In this document: positions 1-64,000 of the stretch, piece by piece
Numbering within the stretch: position 1 is the stretch's first letter
Layout of the letters: each line of letters opens with the position of its first letter
Virus record (IMG/VR): IMGVR_UViG_3300045049_000286
Span: 43,981-107,980 of that record
DNA: 64,000 nucleotides
Source: a virus
Strand: one strand, 5' to 3'
Position numbers and translations under genes: made by a program
Notes under the pieces: model-generated
Told to the model about the DNA's origin: nothing
Seen by the model: only the letters and a program-made list of their open reading frames with translations
The model's database searches: none

Positions 1-50
1 GCGGTGATCGTGTTGTCCTCGCCGATGACGGCCTTCATGACCACGTACAT
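1..50 (-). CDS. Start of a truncated small leftward gene
   Basis: Only the first 16 or so codons are in the window. The ATG at 48-50 overlaps the stop codon of the upstream gene as TGATG, the coupling pattern used throughout this arm. The product begins MYVVMKAVIGEDNT. No function can be assigned. Confidence 0.5.
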   Translation of the reverse strand, partial: MYVVMKAVIGEDNTIT

Positions 51-340
51 CAGGGGTTCATTCCCTTCTCCAGGCGACGGTAGAAGTCGCGCAGCTCTTC
101 CTCGGCCGCGTTCTGCGCCCGCTGCGTGGCCGTGTGGCCGGCTCCGTCGGGGCTGCAGCGCACACCGTCCGGGGTGGTGCGGCTGCTGGGGAACAGGACG
201 AACAGCCGGACGTCGGTGGGTTCGTCGAACGGCTCCCTCGGCTTGCCGATGCGGAACAGTTCAAGGTCACCGACGGTTCCGATCGTGACGCCGCTCTTGT
301 TCACGGCCCAGGTGATCTTGGGTGCCGGGCGGGGGCTCAA
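50..340 (-). CDS. Hypothetical protein, 96 aa
   Basis: I do not recognise this protein. The TTG start at 338-340 overlaps the stop of the preceding gene (ATTGA) and has GAAGGAGA upstream, which decided the start. The C-terminal third is charged and probably helical (EEELRDFYRRLEKGM). It is the last complete member of the leftward array in this window and is co-transcribed with the gene at 337-642. Confidence 0.7.
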   Translation of the reverse strand: MSPRPAPKITWAVNKSGVTIGTVGDLELFRIGKPREPFDEPTDVRLFVLFPSSRTTPDGVRCSPDGAGHTATQRAQNAAEEELRDFYRRLEKGMNP

Positions 341-642
341 TCTACGCTCTCCTTCTTCTCTCGAAGCGGGATGTACATGCGGCGTCCATCGACGATGACC
401 TTGCGGGTGAAGCCGGTCATGTGGGCGCCGTTTTCGACGTCGGGGACGATACCGCCGGCCGAGGCGAAGCGGTCGTTGATCGCCTCGGCCGCCTCATCGG
501 CCTCACTCCAGTCCTCGTAGACGACGCCGCAGTGCTGGGTGATCTTGGCGCGCAGCACGGCCCCGGTGAAGGCGACCGCGACGACGCAGCCGGGGACGTT
601 CTCGTGCTCGGCGAGGGTGTAGTACGAGGGCCTCTCGGCCAT
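337..642 (-). CDS. Hypothetical protein, 101 aa
   Basis: Start ATG at 640-642 is preceded by AACGGAGG, a strong ribosome binding site; longer readings upstream are proline/arginine-rich shadow sequence. The product (MAERPSYYTLAEHENVPG...) has short beta-like stretches (CVVAVAFTGAVLRAKI) and ends VIVDGRRMYIPLREKKESVD. Function unknown. The upstream gap holds one copy of the GTTGCGTCC repeat (661-675). Confidence 0.78.
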   Translation of the reverse strand: MAERPSYYTLAEHENVPGCVVAVAFTGAVLRAKITQHCGVVYEDWSEADEAAEAINDRFASAGGIVPDVENGAHMTGFTRKVIVDGRRMYIPLREKKESVD

Positions 643-679
643 CGGCTGGCCTCCGTTTCTGTTGCGTCCTTGCGGTCCG

Positions 680-1414
680 CTAGAAGCGGATGTGCCGCTC
701 GAACGCGGCCGGCACCAGGTAGGGCAGGCTCGCGTGGGCGGCGGCGCGGTGCTCGTCGCACAGGCCGCCCTCGGCGATGTCACCGCAGCGCTGGACGCCG
801 TCGGCGTCGCCGGTGACCCAGGTGCAGTTCCCGTCCTCGGCCAGCGTCCAGATCTCCTCGAACCGAGCCTGGGTCAACGGCTTCTCGGTCCACCACTTCG
901 GAGTGTGCTTCGTGCTGGCGAACTTCGGGTCGAACTCCTCCCCGTCCTCGGCCGTCAGTCCGTGCCAGCCGTACTCCATCGAGCCATCCGGGTAGACCAG
1001 GACGCGCCGCCGCTCCTCCTGGTCGTCCTTGCGCTCGTTCTCGATGTACACCTCGACGGGGTAGCCGAGCTGCGGGGTGTCGCGGACGAAGTGGCGCCAG
1101 ACGCCGGGGAAGCCGCCTGCCTTCTCGATGCGCTTGCACTCCATGTACTCGTCGAACTGCGCGGCGGTGATGTCGCCCCAGTTCATCGTCTGGCCGATGG
1201 TGCGCCGGCACTCCTCCTCGGTGGCGACGCTGATGAGTTGGCCCTCAGCGTCCTTGTACATCAGCCCGTAGAGGTCCTCGATTGCTGCGACGCGGCGCTG
1301 CAGCTCGGGCCAGTTGTCCTCGGTGACGTGGCGCATCTGGACGTGCGCGGCGACGGCCGGGAAGACGATGGGGTACTCGCCGATGTTCGGCATGAGGTTG
1401 AAGGTCTCGGTCAT
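680..1414 (-). CDS. Hypothetical protein with C-terminal Cys/His cluster, 244 aa
   Basis: ATG overlaps the stop of the upstream gene (TGATCATG) and follows GAGGAGAA. Most of the protein is acidic and aromatic-rich without a recognised fold. Near the end it carries GNCTWV, QRCGD and GGLCDEHR, spacing that could bind a zinc ion; this is inference. It is the longest protein in this part of the array. Function unknown. Confidence 0.8.
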   Translation of the reverse strand: MTETFNLMPNIGEYPIVFPAVAAHVQMRHVTEDNWPELQRRVAAIEDLYGLMYKDAEGQLISVATEEECRRTIGQTMNWGDITAAQFDEYMECKRIEKAGGFPGVWRHFVRDTPQLGYPVEVYIENERKDDQEERRRVLVYPDGSMEYGWHGLTAEDGEEFDPKFASTKHTPKWWTEKPLTQARFEEIWTLAEDGNCTWVTGDADGVQRCGDIAEGGLCDEHRAAAHASLPYLVPAAFERHIRF

Positions 1415-1416
1415 GA

Positions 1417-1734
1417 TCAGTTCTCCTCGGGCAGTAGGCCGTGCTCGGTGAGGTACTGGCGGTCGGCGGTGTTCTGGTTGAGCTTGGTCTGGTAGGTGCT
1501 GGTCGCGCCGGTGGCGGCGTGCCGTTGGATGGCGGCTTGGACGAGATTGCCGAGGGCGTCCCAGGCGTCGTGCTCCATCTCGAAGGGGCGGCAGTCCATG
1601 GTGGAGATCCGGCGGAAGAGGTCGGCTGCGGTGACGAGGTCCTTCACTTCCGGCGAGGGGTCGGGCAGGAAGTGGTGGGCTACGCCCCAGGGCTTGTCGT
1701 GCAGCTCGCTGGACATCACGGTCTTGATCTTCAT
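1417..1734 (-). CDS. Hypothetical protein, 105 aa
   Basis: The ATG lies in GGATGA, overlapping the restored stop of the upstream frameshifted gene. The product (MKIKTVMSSELHDKPWGVAH...) looks largely helical in its second half and is not recognised. It is coupled by a near-overlap to the 244-aa gene downstream. Confidence 0.75.
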   Translation of the reverse strand: MKIKTVMSSELHDKPWGVAHHFLPDPSPEVKDLVTAADLFRRISTMDCRPFEMEHDAWDALGNLVQAAIQRHAATGATSTYQTKLNQNTADRQYLTEHGLLPEEN

Positions 1735-2008
1735 CCCCAGATCACCCCGGCTTCGTGGCGGTTGAAGGAGTCCATGTAGAAGTGGTGGTGCTCGGAGGAG
1801 CCGGCGTCCTTGGCCTTCTTGGGTGGGCGTTCTGCCAGTCGTAGACGCCCTCGGCGATGCCGTTGCGCTTGTCGGCGAGCTGCCACGGGGAACGTGCGCC
1901 GCAGGTGCGGTAGATGCTCGACATGTACGTGCCGGTCTTCTCGGGGAAGGCGATGGAGCCGCCCGTACCGGGCGGGGTCTCCAGGTTGGTTCCGTGCTCG
2001 TTGGGCAT
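1731..2008 (-). pseudogene. Hypothetical gene with an apparent one-base frameshift
   Basis: Reading from ATG at 2006-2008 gives MPNEHGTNLETPPG...EGVYDWQNAHP, then proline/threonine-rich nonsense to a stop at 1742. In the neighbouring frame the sequence continues sensibly as KKAKDAGSSEHHHFYMDSFN and stops at 1731, overlapping the next ATG in the GGATGA form seen elsewhere. The shift falls at about 1820-1827, in CCCACCC (minus strand). One missing C would restore a protein of about 91 aa. Sequencing error or real mutation cannot be told apart here. Function unknown. Confidence 0.6.
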
Positions 2009-2100
2009 GCGCCTCATCCTTGCATCACTGGCCGACAATGGCGGCTGACTTGCGCTTATCCGTTTTTTGTGCGGAATTCTCAGGGCCTATCCGGCCTCGG

Positions 2101-2445
2101 TCAGTAGTCCTGGACGTACACCACGAAGGGGTGCCGGGCGTTGGGCCCCTCGGCGGGGCGCAGGCGGTAGATCTGGTCGGGCTTCTCGCTGGGCTGGGGC
2201 GCGCCATCGGCCGCGCCGCGTTTCCACACGAGCATGAGGGCGGCGCCGGTGGCGTCGGGCCAGGTCTCGCGGCGGCGGTGCTCATCGCGGGTGAGCTTGG
2301 GGACGCCCTGCTCGAACAGGACGCCCTCCTTCTCTACCGCGCGCCGACGCAGGACGCGGTGGGCGACCTCGACGCTGGGGAACTCCTCGATCGGCCGCAC
2401 GACCGGAACGTTGCCGGGGCGTGGGTGGAACTGGGCGTAGATCAC
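2101..2445 (-). CDS. Hypothetical protein, 114 aa
   Basis: GTG start at 2443-2445 with AGGAGG seven bases upstream. The product begins MIYAQFHPRPGNVPVV and ends HPFVVYVQDY; it contains a segment rich in Glu/Arg and no recognised domain. It follows the terminator-like hairpin at 2483-2512, so it may begin a new transcript or depend on read-through. Confidence 0.75.
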   Translation of the reverse strand: MIYAQFHPRPGNVPVVRPIEEFPSVEVAHRVLRRRAVEKEGVLFEQGVPKLTRDEHRRRETWPDATGAALMLVWKRGAADGAPQPSEKPDQIYRLRPAEGPNARHPFVVYVQDY

Positions 2446-2482
2446 GGCGCTGCCTCCTGTCGGGGTCCTGCGGTGGAAATGA

Positions 2483-2512
2483 CGAAAGCCCCCACCTGGG
2501 CGGGGGCTTTCG
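2483..2512 (-). terminator. Hairpin terminator after the collagen-like gene
   Basis: An 11-bp perfect inverted repeat (CGAAAGCCCCC / GGGGGCTTTCG) with an 8-nt loop, just downstream of the stop at 2525 on the minus strand. The stem reads CGAAAG..CTTTCG at its base, so it could work in both directions. Confidence 0.7.
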
Positions 2513-2524
2513 CGGGCGCGGTGG

Positions 2525-2848
2525 CTATTGCTTGACCGGGGTGACCGGGACGTAGGTGCCGACGCTGCACGACGCGACACCGCTGGCGGAGATCACTGGG
2601 GAGGTGACGGTGTCGACGTAGTTGATGTTGACGTACGGCCCGCTGTTGTAGCTGCTGGACACGCACACGCCGAGCGCGGCCGGGGTGCTGTCCTTGGGCG
2701 CCGGCGCGGCGTCGCCCTGCGGACCTCGGGGGCCGGCGACTCCCCTTGCGCCCTGCACGCCACGGGGGCCGGCGTGGGTGAGAGAGACGGTGAGCGATGC
2801 GGCAGACAAGGCCACCGCGACGGCGGCGAGGCTTATGAGGGCCTTCAT
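2525..2848 (-). CDS. Secreted protein with a short collagen-like segment, 107 aa
   Basis: The N-terminus (MKALISLAAVAVALSAASL) is a typical signal peptide with possible cleavage after an Ala near residues 25-27. It is followed by about six Gly-X-Y triplets (GPRGVQGARGVAGPRGPQG), and then a C-terminal domain with two cysteines (C62 and C94 approximately) that could form a disulfide. Collagen-like segments in phage proteins usually form trimeric stalks. Here the signal peptide points to export from the host cell rather than the virion. Role unknown. Confidence 0.78.
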   Translation of the reverse strand: MKALISLAAVAVALSAASLTVSLTHAGPRGVQGARGVAGPRGPQGDAAPAPKDSTPAALGVCVSSSYNSGPYVNINYVDTVTSPVISASGVASCSVGTYVPVTPVKQ

Positions 2849-2935
2849 GAATGCTCCGTGGAGAGGCGGTGAGGTGAATGTGCGTGGATGTTATCGGGTG
2901 AGCGGGGAAATGCGCCGCCGTTCCTTGGCGATGGG

Positions 2936-3586
2936 TCAGGACTGCTGCGTGGCCGTGGTGAGGTCGATGTGCTCCATCCAGCGGCGGTGCCAGGTGGTGG
3001 ACTCGCGGCTCATGATGTTCGCGGCCCACATGCGGACGACGTCGGCGGTGAAGGCGGCGCCGCCGGTGTCGGCGTCCTCGGAGTACTTCGCGGCGATGCT
3101 GGTGATGGACCAGGCGCGGGTGGTGGGCTCGTACTTGGCGACGCCCAGGGTCCTGCCGTTGACCTCGACGTTGAAAAGGCGCTCGTTGGTCCAGGGGTCC
3201 GGGTTGGGGCTGGGGACCAGGTCGATGCCGGCCAGGTGCTGGGAGGGGGTGGGCAAGATGGTGTCGCCGTACCAGTCGTGGCCCCGGATGTCGATGACGC
3301 ACACCGCCTGGTCGGCGTGCTTGGGGTCGAACACGCCCGGGATGCCGCCCTTGGCGGCGAGGTGGCTCGGGTCGAGCGGGTCGGACATGTCGGGGCTGAT
3401 GAAGCGGGACGCGACCTCGGCGACGGCGGCGGTCCAGGCGCGCAGCCAGGCGGTCTGGAAGTCCTCGCCGTCGGCGGTGACAGCGAACTCCAGCCGGTTG
3501 TTGTTGTGGGGGCGGGCGAACACGAAGATCCACGAGGGGTGCGCGTCGACCTTGAAGTCGAGCTGCTCGGGCTGGGCGTTGCTCAT
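2936..3586 (-). CDS. Hypothetical protein, 216 aa
   Basis: ATG with AAAGGAGAGCACC upstream. Product begins MSNAQPEQLDFKVDAHPSWI; a mixed alpha/beta protein with DWYGD and WTNERLFNVEVNGRTLG segments, not recognised. It lies between two hairpins and may be transcribed as a single unit after the hairpin at 3618-3662. Confidence 0.78.
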   Translation of the reverse strand: MSNAQPEQLDFKVDAHPSWIFVFARPHNNNRLEFAVTADGEDFQTAWLRAWTAAVAEVASRFISPDMSDPLDPSHLAAKGGIPGVFDPKHADQAVCVIDIRGHDWYGDTILPTPSQHLAGIDLVPSPNPDPWTNERLFNVEVNGRTLGVAKYEPTTRAWSITSIAAKYSEDADTGGAAFTADVVRMWAANIMSRESTTWHRRWMEHIDLTTATQQS

Positions 3587-3617
3587 GGTGCTCTCCTTTG
3601 AAAGGGGACTGGACGTA

Positions 3618-3662
3618 CACGGCCCCCCACCCCCGGGATGCTTGCGGGGATGGAGGGCCGTG
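3618..3662 (-). terminator. Long intergenic hairpin
   Basis: CACGGCCC...GGGCCGTG forms a long GC-rich stem in the gap after the gene at 3673-3897. The plus-strand flank GGACGTACAC is repeated next to the hairpin at 3930-3967, so the two are copies of one element. No clear U-tract follows, so it may be an attenuator or processing site rather than a terminator. Confidence 0.5.
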
Positions 3663-3672
3663 AGCGTGCAGG

Positions 3673-3897
3673 TCAGCTCGGCGTCGGCTTGGCGGTGACG
3701 GGGGTGATGATGGGGCGGGTGAAGTCGAACTCCATGTCGTCCGTCTCCTGCGGGTGGATGAGGTTGTGGTAGACCTCGTGCGCCAAGCCGCGCGCGCCGC
3801 GCGGGATGTCGAAGGAGACCTCGACCTCGATGACCTGGGTGTCGTCGCCGCGCACGGGGAAGCCGACGTTGTAGGTGCCGGGCTCAAGCATCTGCAT
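3673..3897 (-). CDS. Hypothetical protein, 74 aa
   Basis: ATG at 3895-3897 preceded by GGGAGCACCACC, almost the same leader as the next gene downstream (GGAGAGCACC). Product MQMLEPGTYNVGFPVRGDD... is a small, probably beta-rich acidic protein. Function unknown. It is bounded on both sides by related hairpins. Confidence 0.75.
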   Translation of the reverse strand: MQMLEPGTYNVGFPVRGDDTQVIEVEVSFDIPRGARGLAHEVYHNLIHPQETDDMEFDFTRPIITPVTAKPTPS

Positions 3898-3929
3898 GGT
3901 GGTGCTCCCATTGGTGTGGTCTGGACGTA

Positions 3930-3967
3930 CACGGGGCCCCACCCCGAGAAGGGATGGAGCCCCGGTG
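3930..3967 (-). terminator. Second copy of the intergenic hairpin
   Basis: CACGGGGCCCC...GGAGCCCCGGTG forms a stem after the gene at 3978-4376. It shares GGACGTACAC and CCATCCC words with the hairpin at 3618-3662. Function as terminator or attenuator is inferred from position. Confidence 0.5.
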
Positions 3968-3977
3968 CGCGAGCAGA

Positions 3978-4376
3978 TCAGAGGTGGACCGTCTCACCGT
4001 TGATCATGGTGAGCCCCGCGCCGCCCTCGTACTGGAGGACCGCGATGTTGGCCGCGTTGCAGTAGTCGGTGTCCTCGGCGGGGAGGTCGTGGCCGAGGTG
4101 GAGGAAGCGGCCCTCCCAGGCCCGGACCTGCTGGGTGGCCTGCTCCCAGGTCTCAGCGGTGACGGTGAACGTCGCCACCATCTTGGCCTGGAATGTGTAG
4201 GTCTGCTGTGCCACGGTCTTCTTCTTCTCCTCGGGTGGTTGGTGCTTGATGGGCACCCAGTCACGGGGGTGCCAGGAGATGCAGTGGATGCCGCTCCAGT
4301 CGTCCTCGACGGTGAGGCCGTTGGTGAACAGCCGCGCGCCGCAGCGGGTGCAGTCTCCGAGCGGCTTCCAGGTCAT
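3978..4376 (-). CDS. Hypothetical protein with N-terminal CxxC, 132 aa
   Basis: ATG at 4374-4376 overlaps the upstream stop (ATGA). The N-terminus has CTRCGARL, half of a possible zinc ribbon, with a single cysteine (C43 or so) later. The middle contains KKKTVAQQTYTFQAKMVATF, followed by a predicted beta/alpha region. Not recognised. Confidence 0.77.
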   Translation of the reverse strand: MTWKPLGDCTRCGARLFTNGLTVEDDWSGIHCISWHPRDWVPIKHQPPEEKKKTVAQQTYTFQAKMVATFTVTAETWEQATQQVRAWEGRFLHLGHDLPAEDTDYCNAANIAVLQYEGGAGLTMINGETVHL

Positions 4377-4738
4377 GATTCGGGCCGGATGCAGTAGGCC
4401 CAGTCCTTCGGGCTGCACTTGTCGCCGCGATCCAAAGCCCACGGCCGCAGTTCGCGACCGCAGCGCGGGCAGGTCTTCACGACGGTGGTGGTGCCGGTCA
4501 GGGCGTCGCTGGTGCGCTGGACCATCGGCATGAGCGCGTCGATGTCGGCCATGGTCAGGTCGACCTCGTGACTGGCTTCAAGGCCGTCGCCGTCAGGCAC
4601 GAAGTGCTGGACGACCAGGAGGTCGGCGGCGTCGAGCTGCATCAGGCTGAGCCGTCCCGTCGGGGTGCCGGTGAGGACGGCGTGGACGAGGACCTCGATG
4701 CGGCCGTTCTCGTCGCAGTGGTCGATGGTGCAGGCCAT
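4373..4738 (-). CDS. Hypothetical protein with C-terminal zinc-ribbon-like motif, 121 aa
   Basis: ATG at 4736-4738 after AAGGAGAGCTGACC, a leader that doubles as the end of the upstream gene (KES stop). The product MACTIDHCDENGRIEV... ends with CPRCGREL and later CSPKDWAYC, which could form one zinc site. Function unknown. Confidence 0.78.
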   Translation of the reverse strand: MACTIDHCDENGRIEVLVHAVLTGTPTGRLSLMQLDAADLLVVQHFVPDGDGLEASHEVDLTMADIDALMPMVQRTSDALTGTTTVVKTCPRCGRELRPWALDRGDKCSPKDWAYCIRPES

Positions 4739-4740
4739 GG

Positions 4741-5340
4741 TCAGCTCTCCTTGTCGATGCGGACGTACGGGTGGTGGGCGTTGGCGGTGTAGCGCAGGTG
4801 CACCCAGCGGTCGTCGAGGTCGGCCGGCGTCTCGGTGGTGAAGAACGACGTCTCCCAGTGCTGCCCGTCCTCGGCATGCCGGCTCTCGCGGATCGAGCCG
4901 GTGACCTTGTAGGCGTCGTTGTCGGTCGCGGCCTGGATCGCGAAGTGCCGGGAGACGCCGTCGGCGCGGGTCAAGGTGGCGTAGTAGGTCCGCAGCGGCA
5001 TGGTGCCTTCGGCGTTGAGGATGATCCGCTGGTCGACCCAGCCGCCGGTGTGGTGCCGCTGGTGCTGGAGTGGTGCGGTCACGCAGTCGCCGGTGAACAC
5101 GAACTCGATCCGGAAGATCGGGTCGCCGCCGTCGTCGCCGAACACGCCGTCCGGGTGGAGGTTCTCGATGTCGAACTCGTCCCAGTCGCCGTCGTCGCGA
5201 AGTCCCTGCTTGGCGACCGGCAACAGGGACTTGGCGACCAGGCGGCACGCGTCCTCGTAGGTGGGGGCGGTGACGACGTAGACGTAAGAGCCGTCCCAGT
5301 AGGAGCTGTCCGGCTGGATGCACAGGGTGAAGGTGTTCAC
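4741..5340 (-). CDS. Hypothetical protein, 199 aa
   Basis: GTG at 5338-5340 after GGAGAGCTGACC, the same 14-base junction (stop plus ribosome site) seen at the next gene boundary; both upstream proteins end in KES. The product begins MNTFTLCIQPDSSYWDG and contains repeated acidic stretches and two similar-looking beta segments. Not recognised. Confidence 0.78.
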   Translation of the reverse strand: MNTFTLCIQPDSSYWDGSYVYVVTAPTYEDACRLVAKSLLPVAKQGLRDDGDWDEFDIENLHPDGVFGDDGGDPIFRIEFVFTGDCVTAPLQHQRHHTGGWVDQRIILNAEGTMPLRTYYATLTRADGVSRHFAIQAATDNDAYKVTGSIRESRHAEDGQHWETSFFTTETPADLDDRWVHLRYTANAHHPYVRIDKES

Positions 5341-5342
5341 GG

Positions 5343-5732
5343 TCAGCTCTCCTTGGTGGTGTCTGTGGGCACCCAGCGCCCGTCCTTGTAGGTCGCTCCG
5401 GCCGCGAGCCGTCGGGCGAACTCGACGCTTGCGGCGGGGTAGTCCTCGGGGTCGATCGGCGTGTAGTAGATGCCGTTGATCTCGTGCTCGGGGATCGAGG
5501 AGCACCCGCGCCCGGTGATCTCGCCGAACGCGTCGGATGCCCAGAAGTCGTAGCCGCCGGGGTTGTGGCCGTTGATCTTGCCTCGGGGCTCGCCGATCAG
5601 GCCCCACGAGGTCCAGCCCTTCGGCATGTAGTGCATCTTGACCCACATGCCGGTGGTGAGCTGCTCATGGGGAATGCGGTCGTCGGGCATGTCGTAGTTC
5701 GGCATGATGGGCGGAATCCTGCGCTGCGGCAT
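5343..5732 (-). CDS. Hypothetical protein, 129 aa
   Basis: ATG preceded by GAGGAGAACCC. The centre (TTGMWVKMHYMPKGWTSWGL) and GGYDFW resemble the WV...W/GG.Y pattern in the paralogous proteins at 6697-7227 and 7224-7493, suggesting a shared small beta-barrel fold. Ends PTDTTKES. Function unknown. Confidence 0.77.
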   Translation of the reverse strand: MPQRRIPPIMPNYDMPDDRIPHEQLTTGMWVKMHYMPKGWTSWGLIGEPRGKINGHNPGGYDFWASDAFGEITGRGCSSIPEHEINGIYYTPIDPEDYPAASVEFARRLAAGATYKDGRWVPTDTTKES

Positions 5733-5745
5733 GGTGGGTTCTCCT

Positions 5746-6048
5746 CTACTCGACGCGGGTGCCGTCGCCGTACACGACCGGCATGGGCTCGCAGGTGGCG
5801 TTGTTCTTCGCGGCGAACTGGTTCAGAAGCCGCACGATCATCTGGTGCTGCTCGTCAGCTGGGTCGATCTCGGTGCTGCACTCCTTGCACGTCACCGAGA
5901 ACTTCTCGTTGAACAGGCCGTCGAAGACCAGCTCGGGCGGGGGCGGCGTGTCCGTCTCGGACAGCGGCTCGTAGGTCTCGACGGTGAACATCGCGCCGAC
6001 GTTGACGTCGAAGGCGGTGTTGGTGCACTCGGGGTTGGTGCAGCGCAT
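5746..6048 (-). CDS. Hypothetical zinc-ribbon-like protein, 100 aa
   Basis: ATG after GGAGAACTGACC. It has C3 and C8 at the N-terminus (CTNPEC) and CKEC in the middle (about residues 54-57), a four-cysteine arrangement consistent with one zinc ribbon. DNA, RNA or protein binding would be a reasonable guess but nothing in the context selects among them. Confidence 0.77.
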   Translation of the reverse strand: MRCTNPECTNTAFDVNVGAMFTVETYEPLSETDTPPPPELVFDGLFNEKFSVTCKECSTEIDPADEQHQMIVRLLNQFAAKNNATCEPMPVVYGDGTRVE

Positions 6049-6050
6049 GG

Positions 6051-6590
6051 TCAGTTCTCCTTGTTCTCGATGGCGCCCAGGCAGTCGTCGTCGTGGTAGG
6101 TGTAGTCGTGGACGGACTCCACCTGCGCTTGGTAGGCGTCGGCCACGGCGGGCGGCATGTCGGCGTCCCAGCCGGGGGCGAGCTGCTCAAGGAACCAGTC
6201 GCAGCCGCTGCCGGAGCGGCCGGGGTCGATGTCGTGCTGGTTGAAGCTGTCGACCTGCACGCCGTTGACGAAGAGCGTGCAGGTGGTGTCGCCGTCCGGG
6301 TCGCGGTTGACGATCAGGTCGTAGCGAGGGGGGTTCTTGGCGTCGAACACGTCGGTGTCGTTGATGCTGACGCGGAGGTTGACCAACTCGTGGTCGGGGT
6401 TCCCGAAGTGCAGTTCCTCGGGCCACGCCTCTTCCAGCTCGATGGTGACCTGGTAGCGCGGCTCGGGGTCATCGGTGACGTAGGCGAACACGCGGTCGCC
6501 GTTCGGCATCATCAGGCGGGGCAGGGGCGTTGCCGCGCTGCCCTTGAGCGCTCGGATCGTGCGGTTGAACTGACGGGCGTCGAAGCTCAC
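6051..6590 (-). CDS. Hypothetical protein, 179 aa
   Basis: GTG start after ACTGGAGGC. The N-terminus resembles a short helix, followed by beta-rich sequence (CTLFVNGVQVDSFNQHDIDP), and an acidic tail ending NKEN. The stop region AAGGAGAACTGACC serves as ribosome site for the next gene. Function unknown. Confidence 0.77.
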   Translation of the reverse strand: MSFDARQFNRTIRALKGSAATPLPRLMMPNGDRVFAYVTDDPEPRYQVTIELEEAWPEELHFGNPDHELVNLRVSINDTDVFDAKNPPRYDLIVNRDPDGDTTCTLFVNGVQVDSFNQHDIDPGRSGSGCDWFLEQLAPGWDADMPPAVADAYQAQVESVHDYTYHDDDCLGAIENKEN

Positions 6591-6696
6591 GGGAATGCCT
6601 CCAGTAAATGCGGATGGGCAGCCCCGACATTCTGGGACTGCCCTGCGTCGAAAATGCGTGACCGTGCGGCCGGCGGAACGGCCGGCGTGTCGGCGG

Positions 6697-7227
6697 TCAG
6701 GTGGTCGGCTGGTTGGCCCAGTGCTCCAGGTAGCCGCGTGCGAGGTCGCTGGAGGGGAAGCCGCCGTAGCCGATGATGTCGAGGCCGTCGGTGGACAGGA
6801 CCGCCGCGAGGACGTCGAGACCGCCCTGCACGCGGGCCTCCGCCGCCTGGTAGAACCTTGTGCGCAGCGGGTGCTCGGTGGTCTTCTTGGCCCGCTCCCA
6901 CGCCTCGTCGTGGTCCTTCATGAGCTGGGCCACGCGGCGCAGCGCGGCTTGGGCGGTCGGGGAGGGCTGGTAGCTGATTGTGGTTGCGTCCTTGCGCAGG
7001 CCGGGGATGGCCGTGGTGCGCAGGCGCTCGCCGTTCTGCGAGACGACTCTGCCGTCCTCGTACCGGACGTCGTACCAGCCCTCGAAGTACGGGCCGCCGG
7101 GGTCGGTGGAGCGGCCCCGGGTGAACTGCTCGGGGTCGATGATGCCCCATCGGGCTTCGTTGGTCATGACCCACATGCCGGGCCTGATCACGACTCCGTC
7201 GGACGTGCGGTGCTCGGTGGGCTTCAC
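6697..7227 (-). CDS. Hypothetical protein, paralogue of the next gene, 176 aa
   Basis: GTG at 7225-7227 overlaps the upstream stop (AGTGA). Residues about 10-60 (DGVVIRPGMWVMTNEARWG and GGPYFEGWYDVRYEDG) align with the 89-aa protein encoded at 7224-7493, so the two probably arose by duplication. The C-terminal 100 residues are helical and unique. A GTTGCGTCC repeat lies inside the gene (6983-6996). Function unknown. Confidence 0.78.
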   Translation of the reverse strand: MKPTEHRTSDGVVIRPGMWVMTNEARWGIIDPEQFTRGRSTDPGGPYFEGWYDVRYEDGRVVSQNGERLRTTAIPGLRKDATTISYQPSPTAQAALRRVAQLMKDHDEAWERAKKTTEHPLRTRFYQAAEARVQGGLDVLAAVLSTDGLDIIGYGGFPSSDLARGYLEHWANQPTT

Positions 7228-7493
7228 TGGTTCACCTGCTCGTGTGTGGTTTCGGTGGTGGTCATGTCGACGCCCAGGCACATGCGGTGGCGGCGGAAGA
7301 GGCCGATGCGGTGGTCGAGTCGGACCTCGAACCGGCCGTTGAAGTAGGGGCCGCCGGGCTCGGCCAGCGGCATGACCCGGGAGAATTGGCCCGGGGTCAC
7401 GGTCCCCCACCCGTGCTCGGTGTGGACGCGCAGACCGGGGGTGATCTTGACGCCGTCGCGGGTGGTGTGAAGTGGGTTGACCGGCGCTCGCAT
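7224..7493 (-). CDS. Hypothetical protein, paralogue, 89 aa
   Basis: ATG at 7491-7493 with GGAGGCGTG directly upstream. The segments DGVKITPGLRVHTEHGWG and GGPYFNGRFEVRLD align with the neighbouring 176-aa protein, suggesting a small conserved beta domain. Located directly after the terminator at 7521-7552, so it probably starts a transcript segment. Confidence 0.77.
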   Translation of the reverse strand: MRAPVNPLHTTRDGVKITPGLRVHTEHGWGTVTPGQFSRVMPLAEPGGPYFNGRFEVRLDHRIGLFRRHRMCLGVDMTTTETTHEQVNQ

Positions 7494-7520
7494 CACGCCT
7501 CCTTCCGTCTTGCGGGCATG

Positions 7521-7552
7521 AAAAAGCCCCGCACCGGTCTCGATGCGGGGTC
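7521..7552 (-). terminator. Rho-independent terminator
   Basis: On the minus strand CCCCGCAT...GTGCGGGG is followed directly by CTTTTTC. This is the clearest intrinsic terminator in the left arm; it ends the transcript of the gene at 7570-7920. Confidence 0.8.
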
Positions 7553-7569
7553 GGGCGTGCGGGGCCGAG

Positions 7570-7920
7570 TCAGGCGAGCTTGGCTGCCTTCTGGCTGTCG
7601 GGGTGGTGGATCGCGTCGCGACCTTCGAGGGCGATGGACTGCCAGATGAGCTTCTCAACGCCGTCGCGGTGCTTGGCGGCGCCGAGCGGCTTGGGCTCGT
7701 ACGGTTCCTCCTGGTCCCAGCGGCGGAACCACAGGCGGCCCACGATGTAGCCGCTGTCGCCGAACCGCACGTCGAACTTGGCATCGTTGTTCATGACCCG
7801 CTGGCCGACAACCCAGTGGAAGTCGTCCTCGGGGTCCTGCTCCCACACCAGCTCCATGTCGGTGCGCTCCTGCACGACAGCGGCCAGCGCCCGCGTCGCG
7901 TCCTGGTTGACGTCGCTCAC
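7570..7920 (-). CDS. Hypothetical protein, 116 aa
   Basis: GTG at 7918-7920 overlaps the upstream stop (GCGTGA). The centre HWVVGQRVMNNDAKFDVRFG and RLWFRRW recalls the WV...F pattern of the 6697-7493 paralogues. The C-terminus is a helix. It is the last gene before the terminator at 7521-7552. Confidence 0.77.
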   Translation of the reverse strand: MSDVNQDATRALAAVVQERTDMELVWEQDPEDDFHWVVGQRVMNNDAKFDVRFGDSGYIVGRLWFRRWDQEEPYEPKPLGAAKHRDGVEKLIWQSIALEGRDAIHHPDSQKAAKLA

Positions 7921-8366
7921 GCGCTCTCCTTCATGTCGAACCAGTAGACGGAGATGTGGTCGCCGAAGCCGTTGTCGGAGTCGGCGGAGTCCACGTACAG
8001 CGAGTCGCCGACGGCCATCTTCTTGACCTCCGACAGGCCCTGGTCGTTGAGCCACTCCATCGGGATCTCGTTCCGGCCGCCGCAGTGGTCGTCCAGCCAC
8101 TCCTGGATCACGTCGCCCCAGCCGTCGTCGATTCGGCTGGTGTTGTACATGCCGACGACCTCGGCGAACTGGAGGGTGTCGATCTCGTTGATGTTGTGGT
8201 GCTTGAACGCGGCCAGGACGCACGCGTGGACCGCGTTGTCGTCGCGGTCCACGTGGGTGTACGCCTCGACCAGGGCCTCCTGGATCGGCGGGATGTCGAT
8301 GTCGTCCCAGCCGTTCGCGTCGCAGTCCTCCAGCGCCTGCATCCACTCGTCGAGTGTGTACGTCAT
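7917..8366 (-). CDS. Hypothetical acidic protein, 149 aa
   Basis: ATG at 8364-8366 overlaps the upstream stop. Strongly acidic and tryptophan-rich (MTYTLDEWMQALEDCDANGW; DDGWGDVIQEWLDDH). The charge pattern is reminiscent of DNA-mimic antirestriction proteins, but I see no sequence match to ArdA, so this is only a suggestion. Confidence 0.77.
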   Translation of the reverse strand: MTYTLDEWMQALEDCDANGWDDIDIPPIQEALVEAYTHVDRDDNAVHACVLAAFKHHNINEIDTLQFAEVVGMYNTSRIDDGWGDVIQEWLDDHCGGRNEIPMEWLNDQGLSEVKKMAVGDSLYVDSADSDNGFGDHISVYWFDMKESA

Positions 8367-8611
8367 CCCTCGGTCTCCTTGTAGTCGTCGCTGTCGTAGA
8401 CGACGTTCTCGGTCATCACGTGCACGGCGACCACCCGGGCGCCCTGCTCCTCGGCCCACCGCTCGGTGCGCGGCTGCCAGTTGTCGGTGAGCGCGAACTC
8501 GTCGAACGGGCCATCGGCCGTGCGGCGCCGGAGGATGACGAACTGCTTGTCCGTGTAGTCGATGGCCTCGTTGACCGTGGGGGTGACTTCGAGGTCGCTG
8601 AGCTTCTTCAC
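8363..8611 (-). CDS. Hypothetical protein, 82 aa
   Basis: GTG start with GGAGCC upstream. Product begins MKKLSDLEVTPTVNEAIDYT and ends DSDDYKETEG; the stop overlaps the next ATG. Not recognised. Confidence 0.74.
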   Translation of the reverse strand: MKKLSDLEVTPTVNEAIDYTDKQFVILRRRTADGPFDEFALTDNWQPRTERWAEEQGARVVAVHVMTENVVYDSDDYKETEG

Positions 8612-8623
8612 TGTGGCTGGCTC

Positions 8624-8911
8624 CTACATGTTGGCGCGGGTGTCGGCGCCCTCGCGCCGGGCCCACGCGCGCAGCTCGTCCTTGACGTACTGCTCGGGGT
8701 CGTCCTCGTCGACCTCGTCGCCGGTGGTGTTGATGACCGAGACGGAGGGGAAGTCGCCGGTGTTCTCCCCGGCCGCGTCCAGGCGCGCGCCCTCCTCAGC
8801 GGCGAAGACGTCGATGTACTCGCCGCCGTGCCAGGTGGCCCACCATCCTGCGGCCTCCACGACGATCGGCTCGTCGAGCTTGAGCCAGGTGTCTCCGCCG
8901 AGCTTGATCAT
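8624..8911 (-). CDS. Hypothetical protein, 95 aa
   Basis: ATG at 8909-8911 after AAGGAGAAAGC. Product begins MIKLGGDTWLKLDEPIVV and has a tryptophan-rich beta region followed by an acidic linker. Its 5' leader contains the tRNA-like minihelix at 8952-8997, about 40 bases upstream of the start. Confidence 0.76.
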   Translation of the reverse strand: MIKLGGDTWLKLDEPIVVEAAGWWATWHGGEYIDVFAAEEGARLDAAGENTGDFPSVSVINTTGDEVDEDDPEQYVKDELRAWARREGADTRANM

Positions 8912-8951
8912 GCTTTCTCCTTATGCACGGGTTGTGGTTGGGTCCTTGAGT

Positions 8952-8997
8952 GCGCCGTGCCCGGAATCGAACCGGGCAGCTTCCCTCGTGACGGCGC
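8952..8997 (-). ncRNA. tRNA-like minihelix (acceptor stem plus T arm only)
   Basis: On the minus strand a 7-bp stem (GCGCCGT / ACGGCGC) encloses a 6-bp stem with the canonical 7-nt T loop TTCGATT (GCCCGG-loop-CCGGGC). Only 13 nt lie between the acceptor-like strand and the T arm, so there is no room for D and anticodon arms: it is not a tRNA gene. No CCA is encoded. It lies between two small genes, in the leader of the gene ending at 8624. Acceptor/T-arm helices are the minimal substrate known for RNase P; mRNA processing here is inference. Confidence 0.65.
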
Positions 8998-9024
8998 CCG
9001 CTATTCAGTTGTTGGTCCTGCGTC

Positions 9025-9537
9025 TCACGCGTCCCACTCCGTCTTCCACAGGAACTCGTCGAAGTGCTCGCCGAGGAACTGGCGCACCCTGATGGTCTGG
9101 GCGGTGTGGATGGTGAACAGGTCGTATGCCCGCGCCAGCTCGGCTGCGGTGATCTGGCCTAGGTCGCCGAACCAGTTGCTGACCCAGTCGTTGTAGTTGC
9201 CCTGGGCGTTGATGATGTCGACCGTCTGGTGGCAGACGGTCTGGACCAGCTCGTAGACGTCGGGCTGCTCGTTGTCCTGGTAGGCCGCCGACGATCCCTG
9301 GTTCTGCACGATCATCGTGCGGCCGGTGTAGTTGGACAGGCCGATGATCTCGCCCTCGTCGCGGTCCTCGATCGGGCTCGGCAGGTAGAGGTCGGGCGCG
9401 TCGGTGTCGGCGGGGAAGCACAGCACGCTGATCCACTCGTGGTGCTTGCGGCCGTCGGCCTCGCGTGTGGTGCCACCGTAGTAGTTCACGACGTAGATGC
9501 CGTGCTCGTCCACGCGCTCGCGAAGCGACTGGGTCAT
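9025..9537 (-). CDS. Hypothetical protein, 170 aa
   Basis: ATG overlaps the upstream stop (ATGA). Product MTQSLRERVDEHGIYVVNYY... has an N-terminal beta-rich half and a helical C-terminal half (ELARAYDLFTIHTAQTIRVR). Function unknown. Transcription continues into the minihelix-bearing gap downstream. Confidence 0.78.
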   Translation of the reverse strand: MTQSLRERVDEHGIYVVNYYGGTTREADGRKHHEWISVLCFPADTDAPDLYLPSPIEDRDEGEIIGLSNYTGRTMIVQNQGSSAAYQDNEQPDVYELVQTVCHQTVDIINAQGNYNDWVSNWFGDLGQITAAELARAYDLFTIHTAQTIRVRQFLGEHFDEFLWKTEWDA

Positions 9538-9845
9538 GGGGTGGTGTCCTCCGAGTTCTGCTGGGCCTTCTGCTTGCGCAGCGCGTTGATCAGTTGCCGC
9601 ATGGTGCTGATCTCGTCCTCACGGGCCGCGATCATGTCGAACAGGGTCGAGATCTGGATGGAGTCGCCCGGCTGACGCTCGGGAACCGTCTCCGGCTCGT
9701 GGGCCTCAAGGTGCGCCACATAGGCGCGCTCGTCGGCGTCGCGCATCTGCTCGGTCCACCCGCTGATCGTGCGGGGGTCGGTCATCCGGTGCCGGCCGGC
9801 CTCGTCGTGCCAGTGCTTCGGTTCTCGGCCAGTAAGCCGAGTCAC
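9534..9845 (-). CDS. Hypothetical protein with C-terminal coiled coil, 103 aa
   Basis: GTG start overlaps the upstream stop. Residues about 65-95 (IAAREDEISTMRQLINALRK) look like a short coiled coil, suggesting oligomerisation. Function unknown. Confidence 0.74.
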   Translation of the reverse strand: MTRLTGREPKHWHDEAGRHRMTDPRTISGWTEQMRDADERAYVAHLEAHEPETVPERQPGDSIQISTLFDMIAAREDEISTMRQLINALRKQKAQQNSEDTTP

Positions 9846-10207
9846 TGGCCCTGCTCCTCCGCCTCGGCGAGGGCCTCGGCGGTCAGCTCGGCCTCGACCA
9901 CGCGGCGGTACGGGCTGTGCTCATCGGCGTCGATCTGGCCGAGGTTCGCGAGATCGTTCCCGTCGCGGTCGTACAGAGTCGCGATGTAACCCTGCTCCGA
10001 GCCGTCGTGCACGTCGTCGTCGAACGGCTCCGGGTCCTCAGACCAGACCACGTACCAGTCGGCCGACAGACGGTGCAGCTCGGCCGCCGCAAGCGCACGC
10101 GCACCTCGGACGCGCCCCTCCTCCGGGGTCTCGGTCGCCGGGTCGTACGACGTCCCGGCGTGGTCGTAAAAGAACTGCTCGCGCTGGTCCAGCGCTGCTC
10201 CGCTCAC
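9842..10207 (-). CDS. Hypothetical protein, 121 aa
   Basis: GTG at 10205-10207 after GGAGAAGCAGCA, overlapping the upstream stop. Begins MSGAALDQREQFFYDHAG; includes DWYVVWSEDPEPFDDD and ends with a Glu/Ala-rich helix. Not recognised. Confidence 0.76.
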   Translation of the reverse strand: MSGAALDQREQFFYDHAGTSYDPATETPEEGRVRGARALAAAELHRLSADWYVVWSEDPEPFDDDVHDGSEQGYIATLYDRDGNDLANLGQIDADEHSPYRRVVEAELTAEALAEAEEQGQ

Positions 10208-10710
10208 TGCTGCTTCTCCTTGTTGATCTCGTCGGCGATCCGCTGCGCCGCCCCGGGCATCAGGGCGCCATCCTCGTCGTAGTCCTCTTCGCGGACCAAA
10301 GCCTCGACCTGCTCGCCGGTAACGACGATCTTGGCGTCGGGATGCCGGGCGTGCCAGGAACCATTGATGCCGTAGACCTCGGCTACACCGTCGTGCGCCA
10401 TCAGGGCGAGGGGCCCGGCCAGCGCAACCAGCTCGGTCACCTGCTCGGGCGTGACGGGCACCACGGGGTGCCGGTCGTCCAGCCACTGCTTGCAGCGGGC
10501 CACGAACGTGTCGTAGAGCTCGGGCCGGTTAGTGATGCCGGACTCCTGGTGGTGCAGGTTGATGCACTGGTCCCAGACGCGGCCGTTGACCTCCTGCCGC
10601 CCGATCTCGATCACCGAGGCCCCGACGGTTTGCTTGAACATCAGGTTGCTGGCCTTGTCGTACCACTCCATCGGCGCCAGCTCGCGGGGGTCGACGTAGT
10701 CGCCGCTCAT
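10204..10710 (-). CDS. Hypothetical protein, 168 aa
   Basis: ATG at 10708-10710 after GAGGAGAC and overlapping the upstream stop. Contains a possible beta sheet (ASVIEIGRQEVNGRVWDQ) and a helical C-terminal half. Function unknown. Confidence 0.77.
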   Translation of the reverse strand: MSGDYVDPRELAPMEWYDKASNLMFKQTVGASVIEIGRQEVNGRVWDQCINLHHQESGITNRPELYDTFVARCKQWLDDRHPVVPVTPEQVTELVALAGPLALMAHDGVAEVYGINGSWHARHPDAKIVVTGEQVEALVREEDYDEDGALMPGAAQRIADEINKEKQQ

Positions 10711-10907
10711 GTCTCCTCGATCGGTCGGATGGTGGCCTGGAGCGCCGGGCGGCGGGTGTAGCTCTCGCCGCACGGCTGGCACACCCGCTCGCTGACCGGC
10801 TCCCGCTCCCCCGTGTCGGGGTTGCGCTCGCTGTAGTCGAGCGTGTGCGTTGCGATACCGGTACACGTACCGCCATCGCCCCTGATTGTGGCGCATCGCA
10901 CTGTCAT
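10707..10907 (-). CDS. Small zinc-finger-like protein, 66 aa
   Basis: ATG overlaps the upstream stop. Cysteines at about positions 5 and 15 and a CxxC (CQPCGESY) near residue 43 could form one zinc site. Too short to name; possibly a nucleic-acid-binding adaptor. Confidence 0.75.
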   Translation of the reverse strand: MTVRCATIRGDGGTCTGIATHTLDYSERNPDTGEREPVSERVCQPCGESYTRRPALQATIRPIEET

Positions 10908-11419
10908 CGGGCGGGCTCCTCGATCAGAACGCCGCGCTCGCGCAGCGCCTCGACGAGCGACTCGGCGTCGTTGTAAGCCTCCTTGAGCTTGTCGATCTCC
11001 TTGTCGTTGCTGTCGCCCATCGCCAGCTCCTCCAGCTCCTCGCTGTAGCCGCTCACCGTACGGGCGTACTCAGTGATGGACTGCCGGTCGGAGTAGCGAA
11101 GGTGCACCGAGTCGCGGGGCAGGAACTCGTTGCCATATGACTCGGCGACTTTGCGCCAGTAGAAGGCGCGCGCGGTGTCCTCGTCGTCGAAGTAGTCACC
11201 CTGGTCGGCGTCCAGTTTGCCGACCGCCCAGGCGCCGTGCTGGAGGTGGTCCCCGTGGGCCAGCAGGAGCACATCCCCGGCCGGGGTGAGGAACGAGTCC
11301 ACCACCGATCGGACGCCGTAGTCCTTGGCAACGGTGTAGCGCTCTCGCCACACGTCCCAGTACTCGTGCGGCTCGGCCTCGTAGGTCGGCTCGGGCATCT
11401 CGAAGTGCGGGCGCTGCAT
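10904..11419 (-). CDS. Hypothetical protein with C-terminal coiled coil, 171 aa
   Basis: ATG at 11417-11419 after GAGGAGGTC, overlapping the upstream stop (CTGATG). The N-terminal part contains a beta-like core (TPAGDVLLLAHGDHLQHGAW), and the C-terminus is a long charged helix (NDKEIDKLKEAYNDAESLVE). Function unknown. Confidence 0.77.
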   Translation of the reverse strand: MQRPHFEMPEPTYEAEPHEYWDVWRERYTVAKDYGVRSVVDSFLTPAGDVLLLAHGDHLQHGAWAVGKLDADQGDYFDDEDTARAFYWRKVAESYGNEFLPRDSVHLRYSDRQSITEYARTVSGYSEELEELAMGDSNDKEIDKLKEAYNDAESLVEALRERGVLIEEPAR

Positions 11420-11880
11420 CAGTAGACCTCCTCGGGTCGGAAGATCGAGAGCGGGTACAGGCCCCGGTCGGTGTACTCGTCGGGGCCGTGGCGCAGCTCG
11501 GCGGTGACGTTGCCGGTCTTGTAGCCCTCGTGGTCGACCTCGGCCGCCAGGACCACCCACCGGCTGTCCTCGGCGCGCAGGAACTCGCGGCCCACGGGGT
11601 CGATGACGTCGACCCACTCGTCGATCGCGTACTGGGTCATCGGGTACGGGACCGCTCCGGGGTGGTCGTAGGTGCCGGCCGCGCCGAGCGGGCCGATGTA
11701 GCAGCCGTCAGCGTCAGTCACGTCGATCGGGCGCGTGTCGCCGTGCGGCAGGATGGCGATCACGTACGCGGCGTGCGTGCGGTGGTCGAGGATTGCGGTT
11801 GCGTCCTTGCGGTCCAGGTCGGCGGCGGGCACCTCGGAGTCGTCGAGCTGGCGCAGCACGATCTTCGGGAACTGGATCAC
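11419..11880 (-). CDS. Hypothetical protein, 153 aa
   Basis: I chose the GTG at 11878-11880, which has GAGGGGAG eight bases upstream, over the ATG at 11910, which has none. Product begins MIQFPKIVLRQLDDSEVPAA. The gene contains a GTTGCGTCC repeat (11798-11812), and its leader contains the tRNA-like element at 11918-11970. Function unknown. Confidence 0.75.
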   Translation of the reverse strand: MIQFPKIVLRQLDDSEVPAADLDRKDATAILDHRTHAAYVIAILPHGDTRPIDVTDADGCYIGPLGAAGTYDHPGAVPYPMTQYAIDEWVDVIDPVGREFLRAEDSRWVVLAAEVDHEGYKTGNVTAELRHGPDEYTDRGLYPLSIFRPEEVY

Positions 11881-11917
11881 GGGTCTCCCCTCTCGGTTGC
11901 GGGTGGACATGGAAAAG

Positions 11918-11970
11918 CGCCCGGTGCGGGAGTCGAACCCGCTTGCGCATCGCTGCACACCCTCCGGGCG
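11918..11970 (-). ncRNA. tRNA-like element lacking a D arm
   Basis: On the minus strand CGCCCGG pairs with CCGGGCG (7 bp). Inside are a 5-bp T arm with the canonical loop TTCGACT (GCGGG / CCCGC) and a possible second hairpin TGTGC / GCGCA. The whole is 53 nt, too short for a bacterial tRNA. It lies between the stop at 11976 and the next start at 11880, like the element at 8952-8997. The acceptor-like strand runs into CTTTT, so it might also act as a weak terminator. Confidence 0.62.
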
Positions 11971-11975
11971 ACCCG

Positions 11976-12188
11976 TTACCGCCGGGCTGCGGTCTTGCGC
12001 TCGTGCTTCGCGACAGCCGCACGCCACGCGGCCTCGTCCTCGGCCCCATAGCCGTAGGCCGGGCCCCTGAAATAGAACGCATCGCGGAAGATGCCAGCGA
12101 TGTTGTAGTTGGCCGGGTCGCGGTCCTCCATCGTCAGCGTGTCCTTGATCACCTGGCGGACCTCAGCCACGCTCCCGTACCCGCTCAC
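11976..12188 (-). CDS. Hypothetical protein, 70 aa
   Basis: GTG at 12186-12188 after AAGGAGGTCGGCGC, overlapping the upstream stop. Product MSGYGSVAEVRQVIKDTLTM... is probably helical with a basic C-terminus (KHERKTAARR). Function unknown. Confidence 0.74.
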   Translation of the reverse strand: MSGYGSVAEVRQVIKDTLTMEDRDPANYNIAGIFRDAFYFRGPAYGYGAEDEAAWRAAVAKHERKTAARR

Positions 12189-12646
12189 GCGCCGACCTCC
12201 TTCGGCTCGTGGGCCATGCGGCAGCCGGGGCACGTCACCGACGCGGTCAAGCCGTAGTAGCTGTGCCGGTCGCGGTCGGAGTCGGGGACCATCTCCCCGC
12301 ACATCGAAGCCGTGTGCGTGCCGCCGTCGCCGGAGAGCGCACCGAAGCGGGTCGCCGACAGCACGTGGACCGGGTTCTCTACCTGCTCCCAGATGGCAAC
12401 CTCGACGCGGTCCCGTCCCTCACTCGCCATGCGGCATGCGCAGATCTGCGAGGTGAACTCGTTGGGCCGCTGCCACACGCGCACCGACACCACGCGCCCA
12501 CACGAGCACGGTGACATCGTGGGTGCCTCACCGACCACGAACATGGGCTTCCACCTGCGGGCCAGGGGCACGCGCACCACCAGGCGCGCGCCGACGGGCA
12601 GCGCCTCGATCTCGTCCCACGTGGCCAGGGTGATGGTCTCGTTCAT
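12185..12646 (-). CDS. Hypothetical cysteine-rich protein, 153 aa
   Basis: ATG at 12644-12646 after AGGAGG. Cysteines occur as CSCG, ICAC, a lone MCGE and a final CPGCRMAH, consistent with one or two zinc sites. The N-terminal 40 residues look like a beta hairpin domain (ALPVGARLVVRVPLARRWKP). Function unknown. Confidence 0.78.
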   Translation of the reverse strand: MNETITLATWDEIEALPVGARLVVRVPLARRWKPMFVVGEAPTMSPCSCGRVVSVRVWQRPNEFTSQICACRMASEGRDRVEVAIWEQVENPVHVLSATRFGALSGDGGTHTASMCGEMVPDSDRDRHSYYGLTASVTCPGCRMAHEPKEVGA

Positions 12647-12654
12647 AGCGCCTC

Positions 12655-13026
12655 CTAGTAGCTGTGTCCGGCGGCCTGGAGCCAGTCCGCGAACCGGTCC
12701 AGGGTGTGGAGCGCGCGGCGCAGGTCGTCGTCGGTGCTGCCTTTGGTCACGCACTCGCGCACCATCTCGACCTCGAAGCTGTCGGGGTCGGGCTCACGCT
12801 GGCCCGAGCCAGGCGTGAAGATGTCGCGCGGCACCGGGGTACCGAAGTCGAACGTCAGCACCTCGGCCACCGCTCCGAGCCACATCAGACACCACCCCCA
12901 CTGGTCGTACGGGTCGTGGTTGAACCGGGCCTCGTACATCACGGCCTGGTAGCCGTTGTGGCCCTCCGGGCCGAAGGGGTAGACGCGTCGCGGATCACCA
13001 CCGCGCGGGTGCAGCTTTGTCTTCAC
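12655..13026 (-). CDS. Hypothetical protein, 123 aa
   Basis: GTG at 13024-13026, overlapping the upstream stop, with GGAGAG thirteen bases upstream. Product begins MKTKLHPRGGDPRRVYPFG. The C-terminus (DDDLRRALHTLDRFADWLQA) is a helix. Longer upstream reading is arginine/proline-rich shadow. Function unknown. Confidence 0.73.
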   Translation of the reverse strand: MKTKLHPRGGDPRRVYPFGPEGHNGYQAVMYEARFNHDPYDQWGWCLMWLGAVAEVLTFDFGTPVPRDIFTPGSGQREPDPDSFEVEMVRECVTKGSTDDDLRRALHTLDRFADWLQAAGHSY

Positions 13027-13406
13027 CGGAAAGGCTCTCCGTTCCAGTCGATGTCGCGGTTGGGGTCGAACGCGCGAATCCATGCGCGCGCGGTTTTTGT
13101 TGCGTCCTCGATGTCCCCGTTGAACGGCAGGGTGTCCAGCGACGCGTACGTGTAGTCGCACCACTCCTCGGTGCTGCCGGGGTCCTCGATGTCGCGGCAG
13201 ATCATGAACTCGGTCATAGCGTCGACGCCGAGCGAGTCGAGGTCGTGTTCCACGTCATCATTGAGTGGCGCGGACGCGTAGGCGTACACGTTGACCACGC
13301 GACCGGGCAGATCCGGATTGACGAACCGAACCGAGCACGCCTCGCCGAGCTGCTCGTCACCGTGTTGCCCGTCGTCGTCCATGATCGGTCCGTGCATGAC
13401 CCACAT
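13023..13406 (-). CDS. Hypothetical acidic protein, 127 aa
   Basis: ATG at 13404-13406 overlaps the upstream stop (CTGATG). Product begins MWVMHGPIMDDDGQHGDEQL. A GTTGCGTCC repeat copy with an extended GC-rich flank (13082-13107) lies near its 3' end. Not recognised. Confidence 0.76.
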   Translation of the reverse strand: MWVMHGPIMDDDGQHGDEQLGEACSVRFVNPDLPGRVVNVYAYASAPLNDDVEHDLDSLGVDAMTEFMICRDIEDPGSTEEWCDYTYASLDTLPFNGDIEDATKTARAWIRAFDPNRDIDWNGEPFR

Positions 13407-13708
13407 CAGTCGGTCTCCCTCGGCGTGCCGTCCGCGTTCAGGCCGCGCCGGTAGCGCCGCTGGCCCTCCTTGAACGCCACCTTGAAGAGGCGCCACATGG
13501 CGAAACGCTTGGTCTGCTCGCGAGGGCTGATCCGGCCCGCTCGGAACAGGTCCACGGTGACGTCTGGGTCCATTTGGGCCGGATAGTGAATCTTCGAGAC
13601 GCCTTCACTGCCGTACGCCTCGACGTAGTTGGCGTGGTCCCATCCGTATTCCCAGCCCATCTCGTTCGCGCGCTGGGTCTCTTCCTCGGTGAGCTGCCAG
13701 TAGTCCAC
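13406..13708 (-). CDS. Hypothetical protein, 100 aa
   Basis: GTG start after GGAGGACTGACC. Product MDYWQLTEEETQRANEMGWE... is helical and basic at the C-terminus (RRYRRGLNADG). The positive charge could suit nucleic acid binding; this is inference. Confidence 0.76.
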   Translation of the reverse strand: MDYWQLTEEETQRANEMGWEYGWDHANYVEAYGSEGVSKIHYPAQMDPDVTVDLFRAGRISPREQTKRFAMWRLFKVAFKEGQRRYRRGLNADGTPRETD

Positions 13709-13711
13709 CGG

Positions 13712-13969
13712 TCAGTCCTCCGTCGTCGTGTCGGCCGAGACGACCGACGTGCCGTCTCCCCGGTATGCCGTGTACAGCCCGGCCTCACCGCAGGTGATCG
13801 GGAAACTGAACGGCCTGCCGTCCACGTAGAGTTGCGCCATGCGCGCGTCGCGGCCGGTGAGCCGCTCGACCCACGCTTCCTTACCTGCGACCTGCATGTG
13901 CATGCACACCTCGGAGTAGGGCAGCCGCACGTGGACCACATCGCCAGGCGCAACGAGAATCCGGCTCAC
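13712..13969 (-). CDS. Hypothetical protein, 85 aa
   Basis: GTG at 13967-13969 after GGAGGTTCGGA. A compact beta-rich protein (MSRILVAPGDVVHVRLPYSE; YVDGRPFSFPITCGEAGLY). Function unknown. It directly follows a GC-rich hairpin at 14017-14043. Confidence 0.75.
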   Translation of the reverse strand: MSRILVAPGDVVHVRLPYSEVCMHMQVAGKEAWVERLTGRDARMAQLYVDGRPFSFPITCGEAGLYTAYRGDGTSVVSADTTTED

Positions 13970-14016
13970 TTCCGAACCTCCTTGATTGAGTTGTGGATTG
14001 GGCGGAGAAAGGGCGA

Positions 14017-14043
14017 GGCCGCGCGGCCACACTCCGCGCGGCC
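14017..14043 (-). terminator. GC-rich hairpin followed by a pyrimidine run
   Basis: On the minus strand GGCCGCGCGG...CCGCGCGGCC is followed by TCGCCCTTTCTCC. It lies just after the stop at 14050 and is a plausible terminator or attenuator. Confidence 0.6.
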
Positions 14044-14049
14044 CCGTAG

Positions 14050-14544
14050 TCAGCCGACGATCGGCCCGGCCACGGTGCTCTCGGGCTTCTTGCCGATGCC
14101 CCAGTCGCGCATGCGGCGCGGTAGCTGCACGCAGAGCGTGTCGTAGCTGATCAGTCGGTCTTCGTCGCCGCCGACGTAGACGATGGTGTAGGCGCCGTTC
14201 GGGTTGATCACCACGTCCTTGACGACCTTGAACGCGAACGCGTAGGCGTACGCGGGCTGCTGCGGACTCATGTACGACGGTTCCGGCTCCAGCCAGTACG
14301 CGCGAGACACCGCGAGCCCGATCAGCGCGCTGCGGTCGTACCAGGCGTCGGCCGGGCTGATGTAGAGGTAATGCCAGAACTTGGCACCCTCGGCCTCCAC
14401 GCGTCGGTGGTTCTTCCAGACGTTCGCGTAGTGGAACACGTCGTCACGAAGCCGAACGAGATCACGCGACCGTACGAACTGCTCCTTGTACCAGGCGAGT
14501 TCATCCTCGGCCGATGCGAACTCCGGGATCTCGGTGCCGGTCAT
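14050..14544 (-). CDS. Hypothetical protein, 164 aa
   Basis: ATG at 14542-14544 after GGGGAGGG. Product begins MTGTEIPEFASAEDELAWYK. The middle is aromatic-rich (FHYANVWKNHRRVEAEGAKF), followed by a beta region (AYAFAFKVVKDVVI). The 160-bp gap upstream carries a GTTGCGTCC repeat with an extended flank (14562-14588). Function unknown. Confidence 0.77.
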   Translation of the reverse strand: MTGTEIPEFASAEDELAWYKEQFVRSRDLVRLRDDVFHYANVWKNHRRVEAEGAKFWHYLYISPADAWYDRSALIGLAVSRAYWLEPEPSYMSPQQPAYAYAFAFKVVKDVVINPNGAYTIVYVGGDEDRLISYDTLCVQLPRRMRDWGIGKKPESTVAGPIVG

Positions 14545-14705
14545 AGGCCCTCCCCAGGAAAATGCGCGCGCGAGTTTTGGTTGCGTCCGCGCGCCCTCAC
14601 GCCGCCGGACATTACCGGCGCGGTGTGACATTTCGGCAATGCAACACGCGACGCACAGCCGCGCCCGGCCACGTCCCCCGACCCGTGGCCCAGCGTGGCC
14701 CCACG

Positions 14706-15062
14706 TCAGGACGAAATGTGCTGCGCGAGCGCGGCCATCTGCGACAGCACGTCGGCGCGCCCGGACGCGAGGAACGCGCGCCGGTCGTTCGTGCTCATCG
14801 CGGACGGGTTGTACACGCGGTGCCGAATCTGCGTGGCCAACTCGTCCAGCGTGGCCGCGAGGGCGAGTCCGTCGCCCATCTCGTCGATCAGGTCGAGCAG
14901 TCCGCGCAACCGGTGCGTGTCCGAGCTGTCGATGTCGCCGCGCTCGGTGTAGTTGGCGGTCATCTCGTCGATTTGCTGGTTGATCTGGCCGAGGACGCTG
15001 CCGATCTCGTCCTCGGTGCGTTGGACGGCTGGCAGGTTGATCAGGTTTCGGGGACTGGTCAT
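14706..15062 (-). CDS. Hypothetical helical protein, 118 aa
   Basis: ATG at 15060-15062 after AAGGAGG and overlapping the upstream stop. Nearly all helix, with a likely coiled coil (IGSVLGQINQQIDEMTANYT) and LLDLIDEMGDGLALAATLDE. Probably an oligomeric adaptor; function unknown. Confidence 0.77.
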   Translation of the reverse strand: MTSPRNLINLPAVQRTEDEIGSVLGQINQQIDEMTANYTERGDIDSSDTHRLRGLLDLIDEMGDGLALAATLDELATQIRHRVYNPSAMSTNDRRAFLASGRADVLSQMAALAQHISS

Positions 15063-15238
15063 GCGTTGACCTCCTTGATGGTGTGGGTCACGGGCAGGAT
15101 GGTGGGGCGCACCACGTTGAGGGGCGGCGTGCCGAACCACAGCGGGTTCAGCAGGTTGGGGCGCAGGATGATCAGGCCCGGCAGGTCCGCTCGCGCGAAC
15201 AGCTCGGCGGCGGTGCAATGGATCGCGGGCTTGATCAC
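15059..15238 (-). CDS. Hypothetical protein, 59 aa
   Basis: GTG at 15236-15238 overlaps the upstream stop (ACGTGA). Product begins MIKPAIHCTAAELFARADLP. Short, no recognised motif. The overlaps on both sides are the main support. Confidence 0.68.
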   Translation of the reverse strand: MIKPAIHCTAAELFARADLPGLIILRPNLLNPLWFGTPPLNVVRPTILPVTHTIKEVNA

Positions 15239-15384
15239 GTCGTGGCCTTTCGACGGGGGATCTTGCGGGTGGTGGCGCTGACGATGGCGCGGAATGCGTG
15301 GCGGTCGCGCGGCTGCCACAGGAGGTTCGGCCGTTGCTGGTCGCCGACCTTGACCGAGAGCGTGACGCGCGGGCAGCCGGTCAC
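15235..15384 (-). CDS. Small basic hypothetical protein, 49 aa
   Basis: GTG at 15382-15384, inside the GTGTGA end of the upstream gene. The product is strongly basic (QQRPNLLWQPRDRHAFRA; TTRKIPRRKATT). The ribosome site is weak (GGGG), but start and stop overlap both neighbours. Confidence 0.62.
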   Translation of the reverse strand: MTGCPRVTLSVKVGDQQRPNLLWQPRDRHAFRAIVSATTRKIPRRKATT

Positions 15385-15821
15385 ACCGCACGCCCCATCG
15401 GGGACAGGTGCAGCGGCATGACCCGTGCGGGCGCGGCCGGCGGGGCGCCGATCACGCTCTCGACGGGGTAGCGGTCGACGTGTGTCTCGATCTCCTCGCG
15501 CCGGTACAGACCCAGTCGCAGCAGTTCGGCGATGATTTCGCGCGCCCGGTCGTGCGTGACGTGCCTGCCGCCGAATGCGGGCTTCCACACCGTGTCCTTT
15601 CGGACCGGCTGACGCACCAGCACGGTGTAGGTCTGGCGGGTACCGATGCCGAACACCACCGCGCCGGTATCGGCATCGGCCACCCGAATGCCGTGCGGGT
15701 ACGCCTTCGGGAAGGACGCGTAGAGGTCCCGCGCCATGGCGATAGCGCTGACCTTGTTCAGCGCGCCGCCGTGGTGGCCCCATCGGTTCGGGTCGGTCGG
15801 GGCAATTTCGACGTGAAACAT
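15381..15821 (-). CDS. Hypothetical protein, 146 aa
   Basis: ATG at 15819-15821 after GGGAGC. Product begins MFHVEIAPTDPNRWGHHGGA. It has a beta/alpha pattern (AVVFGIGTRQTYTVLVRQPV) and a helical segment with a run of basic residues. Function unknown. Confidence 0.76.
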   Translation of the reverse strand: MFHVEIAPTDPNRWGHHGGALNKVSAIAMARDLYASFPKAYPHGIRVADADTGAVVFGIGTRQTYTVLVRQPVRKDTVWKPAFGGRHVTHDRAREIIAELLRLGLYRREEIETHVDRYPVESVIGAPPAAPARVMPLHLSPMGRAV

Positions 15822-15829
15822 AACGCTCC

Positions 15830-16051
15830 CTACTGGACGTAGCTCGGTTCCCACAGGTAGCGGCTCGAATGGCGGTTGTTGGGGTCGAATCCCTGGCGCT
15901 TGCGGATCACACGCGTCATGCGGTCGGGCGTCTGCCGCGTGCGCTTGTGTGGCGCGTGCAGGTGCTGAAAGATGCGGGCCCGCTCGCGGTACGTGGCGCG
16001 CTTCCACGCCTCGAATGCGGCGTGGACTTCCTTGGGGCTCGGTCGACTCAT
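15830..16051 (-). CDS. Small basic hypothetical protein, 73 aa
   Basis: ATG overlaps the upstream stop. Rich in Arg, Lys and His (ATYRERARIFQHLHAPHKRT; VIRKRQGFDPNNRH), suggesting nucleic acid binding. Not recognised. Confidence 0.74.
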   Translation of the reverse strand: MSRPSPKEVHAAFEAWKRATYRERARIFQHLHAPHKRTRQTPDRMTRVIRKRQGFDPNNRHSSRYLWEPSYVQ

Positions 16052-16344
16052 TGGGTGTAATCCTCCTTCGGCACCATGCCGACGATGCGGAACGTGCAGC
16101 CGCGCAACTCGCCGCGCGCGGCCGTGGTCATGCGCGCGAAAGCGGCTTCGGCTTCCTCACGCGAATTGGCGCGCGTGGATTTGGTGAACGGGTAAGCGTC
16201 GTGCGGGGACGTCATGTCCGCGCACCAGACGTCTTTGATCCCCGCCAGGGTGAGACGCGCGCGCCGTTGCTCACGCGTCTCAGGTGCGCGGTGCGCGCGC
16301 ATGAACATATGGCGGGTGAGTCTGTACGCCTGGGCGTTCTTCAC
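16048..16344 (-). CDS. Hypothetical protein, 98 aa
   Basis: GTG start overlaps the upstream stop (GTGA). Product MKNAQAYRLTRHMFMRAHRA... is basic in the N-terminal half. The C-terminal part (SREEAEAAFARMTTAA) resembles the small alpha/beta repeats often seen in phage accessory proteins. Function unknown. Confidence 0.75.
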   Translation of the reverse strand: MKNAQAYRLTRHMFMRAHRAPETREQRRARLTLAGIKDVWCADMTSPHDAYPFTKSTRANSREEAEAAFARMTTAARGELRGCTFRIVGMVPKEDYTQ

Positions 16345-17198
16345 ACCTTCCCTCCCTGCATCTTGATCAACTGCTCGGCGCGGCGGATCTTGTCGTTCGC
16401 GCGTGCGACCTTTCGCGCGTCGCCCTTAGCGGCGTGACGCTCCGCGATAGCCGTTGCCAGCAGCGCGCGACCGGTTGCGATGAGTGCGTCACGCGCGCCT
16501 TGCTCGGCGCGCATCCGCTCGAACTCCACTGCCGCGCTCTGCTGCGCCGCGAGGTCCCTTTCCGCGCGCGTGCGGTCGCGTCGCGCGTTCATTCCGCGAC
16601 CGCGCACGAAAACCACGGGCTCAGAACTCTTCGGACGCTGCCCGCCCGGATTGCGCAAGTCGCGCACGCCGTAGGTTCGCGTCGTGCTCTGCTGCTTTCC
16701 CTCACCAGCGGGACGCTGGGCGCGGAACCACTCCTCACGCGCTTTCGGGTCGGCCGGAATTTCGGGCGCGGCCGTACTCTCGAAAACGTTGTGGCGCTCC
16801 GCGATGTCCGGGGCGGGCGTGGCCATGTCCGGCACGAAACCGGCGCGCGGACGCACACCAGCGGGCAGGCCACGGTTACCGCGCCCAGGACGGTTCGGCC
16901 GGTCACGGTCGCCCGGATAGGGATTGACGGAGGGAACGCGCACGGGCGAGTTTGCGCCGGGCGACGGGGCACCCTGGTAACGCATCAAACGGCCGTTGCG
17001 CGTGCGCTTGATCACGGGGGCAGGGTTCGGCACGTGGTCCGCACGCTCCGAAGCGGGAACGTTCGCAAGGGTGCCTTTCGGCAGCTTGCCTGCCAGCGCG
17101 TCACGAATCGGCGCAGCCATGACGAAATGGCTTGTCACTCCTGCGGTCGGCTCACTGGCAAGGCCCATGCGTGCCAGTTCGAAAGCGGAAAGCGGCAT
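16341..17198 (-). CDS. Hypothetical proline/arginine-rich protein, 285 aa
   Basis: First gene of the leftward array. ATG at 17196-17198 after AGAGAGGGGACC. The N-terminus begins MPLSAFELARMGLASE. Residues about 60-190 are rich in Pro, Arg and Gly (disordered), and the last 80 form a charged helix with Ala/Glu/Arg repeats (RDRTRAERDLAAQQSAAVEF). This layout suits a scaffold-like or nucleic-acid-associated protein, but nothing identifies it. Its promoter should lie in 17199-18000. Confidence 0.75.
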   Translation of the reverse strand: MPLSAFELARMGLASEPTAGVTSHFVMAAPIRDALAGKLPKGTLANVPASERADHVPNPAPVIKRTRNGRLMRYQGAPSPGANSPVRVPSVNPYPGDRDRPNRPGRGNRGLPAGVRPRAGFVPDMATPAPDIAERHNVFESTAAPEIPADPKAREEWFRAQRPAGEGKQQSTTRTYGVRDLRNPGGQRPKSSEPVVFVRGRGMNARRDRTRAERDLAAQQSAAVEFERMRAEQGARDALIATGRALLATAIAERHAAKGDARKVARANDKIRRAEQLIKMQGGKV

Positions 17199-17243
17199 AG
17201 CGGTCCCCTCTCTGGTTTTCGTGGGATACGGGAATTGGTGCCT

Positions 17244-17322
17244 AGGTGGGTTCCGATGGTTCCCACCTACGGGCGCGGTGCGTCTAAGCCATGTCTCAGG
17301 CTCAAACCGGCGCACCGCGCCC
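17244..17322. repeat. Two tandem hairpins
   Basis: AGGTGGG / CCCACCT (17244-17268) is followed by a perfect 12-bp repeat GGGCGCGGTGCG / CGCACCGCGCCC (17271-17282 and 17311-17322) with a 28-nt loop. They lie in the leader region of the leftward array and could be an attenuator or a protein-binding RNA. Confidence 0.6.
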
Positions 17323-17622
17323 CTAGGCGAAGGTTGTGCGTGCCTCTCGCTACGCGTTCGGCACGTCAGAGAAAGCGCGCCTGCCAAGCGCACATATCTC
17401 CCGCCCGTTTCCTCTCCTCGTTACGGGCAGAACTCACGTCACCACATGTCACCGCACGCCGTGCCAGCACGGGAGCGTGTCATTCGGCTACTTGCTTTCG
17501 CGTGGCAATGCACGGTCAGTGCGCATGTAAAAGGCGCACCGCTCCCAATGCATCGCAGACGCTATTCGCGTTCGCGTCACCTAGCCATGCGCACGGCGCA
17601 TGACTGACATGGTGGGGATGTA

Positions 17623-17654
17623 GCGCGGCGGACCGCGCGGGACATAGCTGTCCC
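17623..17654. repeat. Adjacent palindromes GCGCGGCGGACCGCGC and GGGACATAGCTGTCCC
   Basis: Two 16-bp dyads lie back to back. The second contains the GGACAT word that recurs through the region, so it is a candidate operator. Confidence 0.5.
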
Positions 17655-18351
17655 GTTGTCAAGGAACTCGCGAGAGGGCAGACCCCTCCCCTTGCAGCGC
17701 TACCGGCGCGGCCGACGCGGAAGATCACGCGCCCAAACCCGCGCTCACCGGACCGGCCACTCAACCCCCCGCGTAGCGGGTGGGGAGCCTGCCTGCCGTC
17801 CGTGGTGGCGACGGGAACAACCATCCTCGCTTTTGGTCTCAGAACGAGCACACCCATATAACAGCGAGATAACTATAGGGAAGACGCAGGTCAGAGCCTA
17901 TGTGATCAAGGAAAATAATTCCGTCCGCACGCGCAGCGATGTCCCGCTATGCCGCGTATGCCCGTTTCTCCAAGATCACCGTTACATAAAAGTGATGTCG
18001 GCTTTGGGCATGAAATTCGCATATGTCTAGTCCAAAACGAACTAGGACAGACAGGGGCAAGCTGTGACACGCGCCGGGCCGCGAACTCGCGCAAGGCCCC
18101 GCCAGCGCGTCTTTTGCCCCAAAATGTCCGTCTCAAAATATGGACGCGCGGGGGACAAATAGGACACGCCCGAAACGGGCCTACAGGGTATCTCTCGCAC
18201 GCGTAACCCCTACTCAGGTACCGCGCGCCAACCGCTACCCGCGCGCGTCTGAGACGTGCCCTAGGTGCGTTTTTCGGGCCTGCTAGGTCTCCAGCCGTAC
18301 CCGCCCCTAGTCCACTTCCCCGCCTCCCCGGCGCAAGCGGACGCGCCCGCT

Positions 18352-18451
18352 CCATGTGACGCGGCGTCAAGCGGAGGTTCGCGCTCCGGCGGGAGTTGGT
18401 GCCAGCGCGCCATGCGGACGGCCACGCTCCGTGTGATGCCGCATCACATGG
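18352..18451. repeat. Inverted pair of CCATGTGAyGCsGCrTCA elements
   Basis: CCATGTGACGCGGCGTCA (18352-18369) and, inverted, TGATGCCGCATCACATGG (18434-18451). Each copy is itself a near-palindrome centred on GCGGC/GCCGC. A third related site, ATGTCGCGGCGTCACAT, lies at 20124-20140. They look like binding sites for a dimeric regulator. Confidence 0.55.
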
Positions 18452-18662
18452 ACGCAGAGCCTCCGCTATCGCTCTCCGTGACAACCGGCATTTGTCGCAT
18501 GTCGGATACGTACGATGTACGCGGGTATGAGGGAGCATGTCGGACATCGCGCGAATGTCGCGGATGCCAGGTGTGCCCGACATGTGATGACATGACGGAC
18601 ATAAGCAGTACCTCCCGCGATGTCCGTTTTTTCTCTTACCAATATTCTTACTTAAATCCTCG

Positions 18663-18740
18663 TGATCAAGATATGCGCGGAGAGTATTTTGATCATGGCC
18701 TAAAGTGATGCTGACGCACGGTAATGGTTATTACTGTGCG
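18663..18740. repeat. AT-rich dyads: TGATCAA/TTGATCA and CGCAC-GTAAT palindrome
   Basis: TGATCAA (18663-18669) and TTGATCA (18689-18695) flank an AT-rich spacer. At 18715-18740 CGCACgGTAAT and ATTACtGTGCG form an 11-bp imperfect palindrome with loop GGTT. This is the most AT-rich stretch of the window, a feature shared by many origins and strong operators. Confidence 0.5.
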
Positions 18741-19067
18741 TGAGAACAGGCATTTCGGACAGCTACGCGCGTAAACGTATGATGTCCAACCATATGCACT
18801 CATGGGGGTTTGAAGTGGTGCAGAAATGGGGATTCCAGGCGTATGCGGTGATGTCCCGCTAAATACGGACATAGATGGACGACCCCCCACCATTAAGTCA
18901 TTTCCTCCCAAAACGGGCGGCCTGGTCCCGAGCGCACATCGCCGCGATACGCGCATAGGCAGTGTCCGCCGGCCGGGCAGTATCACTGTACGTGAAAATC
19001 GGCCCTCCGCACGGGCATGGGCAAAATACGCAAACCGGGCATGCGGCGGTGGAATATGCTCGCCGGC

Positions 19068-19439
19068 ATGACTGACGCAGACGCTGAGCGCACCGCCCTC
19101 ACCCCCGAGCTGCTCGCCCAGGCGCTCGACGAGGTCGACGAGGAGATCGAGCGATGGAAGGACGAAGGGTCGATCGAGGAAGGCAGCGGAGCGGCCGGCT
19201 GTCTCGACCTTCTCCGCGAGGCGCTCGCCCGTCGCGGCATCGAGCTGCCAGACGCACCGGCGGAAAAGGTCGGCGAGGCCCCGCTGGTGACGATCCCGAT
19301 CCGGACGCGGAAGCCGGCGAAGTGGCGCTTCGTGGACACCGAGACGGGCGAGGTCTGGCGCTGGGACGTGGCGGCCGGCACGTTCGTGCGCGACGAGGGC
19401 ACGGTCTACATGGACGCCGGCGGCGGTCCAACTGCTTGA
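19068..19439 (+). CDS. Hypothetical acidic protein, 123 aa
   Basis: First rightward gene. I chose ATG 19068 because a TATGCT box lies 7 nt upstream (19055-19060), suggesting a leaderless transcript; an upstream ATG at 19017 is possible. Product begins MTDADAERTALTPELLAQAL, is helical in the first 60 residues, and ends with a beta hairpin (KWRFVDTETGEVWRWDVAAG). Function unknown. Confidence 0.74.
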   Translation: MTDADAERTALTPELLAQALDEVDEEIERWKDEGSIEEGSGAAGCLDLLREALARRGIELPDAPAEKVGEAPLVTIPIRTRKPAKWRFVDTETGEVWRWDVAAGTFVRDEGTVYMDAGGGPTA

Positions 19440-19579
19440 ATAGTCAGGCCCCTAGGTCGGGGAGCATGGCGCAGGCTGGACACGCGGCCCGCCCGTTTGG
19501 GCATCGACTCGCTTCCACGTCCTGCGCCATGCTGGCGGCCACGCGCCTTTGGAGGCCGGCGCGGGCGCATAATGCGCTC

Positions 19580-19927
19580 GTGACCGATCAACTCGACTTC
19601 GACGGCTGCAGCCGCTCGTGCCGGCCTCGCAAGAAGCCCCGGAAACACACCTTCGTCTGGGGGCAGTGCGCGCACGCCGAGCGGCCCGAGCAGCGCATCA
19701 ACATCGGCCCGCGCGTGTTCAAAGCCGAGGACGGCGAGATGTCCATCGGCTACGAGACGTTCACCTTGACCCAGATGGCCGACAAGGTCGAGGCCGCGCT
19801 GCGGTCGGTGGAAGCGCGCCTCGGCCCGTACGGCTTCTCTGCGCGGGGTGCCGCCGGCGGCCTTACCGGCGCGGAGTACCAGGCGATGGCGCTGGCGGTG
19901 GCGCGGATGCTGGCCGGCGATGAGTGA
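19580..19927 (+). CDS. Hypothetical protein, 115 aa
   Basis: GTG start with CATAAT at 19568-19573, six bases upstream, and no Shine-Dalgarno, so probably leaderless. The N-terminus has CSRSCRPRKKPRKH (two Cys, basic), and the C-terminal half is helical (GLTGAEYQAMALAVARMLAG). The stop overlaps the next ATG. Function unknown. Confidence 0.73.
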   Translation: MTDQLDFDGCSRSCRPRKKPRKHTFVWGQCAHAERPEQRINIGPRVFKAEDGEMSIGYETFTLTQMADKVEAALRSVEARLGPYGFSARGAAGGLTGAEYQAMALAVARMLAGDE

Positions 19928-20123
19928 GCCGGCGGACTTCGTGGTGGAGACCTTCGAGGACGGCAGCCAGCGCACGCGGCTGGACCGGCTCACCGACGGT
20001 CGCGTGATGTGCTGCATCTGCTTCGAGTACGTCACCCGTGAGCGTCTCAACCTGCTGCCAGACGGGCGGGTTGAGGACGTGTGCGTGGACTGCGCCAGGG
20101 CGGAGGGGCGAGCGCTCCCGTAA
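19920..20123 (+). CDS. Small zinc-finger-like protein, 67 aa
   Basis: ATG overlaps the end of the previous gene. Two cysteine pairs, CCICFEYV and VCVDCAR, are about 20 residues apart, a treble-clef or zinc-ribbon-like arrangement. Followed by ATGTCGCGGCGTCACAT (20124-20140). Function unknown. Confidence 0.75.
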   Translation: MSEPADFVVETFEDGSQRTRLDRLTDGRVMCCICFEYVTRERLNLLPDGRVEDVCVDCARAEGRALP

Positions 20124-20157
20124 ATGTCGCGGCGTCACATTTTCGCAAAGGTCCGGT

Positions 20158-20165
20158 GCATATGC
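20158..20165. promoter_or_regulatory. GCATATGC palindrome upstream of a membrane protein gene
   Basis: Sits about 60 bp before the start at 20224. The same core occurs at 22545-22554 and 31164-31173, so it may belong to one regulon. Confidence 0.4.
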
Positions 20166-20223
20166 GCTGCGGTCTGGGAGGGTTGCGTCTCTACATCCCT
20201 CTCACACGTTGGGGAAGACCGTC

Positions 20224-20733
20224 ATGGCTATGCCTGGTTACACGCCGCCGGCCGCTGCTGAGCAGCCGAAGAAGAAGGGGGGCTGCGCGAAGGTCGGGTG
20301 CCTGGGCGCGGCCGGCGTCCTGGTGCTCGTCGCGGTGGTGGCCGTCGCGGCGAACTACGGGTCGTCGTCGAGTAGTTCGTCGGCTGGTGGTGCGACGTCG
20401 AAGGCTGCCGCGCCGGCGTCGGGTGCTGCGGCGCCGGTGACGTCGAAGGCTGCCGCGCCGGCGGTGGTGCTCAAGCTCGCGGGCAACGGCATCAAGAACT
20501 CGCCCCAGTTCACCACCGGCGACAACTGGACCGTCAACTACAGCTACGACTGCTCGGGCGTACTCGGGGGCCAGGGGAACTTCCAGGTCTACGTGGACTA
20601 CCCGGGCGGGGACGTCGCGGTGAACGAGCTGGGGGCGAAGGGTGCTTCGAGCAGCTCGGAGTCGGGTGCGGGGGCGCATTCGCTCAAGGTCGTGTCGGAG
20701 TGCCCGTGGACGGTGACGGTGACGAACGGCTGA
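20224..20733 (+). CDS. Membrane-anchored protein with extracellular C-terminal domain, 169 aa
   Basis: ATG after GGGGAAGACC. A short cytoplasmic proline/lysine segment is followed by one membrane helix (CLGAAGVLVLVAVVAVAANY, about residues 26-45). Then comes a Ser/Ala-rich linker with a repeated TSKAAAPA unit and a beta-rich domain with two cysteines (YDCSGVLGGQGNFQVYVDYP; SECPWTVTVTNG). This is a common layout for Streptomyces envelope proteins, so the gene may be host-derived. A superinfection or lysogenic-conversion role is possible but not shown. Confidence 0.78.
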   Translation: MAMPGYTPPAAAEQPKKKGGCAKVGCLGAAGVLVLVAVVAVAANYGSSSSSSSAGGATSKAAAPASGAAAPVTSKAAAPAVVLKLAGNGIKNSPQFTTGDNWTVNYSYDCSGVLGGQGNFQVYVDYPGGDVAVNELGAKGASSSSESGAGAHSLKVVSECPWTVTVTNG

Positions 20734-20835
20734 CTTGCCCCTGGCGTGTCGCGGTGAACCCGCAGCTCGGAGGGGTGGCGCGCGGAAATGCGCATGGTTA
20801 GGTTGCGAATGCGCACCGTGAATGCAACAGTGGTG

Positions 20836-20875
20836 GCCGTCCGGAAGCGGGGCCCGAATCCCTGCCAGGGACGGC
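20836..20875 (+). ncRNA. Nested hairpin resembling an acceptor/T-arm minihelix
   Basis: GCCGTCC pairs with GGACGGC (7 bp) around a 6-bp stem GCGGGG/CCCTGC (one G-U) with the 7-nt loop CCCGAAT. The loop differs from the canonical TTCRANT at its first two bases, so the likeness to the left-arm minihelices may be chance. Confidence 0.3.
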
Positions 20876-21026
20876 TGTCACCTGCATGTATGGCTGCGTC
20901 TGGCTTTGCGTAGGTTGCAGTCCCTTTTGGGCGCCGGCGCGTCCAGCACACTCCTCAACGCGCTGGCGCCCACTTGATCGACCGCCGCGTGCATGGGTAC
21001 TCCACAAGTCCCGGAGGTGGCGGTTT

Positions 21027-21068
21027 GGAGGCCGGCCTTTTTCGGGAGGTCGGACGAGGCCGGCCTCC
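21027..21068. terminator. 11-bp perfect inverted repeat
   Basis: GGAGGCCGGCC (21027-21037) and GGCCGGCCTCC (21058-21068) with a 20-nt loop that includes TTTTTC. It could end transcription or be a structured RNA. Confidence 0.4.
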
Positions 21069-21595
21069 GCCCATGCTCCCGGCGAGCCGTTCGTCACCCC
21101 TTGCCTCGCCGGGCGGCGGGCGTCCTGCCGGATCGTCAGGCGGCGAAGGACGGGGCGCCCGCCATACTGATCGGCCGGCGTGCGGGGAGCCGTCGGCCGT
21201 GGGCGCCGGTTGCCCATTCCCCCCTTGGCCGGCGTCCCATGTGGCCGGTTTCCGACGCCCGGCCGCCGGCTCGCAGCGTGTGTTCGTCGTCACCGCGCTG
21301 CGAGCCGTGCATTTTTTCTCCGGCGTGGCGCGTGCGTCTGTTGCGTGTGCGTAGCGCTAGCGTTCTGGGCCGTGACCTGGGGGTTGGCGTGGGAATGGTC
21401 AACTCTCCTTACTGCCTATGAGTTTGCTCTGAGCGTGTCTCGCGGTGCGGAGGGGGCCGGTGTGAAATTTGAGAAAGGTCTTGATGTGTGCGCTGTGCGC
21501 ATTAAGCTCCGATCATCGAGCGGCTGAAAATGCTTGCACCGACTTGCGGTTCGGTGTGGCTGCCGCATGTCTTGACGCGGGATGAGGGGGCACAG

Positions 21596-21901
21596 GTGAG
21601 CACGACACCGTTGTTGCCGCATGTCCACGAGCTGATGGCCCGTACGGAGCGGCCTGGGACGTACGAGCCGTCCTCGGCGGGCATGGCGCACGTGGCGGAG
21701 ACTCAGGAGGCGTACCACGAGACGCCGGAGGAGGTGCGGCTGTTGCTGCAGGGTGGCGCGATTGAGGCCCTGCGGCACGGGTTCTACGGCGCCGCGCACG
21801 TGTTGGTGACCGAGTTGGCGCTCGGGGAGCCGCAGTGGCGTGACTGGCTGGCGGTGGCGGCGGCGCGGGATTTCGTGACCGCGCTGCGGGATGTCGCGTA
21901 A
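21596..21901 (+). CDS. Hypothetical helical protein, paralogue of the next gene, 101 aa
   Basis: GTG after GAGGGGGCACAG. The segment RLLLQGGAIEALRHGFYGAA followed by VTELALGEPQWRDWLAVA aligns with RAVLRAGASMALERGFDEQA and RELVIRSPRQRSWRVVVA in the gene at 21950-22294, so the pair arose by duplication. Both look all-helical. Function unknown. Confidence 0.75.
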   Translation: MSTTPLLPHVHELMARTERPGTYEPSSAGMAHVAETQEAYHETPEEVRLLLQGGAIEALRHGFYGAAHVLVTELALGEPQWRDWLAVAAARDFVTALRDVA

Positions 21902-21914
21902 GGGAGCGGTCCTG

Positions 21915-21953
21915 ATGGCGTGGGACGACATCATCCGGATGGAGAGGCCATGA
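21915..21953 (+). CDS. 12-codon peptide coupled to the next gene
   Basis: MAWDDIIRMERP, preceded by GGAGCGGTCCTG, with its TGA overlapping the next ATG (CCATGA). It may only serve to load ribosomes on the following start. Too short to be sure it is translated. Confidence 0.3.
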   Translation: MAWDDIIRMERP

Positions 21954-22294
21954 GTGAGGAGTGGCGTCCGCAGCAGATGGTGCGGGTGCGCAGGATGTTC
22001 GAGCGGCTGCGGCAGGTGTTCGCGCCGGATGGTCAGTTCATGGAGCGTGTGAGGCGCGACACGCTGCTGTACGACAAGGACGAGGCGCAGGTTAGGGCCG
22101 TGTTGCGGGCCGGCGCGAGCATGGCACTCGAACGGGGGTTCGATGAGCAGGCGTACACTGCCACGCGGGAGCTGGTGATCCGCTCTCCGCGCCAGCGGAG
22201 CTGGAGGGTCGTGGTTGCCGTCATCCAGTGGCTGGAGAATTGGCTTGAACGCGATCAAGGGGGTTCTCCAGCGGATGTGGTGCCGGCGGTGTGA
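21950..22294 (+). CDS. Hypothetical helical protein, 114 aa
   Basis: ATG after GGAGAGGCC. Paralogue of the 101-aa protein upstream, with a longer basic N-terminus (QQMVRVRRMFERLRQVF). All-helical by appearance. Function unknown. Confidence 0.75.
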   Translation: MSEEWRPQQMVRVRRMFERLRQVFAPDGQFMERVRRDTLLYDKDEAQVRAVLRAGASMALERGFDEQAYTATRELVIRSPRQRSWRVVVAVIQWLENWLERDQGGSPADVVPAV

Positions 22295-22421
22295 CGGTGG
22301 GGCCGGCATCGCCATAGAGAAGGCAGTGTGTCCGGCGCGTCACCCTGTGGCGGCGTTGCGGCCGTGGGTTCCGAGGGTCTGTCCGGACTGTAAGGGGACG
22401 AATTGGATCACGCTGCGTTAG
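22275..22421 (+). CDS. Small zinc-ribbon protein, 48 aa
   Basis: ATG lies within the end of the preceding gene, with GGGGGTT upstream. Two CxxC pairs (MWCRRCDGG and RVCPDCKGTNW) define a zinc ribbon. Such mini-proteins in actinophages are common and unassigned. Followed by a terminator. Confidence 0.66.
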   Translation: MWCRRCDGGAGIAIEKAVCPARHPVAALRPWVPRVCPDCKGTNWITLR

Positions 22422-22437
22422 TTGGCGTCCTGGATGT

Positions 22438-22475
22438 ACGAAAGCTCCCGCGAGAGGTGCGCGGGGGCTTTCGTC
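22438..22475 (+). terminator. Hairpin terminator
   Basis: ACGAAAGC.CCCGCG ... CGCGGGGGCTTTCGT, downstream of the small zinc-ribbon gene. It closes the 21596-22421 group. Confidence 0.7.
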
Positions 22476-22523
22476 GTTCTGGCCGTCTGATGATTTTTTC
22501 GGACGGTAGTGCTGGTCAAGCGG

Positions 22524-22573
22524 TTTGACGCTCCGTCAGTGCGCTGCATATGCATCACTATCTCGCGCATATG
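22524..22573 (+). promoter_or_regulatory. Promoter with TGCATATGCA operator
   Basis: TTGACG (22524-22529) stands 17 nt before an ATATGC -10 candidate that lies inside the palindrome TGCATATGCA (22545-22554). A second GCATATG half-site follows at 22567-22573. It drives the DUF397-like gene at 22648. The palindrome over the -10 box suggests repression. Confidence 0.55.
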
Positions 22574-22647
22574 TCTTCCGATCTTGCTACTGGGAGTGCT
22601 ACCAAAGACACAGAGCGCAACACGGCGCTCGTGACCGAGGAGGCCCC

Positions 22648-22896
22648 ATGGCCCAGGACATCGACAAGATCGCGATCTACGCCGCCAGCGTGATCGGCGA
22701 GCCGGAGACGCTGTGCGGCGGCGGCCAGGACAACGACGGTTCCATGGAGTCCTGCGTCCGGTACATCCCCGTCGAGGGCGGCGTGGCGCTGCAGGACACC
22801 AAGCTCGGCGACGGCAGCCCGGAGCTGCGGTTCGACGTGGACGAGCTGCGTGCCCTGGGCCGCAAGATCCGCGACGAGCACGGCCTGGACGTGTAG
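22648..22896 (+). CDS. DUF397-like protein, 82 aa
   Basis: ATG after GAGGAGGCC. The segment SMESCVRYIPVEGGVALQDT followed by PELRFDVDELRALGRKI matches the DUF397 pattern (CVEVA..VAVRDSKDP...LRF...W), a family found almost only in Streptomyces-type actinomycetes, usually beside XRE-DUF5753 regulators. Here the partner regulator lies about 7 kb away (30202-31065). The shared TGCATATGCA site supports a functional link. Confidence 0.7.
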   Translation: MAQDIDKIAIYAASVIGEPETLCGGGQDNDGSMESCVRYIPVEGGVALQDTKLGDGSPELRFDVDELRALGRKIRDEHGLDV

Positions 22897-22920
22897 TCCT
22901 GCAGTCCTTCCCGCATGAAG

Positions 22921-22953
22921 CAGGGCGCCCTTGCGCTAATCAAGGGCGCCCTG
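22921..22953 (+). terminator. Hairpin terminator
   Basis: CAGGGCGCCCTTG / CAAGGGCGCCCTG is a perfect 13-bp stem with a 7-nt loop after the DUF397-like gene. Confidence 0.72.
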
Positions 22954-22980
22954 CGCCGTTCCCAGCGTAGGAGATCTTGC

Positions 22981-23874
22981 ATGAAGCTCGAAAGCCTCTT
23001 CCCCGGCGAGGACCTGCACACCGCGTGGCCCGCCAAGCCGCTGCTGCACCACCACGGCCCCGGCGCGTTCGACCACCTGCTCACCCTCCAGCAGGTCGAC
23101 GACCTGATCGACCACGACTGCCTGCCGATGGGCAACGTCGCGATCCTGCAGGACAACAGGCCCGTGGACGACCGCCTCTACGTGGGCGAGCAGGGCCTGC
23201 CCCGGCGCGGCGCCGTGCGCGCGTACCTGGACGCCGGTGCAACGCTGTCGGTGCGCGGCATGGAGCGCCTGTTCCCGCGCCTGGCGGAGCTGCGCGATGA
23301 GTACCAGGAGCAGACGGGGTATCTGACGCACATTAACGCGTACTACACGCCTCCTGGGCAGCAGGGCCTCAAGTACCACTACGACCCGTACGCGACGCTG
23401 GTCCTGCAGATCTCCGGGGCCAAGGTGTGGCCGTTCCACGAGCCGTTCGTGGAGAACCCGGTGCAGGAGTTCGAGAGCTTCCACACGCGTGGGTTCACCG
23501 AGGAGGAGAAGGAGATCCTGCGGACGACGAAGGCCCCGTTCACGCAGATCCTGACCCCCGGGGATGCCTTCTTTCTGCCTCGCGGGTATCCGCACTCGCC
23601 GTTCAATGGCACGCCGGACGAGCCGTCGCTGCACATCACGATCGCGCTCAAGGAGCGGCCCCGGGTGTGGTTCGTGAGGCAGCTCCTGGCCGAGGTCGAG
23701 GCGCAGGCGATCCAGCGGCCGGACATGCGGGTGGCGGTGCGGCCGTCGCGGGTCACGGACGACCCGATGCCGGCGGTCGAGGACGCGGTGGAGTGGCTGC
23801 TGGGTGCGCTGCAGGTTCTGCCGAAGGAGGACTTCGCCCGCCGCATCGTCCACGCGGCGCGGACGGAGCGCTAG
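22981..23874 (+). CDS. JmjC/cupin-4 family 2-oxoglutarate oxygenase-like protein, 297 aa
   Basis: ATG after AGGAGATC. The fold is recognised from the jelly-roll core: an iron-binding HxD (H133, D135 in KYHYDPYATLVLQISG), GAKVWPFHEP, and the distal histidine H205 in TPGDAFFLPRGYPH. A 2-oxoglutarate-binding Lys/Arg is not obvious. The family includes ribosomal-protein hydroxylases (YcfD/RoxA, MINA, NO66) and peptide beta-hydroxylases in biosynthetic clusters. A phage copy could modify a host ribosomal or regulatory protein; substrate unknown. Confidence 0.8.
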   Translation: MKLESLFPGEDLHTAWPAKPLLHHHGPGAFDHLLTLQQVDDLIDHDCLPMGNVAILQDNRPVDDRLYVGEQGLPRRGAVRAYLDAGATLSVRGMERLFPRLAELRDEYQEQTGYLTHINAYYTPPGQQGLKYHYDPYATLVLQISGAKVWPFHEPFVENPVQEFESFHTRGFTEEEKEILRTTKAPFTQILTPGDAFFLPRGYPHSPFNGTPDEPSLHITIALKERPRVWFVRQLLAEVEAQAIQRPDMRVAVRPSRVTDDPMPAVEDAVEWLLGALQVLPKEDFARRIVHAARTER

Positions 23875-23884
23875 CGTGGGGCCT

Positions 23885-24373
23885 GTGAACATGCAGGAGT
23901 ACCGCGCGCCGGCCATCGACTGGCGCTCGCGGCTGGAGGGCCCCGTCGTGCCCGGGTTGCACTACCACGGGTACACGTGGGCGGGGGACGCTGGGGATCT
24001 CGCCAGCTACAAGCTCACGAACCTGGAGCGGCGGGTGGAGGGCCCCCAGTTTCTGTCCTCGGACCTGCCGCCGGAGCTGGTCGCTCACTACCTGCTGCGA
24101 CCCGCCGGGGCGCATCGGCGGGACCAGGTGTGGCACTCGCCGGCCGAGGCGGCGGACTGGATACTGGAGCGCTACCTGGAGAACCCCGAGACCCAGCCGT
24201 ACGCGGACCCCGAGAACACGCGGCTGTTCCACGAGGTGACCCTGGAGCACGGACGCGACACGGTTTGGCGGTGGCGCGTGGTGCCCTGTCACCCGCGCAA
24301 GTTCTCCACGACCGTGGTGTGCTGTCCGAACCAATGGGACACCAGCCTCGCGTGTCCCCTGCGCATTCCGTAG
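23885..24373 (+). CDS. Hypothetical protein, 162 aa
   Basis: GTG start (ATG two codons later) with TAGCGT at 23872-23877, seven bases upstream, so probably leaderless. Product begins MNMQEYRAPAIDWRSRLEGP. It has a mixed alpha/beta appearance and ends with a cysteine-bearing beta region (TTVVCCPNQWDTSLACPLR). It follows the oxygenase gene by 10 bp and may act with it. Function unknown. Confidence 0.74.
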   Translation: MNMQEYRAPAIDWRSRLEGPVVPGLHYHGYTWAGDAGDLASYKLTNLERRVEGPQFLSSDLPPELVAHYLLRPAGAHRRDQVWHSPAEAADWILERYLENPETQPYADPENTRLFHEVTLEHGRDTVWRWRVVPCHPRKFSTTVVCCPNQWDTSLACPLRIP

Positions 24374-24441
24374 CGACGCTGCTACATTTTCGAGGCGGCC
24401 TCCAGTGCCGCCATCCGGCGCCCGCCTGTGTGCGCCCGGGT

Positions 24442-24478
24442 GAACCCCCCGCTGCGTGGGACCGTCTGCGGGGGGTTC
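24442..24478 (+). terminator. Hairpin terminator
   Basis: GAACCCCCCGC and GCGGGGGGTTC form an 11-bp stem. It overlaps the start of the next promoter region. Confidence 0.7.
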
Positions 24479-24481
24479 CCG

Positions 24482-24500
24482 CATTTCCAAGCGATACGGT
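24482..24500 (+). promoter_or_regulatory. -10 box TACGGT of a leaderless gene
   Basis: CATTTCC then TACGGT (24495-24500), 8 nt before the ATG at 24509; no ribosome site intervenes. Confidence 0.5.
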
Positions 24501-24508
24501 CGCGGACG

Positions 24509-24967
24509 ATGACGATTACATCTGCGCAGCTCAGGATGGCTTGTTCCGGCTGTGGTGCGGTGCGGCACGCCACGTTCAAGGGCATGTCGATGAGCGCGAT
24601 CCGGCGGGAATGCATGAACAGGTACGGGTGGGATCTGGGCGACGACGAGGTCGTGTGCGCCTTCTGCCGCTCCCCGCAGGGGGCGGAGCTTCGGGAGTTC
24701 TCCCAGTACCGCGCGGAGATGCAGCGGCTTCGCGACGCGGTCGGGTACTCCTCGATGGGCACCCGCGCCTACAACACGCTGATGCGGCGCGGCGTCGCGA
24801 CGCTGGCGGACCTGCACAGGGTTTCTTCGGAGGAGGTGAAGACGTGGATGTACGTGGGTGGTGCGACGTTCGAGTTCATCGAGCGGGTGCGGCGGGAGAA
24901 TCCGCCGGCGTCGCCGGGCGGTGAGGGCGACGACCAGGTGGCGGCGGCCCAGGACGGTGGTCGCTGA
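24509..24967 (+). CDS. Zinc-binding protein with RNA polymerase alpha-CTD-like domain, 152 aa
   Basis: The N-terminal half has four cysteines in two pairs (C12/C15 and C50/C53), a likely zinc module. Residues about 80-130 (TRAYNTLMRRGVATLADLHR, then SSEEVKTWMYVGGATFEFIE) follow the helix-hairpin-helix pattern of the C-terminal domain of the RNA polymerase alpha subunit (SYNCLKRAGI.T..DL...T..DL....N.G). That domain binds UP elements and activators, so this protein may redirect host polymerase to phage promoters. Recognition is by pattern; the functional step is inference. Confidence 0.68.
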   Translation: MTITSAQLRMACSGCGAVRHATFKGMSMSAIRRECMNRYGWDLGDDEVVCAFCRSPQGAELREFSQYRAEMQRLRDAVGYSSMGTRAYNTLMRRGVATLADLHRVSSEEVKTWMYVGGATFEFIERVRRENPPASPGGEGDDQVAAAQDGGR

Positions 24968-24980
24968 GCCGGAGGCGGGG

Positions 24981-25223
24981 ATGCCTGGCTCGATCCAGGC
25001 CGCCGCGCGGCTCGGGGAGATGCTCCGGGTGGTGCGCAAGGCGATGTGGAACCTGGCCGGCGCGACCCCGCAGGACCGGAAGCTGATCGTGATGTTCGCC
25101 GTGGCGGAACGCGAGCTGATGGACCTGCAGGAGCTGAACCTGTCACACCCGGGCTGGACTCCGGTGTGGCCGGGCGGCCTGCTGGTGGCGGTGTACGAGT
25201 TGGCGAAGGGGTGGGCGTGGTGA
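24981..25223 (+). CDS. Hypothetical protein, 80 aa
   Basis: ATG after GGAGGCGGGG. Product begins MPGSIQAAARLGEMLRVVRK; helical with a hydrophobic C-terminus (PGGLLVAVYELAKGWAW). Overlaps the next gene, a membrane protein, and could partner with it. Confidence 0.73.
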   Translation: MPGSIQAAARLGEMLRVVRKAMWNLAGATPQDRKLIVMFAVAERELMDLQELNLSHPGWTPVWPGGLLVAVYELAKGWAW

Positions 25224-25450
25224 AAGGCAGACTGGCGCTGCAGGCGACGGTGTGGACGGCGTTCTACATGGTCGTGGGGATGGGGCTGTGGCACCTGATC
25301 GGTGTGGTGGGGGCGCAGCTTGCGGTGATGCTGGCGGTGGTGGTCGGTGCGTCGCTGTCGCTGGTGGCGGGCTGGGTGTACGAGGACTACCTGGTGCACC
25401 GGCTTCGCGAGCAGCGGCATGGCGGGGAAATGCGGCACCGTGTCCGGTAG
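25220..25450 (+). CDS. Small membrane protein with two helices, 76 aa
   Basis: GTG overlaps the preceding stop (GTGA). Two membrane segments, FYMVVGMGLWHLIGVVGAQL and AVMLAVVVGASLSLVAGWVY, precede a basic tail (HRLREQRHGGEMRHR). Holin is one possibility because of size and topology, but no lysis gene is adjacent. Confidence 0.72.
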   Translation: MKGRLALQATVWTAFYMVVGMGLWHLIGVVGAQLAVMLAVVVGASLSLVAGWVYEDYLVHRLREQRHGGEMRHRVR

Positions 25451-25538
25451 TGGCATTTCTGCATTCGTGCGGTAGCGTCTGTGGTGCGCCGAGGTGCGGG
25501 TGATCCGCAGTCGCTCCTTCGGTGCTTTCCACGGGGGT

Positions 25539-25586
25539 AAGCCCCCTCTCTGTCCGGCTTGGGGGCCGGCGCCGGGGAGGGGGCTT
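25539..25586 (+). terminator. Hairpin between the membrane protein and the next gene
   Basis: AAGCCCCCT / AGGGGGCTT with a long GC-rich loop that may pair internally. It ends about 20 bp before the next start at 25607, so it could also act as a leader structure. Confidence 0.55.
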
Positions 25587-25606
25587 CGTCGCATCTTGGA
25601 GGCAGT

Positions 25607-25978
25607 GTGGAAGACGTTTCGCTCGGCCAGGTCGCGTATACGGCGTACGGCCGCACCACCGGTTTCAAGAACTACCAGGGCCTGCCGATGCCCTCGTGGG
25701 AGGACCTGGGGGACACGATCCGGCGGGCGTGGGAGAACGCCGCCTCGGCCGCGCAGAGCGCCACGCGGATTCTGCTGGCGGCGGCCCAGTCGAGGGCGAA
25801 CTACGCCGATGTGTGGGCCGAGCTGGAGGGCTGGGTGCAGGGCGCCTACCAGGAGAACGCGCGGATCGACCCGGCCGAGCTGCTCGGATACATGGACGAG
25901 CTGCGGCACCGGGCTCACGGCCCGCTGCGGGCCTGGATGAACAACCCCACCGGAGCCGGCGAGGAGGGTGCGCGGTGA
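25607..25978 (+). CDS. Hypothetical helical protein, 123 aa
   Basis: GTG after GGAGGCAGT. Product begins MEDVSLGQVAYTAYGRTTGF, mostly helical (RAWENAASAAQSATRILLAA). Its end overlaps the next gene. Function unknown. Confidence 0.74.
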   Translation: MEDVSLGQVAYTAYGRTTGFKNYQGLPMPSWEDLGDTIRRAWENAASAAQSATRILLAAAQSRANYADVWAELEGWVQGAYQENARIDPAELLGYMDELRHRAHGPLRAWMNNPTGAGEEGAR

Positions 25979-26493
25979 CCGTGGACAACGGCCTGCCGGC
26001 GCCTGCGGGGCCGGACGAGATCGACGGGGCCCTGGGGCGGGCGGCCCGTGTCCCGCGCAGCGACGACTGGCCGGCGACGCTGGACGCGTTCGTCGTCACC
26101 GCTCCGAGGTGGCATCCGTTGTGGAGCCAGTACCTGCTGGCGCTGATCACGCTGTCCGACATGCCCGGGGTGGGACCGGCCTACAGGGAGTTCGAGGGGG
26201 CGACCCACCAGGTCATCGTCATGGCGATGGACCCCGACCACGGCCCTTACACCCCGGGCAGCTTCGCGGAGAACACGGTGCGGTACCTGCTCCCGGGCAA
26301 CATCGGGCACCAGTTCAAGGCCACCGACGAGCAGGCCCTGGACGTCGTGGCGCTGTGCGCGCGGGCGGTGTGCGACGGAGTGCTGAACCCGGAGACGGCC
26401 GACGCCCCGGAGCGTACCCGTGCCGTGTGGGCCAGTGCGATCCAGCAGACCCTGGACCATGACTGCGATCCGCACCACGGGCGCATGAACTGA
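25975..26493 (+). CDS. Hypothetical protein, 172 aa
   Basis: GTG overlaps the preceding stop (GGTGA). Product begins MTVDNGLPAPAGPDEIDGAL; a mainly helical protein with HPLWSQYLLALITLSDMPG. Ends with a His/Asp-rich stretch (LDHDCDPHHGRMN). Function unknown. Confidence 0.74.
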   Translation: MTVDNGLPAPAGPDEIDGALGRAARVPRSDDWPATLDAFVVTAPRWHPLWSQYLLALITLSDMPGVGPAYREFEGATHQVIVMAMDPDHGPYTPGSFAENTVRYLLPGNIGHQFKATDEQALDVVALCARAVCDGVLNPETADAPERTRAVWASAIQQTLDHDCDPHHGRMN

Positions 26494-26599
26494 GCGTCAC
26501 CACGCGGTCCGCGCCGGCCACTGTCGAATCGGGACAAACAGGGGCTACCTGCGAGTAGAAGTGGTCGGCGCCACCGGCGGGCATATACGCGGAGCGTGA

Positions 26600-26791
26600 C
26601 TACTTGTCGGGCTTCGCGGCCTGCTCGTAGCCGCATTCCGTGCATTGGATGTGCGGGACGCCCTCGGCTGCGAGCTTGAGCTGCTCCCCTGCCAGGGAAT
26701 GCGTGCCCAAGTTCTTCGCCACCAGCCGGAAGACGATGCGCAGGGTGGTCTTCTTGCAGGTGGGGCACGGGATCTGGTCGAGCGAAGGCAC
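26600..26791 (-). CDS. Small zinc-ribbon protein, 63 aa
   Basis: GTG at 26789-26791 after GGAGAGGCC. CPTCKKTTLRI and CTECGYEQ are about 35 residues apart, a clear zinc ribbon. Divergent from the winged-helix gene at 26890, so the 98-bp gap probably holds both promoters. Confidence 0.75.
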   Translation of the reverse strand: MPSLDQIPCPTCKKTTLRIVFRLVAKNLGTHSLAGEQLKLAAEGVPHIQCTECGYEQAAKPDK

Positions 26792-26876
26792 GGCGGCCTC
26801 TCCTGTCGGTCGTGTCGGGCCATACGGCCCACGGCGTGTTCCGCACGACATTCTGCGACGACATTCACGCGAGGGG

Positions 26877-26882
26877 TAGGTT
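26877..26882 (+). promoter_or_regulatory. -10 box TAGGTT of a leaderless gene
   Basis: TAGGTT lies seven bases before ATG 26890, which has no ribosome site. TAGGTT fits the TAnnnT consensus of actinobacterial -10 boxes. Confidence 0.55.
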
Positions 26883-26889
26883 GCGCATT

Positions 26890-27240
26890 ATGGGTGAAAC
26901 GGGCGTAGCGATGACGGACGAGCAGCGCGCGGTCCTGGCGGCGGCCTGGAAGCTGAACGAGGCGTTCACGGTGGTGGGGCTCGCGACTCAGTCGAGGATC
27001 GCGGTGTCGCAGATCAACAAGGCCCTGGGGGTGTTGTCGCTCAAGGCGCTGGTGCGGGCGGTGCCCGCGCCTCCGGAGGGCGGCGCGCGCACATACGTGG
27101 TGACGGATCTGGGCAGAGCGGAGATGGAGCGTTGGGAGAAGTACGGCCGCTGCGAGCGGGAGCTGCAGTTCCGGGCGAGCTTGATCCGCAGGACGCGGAT
27201 GGCCGTCCCGTTCCCTGGAAGCCGGGGAGCACGTCGGTGA
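26890..27240 (+). CDS. Winged helix-turn-helix DNA-binding protein, 116 aa
   Basis: Residues about 25-75 (VVGLATQSRIAVSQINKALG, then KALVRAVPAPPEGGARTYVV) read as a helix-turn-helix followed by a wing, like the MarR/PadR-type folds. The C-terminus is basic (RRTRMAVPFPGSRGARR). Divergent from a zinc-ribbon gene, so it may regulate the shared gap. It could also regulate more distant genes. Confidence 0.72.
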   Translation: MGETGVAMTDEQRAVLAAAWKLNEAFTVVGLATQSRIAVSQINKALGVLSLKALVRAVPAPPEGGARTYVVTDLGRAEMERWEKYGRCERELQFRASLIRRTRMAVPFPGSRGARR

Positions 27241-27710
27241 CGCGGTGGCTGTGGCGGCTGCAGGCGTGGCTGAACCGCCGCCAGTACCTGTCCACCGCGT
27301 GCTCGGCCGGCGACCACGAGAGCTGCCGGCTGATGAACACCTACACCGCGCAGTCGTGCGTGTGCGCGCGCTGCCACCACCAGCCGCGCCTGTTGTCGGT
27401 CGAGGCGGACTGCGGGCCGTGGCTGCACACGAAGAACCAGCCGCTGCCCGACGGTTTCGAGGTGGACGACTTCGAGTACCACGACGACTTCTTCGGGGTC
27501 CGCAAGGAGCTGATAGACGAGGCAGTGGCCGAGTTGCGCGAGCTGGGCATCCTGGGCAGGTACGCGGTGCCGCCGGCGGTGATGCGGAACGTGGTGTGGC
27601 ACGTGCTGGAGCGGGTGCTGTCCACGATGGTGCCGCGCGCCGGCTACACCCCGCCGCAGGCGCAGAAGCTGCCGAGACTGCCCGAGCAGAAGGACCGCCG
27701 GGGGCAGTAG
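27237..27710 (+). CDS. Hypothetical cysteine-containing protein, 157 aa
   Basis: GTG overlaps the preceding stop (GGTGA). The N-terminal third has five to six cysteines (CSAGDHESC; SCVCARCHHQ) that could form a zinc site, followed by an acidic helical region and a proline-rich tail. It is co-transcribed with the winged-helix gene. Function unknown. Confidence 0.74.
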   Translation: MTRWLWRLQAWLNRRQYLSTACSAGDHESCRLMNTYTAQSCVCARCHHQPRLLSVEADCGPWLHTKNQPLPDGFEVDDFEYHDDFFGVRKELIDEAVAELRELGILGRYAVPPAVMRNVVWHVLERVLSTMVPRAGYTPPQAQKLPRLPEQKDRRGQ

Positions 27711-27818
27711 CCTCACGGACGCGCATTTTCTCTCCGCTACGGGCGCGTCACGTTCGGACATTTTCGGTCGGGTGTGGAGCATTGTCGGTACAACGTCTTC
27801 CACGGAGGTGTGGAGTGC

Positions 27819-27989
27819 ATGGTGCCTACGACGACTACCGCGACCGACTCGGACAGTGGCAGGGACAGCCTGGCGGCCATGCTGCGCCGGATAGCGGTCG
27901 GCGAGCCCCGGTTGCAGGTGGCGTGGGAGGTGGCGCCGGACGGGACCGCCAGGTGTGTGTTCCAGATCCTGGCAAAGGTCCCGAAGTGA
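27819..27989 (+). CDS. Small hypothetical protein, 56 aa
   Basis: ATG after GGAGGTG. Product begins MVPTTTTATDSDSGRDSLAA and ends with a beta hairpin (QVAWEVAPDGTARCVFQILA). The 110-bp gap upstream has CATTTTC words and a TACGGG box (27742 area), a likely promoter. Coupled to the next gene. Confidence 0.7.
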   Translation: MVPTTTTATDSDSGRDSLAAMLRRIAVGEPRLQVAWEVAPDGTARCVFQILAKVPK

Positions 27990-28381
27990 CCGAGCAGACC
28001 CCAGAACCGGCTGCGTCGGCCGGCATGAACCGGGACCTGGGCGACGTCCTCGGGTCGGCGGCCCGGCTCCTGCGCGCCACCAACCCGGTCTACCGCGAGG
28101 TCGCCCGGCTCCTGGACGTCCTCACGAGGCTCTTCCCCGCCTACATCTCCCACACCGACCCCGAGCTGCCCGACGGGCCGCTTCTGATCCTGGACACCCC
28201 GGAGGGCCAACTGTCCTGGCCCATCTCACCGCTGGACCTGCCGATCTTGGACCACGTGCCGGTGATCGAGGGCATCGAGCCGGACGGCGCCACCGGCGAG
28301 GAGAAGTACGAGCGGCTGCGGACGCTGTGCACGAAGCTGCCGAAGATGACCTACGCACACCCCGTGTACGGGCAGCCGTGA
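27986..28381 (+). CDS. Hypothetical protein, 131 aa
   Basis: GTG overlaps the previous stop (AGTGA). Product begins MTEQTPEPAASAGMNRDLGD; an N-terminal helix pair (VARLLDVLTRLFPAYIS) is followed by a hydrophobic beta region. Ends before a terminator at 28439. Function unknown. Confidence 0.74.
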   Translation: MTEQTPEPAASAGMNRDLGDVLGSAARLLRATNPVYREVARLLDVLTRLFPAYISHTDPELPDGPLLILDTPEGQLSWPISPLDLPILDHVPVIEGIEPDGATGEEKYERLRTLCTKLPKMTYAHPVYGQP

Positions 28382-28438
28382 CCCGCTACCGTTGACCACG
28401 GCTCCTCCCCCGGCATCCATCTGCTGGGAGAGGATCTG

Positions 28439-28472
28439 GGCCCCCACCGCGTCGACACAACCTGGTGGGGGC
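28439..28472 (+). terminator. Rho-independent terminator
   Basis: GGCCCCCACC / GGTGGGGGCC stem followed by TTTCGC. It ends the 27819-28381 transcript. Confidence 0.75.
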
Positions 28473-28477
28473 CTTTC

Positions 28478-28510
28478 GCATTACCGGACCGAAAACCGAC
28501 CTCTTGACGC
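28478..28510 (+). promoter_or_regulatory. Weak copy of the phage promoter motif
   Basis: GCATTACCGG followed by CCGAAAACCG, and TGACGC at the 27-nt spacing seen in the stronger copies. Upstream of the gene at 28542. The -10 box is poor, so this is tentative. Confidence 0.35.
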
Positions 28511-28541
28511 TGGAGCCGTGCTCGTGTCAAGGGGGTCTGAA

Positions 28542-28844
28542 ATGCCGCTGGTCCAGCGCCCGCACTACGGGTGGCAGGCGTTCCAGGAGATCCTTCCCGG
28601 CACTGCCACCGGTGGTCCTCGTTCCACGCTCGCGGCCGGCTGGCCGACCGAGCTGCCGGGGCCGCAGCAGATGTCCGCCGCGCGCGCCGCGTCGCTGCCC
28701 CGCCTGCCCAACCAACCCGGCACCTCCCCTGTGCGCGGCCGGCCGAAGCCGGCGCAGCTCGGCCTTGGGCCAGGGACGGCGCCGACGGGCGAGCCGAGCA
28801 TGGGCAACGGCCGCGTCAGCATCTTCATGTCCTCCGCGTACTGA
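28542..28844 (+). CDS. Hypothetical proline-rich protein, 100 aa
   Basis: ATG after AAGGGGGTCTG. After a short N-terminus (MPLVQRPHYGWQAFQEILPG) it is rich in Pro, Gly and Ala, and ends RVSIFMSSAY. Probably disordered; function unknown. Confidence 0.68.
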   Translation: MPLVQRPHYGWQAFQEILPGTATGGPRSTLAAGWPTELPGPQQMSAARAASLPRLPNQPGTSPVRGRPKPAQLGLGPGTAPTGEPSMGNGRVSIFMSSAY

Positions 28845-28867
28845 CGGGGGCCGGGACAGTGTCAGCG

Positions 28868-29041
28868 ATGCCTGCCGGCGGCGTGCCGGGTGACCGCACG
28901 AGCGAGGGCTTCTGGAAGCCCCCCAACTCCCCCGGGCCTGTGGCGGATAGGCAGTGCCACTGCTGTGCGTGCTGTATCGCCGGCGGATGTCTCCCCGGCT
29001 GTCTGTGCCCGTGCCCCTGCTGCGAAGAGAGGTCACCATGA
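28868..29041 (+). CDS. Cysteine-rich mini-protein, 57 aa
   Basis: ATG 28868; its TGA overlaps the next ATG (CCATGA), which supports translation, although the ribosome site is weak. The last 30 residues hold 11 cysteines (CHCCACCIAGGCLPGCLC, then PCPCC), a density seen in metallothioneins and a few zinc or copper chaperones. The first 29 residues are Pro/Gly-rich. It could bind metal, or act as a leader for the HNH-like gene. No family is recognised. Confidence 0.55.
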   Translation: MPAGGVPGDRTSEGFWKPPNSPGPVADRQCHCCACCIAGGCLPGCLCPCPCCEERSP

Positions 29042-29529
29042 GCACCGGCACCGACGGCGTCGTGCACGCGCACACCCAGATGATGACGCTGCACCTGGCC
29101 CAGCACGTCGAGGATCACGCCCCTCGCGAGGGCGACCCCCACTACCGGCTGTTCGAGCAGGCCAAGGCCCGGCTCAAGCGCCAGGGGCTGTGGCGGTGCG
29201 TCATCGACGACGAGCTGTGCGATGGCCAGGTCGAGCTGCACCACTCCGTCGCGGAGTTCTCCGAGATCAACGCCATGGACCGCGACAAGGTCGCCAAGGC
29301 CCTCGGCTTGCACTTCGAGGACGACGAAGACTTCGCCAACTGGGCTCAGAGCCCCGGCAACCTCGAATGCCTGTGCACTGCCCACCACCGCACCCGGTAC
29401 GGCATCCACGTCCTGCCCGAGCCGCTGTGGCTGGCCGTCCGGTACAAGAAGGCCGGCGTCCAGGCGCCGGCCGAGTTCATCCCAGCGCGGGAGATCGCCG
29501 CTGAGGGTACGCATCGGGCGGGTGAGTGA
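29038..29529 (+). CDS. HNH-like endonuclease, 163 aa
   Basis: ATG overlaps the preceding stop. The beta-beta-alpha metal core is suggested by CVIDDELCDGQVELHHSVAE (H68, H69) and NLECLCTAHHRTRYG (C111, C113, H116, H117), with C54 and C61 as extra zinc ligands. A 35-residue acidic helix separates the two halves. HNH proteins in phages act in packaging, homing or DNA degradation; here it is not beside terminase, so the role is open. Confidence 0.68.
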   Translation: MSTGTDGVVHAHTQMMTLHLAQHVEDHAPREGDPHYRLFEQAKARLKRQGLWRCVIDDELCDGQVELHHSVAEFSEINAMDRDKVAKALGLHFEDDEDFANWAQSPGNLECLCTAHHRTRYGIHVLPEPLWLAVRYKKAGVQAPAEFIPAREIAAEGTHRAGE

Positions 29530-29798
29530 TGACGTCGCCGTTGCCAGACCCCGGTGTGTTCATCTCCACCGCCCAGATGTACGCGCAGCTCCAGGGTGTG
29601 AACGAGACGGTCCAGCGCATGGACGCGAAACTCGACGCTTTGGCGACCCAGTCCGCGCAACTCGCGGACCACGAAGGCCGGCTGCGGCATCTGGAGGAGC
29701 GCCGGCTGCCCCAGTCCACGCTGTCGTGGCTCTCCCTCGCCATCGCGGCCGTGGTAGGCGTACTGTCGCTCGTCGTCCCGCTGATCGGGCACAAGTAG
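29529..29798 (+). CDS. XhlA-like membrane protein, 89-90 aa
   Basis: GTG 29526 and ATG 29529 overlap the preceding stop; ATG is chosen. A coiled coil (NETVQRMDAKLDALATQSAQ ... GRLRHLEERRL) is followed by one C-terminal membrane helix (LAIAAVVGVLSLVVPLIG). This is the layout of XhlA/holin-associated phage proteins. It may take part in lysis. No endolysin gene is adjacent in this window. Confidence 0.66.
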   Translation: MTSPLPDPGVFISTAQMYAQLQGVNETVQRMDAKLDALATQSAQLADHEGRLRHLEERRLPQSTLSWLSLAIAAVVGVLSLVVPLIGHK

Positions 29799-29804
29799 CG
29801 AGAA

Positions 29805-29836
29805 GCCCCCTCCCGCTGTCAGCGCCGGGAGGGGGC
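29805..29836. terminator. Terminator between convergent genes
   Basis: GCCCCCTCCCG... CGGGAGGGGGC stem, between the rightward membrane-protein gene and the leftward DUF397 gene. Confidence 0.72.
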
Positions 29837-29965
29837 CTGTGGGTCGAGCCCGCCTCGTGGGCCCTCGCGTAGCCACCGGCGGCACGGCACGCGGTCGCCG
29901 GCGGCTACGACACGGCCAGGGCTGCATGGTGTGAGGAACCGTCCCGGCCGCGCATCACGAAGCTA

Positions 29966-29994
29966 GCATATGCAGCTACGCTGCGTGCATATTC
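29966..29994. promoter_or_regulatory. Inverted repeat with GCATATGCAGC core at the end of the DUF397 gene
   Basis: ATATGCAGC and GCTGCgTGCATAT face each other across TAC, directly after the DUF397 stop. The core matches the TGCATATGCA operator candidates, so it may be a repressor site that acts at a distance, or a remnant of a former promoter. Confidence 0.5.
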
Positions 29995-30205
29995 AGCCGA
30001 GGAGGAAGTCGAACTCGCCGGCCTTCACGCCGGCGACGAACGCCTTGATCTCGTCGAGGTCGTAGATGACGGCGTCGGCGTCGATGCGGGTCGAAGCAAC
30101 TGCGATGTTGCCGGCCGGCGTGCGGCGCATCTTGACGCACTGCTCGTTCGGGTCACTCGCGCTCGCCTTGAACCAGCCGTCGCCGAGATGGGTAGCGTTG
30201 CTCAT
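29993..30205 (-). CDS. DUF397 protein, 70 aa
   Basis: ATG 30203-30205 overlaps the stop of the XRE regulator. The sequence (WFKASASDPNEQCVKMRRTP ... VIYDLDEIKAFVAGVKAGEF) is a clear DUF397 match. In Streptomyces, DUF397 genes sit next to WhiJ-like XRE-DUF5753 regulators and RsbW-like ATPases; DUF397 proteins are thought to antagonise their partner regulators. Exactly that arrangement is present here. Confidence 0.85.
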   Translation of the reverse strand: MSNATHLGDGWFKASASDPNEQCVKMRRTPAGNIAVASTRIDADAVIYDLDEIKAFVAGVKAGEFDFLLG

Positions 30206-31065
30206 GAGGGCATCACTTTCTTGATCAAGTCACGAGTGTCTTCTGGAGACAGAGCGTACTGCGCCAACCGGTCGAAGAGACGCCTCAAATCACGGATTTC
30301 TCCGGGCCTGTCGGTGAAGACGACGGTCTTGGCCAGGCTGCGCGAGGCGACAGGCTTCACGTCGGGGTTGCCGAAGTCGAACAGGCTGAACGGGAAGGCA
30401 TAGAGCGCGGGTGCGCCCTCGGAGTTGGGGATGACCCGAAGGTGCACGTTGTGGCGCTCGGAGACCTCCAGCAGGTGGCGCAGTTGGGCGCGATGTGCGA
30501 CGGTGCCGCCGACGGCCGCATGCAGCGTCACCTCCAGCATCATGGCGTGGATGATCGGTGCGCCTCTGCGGGTGACGACCTCGGTGCGCAGCTCCCGCGC
30601 TTCGAGGAAGGCTTCGCGCTGCTTGGGGGTGTCCTTCTCGCGGGCGAACTCGGCGAGGCCCTTCACATACTCCTCGGCCTGCAGCAAGCCGGGGACGAAG
30701 TTTCCGCCGAAGGTTCTGATCTCGGTCGCGGCATCCTCGAAGCCGAAGATGTCCATGCCCTCGGTGAAGACACCGTTGAAGCGTGGGTGGTCATACCACC
30801 GGTCGCTCAGGTTGGCCGCCTGCTCCCACATGCCTTCGAGCCGGCCGCGTGCGCGGTTGTCGACGTCGAAGAGGTCGAGCAGCGCCGTCAGCTCGTCCCG
30901 AGTGGGGAGGGCGCGCCCGTTCTCTACGCGGGAGATCCAGTGCTGGCCGCGTTGGACGCGCGCGCCGACCTGGGCCTGCTGCAAGGTCGTCTTCTCGGTC
31001 CGGAGCTTGCGCAGGGCCATGCCGAACTCGCGCATCGCGATCTGCGACTTCGGGCTGGCTGTCAT
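30202..31065 (-). CDS. XRE-family regulator with DUF5753 domain (WhiJ-like), 287 aa
   Basis: ATG at 31063-31065 after GGACGGAGGCCC. Residues about 11-65 form an XRE helix-turn-helix (LQQAQVGARVQRGQHWISRV). From about residue 95 onward the sequence matches DUF5753 (FVPGLLQAEEYVKGLA; HNVHLRVIPNSEGAPALYAF; DRPGEIRDLRRLFDRL). It is a Streptomyces-type developmental or prophage regulator. The divergent gap contains a TGCATATGCA palindrome (31164-31173), its probable operator. Confidence 0.88.
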   Translation of the reverse strand: MTASPKSQIAMREFGMALRKLRTEKTTLQQAQVGARVQRGQHWISRVENGRALPTRDELTALLDLFDVDNRARGRLEGMWEQAANLSDRWYDHPRFNGVFTEGMDIFGFEDAATEIRTFGGNFVPGLLQAEEYVKGLAEFAREKDTPKQREAFLEARELRTEVVTRRGAPIIHAMMLEVTLHAAVGGTVAHRAQLRHLLEVSERHNVHLRVIPNSEGAPALYAFPFSLFDFGNPDVKPVASRSLAKTVVFTDRPGEIRDLRRLFDRLAQYALSPEDTRDLIKKVMPS

Positions 31066-31163
31066 GGGCCTCCGTCCTATCGGGGGGTCGTCTGAGCTGG
31101 TCAAAAGATCACCCTCTTGGGGGCTTTTCGTCGAGAGGATGCGGCATATTTTTCGTTTCGTCT

Positions 31164-31173
31164 TGCATATGCA
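31164..31173. promoter_or_regulatory. TGCATATGCA operator candidate in the divergent gap
   Basis: A perfect 10-bp palindrome between the XRE regulator (start 31065) and the ATPase (start 31292). An identical copy lies at 22545-22554 before the other DUF397 gene. Confidence 0.55.
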
Positions 31174-31291
31174 GCGGCATCATAGGAGAGTCGAACACGG
31201 ACGGCTCCAACTCCGCTACGGATGGCGAGATCTGATCATCTGTCGGGCTTCACGGAGTCGATGGTGTGTTCGGATCTTGATCGGAGTCGCC

Positions 31292-31726
31292 GTGAGCCTC
31301 GTGCTGCCCCAACCCACCGCGCAAGCCTATCTGTACCCCTACGCGCCGGAGTCCGTAAGCCAGGTCCGCGCCCGCGTACGCGCCACCTACCACCGGCTCG
31401 ACTCAGACCACCTGGCCCGGGTGGAGCTGGCGGCGAGCGAGCTGGCCACGAACGCGGTACGGCACGCGGCGCAGCCCGGGGAGTGCTTCGCGCTCCACTG
31501 CCACGCGCCGGACCCGAGGGACGGGGTCGTCAAGGTGGGCGTCGTCGACCACAGCCAGGACGGGCCGCTGTTCTACGCCCTGGAGCTGGTCGACACCGAG
31601 GAGGAGGGGCATCGCGGGCTCGGCATGGTGCAGCAGATGGGCTCGATAGTCCGGTGGCGGCTGGTGGACGTCGGGAAGGTCGTCGAGGTCCTGGTGCCGG
31701 CCGCCGCCAAGGAAATCGCGTGGTGA
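31292..31726 (+). CDS. RsbW-like serine kinase/ATPase, 144 aa
   Basis: GTG with GGAG upstream. It has the HATPase_c motifs of anti-sigma-factor kinases: N box E50..N54 in ELAASELATNAVRHAA, G1 box VVDHSQDGP (D86, G91), and a glycine-rich lid GHRGLGMV (106-113). Such proteins in Streptomyces often accompany XRE-DUF5753 and DUF397 genes in abaA-like clusters. The phage could use it to alter host sigma-factor control; target unknown. Confidence 0.82.
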   Translation: MSLVLPQPTAQAYLYPYAPESVSQVRARVRATYHRLDSDHLARVELAASELATNAVRHAAQPGECFALHCHAPDPRDGVVKVGVVDHSQDGPLFYALELVDTEEEGHRGLGMVQQMGSIVRWRLVDVGKVVEVLVPAAAKEIAW

Positions 31727-31748
31727 GGACGCATTTTCTGGAGGAACT

Positions 31749-31922
31749 GTGGGTGAGAACGCAGGCAGCGGTGAACTGGCGGAGACGTTCTGGGAGCCTT
31801 GGATGGCCGGGCACCGTGGCGCCCAGCCGTCCCCGGGGGAGGCCAGCCGGCCGAAATGGAGGCCGAAGGCGCCGCAGCCGGCCGAACCGCCGGCCGAGCC
31901 GGAGCAGGAAGAGCGGCAGTAG
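31749..31922 (+). CDS. Small proline-rich protein, 57 aa
   Basis: GTG after TGGAGGAACT. Product begins MGENAGSGELAETFWEPWMA and continues Pro/Ala/Glu-rich to the end. It is probably disordered and co-transcribed with the ATPase. Function unknown. Confidence 0.65.
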   Translation: MGENAGSGELAETFWEPWMAGHRGAQPSPGEASRPKWRPKAPQPAEPPAEPEQEERQ

Positions 31923-31926
31923 ACCG

Positions 31927-31958
31927 AAGAGGGACGCCTCCTGGGGAGCGTCCCTCTT
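31927..31958. terminator. Bidirectional terminator
   Basis: AAGAGGGACGC / GCGTCCCTCTT perfect 11-bp stem between convergent genes, with A and T runs at its ends. Confidence 0.8.
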
Positions 31959-31969
31959 CTCGCGCCCGG

Positions 31970-32503
31970 CTACTCGTTGATGCGGCGCGGCTTCTTCGGT
32001 GTCCCCTGGGCCAGGAAGTCCCCGAACAGCTCGACGATGCGGCGCGGCCGGAAACGCTCGTCGGACTTGATCAGGTCGCCGAGGGTCCACCACCGGTGCC
32101 CGAGCATGGTCTTCTTCTCTGTCTTGGACAGCTCGACCGGCTTCTGCTTCGCGCCGCGCTTGAGGTGAGCGATGTAGACGTAGTCCTCGCGATCGTGTCC
32201 GTTTCGACGGGACTTGCAGATCCATATCGGGCCCTTGACGCGGCCGGCGAGGTCGGTGGGCGCGTAGCCGGACTCCTCGCGCAGCTCGCGTTCGGCGGCC
32301 TCCAGCATCGACTCGATCGGGCGCCCGTCGTCGTCCTTCTTGATCTTGCCTCCGGGGAGCTGCCACTCCACGGACTGCATGTCGTACCAGTCGCGGGCCT
32401 GGACCATGAACACGCGGTCGAGGTCGTCGACCAGGAGCAAGCGCACACGCTTTTTCGGCGGCCCCTTGTCGGGCTTGGTGTGCTGGAACTTCTTCTCGCC
32501 CAC
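31970..32503 (-). CDS. NUDIX hydrolase, 177 aa
   Basis: GTG at 32501-32503 after GGAGGTG. The Nudix box is present (E64, R72-E73-L74, E76-E77, G79 in MLEAAERELREESGY). The loop between the leading GG (51-52) and E64 is about six residues longer than usual (KIKKDDDGRPI). NUDIX enzymes cleave nucleoside diphosphates linked to another moiety; phage members act on nucleotides, NAD or capped RNA. Substrate unknown. Confidence 0.85.
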   Translation of the reverse strand: MGEKKFQHTKPDKGPPKKRVRLLLVDDLDRVFMVQARDWYDMQSVEWQLPGGKIKKDDDGRPIESMLEAAERELREESGYAPTDLAGRVKGPIWICKSRRNGHDREDYVYIAHLKRGAKQKPVELSKTEKKTMLGHRWWTLGDLIKSDERFRPRRIVELFGDFLAQGTPKKPRRINE

Positions 32504-32505
32504 GG

Positions 32506-32739
32506 TTACACCTCCGGCGGCCGGTGCGGCTCGGTGCAGGTGCAGCCGTCGACCGGGTTCCAGGAGGGGCAGACGCTGACGACGCCGGCGGTGCCGCAGC
32601 CGCAGGGCTGGTTCCACCAGGTCTCGTCGCAGCCGCAGGCGTCGTTGTCGTGCCAGGCGGTGACGGGACGGCGGCAGCTCGTGCAGACCAGGTAGGGGCT
32701 CGCGAACTCGATGGCGGTGTGCGTACGGGTGTGGATCAT
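32506..32739 (-). CDS. Cysteine-rich zinc-binding protein, 77 aa
   Basis: The product has about nine cysteines, mostly paired (CTSC, ACGC, PCGCG, GCTC), and several histidines, enough for two zinc sites. It ends two bases before the NUDIX start. Function unknown. Confidence 0.76.
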   Translation of the reverse strand: MIHTRTHTAIEFASPYLVCTSCRRPVTAWHDNDACGCDETWWNQPCGCGTAGVVSVCPSWNPVDGCTCTEPHRPPEV

Positions 32740-33018
32740 CTACAGCTCCTCGCGCGCCAGGCGGCGCTTCCACTCGCGGACCAGGGCGAGCTGGCCGATC
32801 GCGCCGGTCTCCAGTTCGTCCAGGACCGCGTCGGTGTCCGGGGCGGTGCGCCAGGTCTCGGTCAGGCGCATGGAGTGTCCGAGGATGGCGAGCATCCACT
32901 CATCGGCCTGGCCGGCGGACAGCTTCGCGGCCCGCTGTTTGGCCTTGTCCCAGAAGCGGTGGCTGGTGGCGGGGTCGTCCATGGCGGCGCGCCGGCGCGG
33001 GCGGAATTCGCTGAACAT
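32740..33018 (-). CDS. Hypothetical helical protein, 92 aa
   Basis: ATG at 33016-33018 overlaps the upstream stop. Begins MFSEFRPRRRAAMDDPATSH; two or three helices (RFWDKAKQRAAKLSAGQADE). Function unknown. Confidence 0.74.
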   Translation of the reverse strand: MFSEFRPRRRAAMDDPATSHRFWDKAKQRAAKLSAGQADEWMLAILGHSMRLTETWRTAPDTDAVLDELETGAIGQLALVREWKRRLAREEL

Positions 33019-33314
33019 CAGGCGTCGGCCTCCTGCTCGGCGGCGGCCTTGAAGAACCGGTCTGTGAACTGCTGGGCCTCGCGGTCCCACTCGACCGGCC
33101 GGTAGCGGCCAACGTCCCAGGAGCCCAGCGCGAGGCGCAGTGCCTCGTCGGGGTCGGCGATGCGGCGGGTGACGCGGCCGAAGACGATGCCGAGGCGGAA
33201 GAGGCGGATCACGTGGGCTCGGTCGGCGCGGCGGTAGGGGGCCTTGGTCTCCTGGTGGTAGGTGACGTAGTGCAGCGGCCACTTCTTCCCGCAGCGGGTC
33301 GTCGTGATGATCAT
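33018..33314 (-). CDS. Hypothetical basic protein, 98 aa
   Basis: ATG at 33312-33314 after GTAAGGACC. Product begins MIITTTRCGKKWPLHYVTYH; basic in the first half, acidic at the end. Function unknown. Confidence 0.73.
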   Translation of the reverse strand: MIITTTRCGKKWPLHYVTYHQETKAPYRRADRAHVIRLFRLGIVFGRVTRRIADPDEALRLALGSWDVGRYRPVEWDREAQQFTDRFFKAAAEQEADA

Positions 33315-33322
33315 CTGGGTCC

Positions 33323-34003
33323 TTACCAGGTCGCGGGGGTGTAGGGCTTGGCGTTGAGGACGGAGTCGATATAGCGGCCTGGTGAGGCGGTCGACTGGAA
33401 CGCGGCCCATTCCTGCGGGGAGACGTTGTAGTACTCGTAGCCGACGCCGTCGGCGAAGCTGCTGGGGCCGACCTTGGGGCCCCGGAAGCGCACGAACAGG
33501 GTCTGGCTTTGGTAGTCGTAGCCGGCGGCCAGGGTGCGCGGCCCGTACCAGGGCTTGCCGAAGTTCTTCGCCTGGGGGGCTGGCCAGGTGGTGTTGGTCG
33601 GACGCAGTGTCAGGAGCTGGGAGTCGTCCTCGAACCACTCCGCGCGGCGCAGCGCGGCGACCGTGGCCGGCGAGAGCTTGCTGGAGGCTGCGTCGATGTA
33701 GGCGCGCACCTGGACCGGGGTGTAGCCGGGGCGCGAGTTGATGCTGGTGGGGGTGCGCTGGGACTCGAAGGTGCGGCGCTCGGCGCGGGACTTGCGCGGG
33801 GTCACGCCCGTGTTGCGCAGGCGTTCGGCGCGCTGCTCGGGGGTCTCGCGGGCGCGGGGGTTGAGCGCGTTGCGGATGGTCCCGAAGATGCTGTTGCGCG
33901 GGTTGGGCTTGCCCTTGTTGCGGTTCGCGGCCGGGTTCTTGCCCTTCATAGGGTCTCGGCCGGCGTTGTTGCCGCCTGCTCCCTTGCGCCGGGCGCGTGC
34001 CAT
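33323..34003 (-). CDS. KTSC-domain protein with basic N-terminus, 226 aa
   Basis: ATG at 34001-34003 after GGGAGGGC. The first 75 residues are Lys/Arg/Asn-rich and disordered. The C-terminus (AAGYDYQSQTLFVRFRGPKV, then YEYYNVSPQEWAAFQSTASP) matches the small KTSC domain found at the end of lysyl-tRNA synthetases and in many phage proteins. Transcribed from a strong promoter-motif copy at 34038-34070. Function unknown; the basic tail suggests RNA or DNA contact. Confidence 0.78.
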   Translation of the reverse strand: MARARRKGAGGNNAGRDPMKGKNPAANRNKGKPNPRNSIFGTIRNALNPRARETPEQRAERLRNTGVTPRKSRAERRTFESQRTPTSINSRPGYTPVQVRAYIDAASSKLSPATVAALRRAEWFEDDSQLLTLRPTNTTWPAPQAKNFGKPWYGPRTLAAGYDYQSQTLFVRFRGPKVGPSSFADGVGYEYYNVSPQEWAAFQSTASPGRYIDSVLNAKPYTPATW

Positions 34004-34037
34004 GACGAAGCCCTCCCGTTCCCTGTCCGATCGGTTC

Positions 34038-34070
34038 ACGGTAGGGAGTGAGGGCTTTTCGCGGATATTC
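34038..34070 (-). promoter_or_regulatory. Phage promoter motif, leftward copy
   Basis: On the minus strand GAATATCCGC begins at 34070, and TACCGT begins at 34043, 27 nt later. The spacing is the same as in the copies before terminase, the 36798 gene and gpJ. It drives the KTSC-domain gene. Confidence 0.65.
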
Positions 34071-34071
34071 G

Positions 34072-35145
34072 TCAGGGGGCCTGGGTGCGCCAGTCGGGTC
34101 CGAAGATGTTGGGGTGGACGCCGGTGGTGAGCAGGTTGGCGGTGTTGTAGTACTTCATGGTCATGCGTGGGTCTTCGTGGCCGACGTAGCGGGAGAGGCG
34201 GTGGATGGTCAGGACGTCTCCGGGCTGGGTCAGGCCCAGGGTGATGAAGGTGTCGCGGGCCATGTAAGGGTTGACGAGTTCGCCGGCGGCGGGCTGGATG
34301 CCGGCGGCTTCGCCGAGGCGGTAGAAGAGCCGGCGGATGCCGGAGGTGTCGAGGGCGTTCTGTTCGAGTTCCCCGGTGTCCTTGTTACGGATCTTGCGGC
34401 CGAGGAGGAACGGCCCGCTCGTGCGGCCGGCGAGGCAGCGGTCCAGGATCGGGTAGAGCTTGTAGCCGAGGTCGATGGTCTGCCAGTAGCCGCCGCCTTT
34501 CTTGACGCGCATGAGCTTGAGGGTGCGAATCTTCCCGCCGGCGCGGGTGCCGAGGTTCTCCACGCGGGCGAGGTGCATTTCCTCGGGGCGCATTCCAGTT
34601 CCGAGGAGCATGGCGACGCACAGTTCGCTGCGCGGGTGGTCGTCGCGGGCGGCCTCGTACAGGCTCCAGTACTCGTGGGGCTGGAAGATGTCCTTCGCGC
34701 CGATCTCGGCCGCGCTGCCGCGTGGCTTACGTCCGCGCTGCTTGGGGACGGGGTTGAACTGGACGAACTCGCGGTGGCGTTCGGTGAGGTAGTCGTAGAA
34801 CTGGGAGATCGCGGTGCGGGCGTGGTCCTTGTTCTCCTTGCCGTACGGGAGGCGTTCGCATTCCTCGACACAGGGTCCGGGGTGGTGGGTCCAGTGGTTG
34901 GAGGAGAGGTACTCCAGGTGCTGGTCGATGTCGTCCGGGCTGGCGTCGTAGGGGTGGAGCATGGGCCAGCGGTCGAGCCAGGCGACGTAGATTCGCAGGT
35001 GGCGGCGGTACACGCGGGCGGTCTCGGGGCTGTAGTCCTTGGTGAAGGCCGCGATCAGCTCGTGGGCTTCGGTGCGCTGGCCGGGAATGCGGATGCGTCG
35101 GGTGGCCCACGTCGGCCTGTACTCAGGACTCTGAGTGGTCGTCAT
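34072..35145 (-). CDS. int: Tyrosine integrase, 357 aa
   Basis: ATG at 35143-35145, with TACGAT (35153-35158) seven bases upstream and a GGAG overlap. An N-terminal SAM-like DNA-binding domain (about 28-125) precedes a catalytic domain with R186 (GTGMRPEEM), a beta-hairpin lysine (K215/K216), R297, H323 (VGHEDP) and the nucleophile Y332/Y333 (MKYYNTA). The usual box-II histidine is replaced: YMAR instead of HxxR. The length is normal. It should integrate the phage genome. No att site is evident nearby. Confidence 0.9.
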   Translation of the reverse strand: MTTTQSPEYRPTWATRRIRIPGQRTEAHELIAAFTKDYSPETARVYRRHLRIYVAWLDRWPMLHPYDASPDDIDQHLEYLSSNHWTHHPGPCVEECERLPYGKENKDHARTAISQFYDYLTERHREFVQFNPVPKQRGRKPRGSAAEIGAKDIFQPHEYWSLYEAARDDHPRSELCVAMLLGTGMRPEEMHLARVENLGTRAGGKIRTLKLMRVKKGGGYWQTIDLGYKLYPILDRCLAGRTSGPFLLGRKIRNKDTGELEQNALDTSGIRRLFYRLGEAAGIQPAAGELVNPYMARDTFITLGLTQPGDVLTIHRLSRYVGHEDPRMTMKYYNTANLLTTGVHPNIFGPDWRTQAP

Positions 35146-35200
35146 GTGCTCCATCGTAGCCTATGACGCACGACTTTTGCTGGTGTCCCAGCAGGTTGGT

Positions 35201-35233
35201 GAATATCCGCCAGAAAATGCCCACTTCTACCGT
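35201..35233 (+). promoter_or_regulatory. Phage promoter motif before terminase
   Basis: GAATATCCGC at 35201-35210 and -10 TACCGT at 35228-35233 (27-nt spacing). The -10 box is 8 nt from the terminase ATG, so the transcript is probably leaderless. Confidence 0.7.
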
Positions 35234-35241
35234 CCGGCCGC

Positions 35242-36729
35242 ATGGGGAGCACCGAACAGGCCGAGCGCAAGGCCCTCATCACCGACATCGTCGAGAAGGT
35301 CCTCATGGTGGTCGACGAGCTGTCAGGTCACCCATTGCGCCCGTATCAGAGGCCGTTCGCCGCACGGGTGATCGAGTCGCTGATCGTCGAGGACAGCGCC
35401 AAGATCACCGCCCTGTGGAGCCGGCAGTCCGGCAAGTCGGAGACAGTGGCCAACACCATCGCCGGATGCATGATCATGCTGCCCCGCCTCGCGAAGCTCT
35501 TCCCCGACATGCTGGACAAGTTCCGCGAGGGCCTGTGGGTGGGCGTCTTCGCCCCCACCGACGAGATGAGCGAGACCCTCTTCTCCCGCGTCGCCTCGCG
35601 CCTCACCTCCGACCGGGCCATGGAGATCTACGCCGACCCCGAGATCGACGAGAAGCTCGAAGGACGCGGCAAGGTCATCAAGATGAAGCGCTGCGGGTCG
35701 CTGGTGCGTAAGCAAACCGCGCACCCGAAGGCGGCCATCGAAGGCCAGACCTACCACATCGTGTTCATCGACGAGTGTCAGCAGGCGGACGAGAAAGTCG
35801 TCAACAAGTCCATCGCGCCGATGCTCACCGCGACCGCCGGCACGATGTGCATGACCGGCACGCCGACGTATCACAAGAGCGTCTTCTACGAGCAGATCAA
35901 GCTGAACAAGCGCAAGGCCATCAACACCCCGAACTCGGACCATTTCGAGGTCGCGTGGAAGGAAGTGGCCAAGCACTACCCGCGTTACGGCAAGTTCGTC
36001 CGCAGTGAGATGGACCGATTGGGCGAAGACAGTGACGAGTTCAAGTTGAGCTACCGCCTGGTGTGGATGCTCGACAAGGGAATGCTCGTCACCTCCGACC
36101 GGTTCGAGGCCCTCGGCGACACGTCCATGAAGACAGTGCCCGAGTTCCACAAGTCCCCCGTCATCGTCGGCATCGACCCCGCCCGCAAGACGGACTCCAC
36201 CGTGGTCACCGTCGTGTGGGTCAACTGGGACTACGCCGACGAATTCGGCCACTTCGAGCACCGCGTCCTCAACTGGCTCGACCTCACCGGCATGCACTGG
36301 GAAGAGCAGTACTTCCGGATCGTTGAGTTCCTCTCCCACTACAACGTCCACGCCATCGGCATCGACGCCGGCGGCCTCGGCGACGTCGTCTCCCAGCGCC
36401 TGCGCGTCCTCATGCCGTACGCCGACATACGCGACCTCAAGTCCGATCGCGGAGCCCAGACAAAGCGTTGGGGCCACATGATGGACCTCATGTCCAAGGG
36501 TCTTCTCGTGTGGCCGGCACACGCCAAGACCCGGCAGACCCGCAACTGGAAGAAGTTCCGCGCGCAGATGGAGGACGCGGAACTCAACTACGTGGGCCCG
36601 CACATCATCGTCGCCGCCCCGCAGGTCGACTCCGCGCACGACGACTACGTCGACTCCCTTTCCAACGCACTGTGGCTGACGGCCGAACTGCAGATGCCGA
36701 CCGCCGAGATCATCAACACTCCATGGTGA
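35242..36729 (+). CDS. terL: Terminase large subunit, 495 aa
   Basis: ATPase: Walker A SRQSGKSE (60-67), Walker B IVFIDE (173-178) and coupling motif TGT (205-207). RNase H-like nuclease: D312 (VIVGIDPARKTDST), D375 (AIGIDAGG) and the C-terminal DDYVDSLSNALW. It packages DNA through the portal and cuts the concatemer. No small subunit is adjacent; the short leftward genes and the HNH-like protein are far away. The start follows the promoter motif directly, without a ribosome site. Confidence 0.92.
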   Translation: MGSTEQAERKALITDIVEKVLMVVDELSGHPLRPYQRPFAARVIESLIVEDSAKITALWSRQSGKSETVANTIAGCMIMLPRLAKLFPDMLDKFREGLWVGVFAPTDEMSETLFSRVASRLTSDRAMEIYADPEIDEKLEGRGKVIKMKRCGSLVRKQTAHPKAAIEGQTYHIVFIDECQQADEKVVNKSIAPMLTATAGTMCMTGTPTYHKSVFYEQIKLNKRKAINTPNSDHFEVAWKEVAKHYPRYGKFVRSEMDRLGEDSDEFKLSYRLVWMLDKGMLVTSDRFEALGDTSMKTVPEFHKSPVIVGIDPARKTDSTVVTVVWVNWDYADEFGHFEHRVLNWLDLTGMHWEEQYFRIVEFLSHYNVHAIGIDAGGLGDVVSQRLRVLMPYADIRDLKSDRGAQTKRWGHMMDLMSKGLLVWPAHAKTRQTRNWKKFRAQMEDAELNYVGPHIIVAAPQVDSAHDDYVDSLSNALWLTAELQMPTAEIINTPW

Positions 36730-36760
36730 TTATCCGGCCCGAAATGCCGCTTCCTACGGT
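36728..36760 (+). promoter_or_regulatory. Phage promoter motif downstream of terminase
   Basis: GATTATCCGG (36728-36737), GAAATGCC (36741-36748) and TACGGT (36755-36760), spacing 27. A perfect dyad TTCAAGACGTCTTGAA follows within the leader, which then has CAGGAGG before ATG 36798. Confidence 0.7.
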
Positions 36761-36797
36761 CCCGGTTCAAGACGTCTTGAACAGGAGGCCAACCCAC

Positions 36798-37193
36798 ATG
36801 GCCACATCCCCCCTCGCTCCGGACCCGGAGTTCCGCGAGAGCGCGGACCGCTTCTACGAGACGAAGACCGGCAACAACACCGCCCGCCGAGGCCCCCTGC
36901 GCTTCCAGGAAGGCTTGGGAAGCGACACCGATGTGCCGTCGGAGTTCGCGCGGGGCGCCATGCAGGGCTACGTCACCCCGCCCGGCCGCGCCAACCACAA
37001 CATGAACGTCTTCGAGAAGCCCCCGGCGGAGACCATGCGCGAGCGCGCCCACGTCGGCTCCGCCTCGTGGCCCGAGGCTCCCACCTACCTGTCCGAGTAC
37101 GCCGCCGGCGCCTCCGAGGCCGAGCAGAAGTACCTGCAGGTCGACCGGGGCGAGGGCCACCACAACCGCCACAACTACGCCCGGGTGGACTGA
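36798..37193 (+). CDS. Hypothetical head-module protein, 131 aa
   Basis: ATG after ACAGGAGGCC. Product begins MATSPLAPDPEFRESADRFY. Low hydrophobicity, many charged and small residues, so probably extended. The position between terminase and portal suggests a capsid or packaging accessory. Not recognised. Confidence 0.78.
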   Translation: MATSPLAPDPEFRESADRFYETKTGNNTARRGPLRFQEGLGSDTDVPSEFARGAMQGYVTPPGRANHNMNVFEKPPAETMRERAHVGSASWPEAPTYLSEYAAGASEAEQKYLQVDRGEGHHNRHNYARVD

Positions 37194-37195
37194 GC

Positions 37196-37939
37196 ATGCC
37201 GGGTACGCCCACCCCGTTCGCAGGTCTCCCCCAGCCAGCCGAGGGAGACCTGCCGGACGTGCCGCACGACATCGGGGCCCTGGCTACCCGCGTAGACACC
37301 GTCCTCGCGCTGCTGTGCCAGAACACCTCCGGTTCGCCGGCAACGATGCCGACCACGGCGCAGAACCTGCTCGGTGTCGGCCCCTCGATCTCCTCCCTGC
37401 AGTCCACCCAGTCCACCCAGGCAGGGCAGATCACCACCCTGCAGGGCCAGGTCTCCACGCTGCAGACCAACACCGCGATCCTCGCGAACACCCCCCAGGT
37501 CAAGCAGCACCAGCCAAGCAGCAGCGTCACCGTAGCCAGTACCGGCATCATCAACGTGGACAACGTCACCCTGCCCACGGCCTCCTACAAGCGGCTGATG
37601 ATCTGCAACATCACCGTCCAGGCCGGCTGGACCGACTACGCCACCAAGACCCCGCTGTCGCTCCAGGTCTACGGCAACATCAACAGCCAGCCGATCTCCT
37701 TGCCAGCCATCGGCGGCCCCAGCGTGCCCGTCCAGGCCATCCAGACCAGCTTCATGTGCACCGTGCCCGCCGGGAACTCGACCTCGGACTACGTCCAATA
37801 CAACGTCCAGGTCGACCCCTACACCACGCCCCCGTCCGGGAAGTCGTTCCAGAGCTTCACCGGCCCCGGCGGAAGCCTCCTGCAGATGATCTTCATCCCC
37901 TGGAGCAACGGCCCCGACCTGATCATGCCGCACTACTGA
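37196..37939 (+). CDS. Putative structural protein (coiled coil plus beta domain), 247 aa
   Basis: ATG two bases after the previous stop, no clear ribosome site, so probably coupled. A short Pro-rich start, then a coiled-coil or triple-helix-like segment with Ser/Thr/Gln heptads (SLQSTQSTQAGQITTLQGQV), then a beta-rich C-terminal domain (about 110-247). The layout suits a trimeric head fibre or decoration. Inference only. Confidence 0.72.
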   Translation: MPGTPTPFAGLPQPAEGDLPDVPHDIGALATRVDTVLALLCQNTSGSPATMPTTAQNLLGVGPSISSLQSTQSTQAGQITTLQGQVSTLQTNTAILANTPQVKQHQPSSSVTVASTGIINVDNVTLPTASYKRLMICNITVQAGWTDYATKTPLSLQVYGNINSQPISLPAIGGPSVPVQAIQTSFMCTVPAGNSTSDYVQYNVQVDPYTTPPSGKSFQSFTGPGGSLLQMIFIPWSNGPDLIMPHY

Positions 37940-37975
37940 GCCGTCGCATTCGGAACCAGGAAGGGAGGTGATGCC

Positions 37976-39700
37976 ATGTCGATCGCCTTTGTCTCGCCGA
38001 GCATGAGGGCCGCCGCAAGCGACCTCACCGTCTCCGTCAGCCCCCTCGGGCTGGTGGAACTCGCAGACGAGGAGTTCGAGTTAGGTAGGTACACGGACCA
38101 CGCCTGACCCGCTACGCTAACCACTGGGCGTTCTACCTCGGCTACCACTGGGCCTACAAGCGTGAGGCCGGCGAGCCGAACATCACCGTGAACTACACCG
38201 GCGCCCTGTCCCGGTACATAACGAACTTCACCTTCGGACGCGGCGTCAACTTCATGTCCGACAAGAAGTTCGAGCACATCATCCCTGCCCTCCTCGACCG
38301 CGCCTGGACCGTCGACAACGACAAGAAGTCCACGCTGTGGCAGATGGGCGAGAACGGCTCCGTCGCGGGCGACTGCTTCGTCAAGATTGCCTACGAAGCC
38401 CCCTGGCAAGACCCGGCAGGAGGTGATCACCCCGGACGAGTGAGGATTCTGCCGCTGAACGCGGCGCAGTGCTTCCCTGAGTACCACCCCCACGACCGGG
38501 ACCGATTACCGCCTCCTCCGGTTCAAGCTCAAGTACAAGTTCTGGGGGACGAGCCTCGAAGGCACCCGCCAGGTGTACACCTACACCGAGATCATCACCG
38601 ACGAGTACATCGAGGAGTACGTCAACGACGAACTGCTCGACGCCCGTGACAACCCCCTCGGCGCCATCCCGATCGTACACATCCGCAACATCTCCATCTC
38701 CGGCTCGCCGTGGGGACTCGCGGACATCGTCGACCTCATCCCGCTGAACCGAGAGTTCAACGAAAAGGCGACCGAGATATCGGACATCGTCAACTACCAT
38801 GCCGCCCCGCTGACCATCGTCACCGGCGCCAAAGTTTCACAGCTTGAGCGCGGCGCCAAGAAGGTCATCGGGGGCCTCCCGAAAGACGCCAACGTCTTCA
38901 ACCTGGAGAACGGCGTCGACCTCAACGGGCCTCTCGCCTACCTCGACCTCATCAAGAGGGCGATGCACGAGCTGACCGGCGTCCCCGAGACCGCACTCGG
39001 CATGGCACAGCCGATCTCCAACACCTCCGGGGTGGCTCTCCAAATCCAGTTCCTGCCGCTCATGAACCGGTACGAACTCAAGAAGGTCAACTACACCCTC
39101 GGCCTCAAGCGCATCAACGAACTGATCCTGCGCACGCTCTTCCTCTACGAGCCGAACACCCTGCGCTACGACCCCGACTCCCAGGGCATGAAGACGCAGG
39201 ACGACCAGCCCGACGTCCTCGACCCAGCCGACCCGGCCGTCTACAACGTCGACATCGACTGGCCGCCACCGCTGCCCATCGACCAGCTCGTCAAGCTCAA
39301 CGAGATCCAGGCCAAGCTCGCCCTCGGCCTGGAATCCAAGCGCGGCGCGCTCCGCGAACTCGGCGTCGAGTTCGTCGACGAGAAGATGTCCGAGATCTTC
39401 GACGAGCAACTGCGCGAGGCGAAGGAGGAAGGCGCGCTCGAACTTATTCGGGCGGAAATAACCTCTGCCATCCTCCAGGCCACCGGGGTTACTCCTGACG
39501 GAGAAACTCCGACACCTGCTGCGAGCGCCACCGGCGCCTCTTCTGGAGGCAGTGCCGGCACGGAAGGCGCAGGACCCCTTCCCGGTCTCCCCGGAGTCGG
39601 GGGGACAACGGACACACAGTCGATGCTGAACGAACTCACGACCCTGTCCAAGGGCACCAAACTCGCCCAGTACAGGAATCCGGACAAAAACTCGGACTGA
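37976..39700 (+). CDS. Portal protein, read through two apparent frameshifts
   Basis: ATG 37976 after GGGAGGTGATGCC. The first 43 codons stop at 38105. The protein continues in the -1 frame from LTRYANHWAFYLGYHWAYKR until about 38500, then returns to the first frame at YRLLRFKLKYKFWGTSLEG and runs to 39700. The joined product, about 574 aa, matches actinophage SPP1-gp6-like portals (FTFGRGVNFMSDKKFEH; AMHELTGVPETALGMAQP). Each shift is one base: a missing C at about 38104 and an extra base at about 38480-38505. The C-terminus has a Gly/Ser/Pro-rich tail. Confidence 0.82.
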
Positions 39701-39722
39701 AACCCACGTCTAAGGAAAGCAA

Positions 39723-40553
39723 GTGGAACCCCAGAGCACTGAGACCCAGCCGCCGGCCACGTTCACCGCGACCAGCATCCCCACCACCGCATGGAACGGC
39801 GGACCGACCCTCGGCACCGCCACCAGCACCGCACCCCAGACCTTCACGGCACAGGACATGGAACGGGCCCGCCAGGAGGAGAAGGAGAAGCTCTACGGCC
39901 GCCTCACCAAGGCCGAAGAGCGCGCCGCAGCGGTGGAGCAGGAGATGGCCCGCTGGAAGGCCGAGGCCGACCAGCGCGAAGCCGAGCGACAGGCCAAGCT
40001 CAACGAGAAGGCCCAGCGCAAGCAGGCCAAGCTCGCCGAGAAGGCCGAGCGCGACCGCGCCGCCGCCGAGGCCGACATGAGCGCCCGCCAGCTCCTCGCG
40101 GAGCGAACCCGGGAGTTCGAGGAGCGCTTCCAGTCCATGGAGGCGCGCCAGGCCGCCGAGAAGGCCGCGCTGGCGAAGGAGGCCGAGTTCAACCGACTCA
40201 GCGCCTACATCCAGCAGCGGATCAACCAGGAGGCGGGCAGCATCGCCCCCCAGCTCATCGACCTGATCTCCGGCGACACGCAGGAGGAAGTCGACCGCTC
40301 CATCGAGCTGATGAAGGCCAAGACCGCCGAGATCGTGCAGTCCGTCGCCAACGGACAGGCGCAGAACCGCGCACAGCTTCGGGGAACCGCGCCCACGGGC
40401 TTCACCGCGAACGGGCCAGTGGACTCCGAGAACAACTCCCAGCAGCTCACCGCCGAGCAGATCGCAGCGATGCCCATGCGGGAATTCGCTCGATACCGGG
40501 GTCAGCTCCTGGGGGCTGCGTCGAGGTCCGGCAATCGCGGGCTCTTCGACTAA
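39723..40553 (+). CDS. Capsid scaffolding protein, 276 aa
   Basis: GTG after TAAGGAAAGCAA. A disordered Thr/Pro-rich start is followed by a long highly charged helix (about 45-160; EAERQAKLNEKAQRKQAKLA), a second helical part and a small C-terminal domain (EQIAAMPMREFARYRGQLLG). This is the usual scaffold layout, and the gene lies between portal and major capsid protein. It should shape the procapsid and then be removed. Confidence 0.85.
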   Translation: MEPQSTETQPPATFTATSIPTTAWNGGPTLGTATSTAPQTFTAQDMERARQEEKEKLYGRLTKAEERAAAVEQEMARWKAEADQREAERQAKLNEKAQRKQAKLAEKAERDRAAAEADMSARQLLAERTREFEERFQSMEARQAAEKAALAKEAEFNRLSAYIQQRINQEAGSIAPQLIDLISGDTQEEVDRSIELMKAKTAEIVQSVANGQAQNRAQLRGTAPTGFTANGPVDSENNSQQLTAEQIAAMPMREFARYRGQLLGAASRSGNRGLFD

Positions 40554-40583
40554 GACCCATCACCCAGAGAAAGGCTGCCGCAC

Positions 40584-42013
40584 ATGGCATCCGGAATCAC
40601 GGGGACTCCGCTTCTGTCCCCGACCCCGACGGCGTACACCGCGTCGTCCTCGTCGATGCTCACGCCGGCGATCCAGACCATCTGGTCCAAGGAGATCCTC
40701 AAGGGTTAAGGGGACCTCGTGCGGTGACGTACGAGTAAACACCACGCTGTATCGGTGAACCCCTCCAAGAGCACGTCAGGGGAATACCGAGGGAACCCTC
40801 ACCGGGGACTCCGTAGAGACTACACGCGAGGCATCTCCAACGAGGCCGGCCGAACGGTGACGTAGGTCGGGGACTCACACGGACTGGGAGATGAAGATAT
40901 AGTCCGGTCTGCACTCGATGGCAAAGGTGCAGAGCCAGGCAGAAATGACCTGGCCCCAACTGATCGGCTTGGGTAACAAACCGCTTCCAGGCAATGCCGA
41001 TCCTGCGGTTCGAGCAGTTCATGGTCAAGAAGACCGAACTCGGAACCGCGCCCGGCCTGTCCGTGAACTTCATGAGGTATCGGGCGCTCGATGGGGCTCA
41101 GCAGCTCGTCGAGGGCGTCCGCATGGAGACCCACGCGCTGACGGCCGAGCAGATCACCATCACGGTCGCCGAGCAGGGCTTCGCGGTCGCCGTGACGGAG
41201 CTTCTCCTCAACTCCAGCTTCGACGACGTGATGGCGAGCGCAGCCCGCCTCCTGGGCCGCAACATGGCCACCTACCTCGACGGGCAGTGCCGCGACACCC
41301 TCCTGGGTGCCCCGTCGGTGCTCTACGGCTACGACAAGCTCGCGTCGTGGGCGGCCGGCGAGACCCGCACTCCTCTGTCCCCGTACGACCGTGGCATGTT
41401 CGCCGACTCCGAGGCGACCATGACCACGAACGGCGGCTTCTACTTCACGGCGGCGCTCGTCAAGGACGCCGTAGAAACTTTGGCCACGAAGAATGTCCCG
41501 CGACTCGGCGAGACGTACGTGGCCTTCGTGCACCCACACCAGAGCCGCCGCCTTCGTGACGACCCGGAGTTCATCGAGGTCACCAAGTACGCGGCGCCCG
41601 GCAATTTCATGCTGGGTGAGATCGGCCGGCTCAACGACGTCGTCTTCATCGAGACGACCCAGGTGTTCCAGGGCACGTTCAACCCGCCGCCGCCCACCAC
41701 CCAGCTCGGCACGACCATTCCGGTCGGCAACAGCCAGGTGTGGCAGGGGCAGCCTGCGCGGACGGCTTCCGGTTCGATTCCGGCGATTCCTGCGGTGACG
41801 CAGGTTCCGTCGAACCCGAACGCCCCGACCAACTCCATCTACCGCGCTCTCGTCATCGGCGACAACGCGGCCGGCCACGCGATTTCGCTGCCGGTGGAGC
41901 TGCGCGATGGCGGCGTGCTCGACTTCGGCCGTGAGCACGCGCTGGCGTGGTACTCGATCTGGGGCCTCGGCCTCATCACGGACTACGCCGTCGTGCAGTG
42001 CGCGACGAACTGA
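40584..42013 (+). CDS. Major capsid protein, split by a group I intron, 387 aa after splicing
   Basis: Exon 1 (40584-40707) begins ATG after GAAAGGCTGCCGCAC and reads MASGITGTPLLSPTPTAYTA...SKEILKG before a TAA. Exon 2 (40974-42013) resumes as LTNRFQAMPILRFEQFMVKK. Joining after 40707 and before 40974 keeps the frame and gives a continuous HK97-type capsid protein of the N4-gp56-like kind (TELGTAPGLSVNFMRYRALD; FAVAVTELLLNSSFDDV). Total coding length is 1164 nt. Without splicing exon 2 would need ATG 40994, which would lose the N-terminal arm. A terminator follows at 42031. Confidence 0.85.
40708..40973 (+). ncRNA. Group I intron, 266 nt, no homing endonuclease
   Basis: The 5' exon ends GGGTT, which can pair with GACCT at 40713-40717 (P1 with the required U-G at the splice site). 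P7 is formed by GACTA (40818-40822, in GTAGAGACTACACG) and TAGTC (40900-40904, in AAGATATAGTCC), the classic R and S elements. A P4-P6-like stretch lies at 40773-40808. The intron ends in G (40973). There is no room for a protein gene. The boundaries restore the capsid reading frame exactly. Confidence 0.82.
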
Positions 42014-42030
42014 TTCGGGTACAAATTCGT

Positions 42031-42056
42031 GGGGCGCAGACTCCGCTCTGCGCCCC
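42031..42056 (+). terminator. Hairpin terminator after the capsid gene
   Basis: GGGGCGCAGA / TCTGCGCCCC, a perfect 10-bp stem with a 6-nt loop. It may lower expression of the following genes relative to capsid. Confidence 0.75.
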
Positions 42057-42081
42057 GCCCCCAATTCGCTAGGAGAAACAG

Positions 42082-42480
42082 ATGGTCGCGTCTCCGCGTT
42101 CCAAGCCCAACCCGAAGGACTTCACCGGCAACCGCAAGCGCATCCTCGCCGAGCAGCACCGTGAGGAGCTGCTGGAGAAGCAGGCTCAGCTCTCCATGCG
42201 GACGCAGGTGATGCAGGAGAACCTGGACACGCCGATCGACGTGCTGACAGGTCTTCCCGTGGAGGGCGCCGCGTCGGCGCCGGTCGACGGTGACGACGAC
42301 GTGGCCACGCCGGTGTACGTGGCTCCCGAGTTCGCGACCATCCGCGTCGCGTGCGACCTGGAGAAAGTGACGATCGGCCAGGGGAAGGTCTACGAGTTCC
42401 GGGAGGGCCAGGTCTACCGGGTGCCGTACAACGTGGCGGTTCACCTGTGGAACCTGGGATACGTCTGGCAGTGGCTCTAA
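42082..42480 (+). CDS. Hypothetical head protein, 132 aa
   Basis: ATG after TAGGAGAAACAG. N-terminal helix with basic and Glu residues (RKRILAEQHREELLEKQAQL), an acidic linker, then a beta-rich end (KVYEFREGQVYRVPYNVAVH). Proteins of this type follow the capsid gene in many actinophages and probably join head to neck. Function inferred from position. Confidence 0.78.
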   Translation: MVASPRSKPNPKDFTGNRKRILAEQHREELLEKQAQLSMRTQVMQENLDTPIDVLTGLPVEGAASAPVDGDDDVATPVYVAPEFATIRVACDLEKVTIGQGKVYEFREGQVYRVPYNVAVHLWNLGYVWQWL

Positions 42481-42493
42481 GGGAGGCAGTGCC

Positions 42494-42847
42494 GTGGCGC
42501 GTGCGCCGAAGTCCCTCAAGGACGTGGACAAGCAGCCCGTGGTCGGCGGCTGGTACCGGCTGCTGGAGCCGATCGGCTCTGGGCCCGGTCACCTGTCGGT
42601 GACGCATTTCGCCGGCGAGGAGGAGCGGGAGCGGCACGTTCAGGTCGTCGCCATCCCCGAGCCAGGGACGGCCGGCACCGGGCGCGTGTCGGAGGCGTCG
42701 CCGCTGGTGCGCTGGTTCCAGCACACCCCCGAGGGCGTCTGTGAGCACATCTCGCAGGTGCCGATGGAGATGTTCCGTGCGCGGGTAGCGCCTGGCCAGG
42801 AGCCGCCTGAGCACGAGGTCGTCGAGGCCCGTAAGAGAGGTGCCTGA
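42494..42847 (+). CDS. Hypothetical structural protein, 117 aa
   Basis: GTG after GGGAGGCAGTGCC. Product begins MARAPKSLKDVDKQPVVGGW; a beta-rich protein (YRLLEPIGSGPGHLSVTHFA). It overlaps the next gene as TGATG. Probably part of the head completion set. Confidence 0.74.
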   Translation: MARAPKSLKDVDKQPVVGGWYRLLEPIGSGPGHLSVTHFAGEEERERHVQVVAIPEPGTAGTGRVSEASPLVRWFQHTPEGVCEHISQVPMEMFRARVAPGQEPPEHEVVEARKRGA

Positions 42848-43320
42848 TGTCGGGGTTCATCGCGATGCAGGGCTGCCTGTCGGACCTGTCCTATCTGGTG
42901 GGGCAGTCCACGCCGCTGGCTGCGGAGTGGGCGGCCAAGACGGCGGCCGGCGATCCCAACCCCATGACGACCTACCTGATGCTGCTGTCGGCCGCGCCGA
43001 CGGACTCAGGCAGTGACATGGGCACCTTGGCGGGGATCGAGGTCACCGGCACCGGGTACGCGCGGCAGCCGGTGTCGTGGGCGTCGCCGGTGTCGACGAC
43101 CCGGTCGATCGCGAACGGGCTGCTGACGCAGTTCGGGCCGTTCACGGACGCGAGCGGGTTGAACCTGCCCGTGATGGGGGCGGCGCTGGTAACCCGGGCG
43201 ACCGGAACCTCCGGCATCTCGCTGATGCTGTGGAGTTTGGCCAGTGGTTTGACCACTGCACAAAACCAGGTCCTGCAGGTCGCGGCCGGCAACCTGGTGA
43301 TGACTCTCGCGACGAGCTGA
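42847..43320 (+). CDS. Conserved phage structural protein, 157 aa
   Basis: ATG overlaps the preceding stop. The segment GIEVTGTGYARQPVSWASPV belongs to a pattern found in many phage virion proteins (GTE.SG.GYAR..V.W), often small tail or decoration proteins. A beta-rich fold is likely. Exact role unknown. Confidence 0.74.
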   Translation: MSGFIAMQGCLSDLSYLVGQSTPLAAEWAAKTAAGDPNPMTTYLMLLSAAPTDSGSDMGTLAGIEVTGTGYARQPVSWASPVSTTRSIANGLLTQFGPFTDASGLNLPVMGAALVTRATGTSGISLMLWSLASGLTTAQNQVLQVAAGNLVMTLATS

Positions 43321-43322
43321 GC

Positions 43323-44165
43323 ATGGCTGACTATGCGAACCTGATCACCCGTATCCGCAGCGAGGTCGGCGACTTCGGGTCGCCGTTCGTCGACACCTTC
43401 CTCGGCGCGGACGAGCTGTCCTCCTACGACCTGTCGCAGGTCAACGTGTCGCAGTGCACGGCCACGGTGTCGGCCGGCGACCCGCCGGCGGCCGTGGTGC
43501 TGCGGCCTGGGCAGGACTACTTCCTGGACGCGCACGAGGGCCGGATCGTGTTGTCGAACCCGGCGTACTCGCCGCTCCACCAGGGCCAGACGCTGCGGGT
43601 CACCGGCATGGCCGAGGGCATGTTCTCGGACAGCGACCTGCACCAGTACATCGACGACGCTTTCGCCCAACACACCTACGGGCGCACCATCCAGACGCGG
43701 TACAAGGACCAGTACGGTTTCATCCGCTACACCGACGCGCCGATGACGCTGGCGACGCTGCCGGCGGTGGAGACGCCGCTGGTGGCGTACCTGGCGACGA
43801 TCAACGTGCTGTGGACGCTGGCGACGGACGCGGCCACCGACATCGACATCTCGACGGCAGAGGGCACCTTCGTCGCCCGGTCGCAGCGGTACCGGCAGCT
43901 CATGGAGCACATCGGCACGCCGACGACCGGGCTGCAGGGCCGGTACAACCAGCTCGCCGAGCAGCTCAACGTGGGCCTGTCGCGGATCGAGGTGTTCACG
44001 ATGCGCAGGGTGTCGCGGACGACGAACCGGCTGGTGCCCGTGTTCAAGGACCGGGAGTACGACGACGCGTCCATGCCGGTGCGGCTGCTGCCGCCGATCG
44101 ACGGCGCCGAGATCGAGGACCACTCGGGGATTCCGTCCCCGCTCATGCCTGGCGTCTGGGGGTAG
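43323..44165 (+). CDS. Head-tail connector-like protein, 280 aa
   Basis: ATG two bases after the previous stop. Product begins MADYANLITRIRSEVGDFGS. It has a helical adaptor-like start, a beta insertion (VVLRPGQDYFLDAHEGRIVL), and later YLATINVLWTLATDAATDID. Position between capsid and tail genes suggests a connector or neck protein. Inference. Confidence 0.72.
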   Translation: MADYANLITRIRSEVGDFGSPFVDTFLGADELSSYDLSQVNVSQCTATVSAGDPPAAVVLRPGQDYFLDAHEGRIVLSNPAYSPLHQGQTLRVTGMAEGMFSDSDLHQYIDDAFAQHTYGRTIQTRYKDQYGFIRYTDAPMTLATLPAVETPLVAYLATINVLWTLATDAATDIDISTAEGTFVARSQRYRQLMEHIGTPTTGLQGRYNQLAEQLNVGLSRIEVFTMRRVSRTTNRLVPVFKDREYDDASMPVRLLPPIDGAEIEDHSGIPSPLMPGVWG

Positions 44166-44167
44166 CC

Positions 44168-44800
44168 ATGTGGTCTCGACTGGACTGGAAGCGCGGCCGG
44201 TTCAACGTGAACTCCGAGACGACGTTCATCCATCGCGGGCTTCGCGGGTGGCAGCGCGGCTGGGGCGACTCGATCACGTACTGGCGCTACGAGGATGACC
44301 TGTCGGCGGAGAACATGCACCCTGTCTACGACGAGGCGACCGGCGCTGGGAAGGTCTTCTACGGGGCGTGGCAGATCCCGGTCTTGCACGTGAACCACAA
44401 CGAGGCGACTGACACGGAGCCGCGCGACGCTGGTCTGTACGTGACGGATTCGCTGGAGGTGGTGTGCGAGTTCGACCAGCTCATGCGGATCGGGCTGTCG
44501 GAGGTCGATCTCAAGCACGGCGTGTTCCAGCGTGACCGCATCACCTACGACAACCTCGTCTTCGGGGTGCGGCATGTGGACATCCAGGGTCAGATGCGGC
44601 GCCGTGATGTGATCGTGACGATTTCCGCGACGCAGCTCATGAACGATGAGATCGTCAACGACCCACAGTTCAAGGACTACCTGGACGACGTGAACTTCGA
44701 CAACAGCTTCACGAAGTCGACGTTCACGAAGCCTGCGTCTTCGATGCCCAAGGGGCCGACGCACGGGGCGAGCTACCACGACCAGGGGACCTGGCACTGA
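44168..44800 (+). CDS. Neck/head-completion-like protein, 210 aa
   Basis: ATG two bases after the previous stop (GGGTAGCCATG). Product begins MWSRLDWKRGRFNVNSETTF. Mixed fold with LEVVCEFDQLMRIGLSEVDL, and a Pro/Lys tail. Transcription then crosses a weak promoter-like site before the tailspike gene. Role from position only. Confidence 0.7.
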   Translation: MWSRLDWKRGRFNVNSETTFIHRGLRGWQRGWGDSITYWRYEDDLSAENMHPVYDEATGAGKVFYGAWQIPVLHVNHNEATDTEPRDAGLYVTDSLEVVCEFDQLMRIGLSEVDLKHGVFQRDRITYDNLVFGVRHVDIQGQMRRRDVIVTISATQLMNDEIVNDPQFKDYLDDVNFDNSFTKSTFTKPASSMPKGPTHGASYHDQGTWH

Positions 44801-44869
44801 CATTACCGGCGGGAAAACCAAAGCACAGAGCCTGGGCGCAGAATTCAACGAGCTGCGCGGAGGCGGGCT

Positions 44870-47515
44870 GTGACTGGTTTTCCCGCTGGTGTTTCTGTCA
44901 CCACGCTGACAGGCACCTATCTGGACCCAGAGGGTAACCCGCTCGCGGGAACGATCACTTTCTCGCCGCCATCGGCGCTCACCCTCAAGGGCGCGTCGAT
45001 GTTCTCGATGCTGCCGGCGACGGCGACTCTGGATGTGAATGGGCGGTTCTCGGTCCAGCTCATCGCGACCGACAACGCGAACATGTCCCCGAGCGGGTGG
45101 ACCTACCAGGTCACCGAGACGATCTCGGCCGCTGGTGCGCAGACGGCGGTGACGGGGCCGACCGTGACGGCGCCGATGCGGCAGTACTACATCTTCCTGC
45201 CGTACTCGGCGACGCCGGTGGATCTGTCGTCGCTGGCTCCGGTGCAGCCGTACTCGGGCGTGTACCTGCCTGCGCCCACCGGTGTGGCGAGCGGGGATCT
45301 GTCGGGGAACTTCCCGGGGCCGACGGTCGCGAAGATCCAGGGCGTTTCGGTGTCGGGGACGCCGGCTGCTGGGCAGGTGCTGACGGCGACGTCGCCGACG
45401 GCTGCGACGTGGCAGGCCGGCGGGGGTGGCAGCGGTACGCCGACGGGGCCGGCGAGCGGGGACCTGTCGGGCGTGTACCCGGGCCCGAGCGTGGCGAAGG
45501 TCAACGGTGTTGCTGTGGCTGGCTCGCCGGCAGCGGGTCAGGTGCTGACGGCCAGTTCGGGGACGGCCGCGACGTGGGTGACGCCGCCGGGCGCGTTGCC
45601 GCCGACTGGCACCGCCGGCGGTGACCTCGGCGGGTCCTACCCGAACCCGAGCGTGGGCAAGGTCAACGGCGTGTCCATCACGGGGACTCCGTCCGCCGGG
45701 CAGGTTCCGGTGGCGACCTCGGCCATCGCGGCAGCGTGGGGGCCGGCGCCTGGCGGTGCGCCGACCGGCGCGGCAAGCGGTGACCTGTCGGGGACCTACC
45801 CCGGGCCGACGGTCGCGAAGATCAACGGGGTGTCGGTCAGCGGGACGCCGGCGGCAGGCAACGCGATCATGGCGTCGTCCGCGACGGCGTCGGCGTGGGC
45901 TGGGGCGGCCGGCATCGGCGAGTGGATCTTCAATGTCCGCTCGTACGGGGCGGTCGGCGACGGCGTGATGGTCTCCGACGGCGCGATCACCGCCGGCACC
46001 ACCGCGCTGGCGTGCACGACGTCGCTGCCGTTCGTGTCCACCGACGTCGGCAAGGCCATCATGATCAAGGGTGCGGGCGGGACCGGCATCACCACCCACG
46101 TCGCCACCATCACCGGCTTCACCGACAGCGGCCATGTCTCCATCTCCGCCCCGGCCGTGACCACCATCACTGGCGCGCTGGTGTTCTTCGGCACGGACGA
46201 CACGCCGCACTTCATCAACGCGGTCAACACCGCAACCGCCTTCGGCCAGGCGCACGGCGCGGCGAAGGTGTTCATCCCGGCGCCCAGCAAGCAGTTCTAC
46301 TGCATCGCCGGTGCCCTGCAGACAGGCGGCACCACCAAGGGCAACGCCCAGATCCCGCTGCCCATCATCGCGGACACGGCGAGCAAGGTCACGCTCACGT
46401 TCGAGGGCGTCGCCAACGGCTCGGGTGTGCAGTTCTGGCAGCAGACCGGGCCGACGTTCTCCGGCTCGACGCTGGTCTCTTTCGGAGTGTGGACGGCCGC
46501 GTCGGCGCAGACCAACTCGATCAACACCAACGGCAACCCGTGCGTGATCGGAGGCCCGACCCAGCCGAACGGGTACGGCACCTCGGCGACGGTGTACTCG
46601 AACATGATCGTCACGCTCAAGGACATGTCGATCCTGAACGCCTACTCCAGCCAGGGGCTCTCCTACGGTGCGGCTGACTTCTCCGGCGTGGCGAACGCGA
46701 ACCTGATCGACTTCGCCTACGGCACCTGCGGTTCGGTCGCGGCGAACGACTACGTGGCCACGAGCGGGTTCGCCGCGAACGAGGTCATCGGTGTCCTGAT
46801 GCCGGCGAACGGCAACAACGACAACTGCGCAATCCGCAACGTCACCTGCCACGGGGGCTACACCTGGGGTATCTACGCGACCGAGCACACCGTCATCGAC
46901 TCGATGCGCATCCTGTACTGCTGGTCCGGGTTCTGCCCCGTCGGGCAGTACTACCAGTCCGCCGGGTCGACCCATGGCATCTATGCGGCGAACCTCTCCG
47001 TCGAGGCGTGCAACAACGTCATCTACGTCGTCGGCATCGGCTCGTCCGGCATCGGCCCGTTCCTGGAGATCGTGCAGCTCGACACCGAGGGCGGCGCGCC
47101 GACCTTCACGGACAACAGCAGCGGCTCCGGGCTCGCGGCGCTTCGCGGGCACGTGCAGATGACGGGCTTGTTCACGGCGTCCAGCGTCGTGGTGTCGCAC
47201 CCGACCGGACTCAAGATCACCAACGGGCAGGTTCCGCGCGCGATCTCCACGGTCACGGCCAACTACACCGTGACCGTGCTCGACGAGACGATCCTGGTCA
47301 ACGCCGCGTCAGGCGCGGTCGCCGTGACGCTGATCTCGGCGGCGAACACCCCGAACCGCTACCTCGTGAAGAAGATCGACAGCTCCGCGAACAACGTCAC
47401 CGTCACCGCCGCCGGCACCGACACGATCGACGGCGCGGCCACGAAGGTCCTGTCCACGCAGTGGCAGTCGGTGGACCTCGTCTCGGACGGGGCGTCCCAC
47501 TGGTACTCGGTCTGA
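44870..47515 (+). CDS. Tailspike or head-fibre protein with pectate-lyase-like beta-helix, 881 aa
   Basis: GTG after GCGGAGGCGGG. Residues 1-125 form an Ig/prealbumin-like domain ([20 protein letters not shown]). Four repeats of about 45 residues follow (GDLSG.YPGP.VAK.NGV, then GTPAAGQVL), at 45283, 45446, 45599 and 45767. Then a right-handed beta-helix begins with [12 protein letters not shown], the signature of pectate lyase-3/tailspike N-termini. A C-terminal beta domain ends it. It probably binds or cuts a cell-surface glycan. Placement between neck and tail genes also allows a head fibre. Confidence 0.78.
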
Positions 47516-47591
47516 TCCATTACTCGGGCGATTTTCGCGGCCCCCACATTGGGGGCTGCGAACAACAACTGCCTATACCGGAGTATCGCCC

Positions 47592-48530
47592 ATGCCTTTC
47601 CTCGCGAATGAGGACCAGGCCCTCAAGCAGAAGCTGAGCGGCCTGTTTGTGCATGATGCCACCTCCGGTACACAGCAGGGCCGCCCGGTTGTGGTGCGGT
47701 TCAAGAATCCCGAGTACGAGCTGTCCCAGTCGCAGTATCCGCTGATCATGCTCTCGCACACGAGCATCTCGAAGGCGGACGAACGCGAGTCGCGCGGATA
47801 TGTGCGCATCGGATACGCGCCCGAGGGCTATGCGGGCTGGGCGGACATGACCGACCCGGGCCAGTCTCCCTATTTCTCGCAGACGCCGATCCCGGTGAAC
47901 GTCGACTACCGGATCGACGTCTTCGCGCGCAAGCAGACGCACCTGATCGACCTGACCGCGCAGTTGATGAGCTTCGCGTTCCTCCCGGATCGGCTCGGTT
48001 TCCTGGTCATCCCGCAGGACGGCACCACGCGGCGCCTGGACGTCCTCGGCGGGCCGGAATACATCGAGTCCAAGGACGAACTGGGCAAGCGCCTTTTCAC
48101 CGCCGTGTGGTCGATCCGCATCAGCTCCGAAATCTTCCTGGCCACCATCGACCAGCTCACGCCGGCGCAGAAGACGATCATCAACCTGGTCGACCTGGAG
48201 CAGTTCCAGGACGGATACCTCACCCCGCTCGATCCCCCGCTGACCGTCACCCGGCCCAAGCTCGTGCCGGCCACGACGACGCTGCCGGCCGGTCACGTCG
48301 GGGTGCCCTACCAGCAGTCGCTCAGCGCCACCGGCGGCATCGCGCCGTACCAGTGGGTGCTTCAAAACGGCGCGCTACCAGCGGGGCTGTACCTCGCCCC
48401 GGAGGGCGTGATCTTCGGAACCCCCACCGTGCCCACAACCGCGCAGACGTTCACGGTCGCCTGCACCGACTCGGCCGTCTACGGGCCGCAGACGGCTCCG
48501 CAGCTACTCACGCTCACGATCGGGAGCTGA
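47592..48530 (+). CDS. Tail terminator/neck protein with C-terminal Ig-like domain, 312 aa
   Basis: ATG at 47592. About 210 residues of a mixed fold (PVVVRFKNPEYELSQSQYPL; IPVNVDYRIDVFARKQTHLI) precede a C-terminal Ig-like He_PIG repeat (LPAGHVGVPYQQSLSATGGI, APYQWVLQNGALPAGLYL). Ig-like additions on virion proteins often bind host surface sugars. Being directly before the sheath suggests a tail terminator or neck role. Confidence 0.75.
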   Translation: MPFLANEDQALKQKLSGLFVHDATSGTQQGRPVVVRFKNPEYELSQSQYPLIMLSHTSISKADERESRGYVRIGYAPEGYAGWADMTDPGQSPYFSQTPIPVNVDYRIDVFARKQTHLIDLTAQLMSFAFLPDRLGFLVIPQDGTTRRLDVLGGPEYIESKDELGKRLFTAVWSIRISSEIFLATIDQLTPAQKTIINLVDLEQFQDGYLTPLDPPLTVTRPKLVPATTTLPAGHVGVPYQQSLSATGGIAPYQWVLQNGALPAGLYLAPEGVIFGTPTVPTTAQTFTVACTDSAVYGPQTAPQLLTLTIGS

Positions 48531-48533
48531 CCT

Positions 48534-50537
48534 ATGACCACACCCGTCTACCCGTACAAGCGGCCCGGCGTCTACGTGTCGGAGACGCTGCTGCCGCTTC
48601 CCACGCCGGCCGTCGCCCCCGGGACAGCGGTCGCGGCATTCGTGGGCACCCACAACGCCGGCCCCACCACGCCGACGCTGATCTCGTCCTGGGCTCAGTT
48701 CCTGTCGCTGTATGGCGGGTTCGGCTCCGGCATCGACGTGCTCCCGTTCAGCGTCTACGAGTACTTCGCGAACGGCGGCAACCGGGCCTACATACTGCGG
48801 GCGGTCGCCTCGGACGCGGCGGCGGCTTCCGTCACGCTGAACAACGTCCCGATCCCGCCGGCGAGCACCCAGACGCCGACGCCTCCCGGAACGGCGCCTA
48901 CGGGCTCGGGTACCGCGCCGTCGAACCCGGTCGCCGGCGTGACGCTGACGTCCGTCACCTCGCCGGTGATCAACCCCGAGCAGACCGCGCTCGGGGTGAC
49001 GTTCCAGTCGCTGACCGGCACGGGCAACGCGATCGACGCCTACCTGGTGACCTGCACGCCCCCGGCGGGTTCGGGTCTGACGACGCAGCAGGTGTGGTTC
49101 CCGCAGCCGGGCACCCAGGGCGCCTGCAACATCGTCTTCGGCGGCCTGCAGCCCGGGACGACGTACACCATCCAGGTCGTGCCCTACAAGGGCACCAGCG
49201 CCGGGCCGGGCATCGCGAGCCCGCCGACGTTCTCCACCCTGGCTCCCTACACGGCGGTGCCCGCGCTCAAGATCACTGCGCTGGGGCTCGGGGCTTACGG
49301 CAACAACATCTACATCGACACCGCCGCGTCGTGGACGAGCGGCCGGTTCCACCTGTTCGTGAAGGTCGGCAGCGACGCTGCGGCGAGCCTGGTGGAGACC
49401 TGGCAGGACGTCTCGCTGAACCCCACCGACCCGCGCTACGTGGTGTCGATGCTGAACGCCCCGCAGGGCGGGTCTGCGTACATCCAGGTGCAGAACATGC
49501 TGCCGCCGGCGTCCCCGCAGCCCGGCACCGGGCAGACCCCGGACGGCTCCTGGTTCCCCGTGCTCGGCAACGGGTTCCGGCTCGCGAGCGGCTCCGACGG
49601 CGTGCAGGCGGTGAACCTGTCGACGTCGCTGACCAACCAGTTCGCCTCCATCGCGGACGTGCTGCTGCTGAACCTGTGCGGTCAGTTCACCGCGAACTCC
49701 GGCATCCCCGCGCAGACGGTCATCAACGCGGCCCTGTCGTGGGTGATCAACCGGGGCCGGGCGTTCATGGTGCTGGACGCGCCGCAGGTGCCGGCGCCGG
49801 CGGACTCCACCGCCGCGACGTCCGCGTACCTGTCCCTGCTGCCGTCCGCGACGCCACCCGGCTCCTACCAGCCCACGACCTCGTACGCGGCGATGTACGG
49901 GCCGTGGCTGCAGTGCTCGGACCCCGCCGGCGCCTCGGTGCAGGCCACCCGGATGCTGCCGCCGGCTGGCGCGGTGATGGGCCAGTTCGCGCAGGCCGAC
50001 GCGAAGGTGGGCCCCAACCAGGCCCCAGCCGGTGTCGGTTACCCCCTGATCGGCGTCGTCGGGGTGGAGCACCAGTTCACCAACGACCAGCTCGACAGCC
50101 TCAACATCGCCGGCATGGACGTCATCCGGCCGGTCCCGGCGTCGGGGTTCTGCATTATGGGCGTGCGCACCCTCAAGGCCGGAATGCCGGACCGGTACAT
50201 CCCGATCCGCCGCATGCTGACCTACCTGGAGGACCTGCTCACCAAGGCCACCCAGTTCGCGCTTTTCGCGCCGAACGGGCCGCAGCTTTGGCAGACCATC
50301 ACGGCGGTGTGCCAGCAGCAGCTCAACGTGGCGATGATGTCCGGACAGCTCGCCGGCAGCACGCCCGACCAGGCGTTCTTCGTGATCTGCGACGACACGA
50401 ACAACACGCCGGCCTCCGTCGCCAACGGGGAGATCCACATCAGCGTCGGCGCCGCGCTGGAGACGCCCGGCGAATTCATCGTCCTGCAGATCTCGCAGTA
50501 CCAGGGCGGCATCTCCACCACGACCACGAGCCTGTAA
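48534..50537 (+). CDS. Contractile tail sheath protein, 667 aa
   Basis: ATG three bases after the previous stop. The N-terminus (YKRPGVYVSETLLPLPTPAV) and the C-terminal domain (MLTYLEDLLTKATQFALFAP ... NGEIHISVGAALETPGEFIV) are typical of phage sheath proteins. Residues about 145-225 look like an inserted fibronectin-III-type domain (VTLTSVTSPVI ... LQPGTTYTIQVVPYKGTSAG). The sheath contracts to drive the tube through the cell envelope. This gene shows the phage is a myovirus. Confidence 0.92.
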   Translation: MTTPVYPYKRPGVYVSETLLPLPTPAVAPGTAVAAFVGTHNAGPTTPTLISSWAQFLSLYGGFGSGIDVLPFSVYEYFANGGNRAYILRAVASDAAAASVTLNNVPIPPASTQTPTPPGTAPTGSGTAPSNPVAGVTLTSVTSPVINPEQTALGVTFQSLTGTGNAIDAYLVTCTPPAGSGLTTQQVWFPQPGTQGACNIVFGGLQPGTTYTIQVVPYKGTSAGPGIASPPTFSTLAPYTAVPALKITALGLGAYGNNIYIDTAASWTSGRFHLFVKVGSDAAASLVETWQDVSLNPTDPRYVVSMLNAPQGGSAYIQVQNMLPPASPQPGTGQTPDGSWFPVLGNGFRLASGSDGVQAVNLSTSLTNQFASIADVLLLNLCGQFTANSGIPAQTVINAALSWVINRGRAFMVLDAPQVPAPADSTAATSAYLSLLPSATPPGSYQPTTSYAAMYGPWLQCSDPAGASVQATRMLPPAGAVMGQFAQADAKVGPNQAPAGVGYPLIGVVGVEHQFTNDQLDSLNIAGMDVIRPVPASGFCIMGVRTLKAGMPDRYIPIRRMLTYLEDLLTKATQFALFAPNGPQLWQTITAVCQQQLNVAMMSGQLAGSTPDQAFFVICDDTNNTPASVANGEIHISVGAALETPGEFIVLQISQYQGGISTTTTSL

Positions 50538-50553
50538 GGGCAGGTGAATTCAG

Positions 50554-51141
50554 ATGGCCACGGCGACAACCACCCAGCAGTCCAGCTCTTTCGCGCACAT
50601 CCAGACCGACCCGCTTCGGACGTTCAAGTTCCAGGTGCTCATCCACCACGGCAACCTGGACTCCTCCAAGCGCGTCCCGCAGATGGGCTTCATGTCCGTG
50701 TCCGGCCTGTCGATGACCACGGACGTCGTGGTCTACCGCCAGGGCGGGATGAACACGACTACCCAGAAGATGCCCGGTCAGAGCGACTACGCCCCACTCA
50801 CGCTCTCGCGCGGACTGATATGCGGCGACGCGGACCTGTTCGCGTGGACGCAGCAGATGTTCGCGGTCGTGCAGGGCACCGGGTCGCAGTCCGGCGCGAG
50901 CGAGTTCCGCTCCACGATCGACATCTTCCTGCTCGACCACCCGGTCAACACCCGCACCGTCACCTACAAGGCGGGCTGGCGCGTCTACAACGCCTGGCCC
51001 ACGTCCGTGGCCTTCGGCGACCTCGACGCGGGAAGCAACGGCGTCGAACTGCAGCAGATCACCTTCGCCCACGAGGGCTGGGACTTCAAGATCGCGAACA
51101 CCTACGGGCCCAACGGCAAGATCAGCCCCTTCGCCGCGTAA
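50554..51141 (+). CDS. Tail tube protein, 195 aa
   Basis: ATG after AGGGCAGGTGAATTCAG. The sequence (DPLRTFKFQVLIHHGNLDSS; GFMSVSGLSMTTDVVVYRQG) matches the T4 gp19-like tube family used by phages and contractile injection systems. It forms the inner tube beneath the sheath encoded upstream. Confidence 0.92.
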   Translation: MATATTTQQSSSFAHIQTDPLRTFKFQVLIHHGNLDSSKRVPQMGFMSVSGLSMTTDVVVYRQGGMNTTTQKMPGQSDYAPLTLSRGLICGDADLFAWTQQMFAVVQGTGSQSGASEFRSTIDIFLLDHPVNTRTVTYKAGWRVYNAWPTSVAFGDLDAGSNGVELQQITFAHEGWDFKIANTYGPNGKISPFAA

Positions 51142-51162
51142 CCACACGGAAGAGACTCGGAA

Positions 51163-52023
51163 ATGGAACAGGTACCGGACTTCACCACATTCGGAGATCA
51201 GACCTTCTCGGCCGCCTCCTCACCGCAGGAGGCGGTCGCCGCCAGCCAGGCATTCCTCAAGGAGGACCGCGCCTCCGGAATGCCCACCATGCAGGCCGCC
51301 CCAGACGTCTTCGTCACCCTCCACCACGGCATCAAGAACCCCACCTCACTGGAGTTCCTGCGCGACGCCGAGGTCCGCGAACTGAACGGACAGGACGAGG
51401 AAGCCATCGCGCGCTGCAACGGCAACCTCGCCCGCGTCATGGACACCATCGTCGTGCGCGGCACCCGCCGCATCGGCTCCCAGTTCATGACCCGCGAACT
51501 GGCCGACCAGCTCCTGATCGGGGATCGCGAACAGCTCCTGCTCGCGATCCGCGAGGCCACCTTCGGCCCCACCGTGGAATTCGAGAAGCTCCCCTGCCCG
51601 CACTGCGGCGACAAGGTCGACCTGTCCTACGCCCTGTCCGACGTGCCCGTGGTGAAGCTCAAGGACCCCGACCAGGTCGAGTACAGGGTCGACCTGCGCC
51701 AGGGCGCCGTAGCCGTGGTGCGCCTGCCCAACGGCGCGGACCAGATGAAGATCCTTTCCCACGCCGACGAACCCGACGCCGTGCAAAACACCCGGATGCT
51801 CTCCCAGTGCCTGCTGCGCGTGGAATACCCCGACGGCGACACCGTCCCCGGCTCCCCCAAGCTCGCGCTGGAGCTGTCCATGGCCGACCGGCGTACCCTG
51901 CTCGACTTCCTGATGGCCACCCAGCCCGGCCCCCGCTTCAACCAGGCTGCTTTCGTGCACGACGGGTGCGGACAGGAGGTCCGCCTGCCACTCAACCTGG
52001 CGATCCTGTTTCGCGGACTGTAA
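51163..52023 (+). CDS. Baseplate/tail assembly chaperone (T4 gp26-like), 286 aa
   Basis: ATG 51163 with GGAAGAGACTCGGAA upstream. A helical N-terminal region is followed by a zinc site (CPHCGDKVDLS near residue 145 and DGCGQEV near the end). This pattern is that of T4-like baseplate proteins that follow the tube gene. The stop at 52021 lies inside another open frame that continues to 52159, a classical position for programmed frameshifting. Confidence 0.78.
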   Translation: MEQVPDFTTFGDQTFSAASSPQEAVAASQAFLKEDRASGMPTMQAAPDVFVTLHHGIKNPTSLEFLRDAEVRELNGQDEEAIARCNGNLARVMDTIVVRGTRRIGSQFMTRELADQLLIGDREQLLLAIREATFGPTVEFEKLPCPHCGDKVDLSYALSDVPVVKLKDPDQVEYRVDLRQGAVAVVRLPNGADQMKILSHADEPDAVQNTRMLSQCLLRVEYPDGDTVPGSPKLALELSMADRRTLLDFLMATQPGPRFNQAAFVHDGCGQEVRLPLNLAILFRGL

Positions 52024-52159
52024 CCACCGGCGCGCATTCCTCGACTACCAGCTCCTCACCCGCGTCCACCCCGGATGGCCGCTGACGCAGATCAAGGAGT
52101 TGAGCATCCGCGAACGGGCGCACTGGGTGCGACTGGCCAGGTGGGAAATGAACCGATAA
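52013..52159 (+). CDS. C-terminal extension of the tail assembly chaperone, +1 frame, about 48 aa
   Basis: The frame has no start codon near its beginning and overlaps the end of the 286-aa gene. It encodes RAFLDYQLLTRVHPGWPLTQ and then SIRERAHWVRLARWEMNR, like the second chaperone part in other phages. A shift at CTG TTT C (52006-52012) would join the two. Frameshift expression is inferred; an unnoticed indel is the alternative. Confidence 0.55.
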   Translation, partial: ADCNHRRAFLDYQLLTRVHPGWPLTQIKELSIRERAHWVRLARWEMNR

Positions 52160-52175
52160 TCGCCGTTCCTACAAT
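52143..52175 (+). promoter_or_regulatory. Possible promoter, weak match to the phage motif
   Basis: ATAATCGCCGTTCC followed by TACAAT (52170-52175) resembles the last 20 bp of the motif before terminase and gpJ, but the upstream block is poor. It would serve the tape-measure group starting at 52218. Confidence 0.4.
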
Positions 52176-52217
52176 CCGGAGGAACGGCTCGCCCACGAAT
52201 CCAAATGCGAGGTCACC

Positions 52218-52433
52218 ATGGCTTTTCTCGCTCCCCTCGCGGAAGTCGCTGCCGAAGGCGGCGCGGCGGAGGCGGCCGGCGGCGCGGCGGCCGAGGGCGG
52301 CAGCGGCGGAGGCGGATTCGCCTCCCGTATGCTCTCCGGCCTCCAGTTCGGCGGCGGCGGAAAGAAGAAGCAGTCCAGCCCGTCCCAGAGCACCGGCGGC
52401 GGCACTGTCGAGAACGACGCGAGCCTTTCATGA
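52218..52433 (+). CDS. Ala/Gly-rich small protein, 71 aa
   Basis: ATG after GCGAGGTCACC. The first half is Ala/Glu/Gly-rich (AEVAAEGGAAEAAGGAAAEG), then FASRMLSGLQFGGGGKKK and a Ser-rich tail. Its stop overlaps the next ATG. Possibly a tape-measure partner; not recognised. Confidence 0.66.
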   Translation: MAFLAPLAEVAAEGGAAEAAGGAAAEGGSGGGGFASRMLSGLQFGGGGKKKQSSPSQSTGGGTVENDASLS

Positions 52434-53359
52434 CGTCCCCCGCGCACCCGTCGCTGTTCGCGCACATGGTGGATGGGGCCTCCGTGCACACCGCAGGCAG
52501 TCACGCGCTGGCCACCGCCGTGGCGCACCACGAGGCGCAGCAGCGCAATCACCACGTGCTGGTCGAGCACAACCGCAGCCAGCTCCAGTCCGCGCAGGCG
52601 AACGTCCAGCACGAGCGCGACGCCCACGCCAGGCGCATGGAGTCGCACCCGAAGCTGGTGCGCGCCCGCACGGAGGAAGAGAACGCGAGCACTGCGCGTG
52701 AAGGCGCCCGCCACGCCCACCGGCTCAACCAGAACGACGTCGCCGACGCACGCAACAAGGCGAAGGCGGCGCGGCGCAAGGCGGAAGCCGCGAAGCAGAG
52801 CTTCGGGGAGGGCTCGGCCGAGCACAAGGCTGCTGCCAAGAAGGCCGCCGCCGCGCGCACCGCGCACGAGAAGGCGCAGGCGAAGGCGGACGAGTCCCTC
52901 AAGGCGCTGCGCGCGGTGTCCGAGCACAAGCGCAGGGTCACCATCGACCGGCAGAAGGCGGAGAAGAAGCAGAGCGAGAAGGGGAGGACGGCGGTCCGCG
53001 CGGCGCAGCAGGCCGAGCGCGCCGAGCGGCGCACCGGGCGCGCTGCCGAGGGCGCGTCCAAGGCCGCCCTTGGGCACGCCAAGAGCCAGGTCGCCAAGGC
53101 CAAGGTCGAGCACAAGCACGAGGCCGCCCAGATCCGGCATATCCAGCGCCTGGACCGCGAGATCAACAAGGTGCACCAGATCGCGGCCCGTCACCACGAG
53201 AAGGTGGCGCGGATGCAGGCCAAGCACGAGCAGCAGGTCCACCGGCGTCTCGGCAACATCCACAAGAGCGCCCACAAGCTGGTCAAGCACACCGTGTCGA
53301 AGATGACCGAGCAGAAGAAGCCGGGCGCCGCTCTTCACAACGGGGCGAGGCTGACCTGA
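52430..53359 (+). CDS. Long Ala/Lys/His-rich coiled-coil protein, 309 aa
   Basis: ATG overlaps the preceding stop. After a short start (MTSPAHPSLFAHMVDGASVH) it is almost one continuous charged helix, very rich in Ala, Lys, Arg, His and Glu. It ends two bases before the tape measure gene. It could be a tape-measure chaperone or second tail-lumen protein. The histidine content is unusual. Not recognised. Confidence 0.72.
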   Translation: MTSPAHPSLFAHMVDGASVHTAGSHALATAVAHHEAQQRNHHVLVEHNRSQLQSAQANVQHERDAHARRMESHPKLVRARTEEENASTAREGARHAHRLNQNDVADARNKAKAARRKAEAAKQSFGEGSAEHKAAAKKAAAARTAHEKAQAKADESLKALRAVSEHKRRVTIDRQKAEKKQSEKGRTAVRAAQQAERAERRTGRAAEGASKAALGHAKSQVAKAKVEHKHEAAQIRHIQRLDREINKVHQIAARHHEKVARMQAKHEQQVHRRLGNIHKSAHKLVKHTVSKMTEQKKPGAALHNGARLT

Positions 53360-53360
53360 T

Positions 53361-56138
53361 ATGGCGACGCCGCCGCAGAACCCCATGCCCAATCCCCAGC
53401 AGGCCCAGAACGCGCAGAACCTCGCGCAAGGGACTCTGCTGGGGACGGCCGCTTTCCAGCGCACCATCGACCAGCTCGAACGGTTCCTAACGGACCTGAC
53501 GAACAAGGTCTCGCGGCAGACCGGGCTTGGTACCACGGGCATGGGAGCAGCGTCGCTGGGGCTGCCGACTGCGGGAGCCGGCGGCCTGCACGGCACACAG
53601 TCGACGATGTCGTCTGGGGCTTCCCAGCAGGCGCAACTGGCGGCGTGGCAGAGGGTATCGCCGACCCCCACGATGAAGCAGCAGTTCCTCAACGGCCTCT
53701 CGCCCACGCTGTTCGGCGGCAGCTTCCGCACCGGCAACTGGCGCGGCATGGGCGCGCGGCTCGCCGGCATGGGCGCACGCAGCGGACTGGACCTCGGCGG
53801 CGGCCTGGTCTCCGGCTACGGGTCCGGTCTTGGCGGCTTCGCCACGGCCGCCGACGCCTACGCCCGGCAGGCGATGCTGTGGCAGAACTCCTTCGGGCTG
53901 TCCGGCGGGACGCTCGCGCAGTCCTACGCCGGCAGGCTGATGCGGTTCGGCGGCCAGTACTGGGGCCAGGGGGCCGCCGACATGTTCTCCGCCGGGCTGA
54001 CCATCACCCAGCAGGCCGGCGCCCAGAACGCGGGCCGGCTGCTGAATGCCGCGTCGACCACGGCGATGCTCAACCCGGGCATGAGCCTGTCCCAGGTCGC
54101 CCAGATGCAGGCGAAGTTCACCGGAGCGCAGGGCTTCTACGCGCAGCAGATGTTCGGCATCACCCCGACCCGAGCGCCGGGCGGTGTGATCCGCGACCCG
54201 CTGCAGACGGTGCTGTCCCTGGCGAACCGTGTCAACGCGAACATCGGCGGCTTCGGCGCGCTCTCCCAGCAGGGCTTCACGGCCGAGATGATGCAGGGCG
54301 GCTCGCTGTCCACGTCGCTGGCCAACTTCGGGCGGGCGCAGGGCATGAGCGGCATGGAGCAGCAGGCCATGGCCAACCAGCTCGCCGCCGTGAACACGCT
54401 GGTGGCGAACGGGAAGATGAGCCCCGACCAGGCGGTGAAGCTCCTCAACACCTTCTCCGCCAGCCCGACCAGCGCGGCGGGAAAGGCCGCCTACGCGCAG
54501 ATGAAGTCGGCCGGCCTGTCGATCGCGGACACGCTCTCGGGCGCCCAGAACATCCTGCAGGGGCGCCAGGCCAACGGGTACCTCGGGGCGACGGCCGACT
54601 ACCTCGACGCGGCGAGGACGACCGCGAACACGCTGCAGGACATCTACGACCTGCTGAACAAGGTCCTCACGCCGTTCGCCGGACTCGCCGGCGCCTACGC
54701 CTCCGGCGGCGTTCTTGGCGCGGTGGGCAACATGTTCGGCCTCGGGACGAAGGCCCCTAACGCGGGCAGCTCCGTGCAGTCCAGCGAGCCGGCGGCCGTG
54801 CGCGCTTCGCAGGCGAGGTACGCCCAGTCCTACGCCGCCCAGCAGAAGTCCATCGCATCGAAGTACGGCCACTCCAGCATGCCCACCAGGGGCGGCGGCG
54901 CGTCCAGCGCATCCGGCGGCGGACAGGGCGGCTCCGGCTCCGTGGACGGCTCCGGCAGCCCCGCCGCGAACGCGTCCGCCGCGCTCGGCTTCGCGCAAAA
55001 GCAACTCGGCGACCCCTACGTCTGGGGCGGCACCGGCCCGAACGTGTGGGACTGCTCGGGTCTGACCCAGGCGGCCTGGGCGGCGGCCGGCGTCAAGCTG
55101 CCGCGCACCTCCGAGGAGCAGTCCAACGTCGGCATCATGATGTCGCTCGACCAGGCCGGCCCGGGTGACCTGATCTTCTACGGCTCCCCTGGTTCGGCGC
55201 CGCACGTCGGTATCGTGTCCGGCCCGGATCAGGTCCTGGAGGCGCCGCACACCGGCGACGTCGTCAAGTACGAGCGCATCAGCGCCGACCCGAACTGGAA
55301 GTTCGCCCGCCGCGTCTCCGGGGGACTTGGAGCTGCGACCTCCAACCTGTCCGGCGGCACCCCGGGCAACGCGGCGAACAAGCAGTCCGGGATCGGCTCG
55401 GGCGGCTCAGTGCTCGGCGGCGAAGAGGTCGACATCCTCTCGGCCATCCTCGGGGGTAAGGGTTCCGGCGTCTCGTGGGGCAGCGCGGCCGGCGACTCCT
55501 CCGGGTCGCAGACCCAGCAGGCCGCCAACACCGCCAGCACCTCCGGCGCCGGCGGCGGGGTCAACACCAACGGCTACTCCTCCTCCGCGAAGGACGCGGT
55601 TGCGCTCGGCCAGCAGATGGCCGCCGCCTATGGATGGACTGGCAGCGAGTGGACCGCCCTGTTCAAGCTGTGGAACCAGGAATCGTCGTGGAACGCGAAC
55701 GCCGTCAACCCCAGCAGCGGCGCGTACGGCATCCCGCAGGCCCTCGGCCACGGCCACCCCTACAACCTCGGGGACGCCAAGGCGCAGATCGCGTGGGGCC
55801 TGGACTACATCAAGGGCCGCTACGGAGACCCCGCCACCGCGTGGGCGCACGAGGTCGCCCAGGGCTGGTACTCCGGCGGCATCAGTGAGGTCGTCGGCGA
55901 CAAGCTCGCCATGCTCCACGACGGCGAGATGGTGCTGACCGCCAACCAGGCCCGCGACGCCCGCCGGCGCGCGGCAGCCGGCGCCCCGAACGCGGGCGGC
56001 AACGTCACGATCCACATGGGCGGCGTCACGATCCAGATGGCCTCCGCCAGCACGAGCGAAGCCCAGAGCGCGGCGAAGACGTTCGTCGACTTCGTCGCCG
56101 CCGACGACCGCATCAAGACCTTGATGGGAGGCTGGTGA
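53361..56138 (+). CDS. Tape measure protein with NlpC/P60 and transglycosylase-like domains, 925 aa
   Basis: ATG 53361. The first 500 residues are helical and Gly/Ala/Gln-rich, as in tape measures. An NlpC/P60 peptidase follows (C565 in VWDCSGLTQAAW, H615 in APHVGI, H630 in EAPHTGD). Then a lysozyme-like transglycosylase (E774 in LWNQESSWNANAVNPSSGAY). A final part (GGNVTIHMGGVTIQMASAST) resembles tape-measure ends. The protein sets tail length and can cut peptidoglycan during DNA entry. Confidence 0.9.
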   Translation: MATPPQNPMPNPQQAQNAQNLAQGTLLGTAAFQRTIDQLERFLTDLTNKVSRQTGLGTTGMGAASLGLPTAGAGGLHGTQSTMSSGASQQAQLAAWQRVSPTPTMKQQFLNGLSPTLFGGSFRTGNWRGMGARLAGMGARSGLDLGGGLVSGYGSGLGGFATAADAYARQAMLWQNSFGLSGGTLAQSYAGRLMRFGGQYWGQGAADMFSAGLTITQQAGAQNAGRLLNAASTTAMLNPGMSLSQVAQMQAKFTGAQGFYAQQMFGITPTRAPGGVIRDPLQTVLSLANRVNANIGGFGALSQQGFTAEMMQGGSLSTSLANFGRAQGMSGMEQQAMANQLAAVNTLVANGKMSPDQAVKLLNTFSASPTSAAGKAAYAQMKSAGLSIADTLSGAQNILQGRQANGYLGATADYLDAARTTANTLQDIYDLLNKVLTPFAGLAGAYASGGVLGAVGNMFGLGTKAPNAGSSVQSSEPAAVRASQARYAQSYAAQQKSIASKYGHSSMPTRGGGASSASGGGQGGSGSVDGSGSPAANASAALGFAQKQLGDPYVWGGTGPNVWDCSGLTQAAWAAAGVKLPRTSEEQSNVGIMMSLDQAGPGDLIFYGSPGSAPHVGIVSGPDQVLEAPHTGDVVKYERISADPNWKFARRVSGGLGAATSNLSGGTPGNAANKQSGIGSGGSVLGGEEVDILSAILGGKGSGVSWGSAAGDSSGSQTQQAANTASTSGAGGGVNTNGYSSSAKDAVALGQQMAAAYGWTGSEWTALFKLWNQESSWNANAVNPSSGAYGIPQALGHGHPYNLGDAKAQIAWGLDYIKGRYGDPATAWAHEVAQGWYSGGISEVVGDKLAMLHDGEMVLTANQARDARRRAAAGAPNAGGNVTIHMGGVTIQMASASTSEAQSAAKTFVDFVAADDRIKTLMGGW

Positions 56139-57004
56139 TGGCCACGAACACCAGCTCGCCGGCGCCGCTTGGGCCCACGACCAACCCCGACTTCGACAAC
56201 CGCATCCTCGCTTACCCTCCGACGGCCGCGCTCGACGACAGCGCCTACGCGCCGATCCAGCTCGGCGGCGGTACTCAGCGGGCCCGCATCGCGCGCGGCT
56301 TCATGCAGTCGGCTGTCGGCCCCACCTACACCTCGGCCGGCACCGTGGCGACCACCGGGTACGGGGCGCCGATCTACTCCAGCCTGGGCACCCAGTACAC
56401 ACTGAACTTCCTGTACAACCCGTCCTCGATCGACGTGAGCTACAGCCTGGACTCCAACGCGCAGGTCATCCCGCCCTACCTGCGCTCCACCGCCGACACG
56501 GGCGTGGCGCTGACCGCGACCGGCGGCGCGCTGTCGTTCTCGCTTTTGTTCGACCGCACCTACGAGGTCAACGACAGCTCCAAGGTCGGCACCTACGCGC
56601 ACGACATCGGCGTCGGGGTCGACGCGCACGTGCTGTACGGGCTGTGCGGGATCACGATGCCGCTGCAGCAGACCGTCGACCTGAACTCCAGCAGCAAGTC
56701 CTCGGTGGCTCCGACGAGCGGGCAGACGACGTCGGTGAACCAGGCCATCAAGCTCACCCCGAACGCCATCGCCGGCACGATGCAGATGCTGCCCGTGTGG
56801 GTCACCTTCGCGCAGATCCCCTGGTCGCAGTACGGCACCGCCAACGGGGGCCGGATGACGATGCCGGACATCTCCCTGCAGCGGTACTTCGGCTACATCA
56901 CCAGCATCCAGGTGTCGTTCACGCACTTCAACCAGCGCATGGTGCCGTTCCGCTGCGGGATGCAGATCACCGTCGCCCTGCTGTCGTCGGCCGGCTACAC
57001 GTAA
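56138..57004 (+). CDS. Baseplate hub/tube-initiator-like protein, 288 aa
   Basis: ATG overlaps the preceding stop (GGTGATGG). Mixed beta fold (YTLNFLYNPSSIDVSYSLDS; GALSFSLLFDRTYEV). Genes in this position, before an LysM gene and gpD, encode the CIS-type baseplate tube protein that caps the tube. Assignment rests on position and general likeness. Confidence 0.74.
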   Translation: MATNTSSPAPLGPTTNPDFDNRILAYPPTAALDDSAYAPIQLGGGTQRARIARGFMQSAVGPTYTSAGTVATTGYGAPIYSSLGTQYTLNFLYNPSSIDVSYSLDSNAQVIPPYLRSTADTGVALTATGGALSFSLLFDRTYEVNDSSKVGTYAHDIGVGVDAHVLYGLCGITMPLQQTVDLNSSSKSSVAPTSGQTTSVNQAIKLTPNAIAGTMQMLPVWVTFAQIPWSQYGTANGGRMTMPDISLQRYFGYITSIQVSFTHFNQRMVPFRCGMQITVALLSSAGYT

Positions 57005-57014
57005 GGAGCCAGGT

Positions 57015-57299
57015 ATGTCCGTCTCCCGCACCTCGCGCTACCAGACTTGGCAGCAGGCGCTGTTCACCGACCGCAACGGCAACCCGCAGCTCGCCCTGGT
57101 CCACCACGCCCCGGCGGCAGCCCGGCTGACGGTGCGCGACTACCTGTGGCGGGTGCACGACCGCGTCGACTCCGTGGCCGCGAAGTTCTACCTCGCCGAG
57201 GACTCCTGGTGGCTGTTCGCGCAGGCCAACCCGAACACCCTCGACTGGACCCAGCCCACCCCAGGAACGGCGGTGATCATCCCCCATGGCGTGGCGTAA
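57015..57299 (+). CDS. LysM-like hub protein, 94 aa
   Basis: ATG after TAAGGAGCCAGGT. The second half (YLWRVHDRVDSVAAKFYLAE, then LFAQANPNTLDWTQPTPGTA) has the LysM pattern, like P2 gpX and T4 gp53-type proteins that bind the tube-hub junction or peptidoglycan. The end overlaps the gpD-like gene by 14 bp. Confidence 0.82.
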   Translation: MSVSRTSRYQTWQQALFTDRNGNPQLALVHHAPAAARLTVRDYLWRVHDRVDSVAAKFYLAEDSWWLFAQANPNTLDWTQPTPGTAVIIPHGVA

Positions 57300-58482
57300 C
57301 GTCTACCGGCCGCACGTCAACGTGGTTACCCCTGCGTACGGCGACAGTCAGCGGTTCTGGGTGGAAGACCTCACCTGCTGGATGGCCGAGCAAGCGCACC
57401 AGGTCGTCGAGCTGACGGTTGTGCACGTGCTGAACAAGGCGCTGCCGACCCAGACCGCGCTGACGCCGGCCGGCGTGGTGTGGCCGGAGAACTCCCCCGT
57501 CCACCTGCAATACGGATGGTGGGCGGACGACTCCGGCGACTTCTTCGGGTACGTGGTGTCCCACCGCGTCGCTTCCTCGGAGACGCAGGCCCGCTACGGC
57601 CACGCCATCGCGCTCACGGTGGTGTACACCTGCGTCGGCGCGAGCCTGCCCATGCAGAGCTACACCAGCAGACTGTGGCAGGACGTCTCCCCCTCCTACA
57701 TCGCCACCACGATCGCGCGCAGCTATCACCTGCAGCCGCACGTCGACTATTCGCTGGTGCACTTCACCTCCCGGATGCAGACCGCCTCCGACTGGCACTT
57801 CCTGGCCGACCTGACGACCCGCGCGAACTACCGGCTGTTCCTGGACGGGGTGAACCTGTGGTTCGCCGACCGGCACACCGTCATGCCCGCCACGGACAAC
57901 AGCGTGCCGGTGTTCCAGATGAGCAAGGAGCCGGGCCAAGTCAACTCACTGCGCGAGTTCTCCGCCGTCGTCGGTGACACTGACCCCGCCGGCGGCGTAC
58001 GCGCCACCTACCAGACCACCTCACTGAACAGGTCGAGCGGCGTCATGATGCCAGCGCAGCTCGCCCGCGCCCGCACCGACCTGCTAGGCAACCAGGTCGA
58101 CCCGATGATCACGCGGCACTACAGCAACCGGCCCGTCCACTCCTACAGCGAAGCCCAGACGCTGCTGGACGCCGACACCACGCTTTTGTGGGTGGAGTCC
58201 CGCGCGGTCACCAACGGCGACCCGCGCATCAAGCCTGGCAGCATCGTCGACCTCGAAGGCGACGCGGTCGGCTCCCAAAACCAGGGCATTTGGATGGTCC
58301 GAGCGGCAACCCACAAGCTCACCGTGAACCACTCCGACCCGCGCAAGACCGAGTACACCACCCACGCGGTCCTGGGCCGAGACAACGCGCAGTCCCTGAT
58401 CCTGCCCATCCAGAAGCCTGCCACCCCCGCCCCGCCCACCGTGCTGGTGTCGGGGCGATGGCGCGCCCAGTACACGACGTGA
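57286..58482 (+). CDS. Baseplate hub protein (gpD/gp27-like), 398 aa
   Basis: ATG overlaps the LysM-like gene. Late control D-type sequence (SPSYIATTIARSYHLQPHVD; SDWHFLADLTTRANYRLFLD). It should form the trimeric hub at the end of the tube. The next gene encodes the spike that docks on it. Confidence 0.86.
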   Translation: MAWRNVYRPHVNVVTPAYGDSQRFWVEDLTCWMAEQAHQVVELTVVHVLNKALPTQTALTPAGVVWPENSPVHLQYGWWADDSGDFFGYVVSHRVASSETQARYGHAIALTVVYTCVGASLPMQSYTSRLWQDVSPSYIATTIARSYHLQPHVDYSLVHFTSRMQTASDWHFLADLTTRANYRLFLDGVNLWFADRHTVMPATDNSVPVFQMSKEPGQVNSLREFSAVVGDTDPAGGVRATYQTTSLNRSSGVMMPAQLARARTDLLGNQVDPMITRHYSNRPVHSYSEAQTLLDADTTLLWVESRAVTNGDPRIKPGSIVDLEGDAVGSQNQGIWMVRAATHKLTVNHSDPRKTEYTTHAVLGRDNAQSLILPIQKPATPAPPTVLVSGRWRAQYTT

Positions 58483-58490
58483 GGTGAGCG

Positions 58491-59261
58491 GTGGACCACA
58501 TCCTGGGCGTGTACAACGCCGTCGTCGCCGACACCAACGACCCGACAGGTGCCGGCCGGGTGCGCCTGTACGTGCCTCAGGTCACCGGCTCCGCCGTCTC
58601 CGGCTGGGCGCACCCGGCCGGCACCGGCACCGTCCAGCCCGGCGACAAGGTCTACATGAGCTACGCCGGCGGCGACCGCAACTACCCACAGTTTTGGCCG
58701 CTCACCCCGACCGTGCAGTCCGTGCAGGGTCAAACAGGGCAGGTCTCCCTCGCCCTGCAGGCCGGCTCGCACGCCACCGTCACCGGCGCCGGCACCCCAG
58801 CCTCCCCATGGGTGGTCACGGCGCAAACCCCCACCCAGGTCGCTTGCAAAGCGCAGGGCACCAGCAGCGTCAGCTTGACCACGAACGTGCTCACGGCAGT
58901 GCCGCTGTCCTCGATCGTGACGCAGAACGCGACCGGTCCGCAGTGGTCGCTCAGCGGCAGCAACCTCATCGTCCCGGTCTCCGGGGTGTACTGGGTCTCC
59001 CTGGAGGGCGGCTACACCGCCACCGGCTCAGCCAACCCCTTTCGTACCAACGGCATGCAGCAAAACGGAACCACCGTCATCAGCGGCGGCTACCAGGCCC
59101 AGAACGTCGCCAGCGTCCTTTGGACCGACATGGTGCACCTCAACGCCGGCGACGCCCTGACCTTCCTGGGCCGCTCCTCCTTCACCACCGGCAGCGGCAA
59201 CGGCGACTCCTGCACGCACGCGGAGATCCGCATCGCCTGCGTCGCTCCCGACAGCCCCTGA
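58491..59261 (+). CDS. Baseplate spike protein (gpV/gp5-like OB fold) with C1q-like end, 256 aa
   Basis: GTG after GTGAGGTGAGCG. The N-terminal 80 residues (GRVRLYVPQVTGSAVSGWAH; GTVQPGDKVYMSYAGGDRNY) are the OB-fold module of gpV/gp5 spikes. The C-terminal part (VPVSGVYWVSLEGGYTATGS; MVHLNAGDALTFLGRSS) looks like a C1q/TNF-type jelly roll instead of the usual needle, suggesting a sugar-binding tip. Confidence 0.82.
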   Translation: MDHILGVYNAVVADTNDPTGAGRVRLYVPQVTGSAVSGWAHPAGTGTVQPGDKVYMSYAGGDRNYPQFWPLTPTVQSVQGQTGQVSLALQAGSHATVTGAGTPASPWVVTAQTPTQVACKAQGTSSVSLTTNVLTAVPLSSIVTQNATGPQWSLSGSNLIVPVSGVYWVSLEGGYTATGSANPFRTNGMQQNGTTVISGGYQAQNVASVLWTDMVHLNAGDALTFLGRSSFTTGSGNGDSCTHAEIRIACVAPDSP

Positions 59262-59277
59262 CAGAAAGGCACAGCCG

Positions 59278-59823
59278 ATGCCCGGCTTCACCGGAATGCA
59301 GGTCGTCTCCGCGACCGGCCCCTACTCGATCACACTGCCCAGCACCGTCACGTCCGTCTACGTCCTGCTCGCCGGCGCCGGCGGCGGCGGTGGCGGCGCG
59401 CCGGACGACTCGGGCATGTACAGCGGCCAGCAGGGCGGCAGCGCCGCCGTCGTCTGGGGCATCCAGAGCGTCCCGGCCGGCGCGACCATCAGCGGCACCG
59501 TCGGCTCCGGCGGCGCGGGAGGCGCGGGAGGCGCAACCCCGACCGCCGGCAGTGCTGGCGGCGACACAACCTTCGCGATCAACGGCACCGTCACCATCAC
59601 CGCAGGAGGCGGCCAGGGTGGCGCCGCCTACCCCGCGCCGAGCTACGGGGCCAACAACGGTGTCCTGACCGGGTTCCCCGACAGCGGCGGCAGTACGGGC
59701 GTCGGCGGCATCAGCGCCCCCATCACCACCGGCGACTTCGGGGCCCCCGGCGGCGGAAGCGGCTGGTCGACTCTGGCGGCTGGCCAGCCCGGCGACAACG
59801 GCGGCGCCTTCTTCATGTGGTAA
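59278..59823 (+). CDS. Glycine-rich tail-tip protein, 181 aa
   Basis: ATG after CAGAAAGGCACAGCCG. A short N-terminal beta domain (YSITLPSTVTSVYVLLAGAG) is followed by many Gly-rich loops (GGGGGGAPDD; GSGGAGGAGG; GAPGGGSGW) up to FFMW. Polyglycine sandwiches of this sort are found in receptor-binding tips such as the gp38-type adhesins. It may be the host-range determinant. Confidence 0.74.
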   Translation: MPGFTGMQVVSATGPYSITLPSTVTSVYVLLAGAGGGGGGAPDDSGMYSGQQGGSAAVVWGIQSVPAGATISGTVGSGGAGGAGGATPTAGSAGGDTTFAINGTVTITAGGGQGGAAYPAPSYGANNGVLTGFPDSGGSTGVGGISAPITTGDFGAPGGGSGWSTLAAGQPGDNGGAFFMW

Positions 59824-59862
59824 CCCCGCCCGCCCGATGCGACTCACCGTGAGGATCAAAAC

Positions 59863-60966
59863 GTGGCAGACCTCTACAGCAGCTACGCCCAGCTCGCCGC
59901 AGCCCGCAACCTCGGCATCGACTACGACGTCCTGAACCAGAACGGCTCAGGGGACTACGTCCTGCACATCGCCATCCACGGCGGCGGCATCGAGCCCCCC
60001 ACCCTGCAGCTCGCGCAGGCGGCCACCGGCACCGGCGGGCCCTTCTACGGCTTCAACGCCAAGATGGCCTCCGGCAACTCCCAGCTCCACATCTCCGCGC
60101 TCACCTTCGACGAGCCGCTGTGCCTCTACAACGTCGCGCACTCGCTGCGGACCGTGTCCTGGCACGGCGTCCCCGACCAGACCACCGGGCAGCAGGCCGT
60201 CTACCTCAGCGGCCTGGACCTGGGCCTGCTCACCTCCGTCGGCTCTACGCTCAAGGCCGCCGGCTACACCGTACTGCCCGGTTACGGCGAGGTCGACGGC
60301 GCGAACCCGGCCAACATCTGCAACCGCAACCGGATCGGCGCCGGCCTGCAACTCGGGCTGACCAACGCGCTGCGCACCACCTTCTACACCGGCGGCGATC
60401 TGTCGCTGGGCTCGATCTCCAACCCGGCCAACCGCACGGCCGCGTTCTTCAAGTTCGTGGACACCGTGCGCGCGGGCATCGCCGCCGCGCCTTCGGTCGC
60501 AGCTCCCGTGGCCCAGCCCGCGAACAGTTACGCGCCGTCCACGATGCCGCAAATCCCGGCTGGCTCCACGGTGGCGGTCGCGCTGCCATTCGACGTCGAC
60601 CAGACCGGCGCCATCCAGGTCACCACCGACCCGTCCCAGCAGATGCTCGACCGGGTCCAGGCCCTGGTCGGCACCCTGCCCGGCCAGCGCGTCATGCGCG
60701 CCACCTACGGCGTGCCCACCTCACAGTTCCTTTTCATGCCCGAGGACATGGCCAACGCCGCCCTGCAGCTCGCAGTGAAAGACGCGGTCGCCACCTGGGA
60801 GCCGTCCGCCGTGGTGACGGCCGTGACCGGAACCGTGAACGAAGCCATGGGCGTGGTCAACGTGCAGGTCCAGGTGGCGCGCACCGACACCCCGAGTGCG
60901 GAGTCCGCGAACACCCGCGTGGTCGAAGTCGCCGTCGGCGGCCAGGTCAGCCCCATCGGAGTGTGA
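59863..60966 (+). CDS. Fusion of a gamma-PGA hydrolase-like domain with a gp25/GPW baseplate wedge domain, 367 aa
   Basis: GTG after GAGGATCAAAAC. Residues about 1-200 match phage poly-gamma-glutamate hydrolases of the PghP/YjqB (DUF867) kind: H39 in AIHGGGIE, H76, E84 in ALTFDEP, H93, H101, and NICNRNR (151-157). Where these enzymes usually have QLEL the sequence is QLGL (G165), so catalysis may be lost. Residues about 240-330 (DQTGAIQVTTDPSQQMLDRV; LVGTLPGQRVMRATYG) are the gp25/GPW wedge domain. The fusion would place a polymer-degrading or -binding domain on the baseplate. Confidence 0.78.
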   Translation: MADLYSSYAQLAAARNLGIDYDVLNQNGSGDYVLHIAIHGGGIEPPTLQLAQAATGTGGPFYGFNAKMASGNSQLHISALTFDEPLCLYNVAHSLRTVSWHGVPDQTTGQQAVYLSGLDLGLLTSVGSTLKAAGYTVLPGYGEVDGANPANICNRNRIGAGLQLGLTNALRTTFYTGGDLSLGSISNPANRTAAFFKFVDTVRAGIAAAPSVAAPVAQPANSYAPSTMPQIPAGSTVAVALPFDVDQTGAIQVTTDPSQQMLDRVQALVGTLPGQRVMRATYGVPTSQFLFMPEDMANAALQLAVKDAVATWEPSAVVTAVTGTVNEAMGVVNVQVQVARTDTPSAESANTRVVEVAVGGQVSPIGV

Positions 60967-60997
60967 ATACCTGCGAAAAACAGGCCATTCCTACCCT
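60965..60997 (+). promoter_or_regulatory. Phage promoter motif before gpJ
   Basis: GAATACCTGC starts at 60965 and TACCCT at 60992, again 27 nt apart. It overlaps the TGA of the gp25 fusion gene. Confidence 0.62.
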
Positions 60998-61069
60998 GCA
61001 GATATTCATCGGACCAGCATTCGGATTTCCACTCGGCCCCGCTGGTGACACCAGAAAGGGCGCCGTGGC

Positions 61070-62581
61070 ATGGTCGACCCCGGGCTACTCGCGCAGATCG
61101 ACTACACCTCGCGCGACTACGCGGGATACCGCGACTCCCTGCTGACGTATGCCAGCCAGATCATGCCGCAGTGGACGTCACGGTCGCCTGCGGACTTCGG
61201 CGTCATGATGGTCGAGCTGTTCTCGTACATGGGCGACATCATCAGCTTCTACCAGGACCGGATCGTTGACGAAGGGTTCCTCGCGACGGCCACCCAGCGG
61301 TCCTCGGTCGTAGCCATCGCCCAGCAGCTCGGCTACACCCCGTTCCCGGCGGCGCCGGCCACCGGCTACGTGAACTTCTCGCCCACCCCGGCGCTCACCA
61401 GTGCGTACACCCTGCCGCAGGGCACCCAGGTCGTCACCGCGTTCCAGACCGCGTACGACGCGCCGATCTTCTTCGAGACCAGCGCGGCGGCCGTCATCCC
61501 CGCCTACACCACGCCGGTGCCGGTCGTGACGGTCCCCGTGGTCGAGGGCCGCACCCAGGGCACACGCCAGCTCTCCCTCTACGTGGGCGGCACGATCGCG
61601 GTGGAGGACCTGGGCACCTCCAACGGGACCGTCTCGCAGACCTTCGCCCTGGCCCAGCAGCCAGTGATCTTGTCCACGGTGCGTGTGTTCATCGACGACG
61701 GCACCGGCGGCACCGAGTGGATCGTGCAGCCCGACTTCCTGCTGCAGCCGGCCACAGCGCAGATCTTCACCGTGTCCACCGACGACAACGGCGTCGCGCA
61801 CATCGCCTTCGGCGACGGCGTCAACGGCGCCATCCCCCAGTCCAACATGAAGATCACCGCGTCGTACCGGATCGGCGGCGGCTCCTACGGCAACGTGCCC
61901 GCCAACTCCATCGTCGACCTGGCAGCGCCCATCAGCGGCATCGCGGTCGCCACGCCAAACACCTCCTCGGCGATGACCGGGGGCGCCAACCAAGAGAGCC
62001 TGGACTCCATCCGCGCGAACGCCCCCCGGCAGTTCTCCGCGCAGGGGCGCGCCGTAGCGCTCGCGGACTACGCCAACCTCGCCCTGAACGTCCCCGGCAT
62101 CGTGGACGCCAACGCGGTCGGCAACTCAAGCGCGTCGGTCACCATCTACTGCCTCGGCCCCGGCGGCACCCAGCTATCCCAGCAGCAGCTCGACGCCGTG
62201 GTGAACTACGTCCAGCCGCTGGGGCTTGCCGGCGTCACCGTGACCGCCTTCAACGGCACCTACGTCTACATCAACCTCGGCACCAGCTCCGCCCCGGTGA
62301 ACCTAGGTGTGCTGCCCCGCTACAGCCGAGCCGCTGTCGTCGCGGCCGTCACCAGCGCCTGGCAGGGCATGTGGGCGCCCGGAGTCGGCGCCTTCGGGCA
62401 GCGGATCTCGCTGTCGCACATCTACGAGACGCTGCAGGAAGTCCCCGGCGTCGACTACATCCAGATCCCGGTCATGGCCCGCTACGACATGCCGCAGTCC
62501 GGGACGGTCGACATCTTGCTGAAAGCAGGCGAGTTCCCGGCGTACGGGACGCTGAACATGACCGCCAGCGGCGGGGTGTGA
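61070..62581 (+). CDS. Baseplate wedge protein J-like, 503 aa
   Basis: ATG after AGAAAGGGCG. The N-terminus (YTSRDYAGYRDSLLTYASQI, then VMMVELFSYMGDIISFYQDR) and centre (TGGANQESLDSIRANAPRQF; RAVALADYANLALNVPG) match the gpJ/gp6 wedge family. Together with gp25 it forms the baseplate ring that triggers sheath contraction. Confidence 0.9.
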   Translation: MVDPGLLAQIDYTSRDYAGYRDSLLTYASQIMPQWTSRSPADFGVMMVELFSYMGDIISFYQDRIVDEGFLATATQRSSVVAIAQQLGYTPFPAAPATGYVNFSPTPALTSAYTLPQGTQVVTAFQTAYDAPIFFETSAAAVIPAYTTPVPVVTVPVVEGRTQGTRQLSLYVGGTIAVEDLGTSNGTVSQTFALAQQPVILSTVRVFIDDGTGGTEWIVQPDFLLQPATAQIFTVSTDDNGVAHIAFGDGVNGAIPQSNMKITASYRIGGGSYGNVPANSIVDLAAPISGIAVATPNTSSAMTGGANQESLDSIRANAPRQFSAQGRAVALADYANLALNVPGIVDANAVGNSSASVTIYCLGPGGTQLSQQQLDAVVNYVQPLGLAGVTVTAFNGTYVYINLGTSSAPVNLGVLPRYSRAAVVAAVTSAWQGMWAPGVGAFGQRISLSHIYETLQEVPGVDYIQIPVMARYDMPQSGTVDILLKAGEFPAYGTLNMTASGGV

Positions 62582-62591
62582 GGAGCAACTG

Positions 62592-63368
62592 ATGGGTTCG
62601 TCTGTCTACCCCGCCAACGTCAAGTCGTTCGTCAACCGCACCGACGGCGTCGACACGGTCTACGCAGCCAACGTGGACGACCTGCAAAACGAGGTCAACG
62701 CGGTCGAGTCCACCGTCGGCGTCAATCCCCACGTGTGGGGCGGCTACACCCCGCGCTACCAGGCGGTGTACCCCCTCGCGGCCCTGTCCGGGTCGCTGCC
62801 GCTCGCCCCGTACGCGTCGATGACCTCCCCGCAGACCTACCTGTCGGTCGCGGACCGCCTCAACCAGCTCCAGACGCAGGTGGCGTGGCTGACGGCAGTG
62901 AACAACCGCTCGGTGACCCCTGGGCCGCCGATCTGGCGCGGCCCAGTCGGCATCATCCGCTGCCCCGGAGCGCCGTTCCTCGGCGGCTTCAACACCTGGG
63001 CCTACTTCCCCTGGGGCAGCGCCGACTACGACCCGAACGGCATGTTCCAGGGCGGCACCACGATCTCGTGCCCACAGACCGGCTGGTACCGCTTCTCCCT
63101 GCAGGTGTGGTCCGACGTCGCGGTGATCTCCGGCGTCCACCACGCCAACACCCGGCTGATGGTCAACGGCGTCGAGGCCGGCACGCACGGCTCCCAGGTG
63201 CAGTACGGCGTCGTCGACCAGCACCGCATGAACCTGTCCTACGAAGGGCCGTGGACCGCCGGGCAGACGGTGGCGGTCCAGTTCAACCACACCCCGCCGG
63301 ACGCGAACAACTCCACCGTCACCGCCAGGTCGACGATCTCCATCTCCTACCTGCGCGACGTGAGCTGA
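62592..63368 (+). CDS. Tail fibre/baseplate protein with C1q-like C-terminus, 258 aa
   Basis: ATG after GTGAGGAGCAACTG. A helical N-terminal region with a short coiled coil (VDDLQNEVNAVESTVG; SVADRLNQLQTQVAWL) is followed by a jelly-roll-like domain (QTGWYRFSLQVWSDVAVISG; SNVTARS-type end). Probably a trimeric short fibre attached to the wedge. Confidence 0.76.
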   Translation: MGSSVYPANVKSFVNRTDGVDTVYAANVDDLQNEVNAVESTVGVNPHVWGGYTPRYQAVYPLAALSGSLPLAPYASMTSPQTYLSVADRLNQLQTQVAWLTAVNNRSVTPGPPIWRGPVGIIRCPGAPFLGGFNTWAYFPWGSADYDPNGMFQGGTTISCPQTGWYRFSLQVWSDVAVISGVHHANTRLMVNGVEAGTHGSQVQYGVVDQHRMNLSYEGPWTAGQTVAVQFNHTPPDANNSTVTARSTISISYLRDVS

Positions 63369-63379
63369 GAGGCGTCGTA

Positions 63380-64000
63380 TGGCTACGTACGGCATCACGG
63401 TCTACGGGCGCGACCTCTACGGCGACGGCGGCCAGCTCCCCTACTTCTCCGTCGCGCCCATGGCGGCCAACCAGACCGACTACGGCGTCCTGCAGATCAC
63501 ATGGGCCACCCCCTCCCAGGCCGGCGGCGCCACGGTGGGCTCGTGGACGCGGCAGCGCCTGGTGCGCAACTCCTACGGCGTCCCCGACACCGAGGCCGAC
63601 GGTGTGATCCTGCTGGACGAGGCGGCCGGGTCGACGTCCAACCAGTACCTGGACAACCAGGTCACGTCAGGCAACGTCTACTACTACGCCGTCTTCGTCG
63701 CCACCGGCATCAACACCTACAGCGCCACGGTCACCTACCAGCCAGGCGACCTGGTCGTGTACTCCGGCGCCACCTACCAGTGCCTCGCGGCCAACACCGT
63801 CGGTGTCACCCCCGGCACGAACTCCGCCATCTGGGGTTCCAGTTCGGTCACCACCCCGTGGGTGCGCTGCGGCACAGGCTGCGTCGGCCTGGTGGTCAAG
63901 GACGCCGGCTACCGGCCGATGCTCTACAACCTGGTGCCGCTGCCCTACAAGGCCGCCACCGTGGAGACGACGTCGTCGAACGTGCCGGTCAACGACGACC
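63380..64000 (+). CDS. Tail protein with carbohydrate-binding-like segment (partial)
   Basis: ATG after GAGAGGCGTCGT; the frame stays open to the window end (207 codons). Product begins MATYGITVYGRDLYGDGGQL. An Fn3-like domain (about 20-105) precedes YQPGDLVVYSGATYQCLAAN, then GVTPGTNSAIW, the pattern of chitin/cellulose-binding CBM5/12 modules. Such modules would help attachment to the mycelial wall. The position after gpJ suits a gpI/fibre-type protein. Confidence 0.76.

Follow-up and report, generated by a model that had tools for sequence, protein, structure and literature searches.

A predicted self-splicing, endonuclease-free group I intron in the major capsid gene of a soil actinophage

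The interrupted capsid gene and the boundaries of its intron

The DNA analysed here (the window, 64,000 nt) stems from a contractile-tailed soil actinophage. A protein encoded at 48555-50525 is homologous to the tail sheath of BRock (39% identity) and also has a Pfam sheath match, in agreement with the tail type proposed in an initial annotation of the sequence. The capsid reading frame opens with the ATG at 40584, runs into a TAA at 40707-40709, and is picked up again downstream of an insert, as that annotation had described. Its assignment of the insert to the major capsid gene is confirmed by PHROG 1357, a major head protein (E 2e-50). The features of the locus, together with those of two related genes, are collected in Table 1.

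Table 1. Features of the interrupted capsid gene, its intron, and two five-intron relatives
Feature	Position	Strand	Basis
Exon 1, major capsid gene; 116 nt, ends ..GAGATCCT, phase 2	40584-40699	+	N-termini of intronless relatives align; boundary scan
Group I intron; 284 nt, starts CAAGGGTTAAGGGGACC, ends GGTAACAAACCG	40700-40983	+	RF00028; boundary scan; covariation
In-frame TAA, 7 nt inside the intron	40707-40709	+	Sequence
AAG, pairs with exon 2 CTT 40984-40986 (P10)	40708-40710	+	P1/P10 pairing analysis
Internal guide GGGA; P1 partner is TCCT of exon 1, 40696-40699 (G.U at splice site)	40711-40714	+	P1/P10 pairing analysis
P2 hairpin, 40716-40722 with 40729-40735	40716-40735	+	Double changes in 7/7 pairs
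P3 5' strand; 3' strand 40826-40831	40742-40747	+	Structure model, covariation
P4 40752-40756/40786-40790 and P5 40760-40763/40779-40782	40752-40790	+	100% paired, 20 sequences
P6 and P6a	40791-40812	+	Structure model, covariation
P7 5' strand GACTA	40818-40822	+	100% paired with 40900-40904, 20 sequences; one double change
P8, 40832-40838 with 40887-40893	40832-40893	+	Double changes in 4/7 pairs
P7 3' strand TAGTC	40900-40904	+	Covariation
P9 40909-40914/40927-40932, P9a 40935-40939/40949-40953, P9b 40955-40959/40969-40973	40909-40973	+	Structure model, covariation
Exon 2, major capsid gene; starts CTTCCAGGCAATG, stop included	40984-42013	+	PHROG 1357; spliced ORF
Five-intron major capsid genes, two phage contigs	L096:5601-8014 and L088:1601-4178 (minus strand)		Intron removal restores capsid proteins

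Upstream, the portal gene carries a frameshift at CGATTACCGC (window 38508-38510). The break is common to the relative L006, at the same spot and with the same bases, and the gene is open in L001-L004; an error, a programmed frameshift and a small insertion are candidate readings.

Intronless relatives of the capsid gene (84-91% identity) run unbroken across the site (WSKEIL-FQAMP), and the isolated Streptomyces phages BRock, Alone3, LuckySocke, GiJojo and pSt2308 display one uninterrupted capsid match each. A boundary scan over all pairs of ends, which demanded a final T in exon 1 and a final G in the intron and yields joins that agree with the intronless relatives, gives a score of 73 for 40699/40983 and of 54 for the runner-up; exon 1 ends in U (T40699) and the intron in G (G40983). 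The intron lies after codon 38, in phase 2, and the ORF obtained by removal of 40700-40983 comprises 381 aa plus stop, with EILFQAMPILR as the predicted junction tryptic peptide. The same scan places introns at the identical point, between IL and FQ, in L054, L055, L088, L093, L105, L106, L116 and L119. Moreover, a BLAST alignment with the tail intron of phage BAKA stops at 40983, opposite BAKA 28450, which has been assigned as the 3' splice site of that intron; RT-PCR shows the BAKA intron to be spliced (PMC3706429). This coincidence lends independent support to 40983 as the 3' end of the intron.

The initial annotation had bounded the intron at 40708-40973 (266 nt), which is off by 8 nt at the 5' end and by 10 nt at the 3' end. 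Removal of this segment indeed yields an open frame of 388 codons with the stop, as reproduced here, and the proposed P1 of 5 bp (GGGTT/GACCT, with a terminal U.G) can pair. However, the implied splice conflicts with every intronless relative compared, as it inserts six residues (KGLTNR) that none of them contains. Equivalent ends would put the introns that L054 and L088 carry at this site out of frame, and P10 would shrink to 1 bp. The supposed terminal G at 40973 belongs to hairpin P9b as its final base, and the homologous BAKA intron stops at the equivalent of 40983. A group I intron with these ends, and hence a capsid protein containing KGLTNR, appears very improbable, and the coordinates were rejected on comparison with the relatives. 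Since they rest on wrong splice sites, the KGLTNR peptide is not expected even if splicing works. The central proposal, an endonuclease-free group I intron in the capsid gene, is strongly supported, in contrast to its splice-site coordinates.

Group I structure and proposed splicing

A covariance-model search against group I families, suggested along with the initial annotation, matches Rfam RF00028 over the full model (cmscan; 40687-40932, 41.6 bits, E 3.1e-9), the single such match in the whole 108-kb phage record. The score is below the gathering cut-off of 50 bits, which is a curation threshold and not a biological criterion, and several homologues likewise score below it. An Rfam scan of the whole window at the gathering threshold gives no match, and the element shows only at an E-value threshold. 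The same-site homologue in L119 scores 56.7 bits.

The conserved group I core (P3, P4, P6, P7, P8) is present, the invariant residues of the family are kept in the catalytic core, and the P7 halves GACTA and TAGTC recognized earlier are located within it. P3 contains an A.A mismatch, at a position that is unpaired in 14 of 20 relatives too. Subgroup IA, typical of T4, SPO1 and Twort, is characterized by extra helices P7.1 and P7.2 between P7 and P3. Only 3 nt (40823-40825) separate the 5' strand of P7 from the 3' strand of P3 here, and these helices are therefore absent.

Across 20 aligned introns, 94.8% of cells are paired, compared with 81.3% in shuffles, and 132 cells display double changes, compared with 42, with 27 pairs carrying double changes. 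None of 500 shuffles is as high on any covariation measure, figures which are not to be taken as probabilities because the aligned introns are related. In a control that preserves this relatedness, pairing falls to 31-46% when partners are slid by 1-3 columns. Single-sequence MFE folding did not return the native fold and gave only a modest advantage over shuffles (z -1.9), which makes it uninformative. P1 is short at 4 bp (UCCU/GGGA) and P10 comprises 3 bp (CUU/AAG); their combined score is 7 with the exons that flank the intron and does not exceed 3 when exons of other sites are substituted. For many single introns, pairing with their own exons shows no clear gain over swapped exons.

The RF00028 E-value, the copies at the same codon in several phages and the covariation put the element far beyond chance, and these comparisons establish its anatomy, its homology, its exact boundaries and selection on its structure. 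The 284 nt contain no endonuclease ORF, the longest open stretch being 94 codons in antisense. We hold with high confidence that the actinophage capsid gene carries, in phase 2, an endonuclease-free group I intron that should be self-splicing, the predicted removal of which restores the 381-aa protein.

Two explanations would dispense with splicing. A dead intron remnant would leave either a broken gene or only an N-terminally short capsid protein of 339 aa; an ORF of that length does begin with the ATG at 40994, and the Rfam score under gathering may be taken to point the same way. However, the exon 1 frame is intact and matches the relatives, the invariant residues of the core are kept and its pairs covary, the splice-site rules are obeyed, and two five-intron relatives keep fully open exons, so that decay of this kind is hardly credible. 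Likewise, an ORF-breaking insert with a stop near its 5' side resembles segments that are bypassed in translation. Yet a covarying group I core, within 284 nt that recur at this position across independent contigs and also occur in other genes, makes translational bypassing, or an assembly artefact, exceedingly improbable as an account without an RNA intron.

The early stop recurs among self-splicing candidates of this kind: in 39 of 39 distinct capsid introns, translation in frame would first meet a stop 1-35 nt beyond the 5' splice site (median 11). This count overstates independence as these introns are kin, though all three phases and two lineages are covered. In the remaining two frames, 60% have a stop within 36 nt. 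We read this as a leader length that tracks codon phase across sites, keeping a conserved TGA or TAA in frame. The early stop is likely to keep ribosomes off the intron core.

Guanosine-initiated self-splicing of the ordinary type is the best-supported mechanism for the window intron. Ribosomes translating exon 1 would halt at the TAA, 7 nt beyond the 5' splice site and ahead of the core; exon UCCU would pair with guide GGGA to form P1, and the P3-P9 core would fold. A guanosine cofactor would then cleave after U40699, and the freed exon 1, aligned by P10 (CUU with AAG), would attack after G40983, resulting in a ligated mRNA for the intact 381-aa capsid protein. We infer both this catalysis and a reliance of capsid synthesis on it.

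Distribution of related introns and possible spread

Within the same capsid family, introns occur at no fewer than 13 sites (codons ~35, 39, 48, 53, 71, 101, 131, 140, 239, 246, 259, 355, 361). The capsid genes of L096 (introns of 290, 276, 266, 286 and 300 nt) and L088 (284, 298, 287, 266 and 300 nt) harbour five introns each, the removal of which yields uninterrupted capsid proteins of 332 aa and 381 aa, respectively; independent Rfam matches cover 5/5 introns in L096 and 4/5 in L088. Four capsid introns are present in L093, and three each in L087 and L224. The first capsid-gene search, made with no selection for introns, found intron-bearing loci in 5 of 80 cases. The codon-48 intron is also present in cultured Streptomyces sp. 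CBMA29 (L134) and S. diastatochromogenes ATCC 21481 (L144). An insertion in L142 was discarded as an intron candidate, since its junction scores poorly and conserved ends are absent.

The intron tree displays two lineages, both represented in this capsid gene, with grouping mostly by site. A search for the second lineage in isolated phages gave no match, and neither did a search of a plasmid collection. In L218, a second-lineage intron resides in a tail tube gene (phrog_4542). Two capsid introns flank a 42-nt exon in both L106 and L116, with identical 3' ends and diverged 5' parts; in the L106 pair the identical 3' end extends over ~80 nt, and the upstream sequences are only partly alike. These pairs look like the result of conversion between copies.

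IMG/VR was scanned twice for core patterns taken from the window intron, with hits in 49 contigs, of which at least 22 belong to the capsid family of the window (tblastn). Outside this family, 18 of 19 fragments tested match major head proteins (PHROGs 10, 2263, 752, 29, 267, 1328, 1357) and one matches a major tail protein, where it should be kept in mind that the patterns derive from a capsid intron and that some contigs are near-duplicates. A looser P7 pattern, classified likewise, served as control and is not a calibrated census (an earlier generic pattern gave 3 contigs). Among the matches listed for it, major head PHROGs are the most frequent, followed by major tail (at least 5); phrog_1328 accounts for at least 6, 1357 for at least 5, 267 for at least 4 and 9953 for at least 3 of 59, in lists that may overlap. 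DNA polymerase, RNA polymerase, terminase and reductase genes are among the listed control matches as well. Taken together, the head-gene matches and the control indicate that introns in capsid genes are common among metagenomic phages and that the lineage of the window intron is nearly confined to capsid genes. The earlier view of a capsid intron as unusual is thereby weakened, as capsid genes are among the commonest homes in the IMG/VR matches listed and introns of LittleE and BAKA are known to be spliced (PMC3706429).

The introns of the capsid set are all too short for a usual endonuclease gene. HNH_3 is the only homing-type nuclease domain in the phage among four families tried; searches of the phage record for HNH (PF01844), GIY-YIG and LAGLIDADG domains found none. 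The HNH_3 gene is free-standing and located outside the window (G000:C1:29826-29960, L209), ~55 kb from the intron, and nothing links its protein to the intron site. Elsewhere, a contig with a related intron (L091/L211) contains an ORF in L091 that by eye resembles a Vsr-type nuclease, and in L104 a LAGLIDADG-like ORF (by eye) lies just upstream of a phrog_267 capsid gene with a related intron.

Reverse splicing into abundant capsid mRNA is a possible route of spread. As a broader and rather doubtful conjecture, a small endonuclease-free lineage may have specialised on phage major capsid genes, reaching more than 12 sites in one family, as well as capsid genes in several further families, with no need for site-specific homing. 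This might proceed by reverse splicing into late capsid mRNA, which is very abundant, and subsequent copying back to DNA, and be tolerated by virtue of the stop just inside the 5' splice site.

Comparison with known systems

A capsid intron as such is not new: published, spliced introns are those of the mycobacteriophages LittleE (capsid) and BAKA (tail), which are the closest described cases. The minor-tail intron of the cluster J mycobacteriophages BAKA and Optimus (265 nt) is endonuclease-free and spliced according to RT-PCR (PMC3706429). Like the window intron, it interrupts an actinophage gene for a virion structural protein, and the BAKA copy shows ~71% identity across the 246 nt that lead to the 3' splice site; it differs in its host, a minor tail gene, and in its guide sequence. 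The LittleE intron shares the major capsid gene as host, and 67 nt of the core are 89.6% identical. Unlike the window intron, it measures ~819 bp, contains an endonuclease gene, and occupies another capsid gene and insertion site; its splicing is documented by RT-PCR and N-terminal sequencing (PMC3706429).

The surprise is the surroundings and not the single intron: at least 13 sites, five-intron genes and a capsid-centred lineage. Searches of the open-access literature turned up neither a phage gene with five introns nor a capsid-centred intron lineage. Five introns amount to ~1.4 kb of intron per ~1 kb of coding sequence, in the gene for the most abundant virion protein. Endonuclease-free spread, and what splicing costs a gene of such high output, thus become testable in accessible actinobacterial prophages.

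Mirusvirus introns are concentrated in virion-morphogenesis genes as well (PMC12768974), which is an analogy only, as these introns of eukaryotic viruses are spliceosomal. The group I introns of Herelleviridae (Twort, SPO1, Bastillevirinae) are phage introns that may likewise occur several per gene (at most two or three in the survey cited). Unlike the lineage described here, they are reported mainly from DNA-metabolism genes and average 802 nt (PMC11878797). The same 2025 survey, whose introns were located solely in genes of DNA metabolism, asks what confines phage group I introns to such genes (PMC11878797). This premise fails in metagenomic phages, where capsid genes are a main home of such introns.
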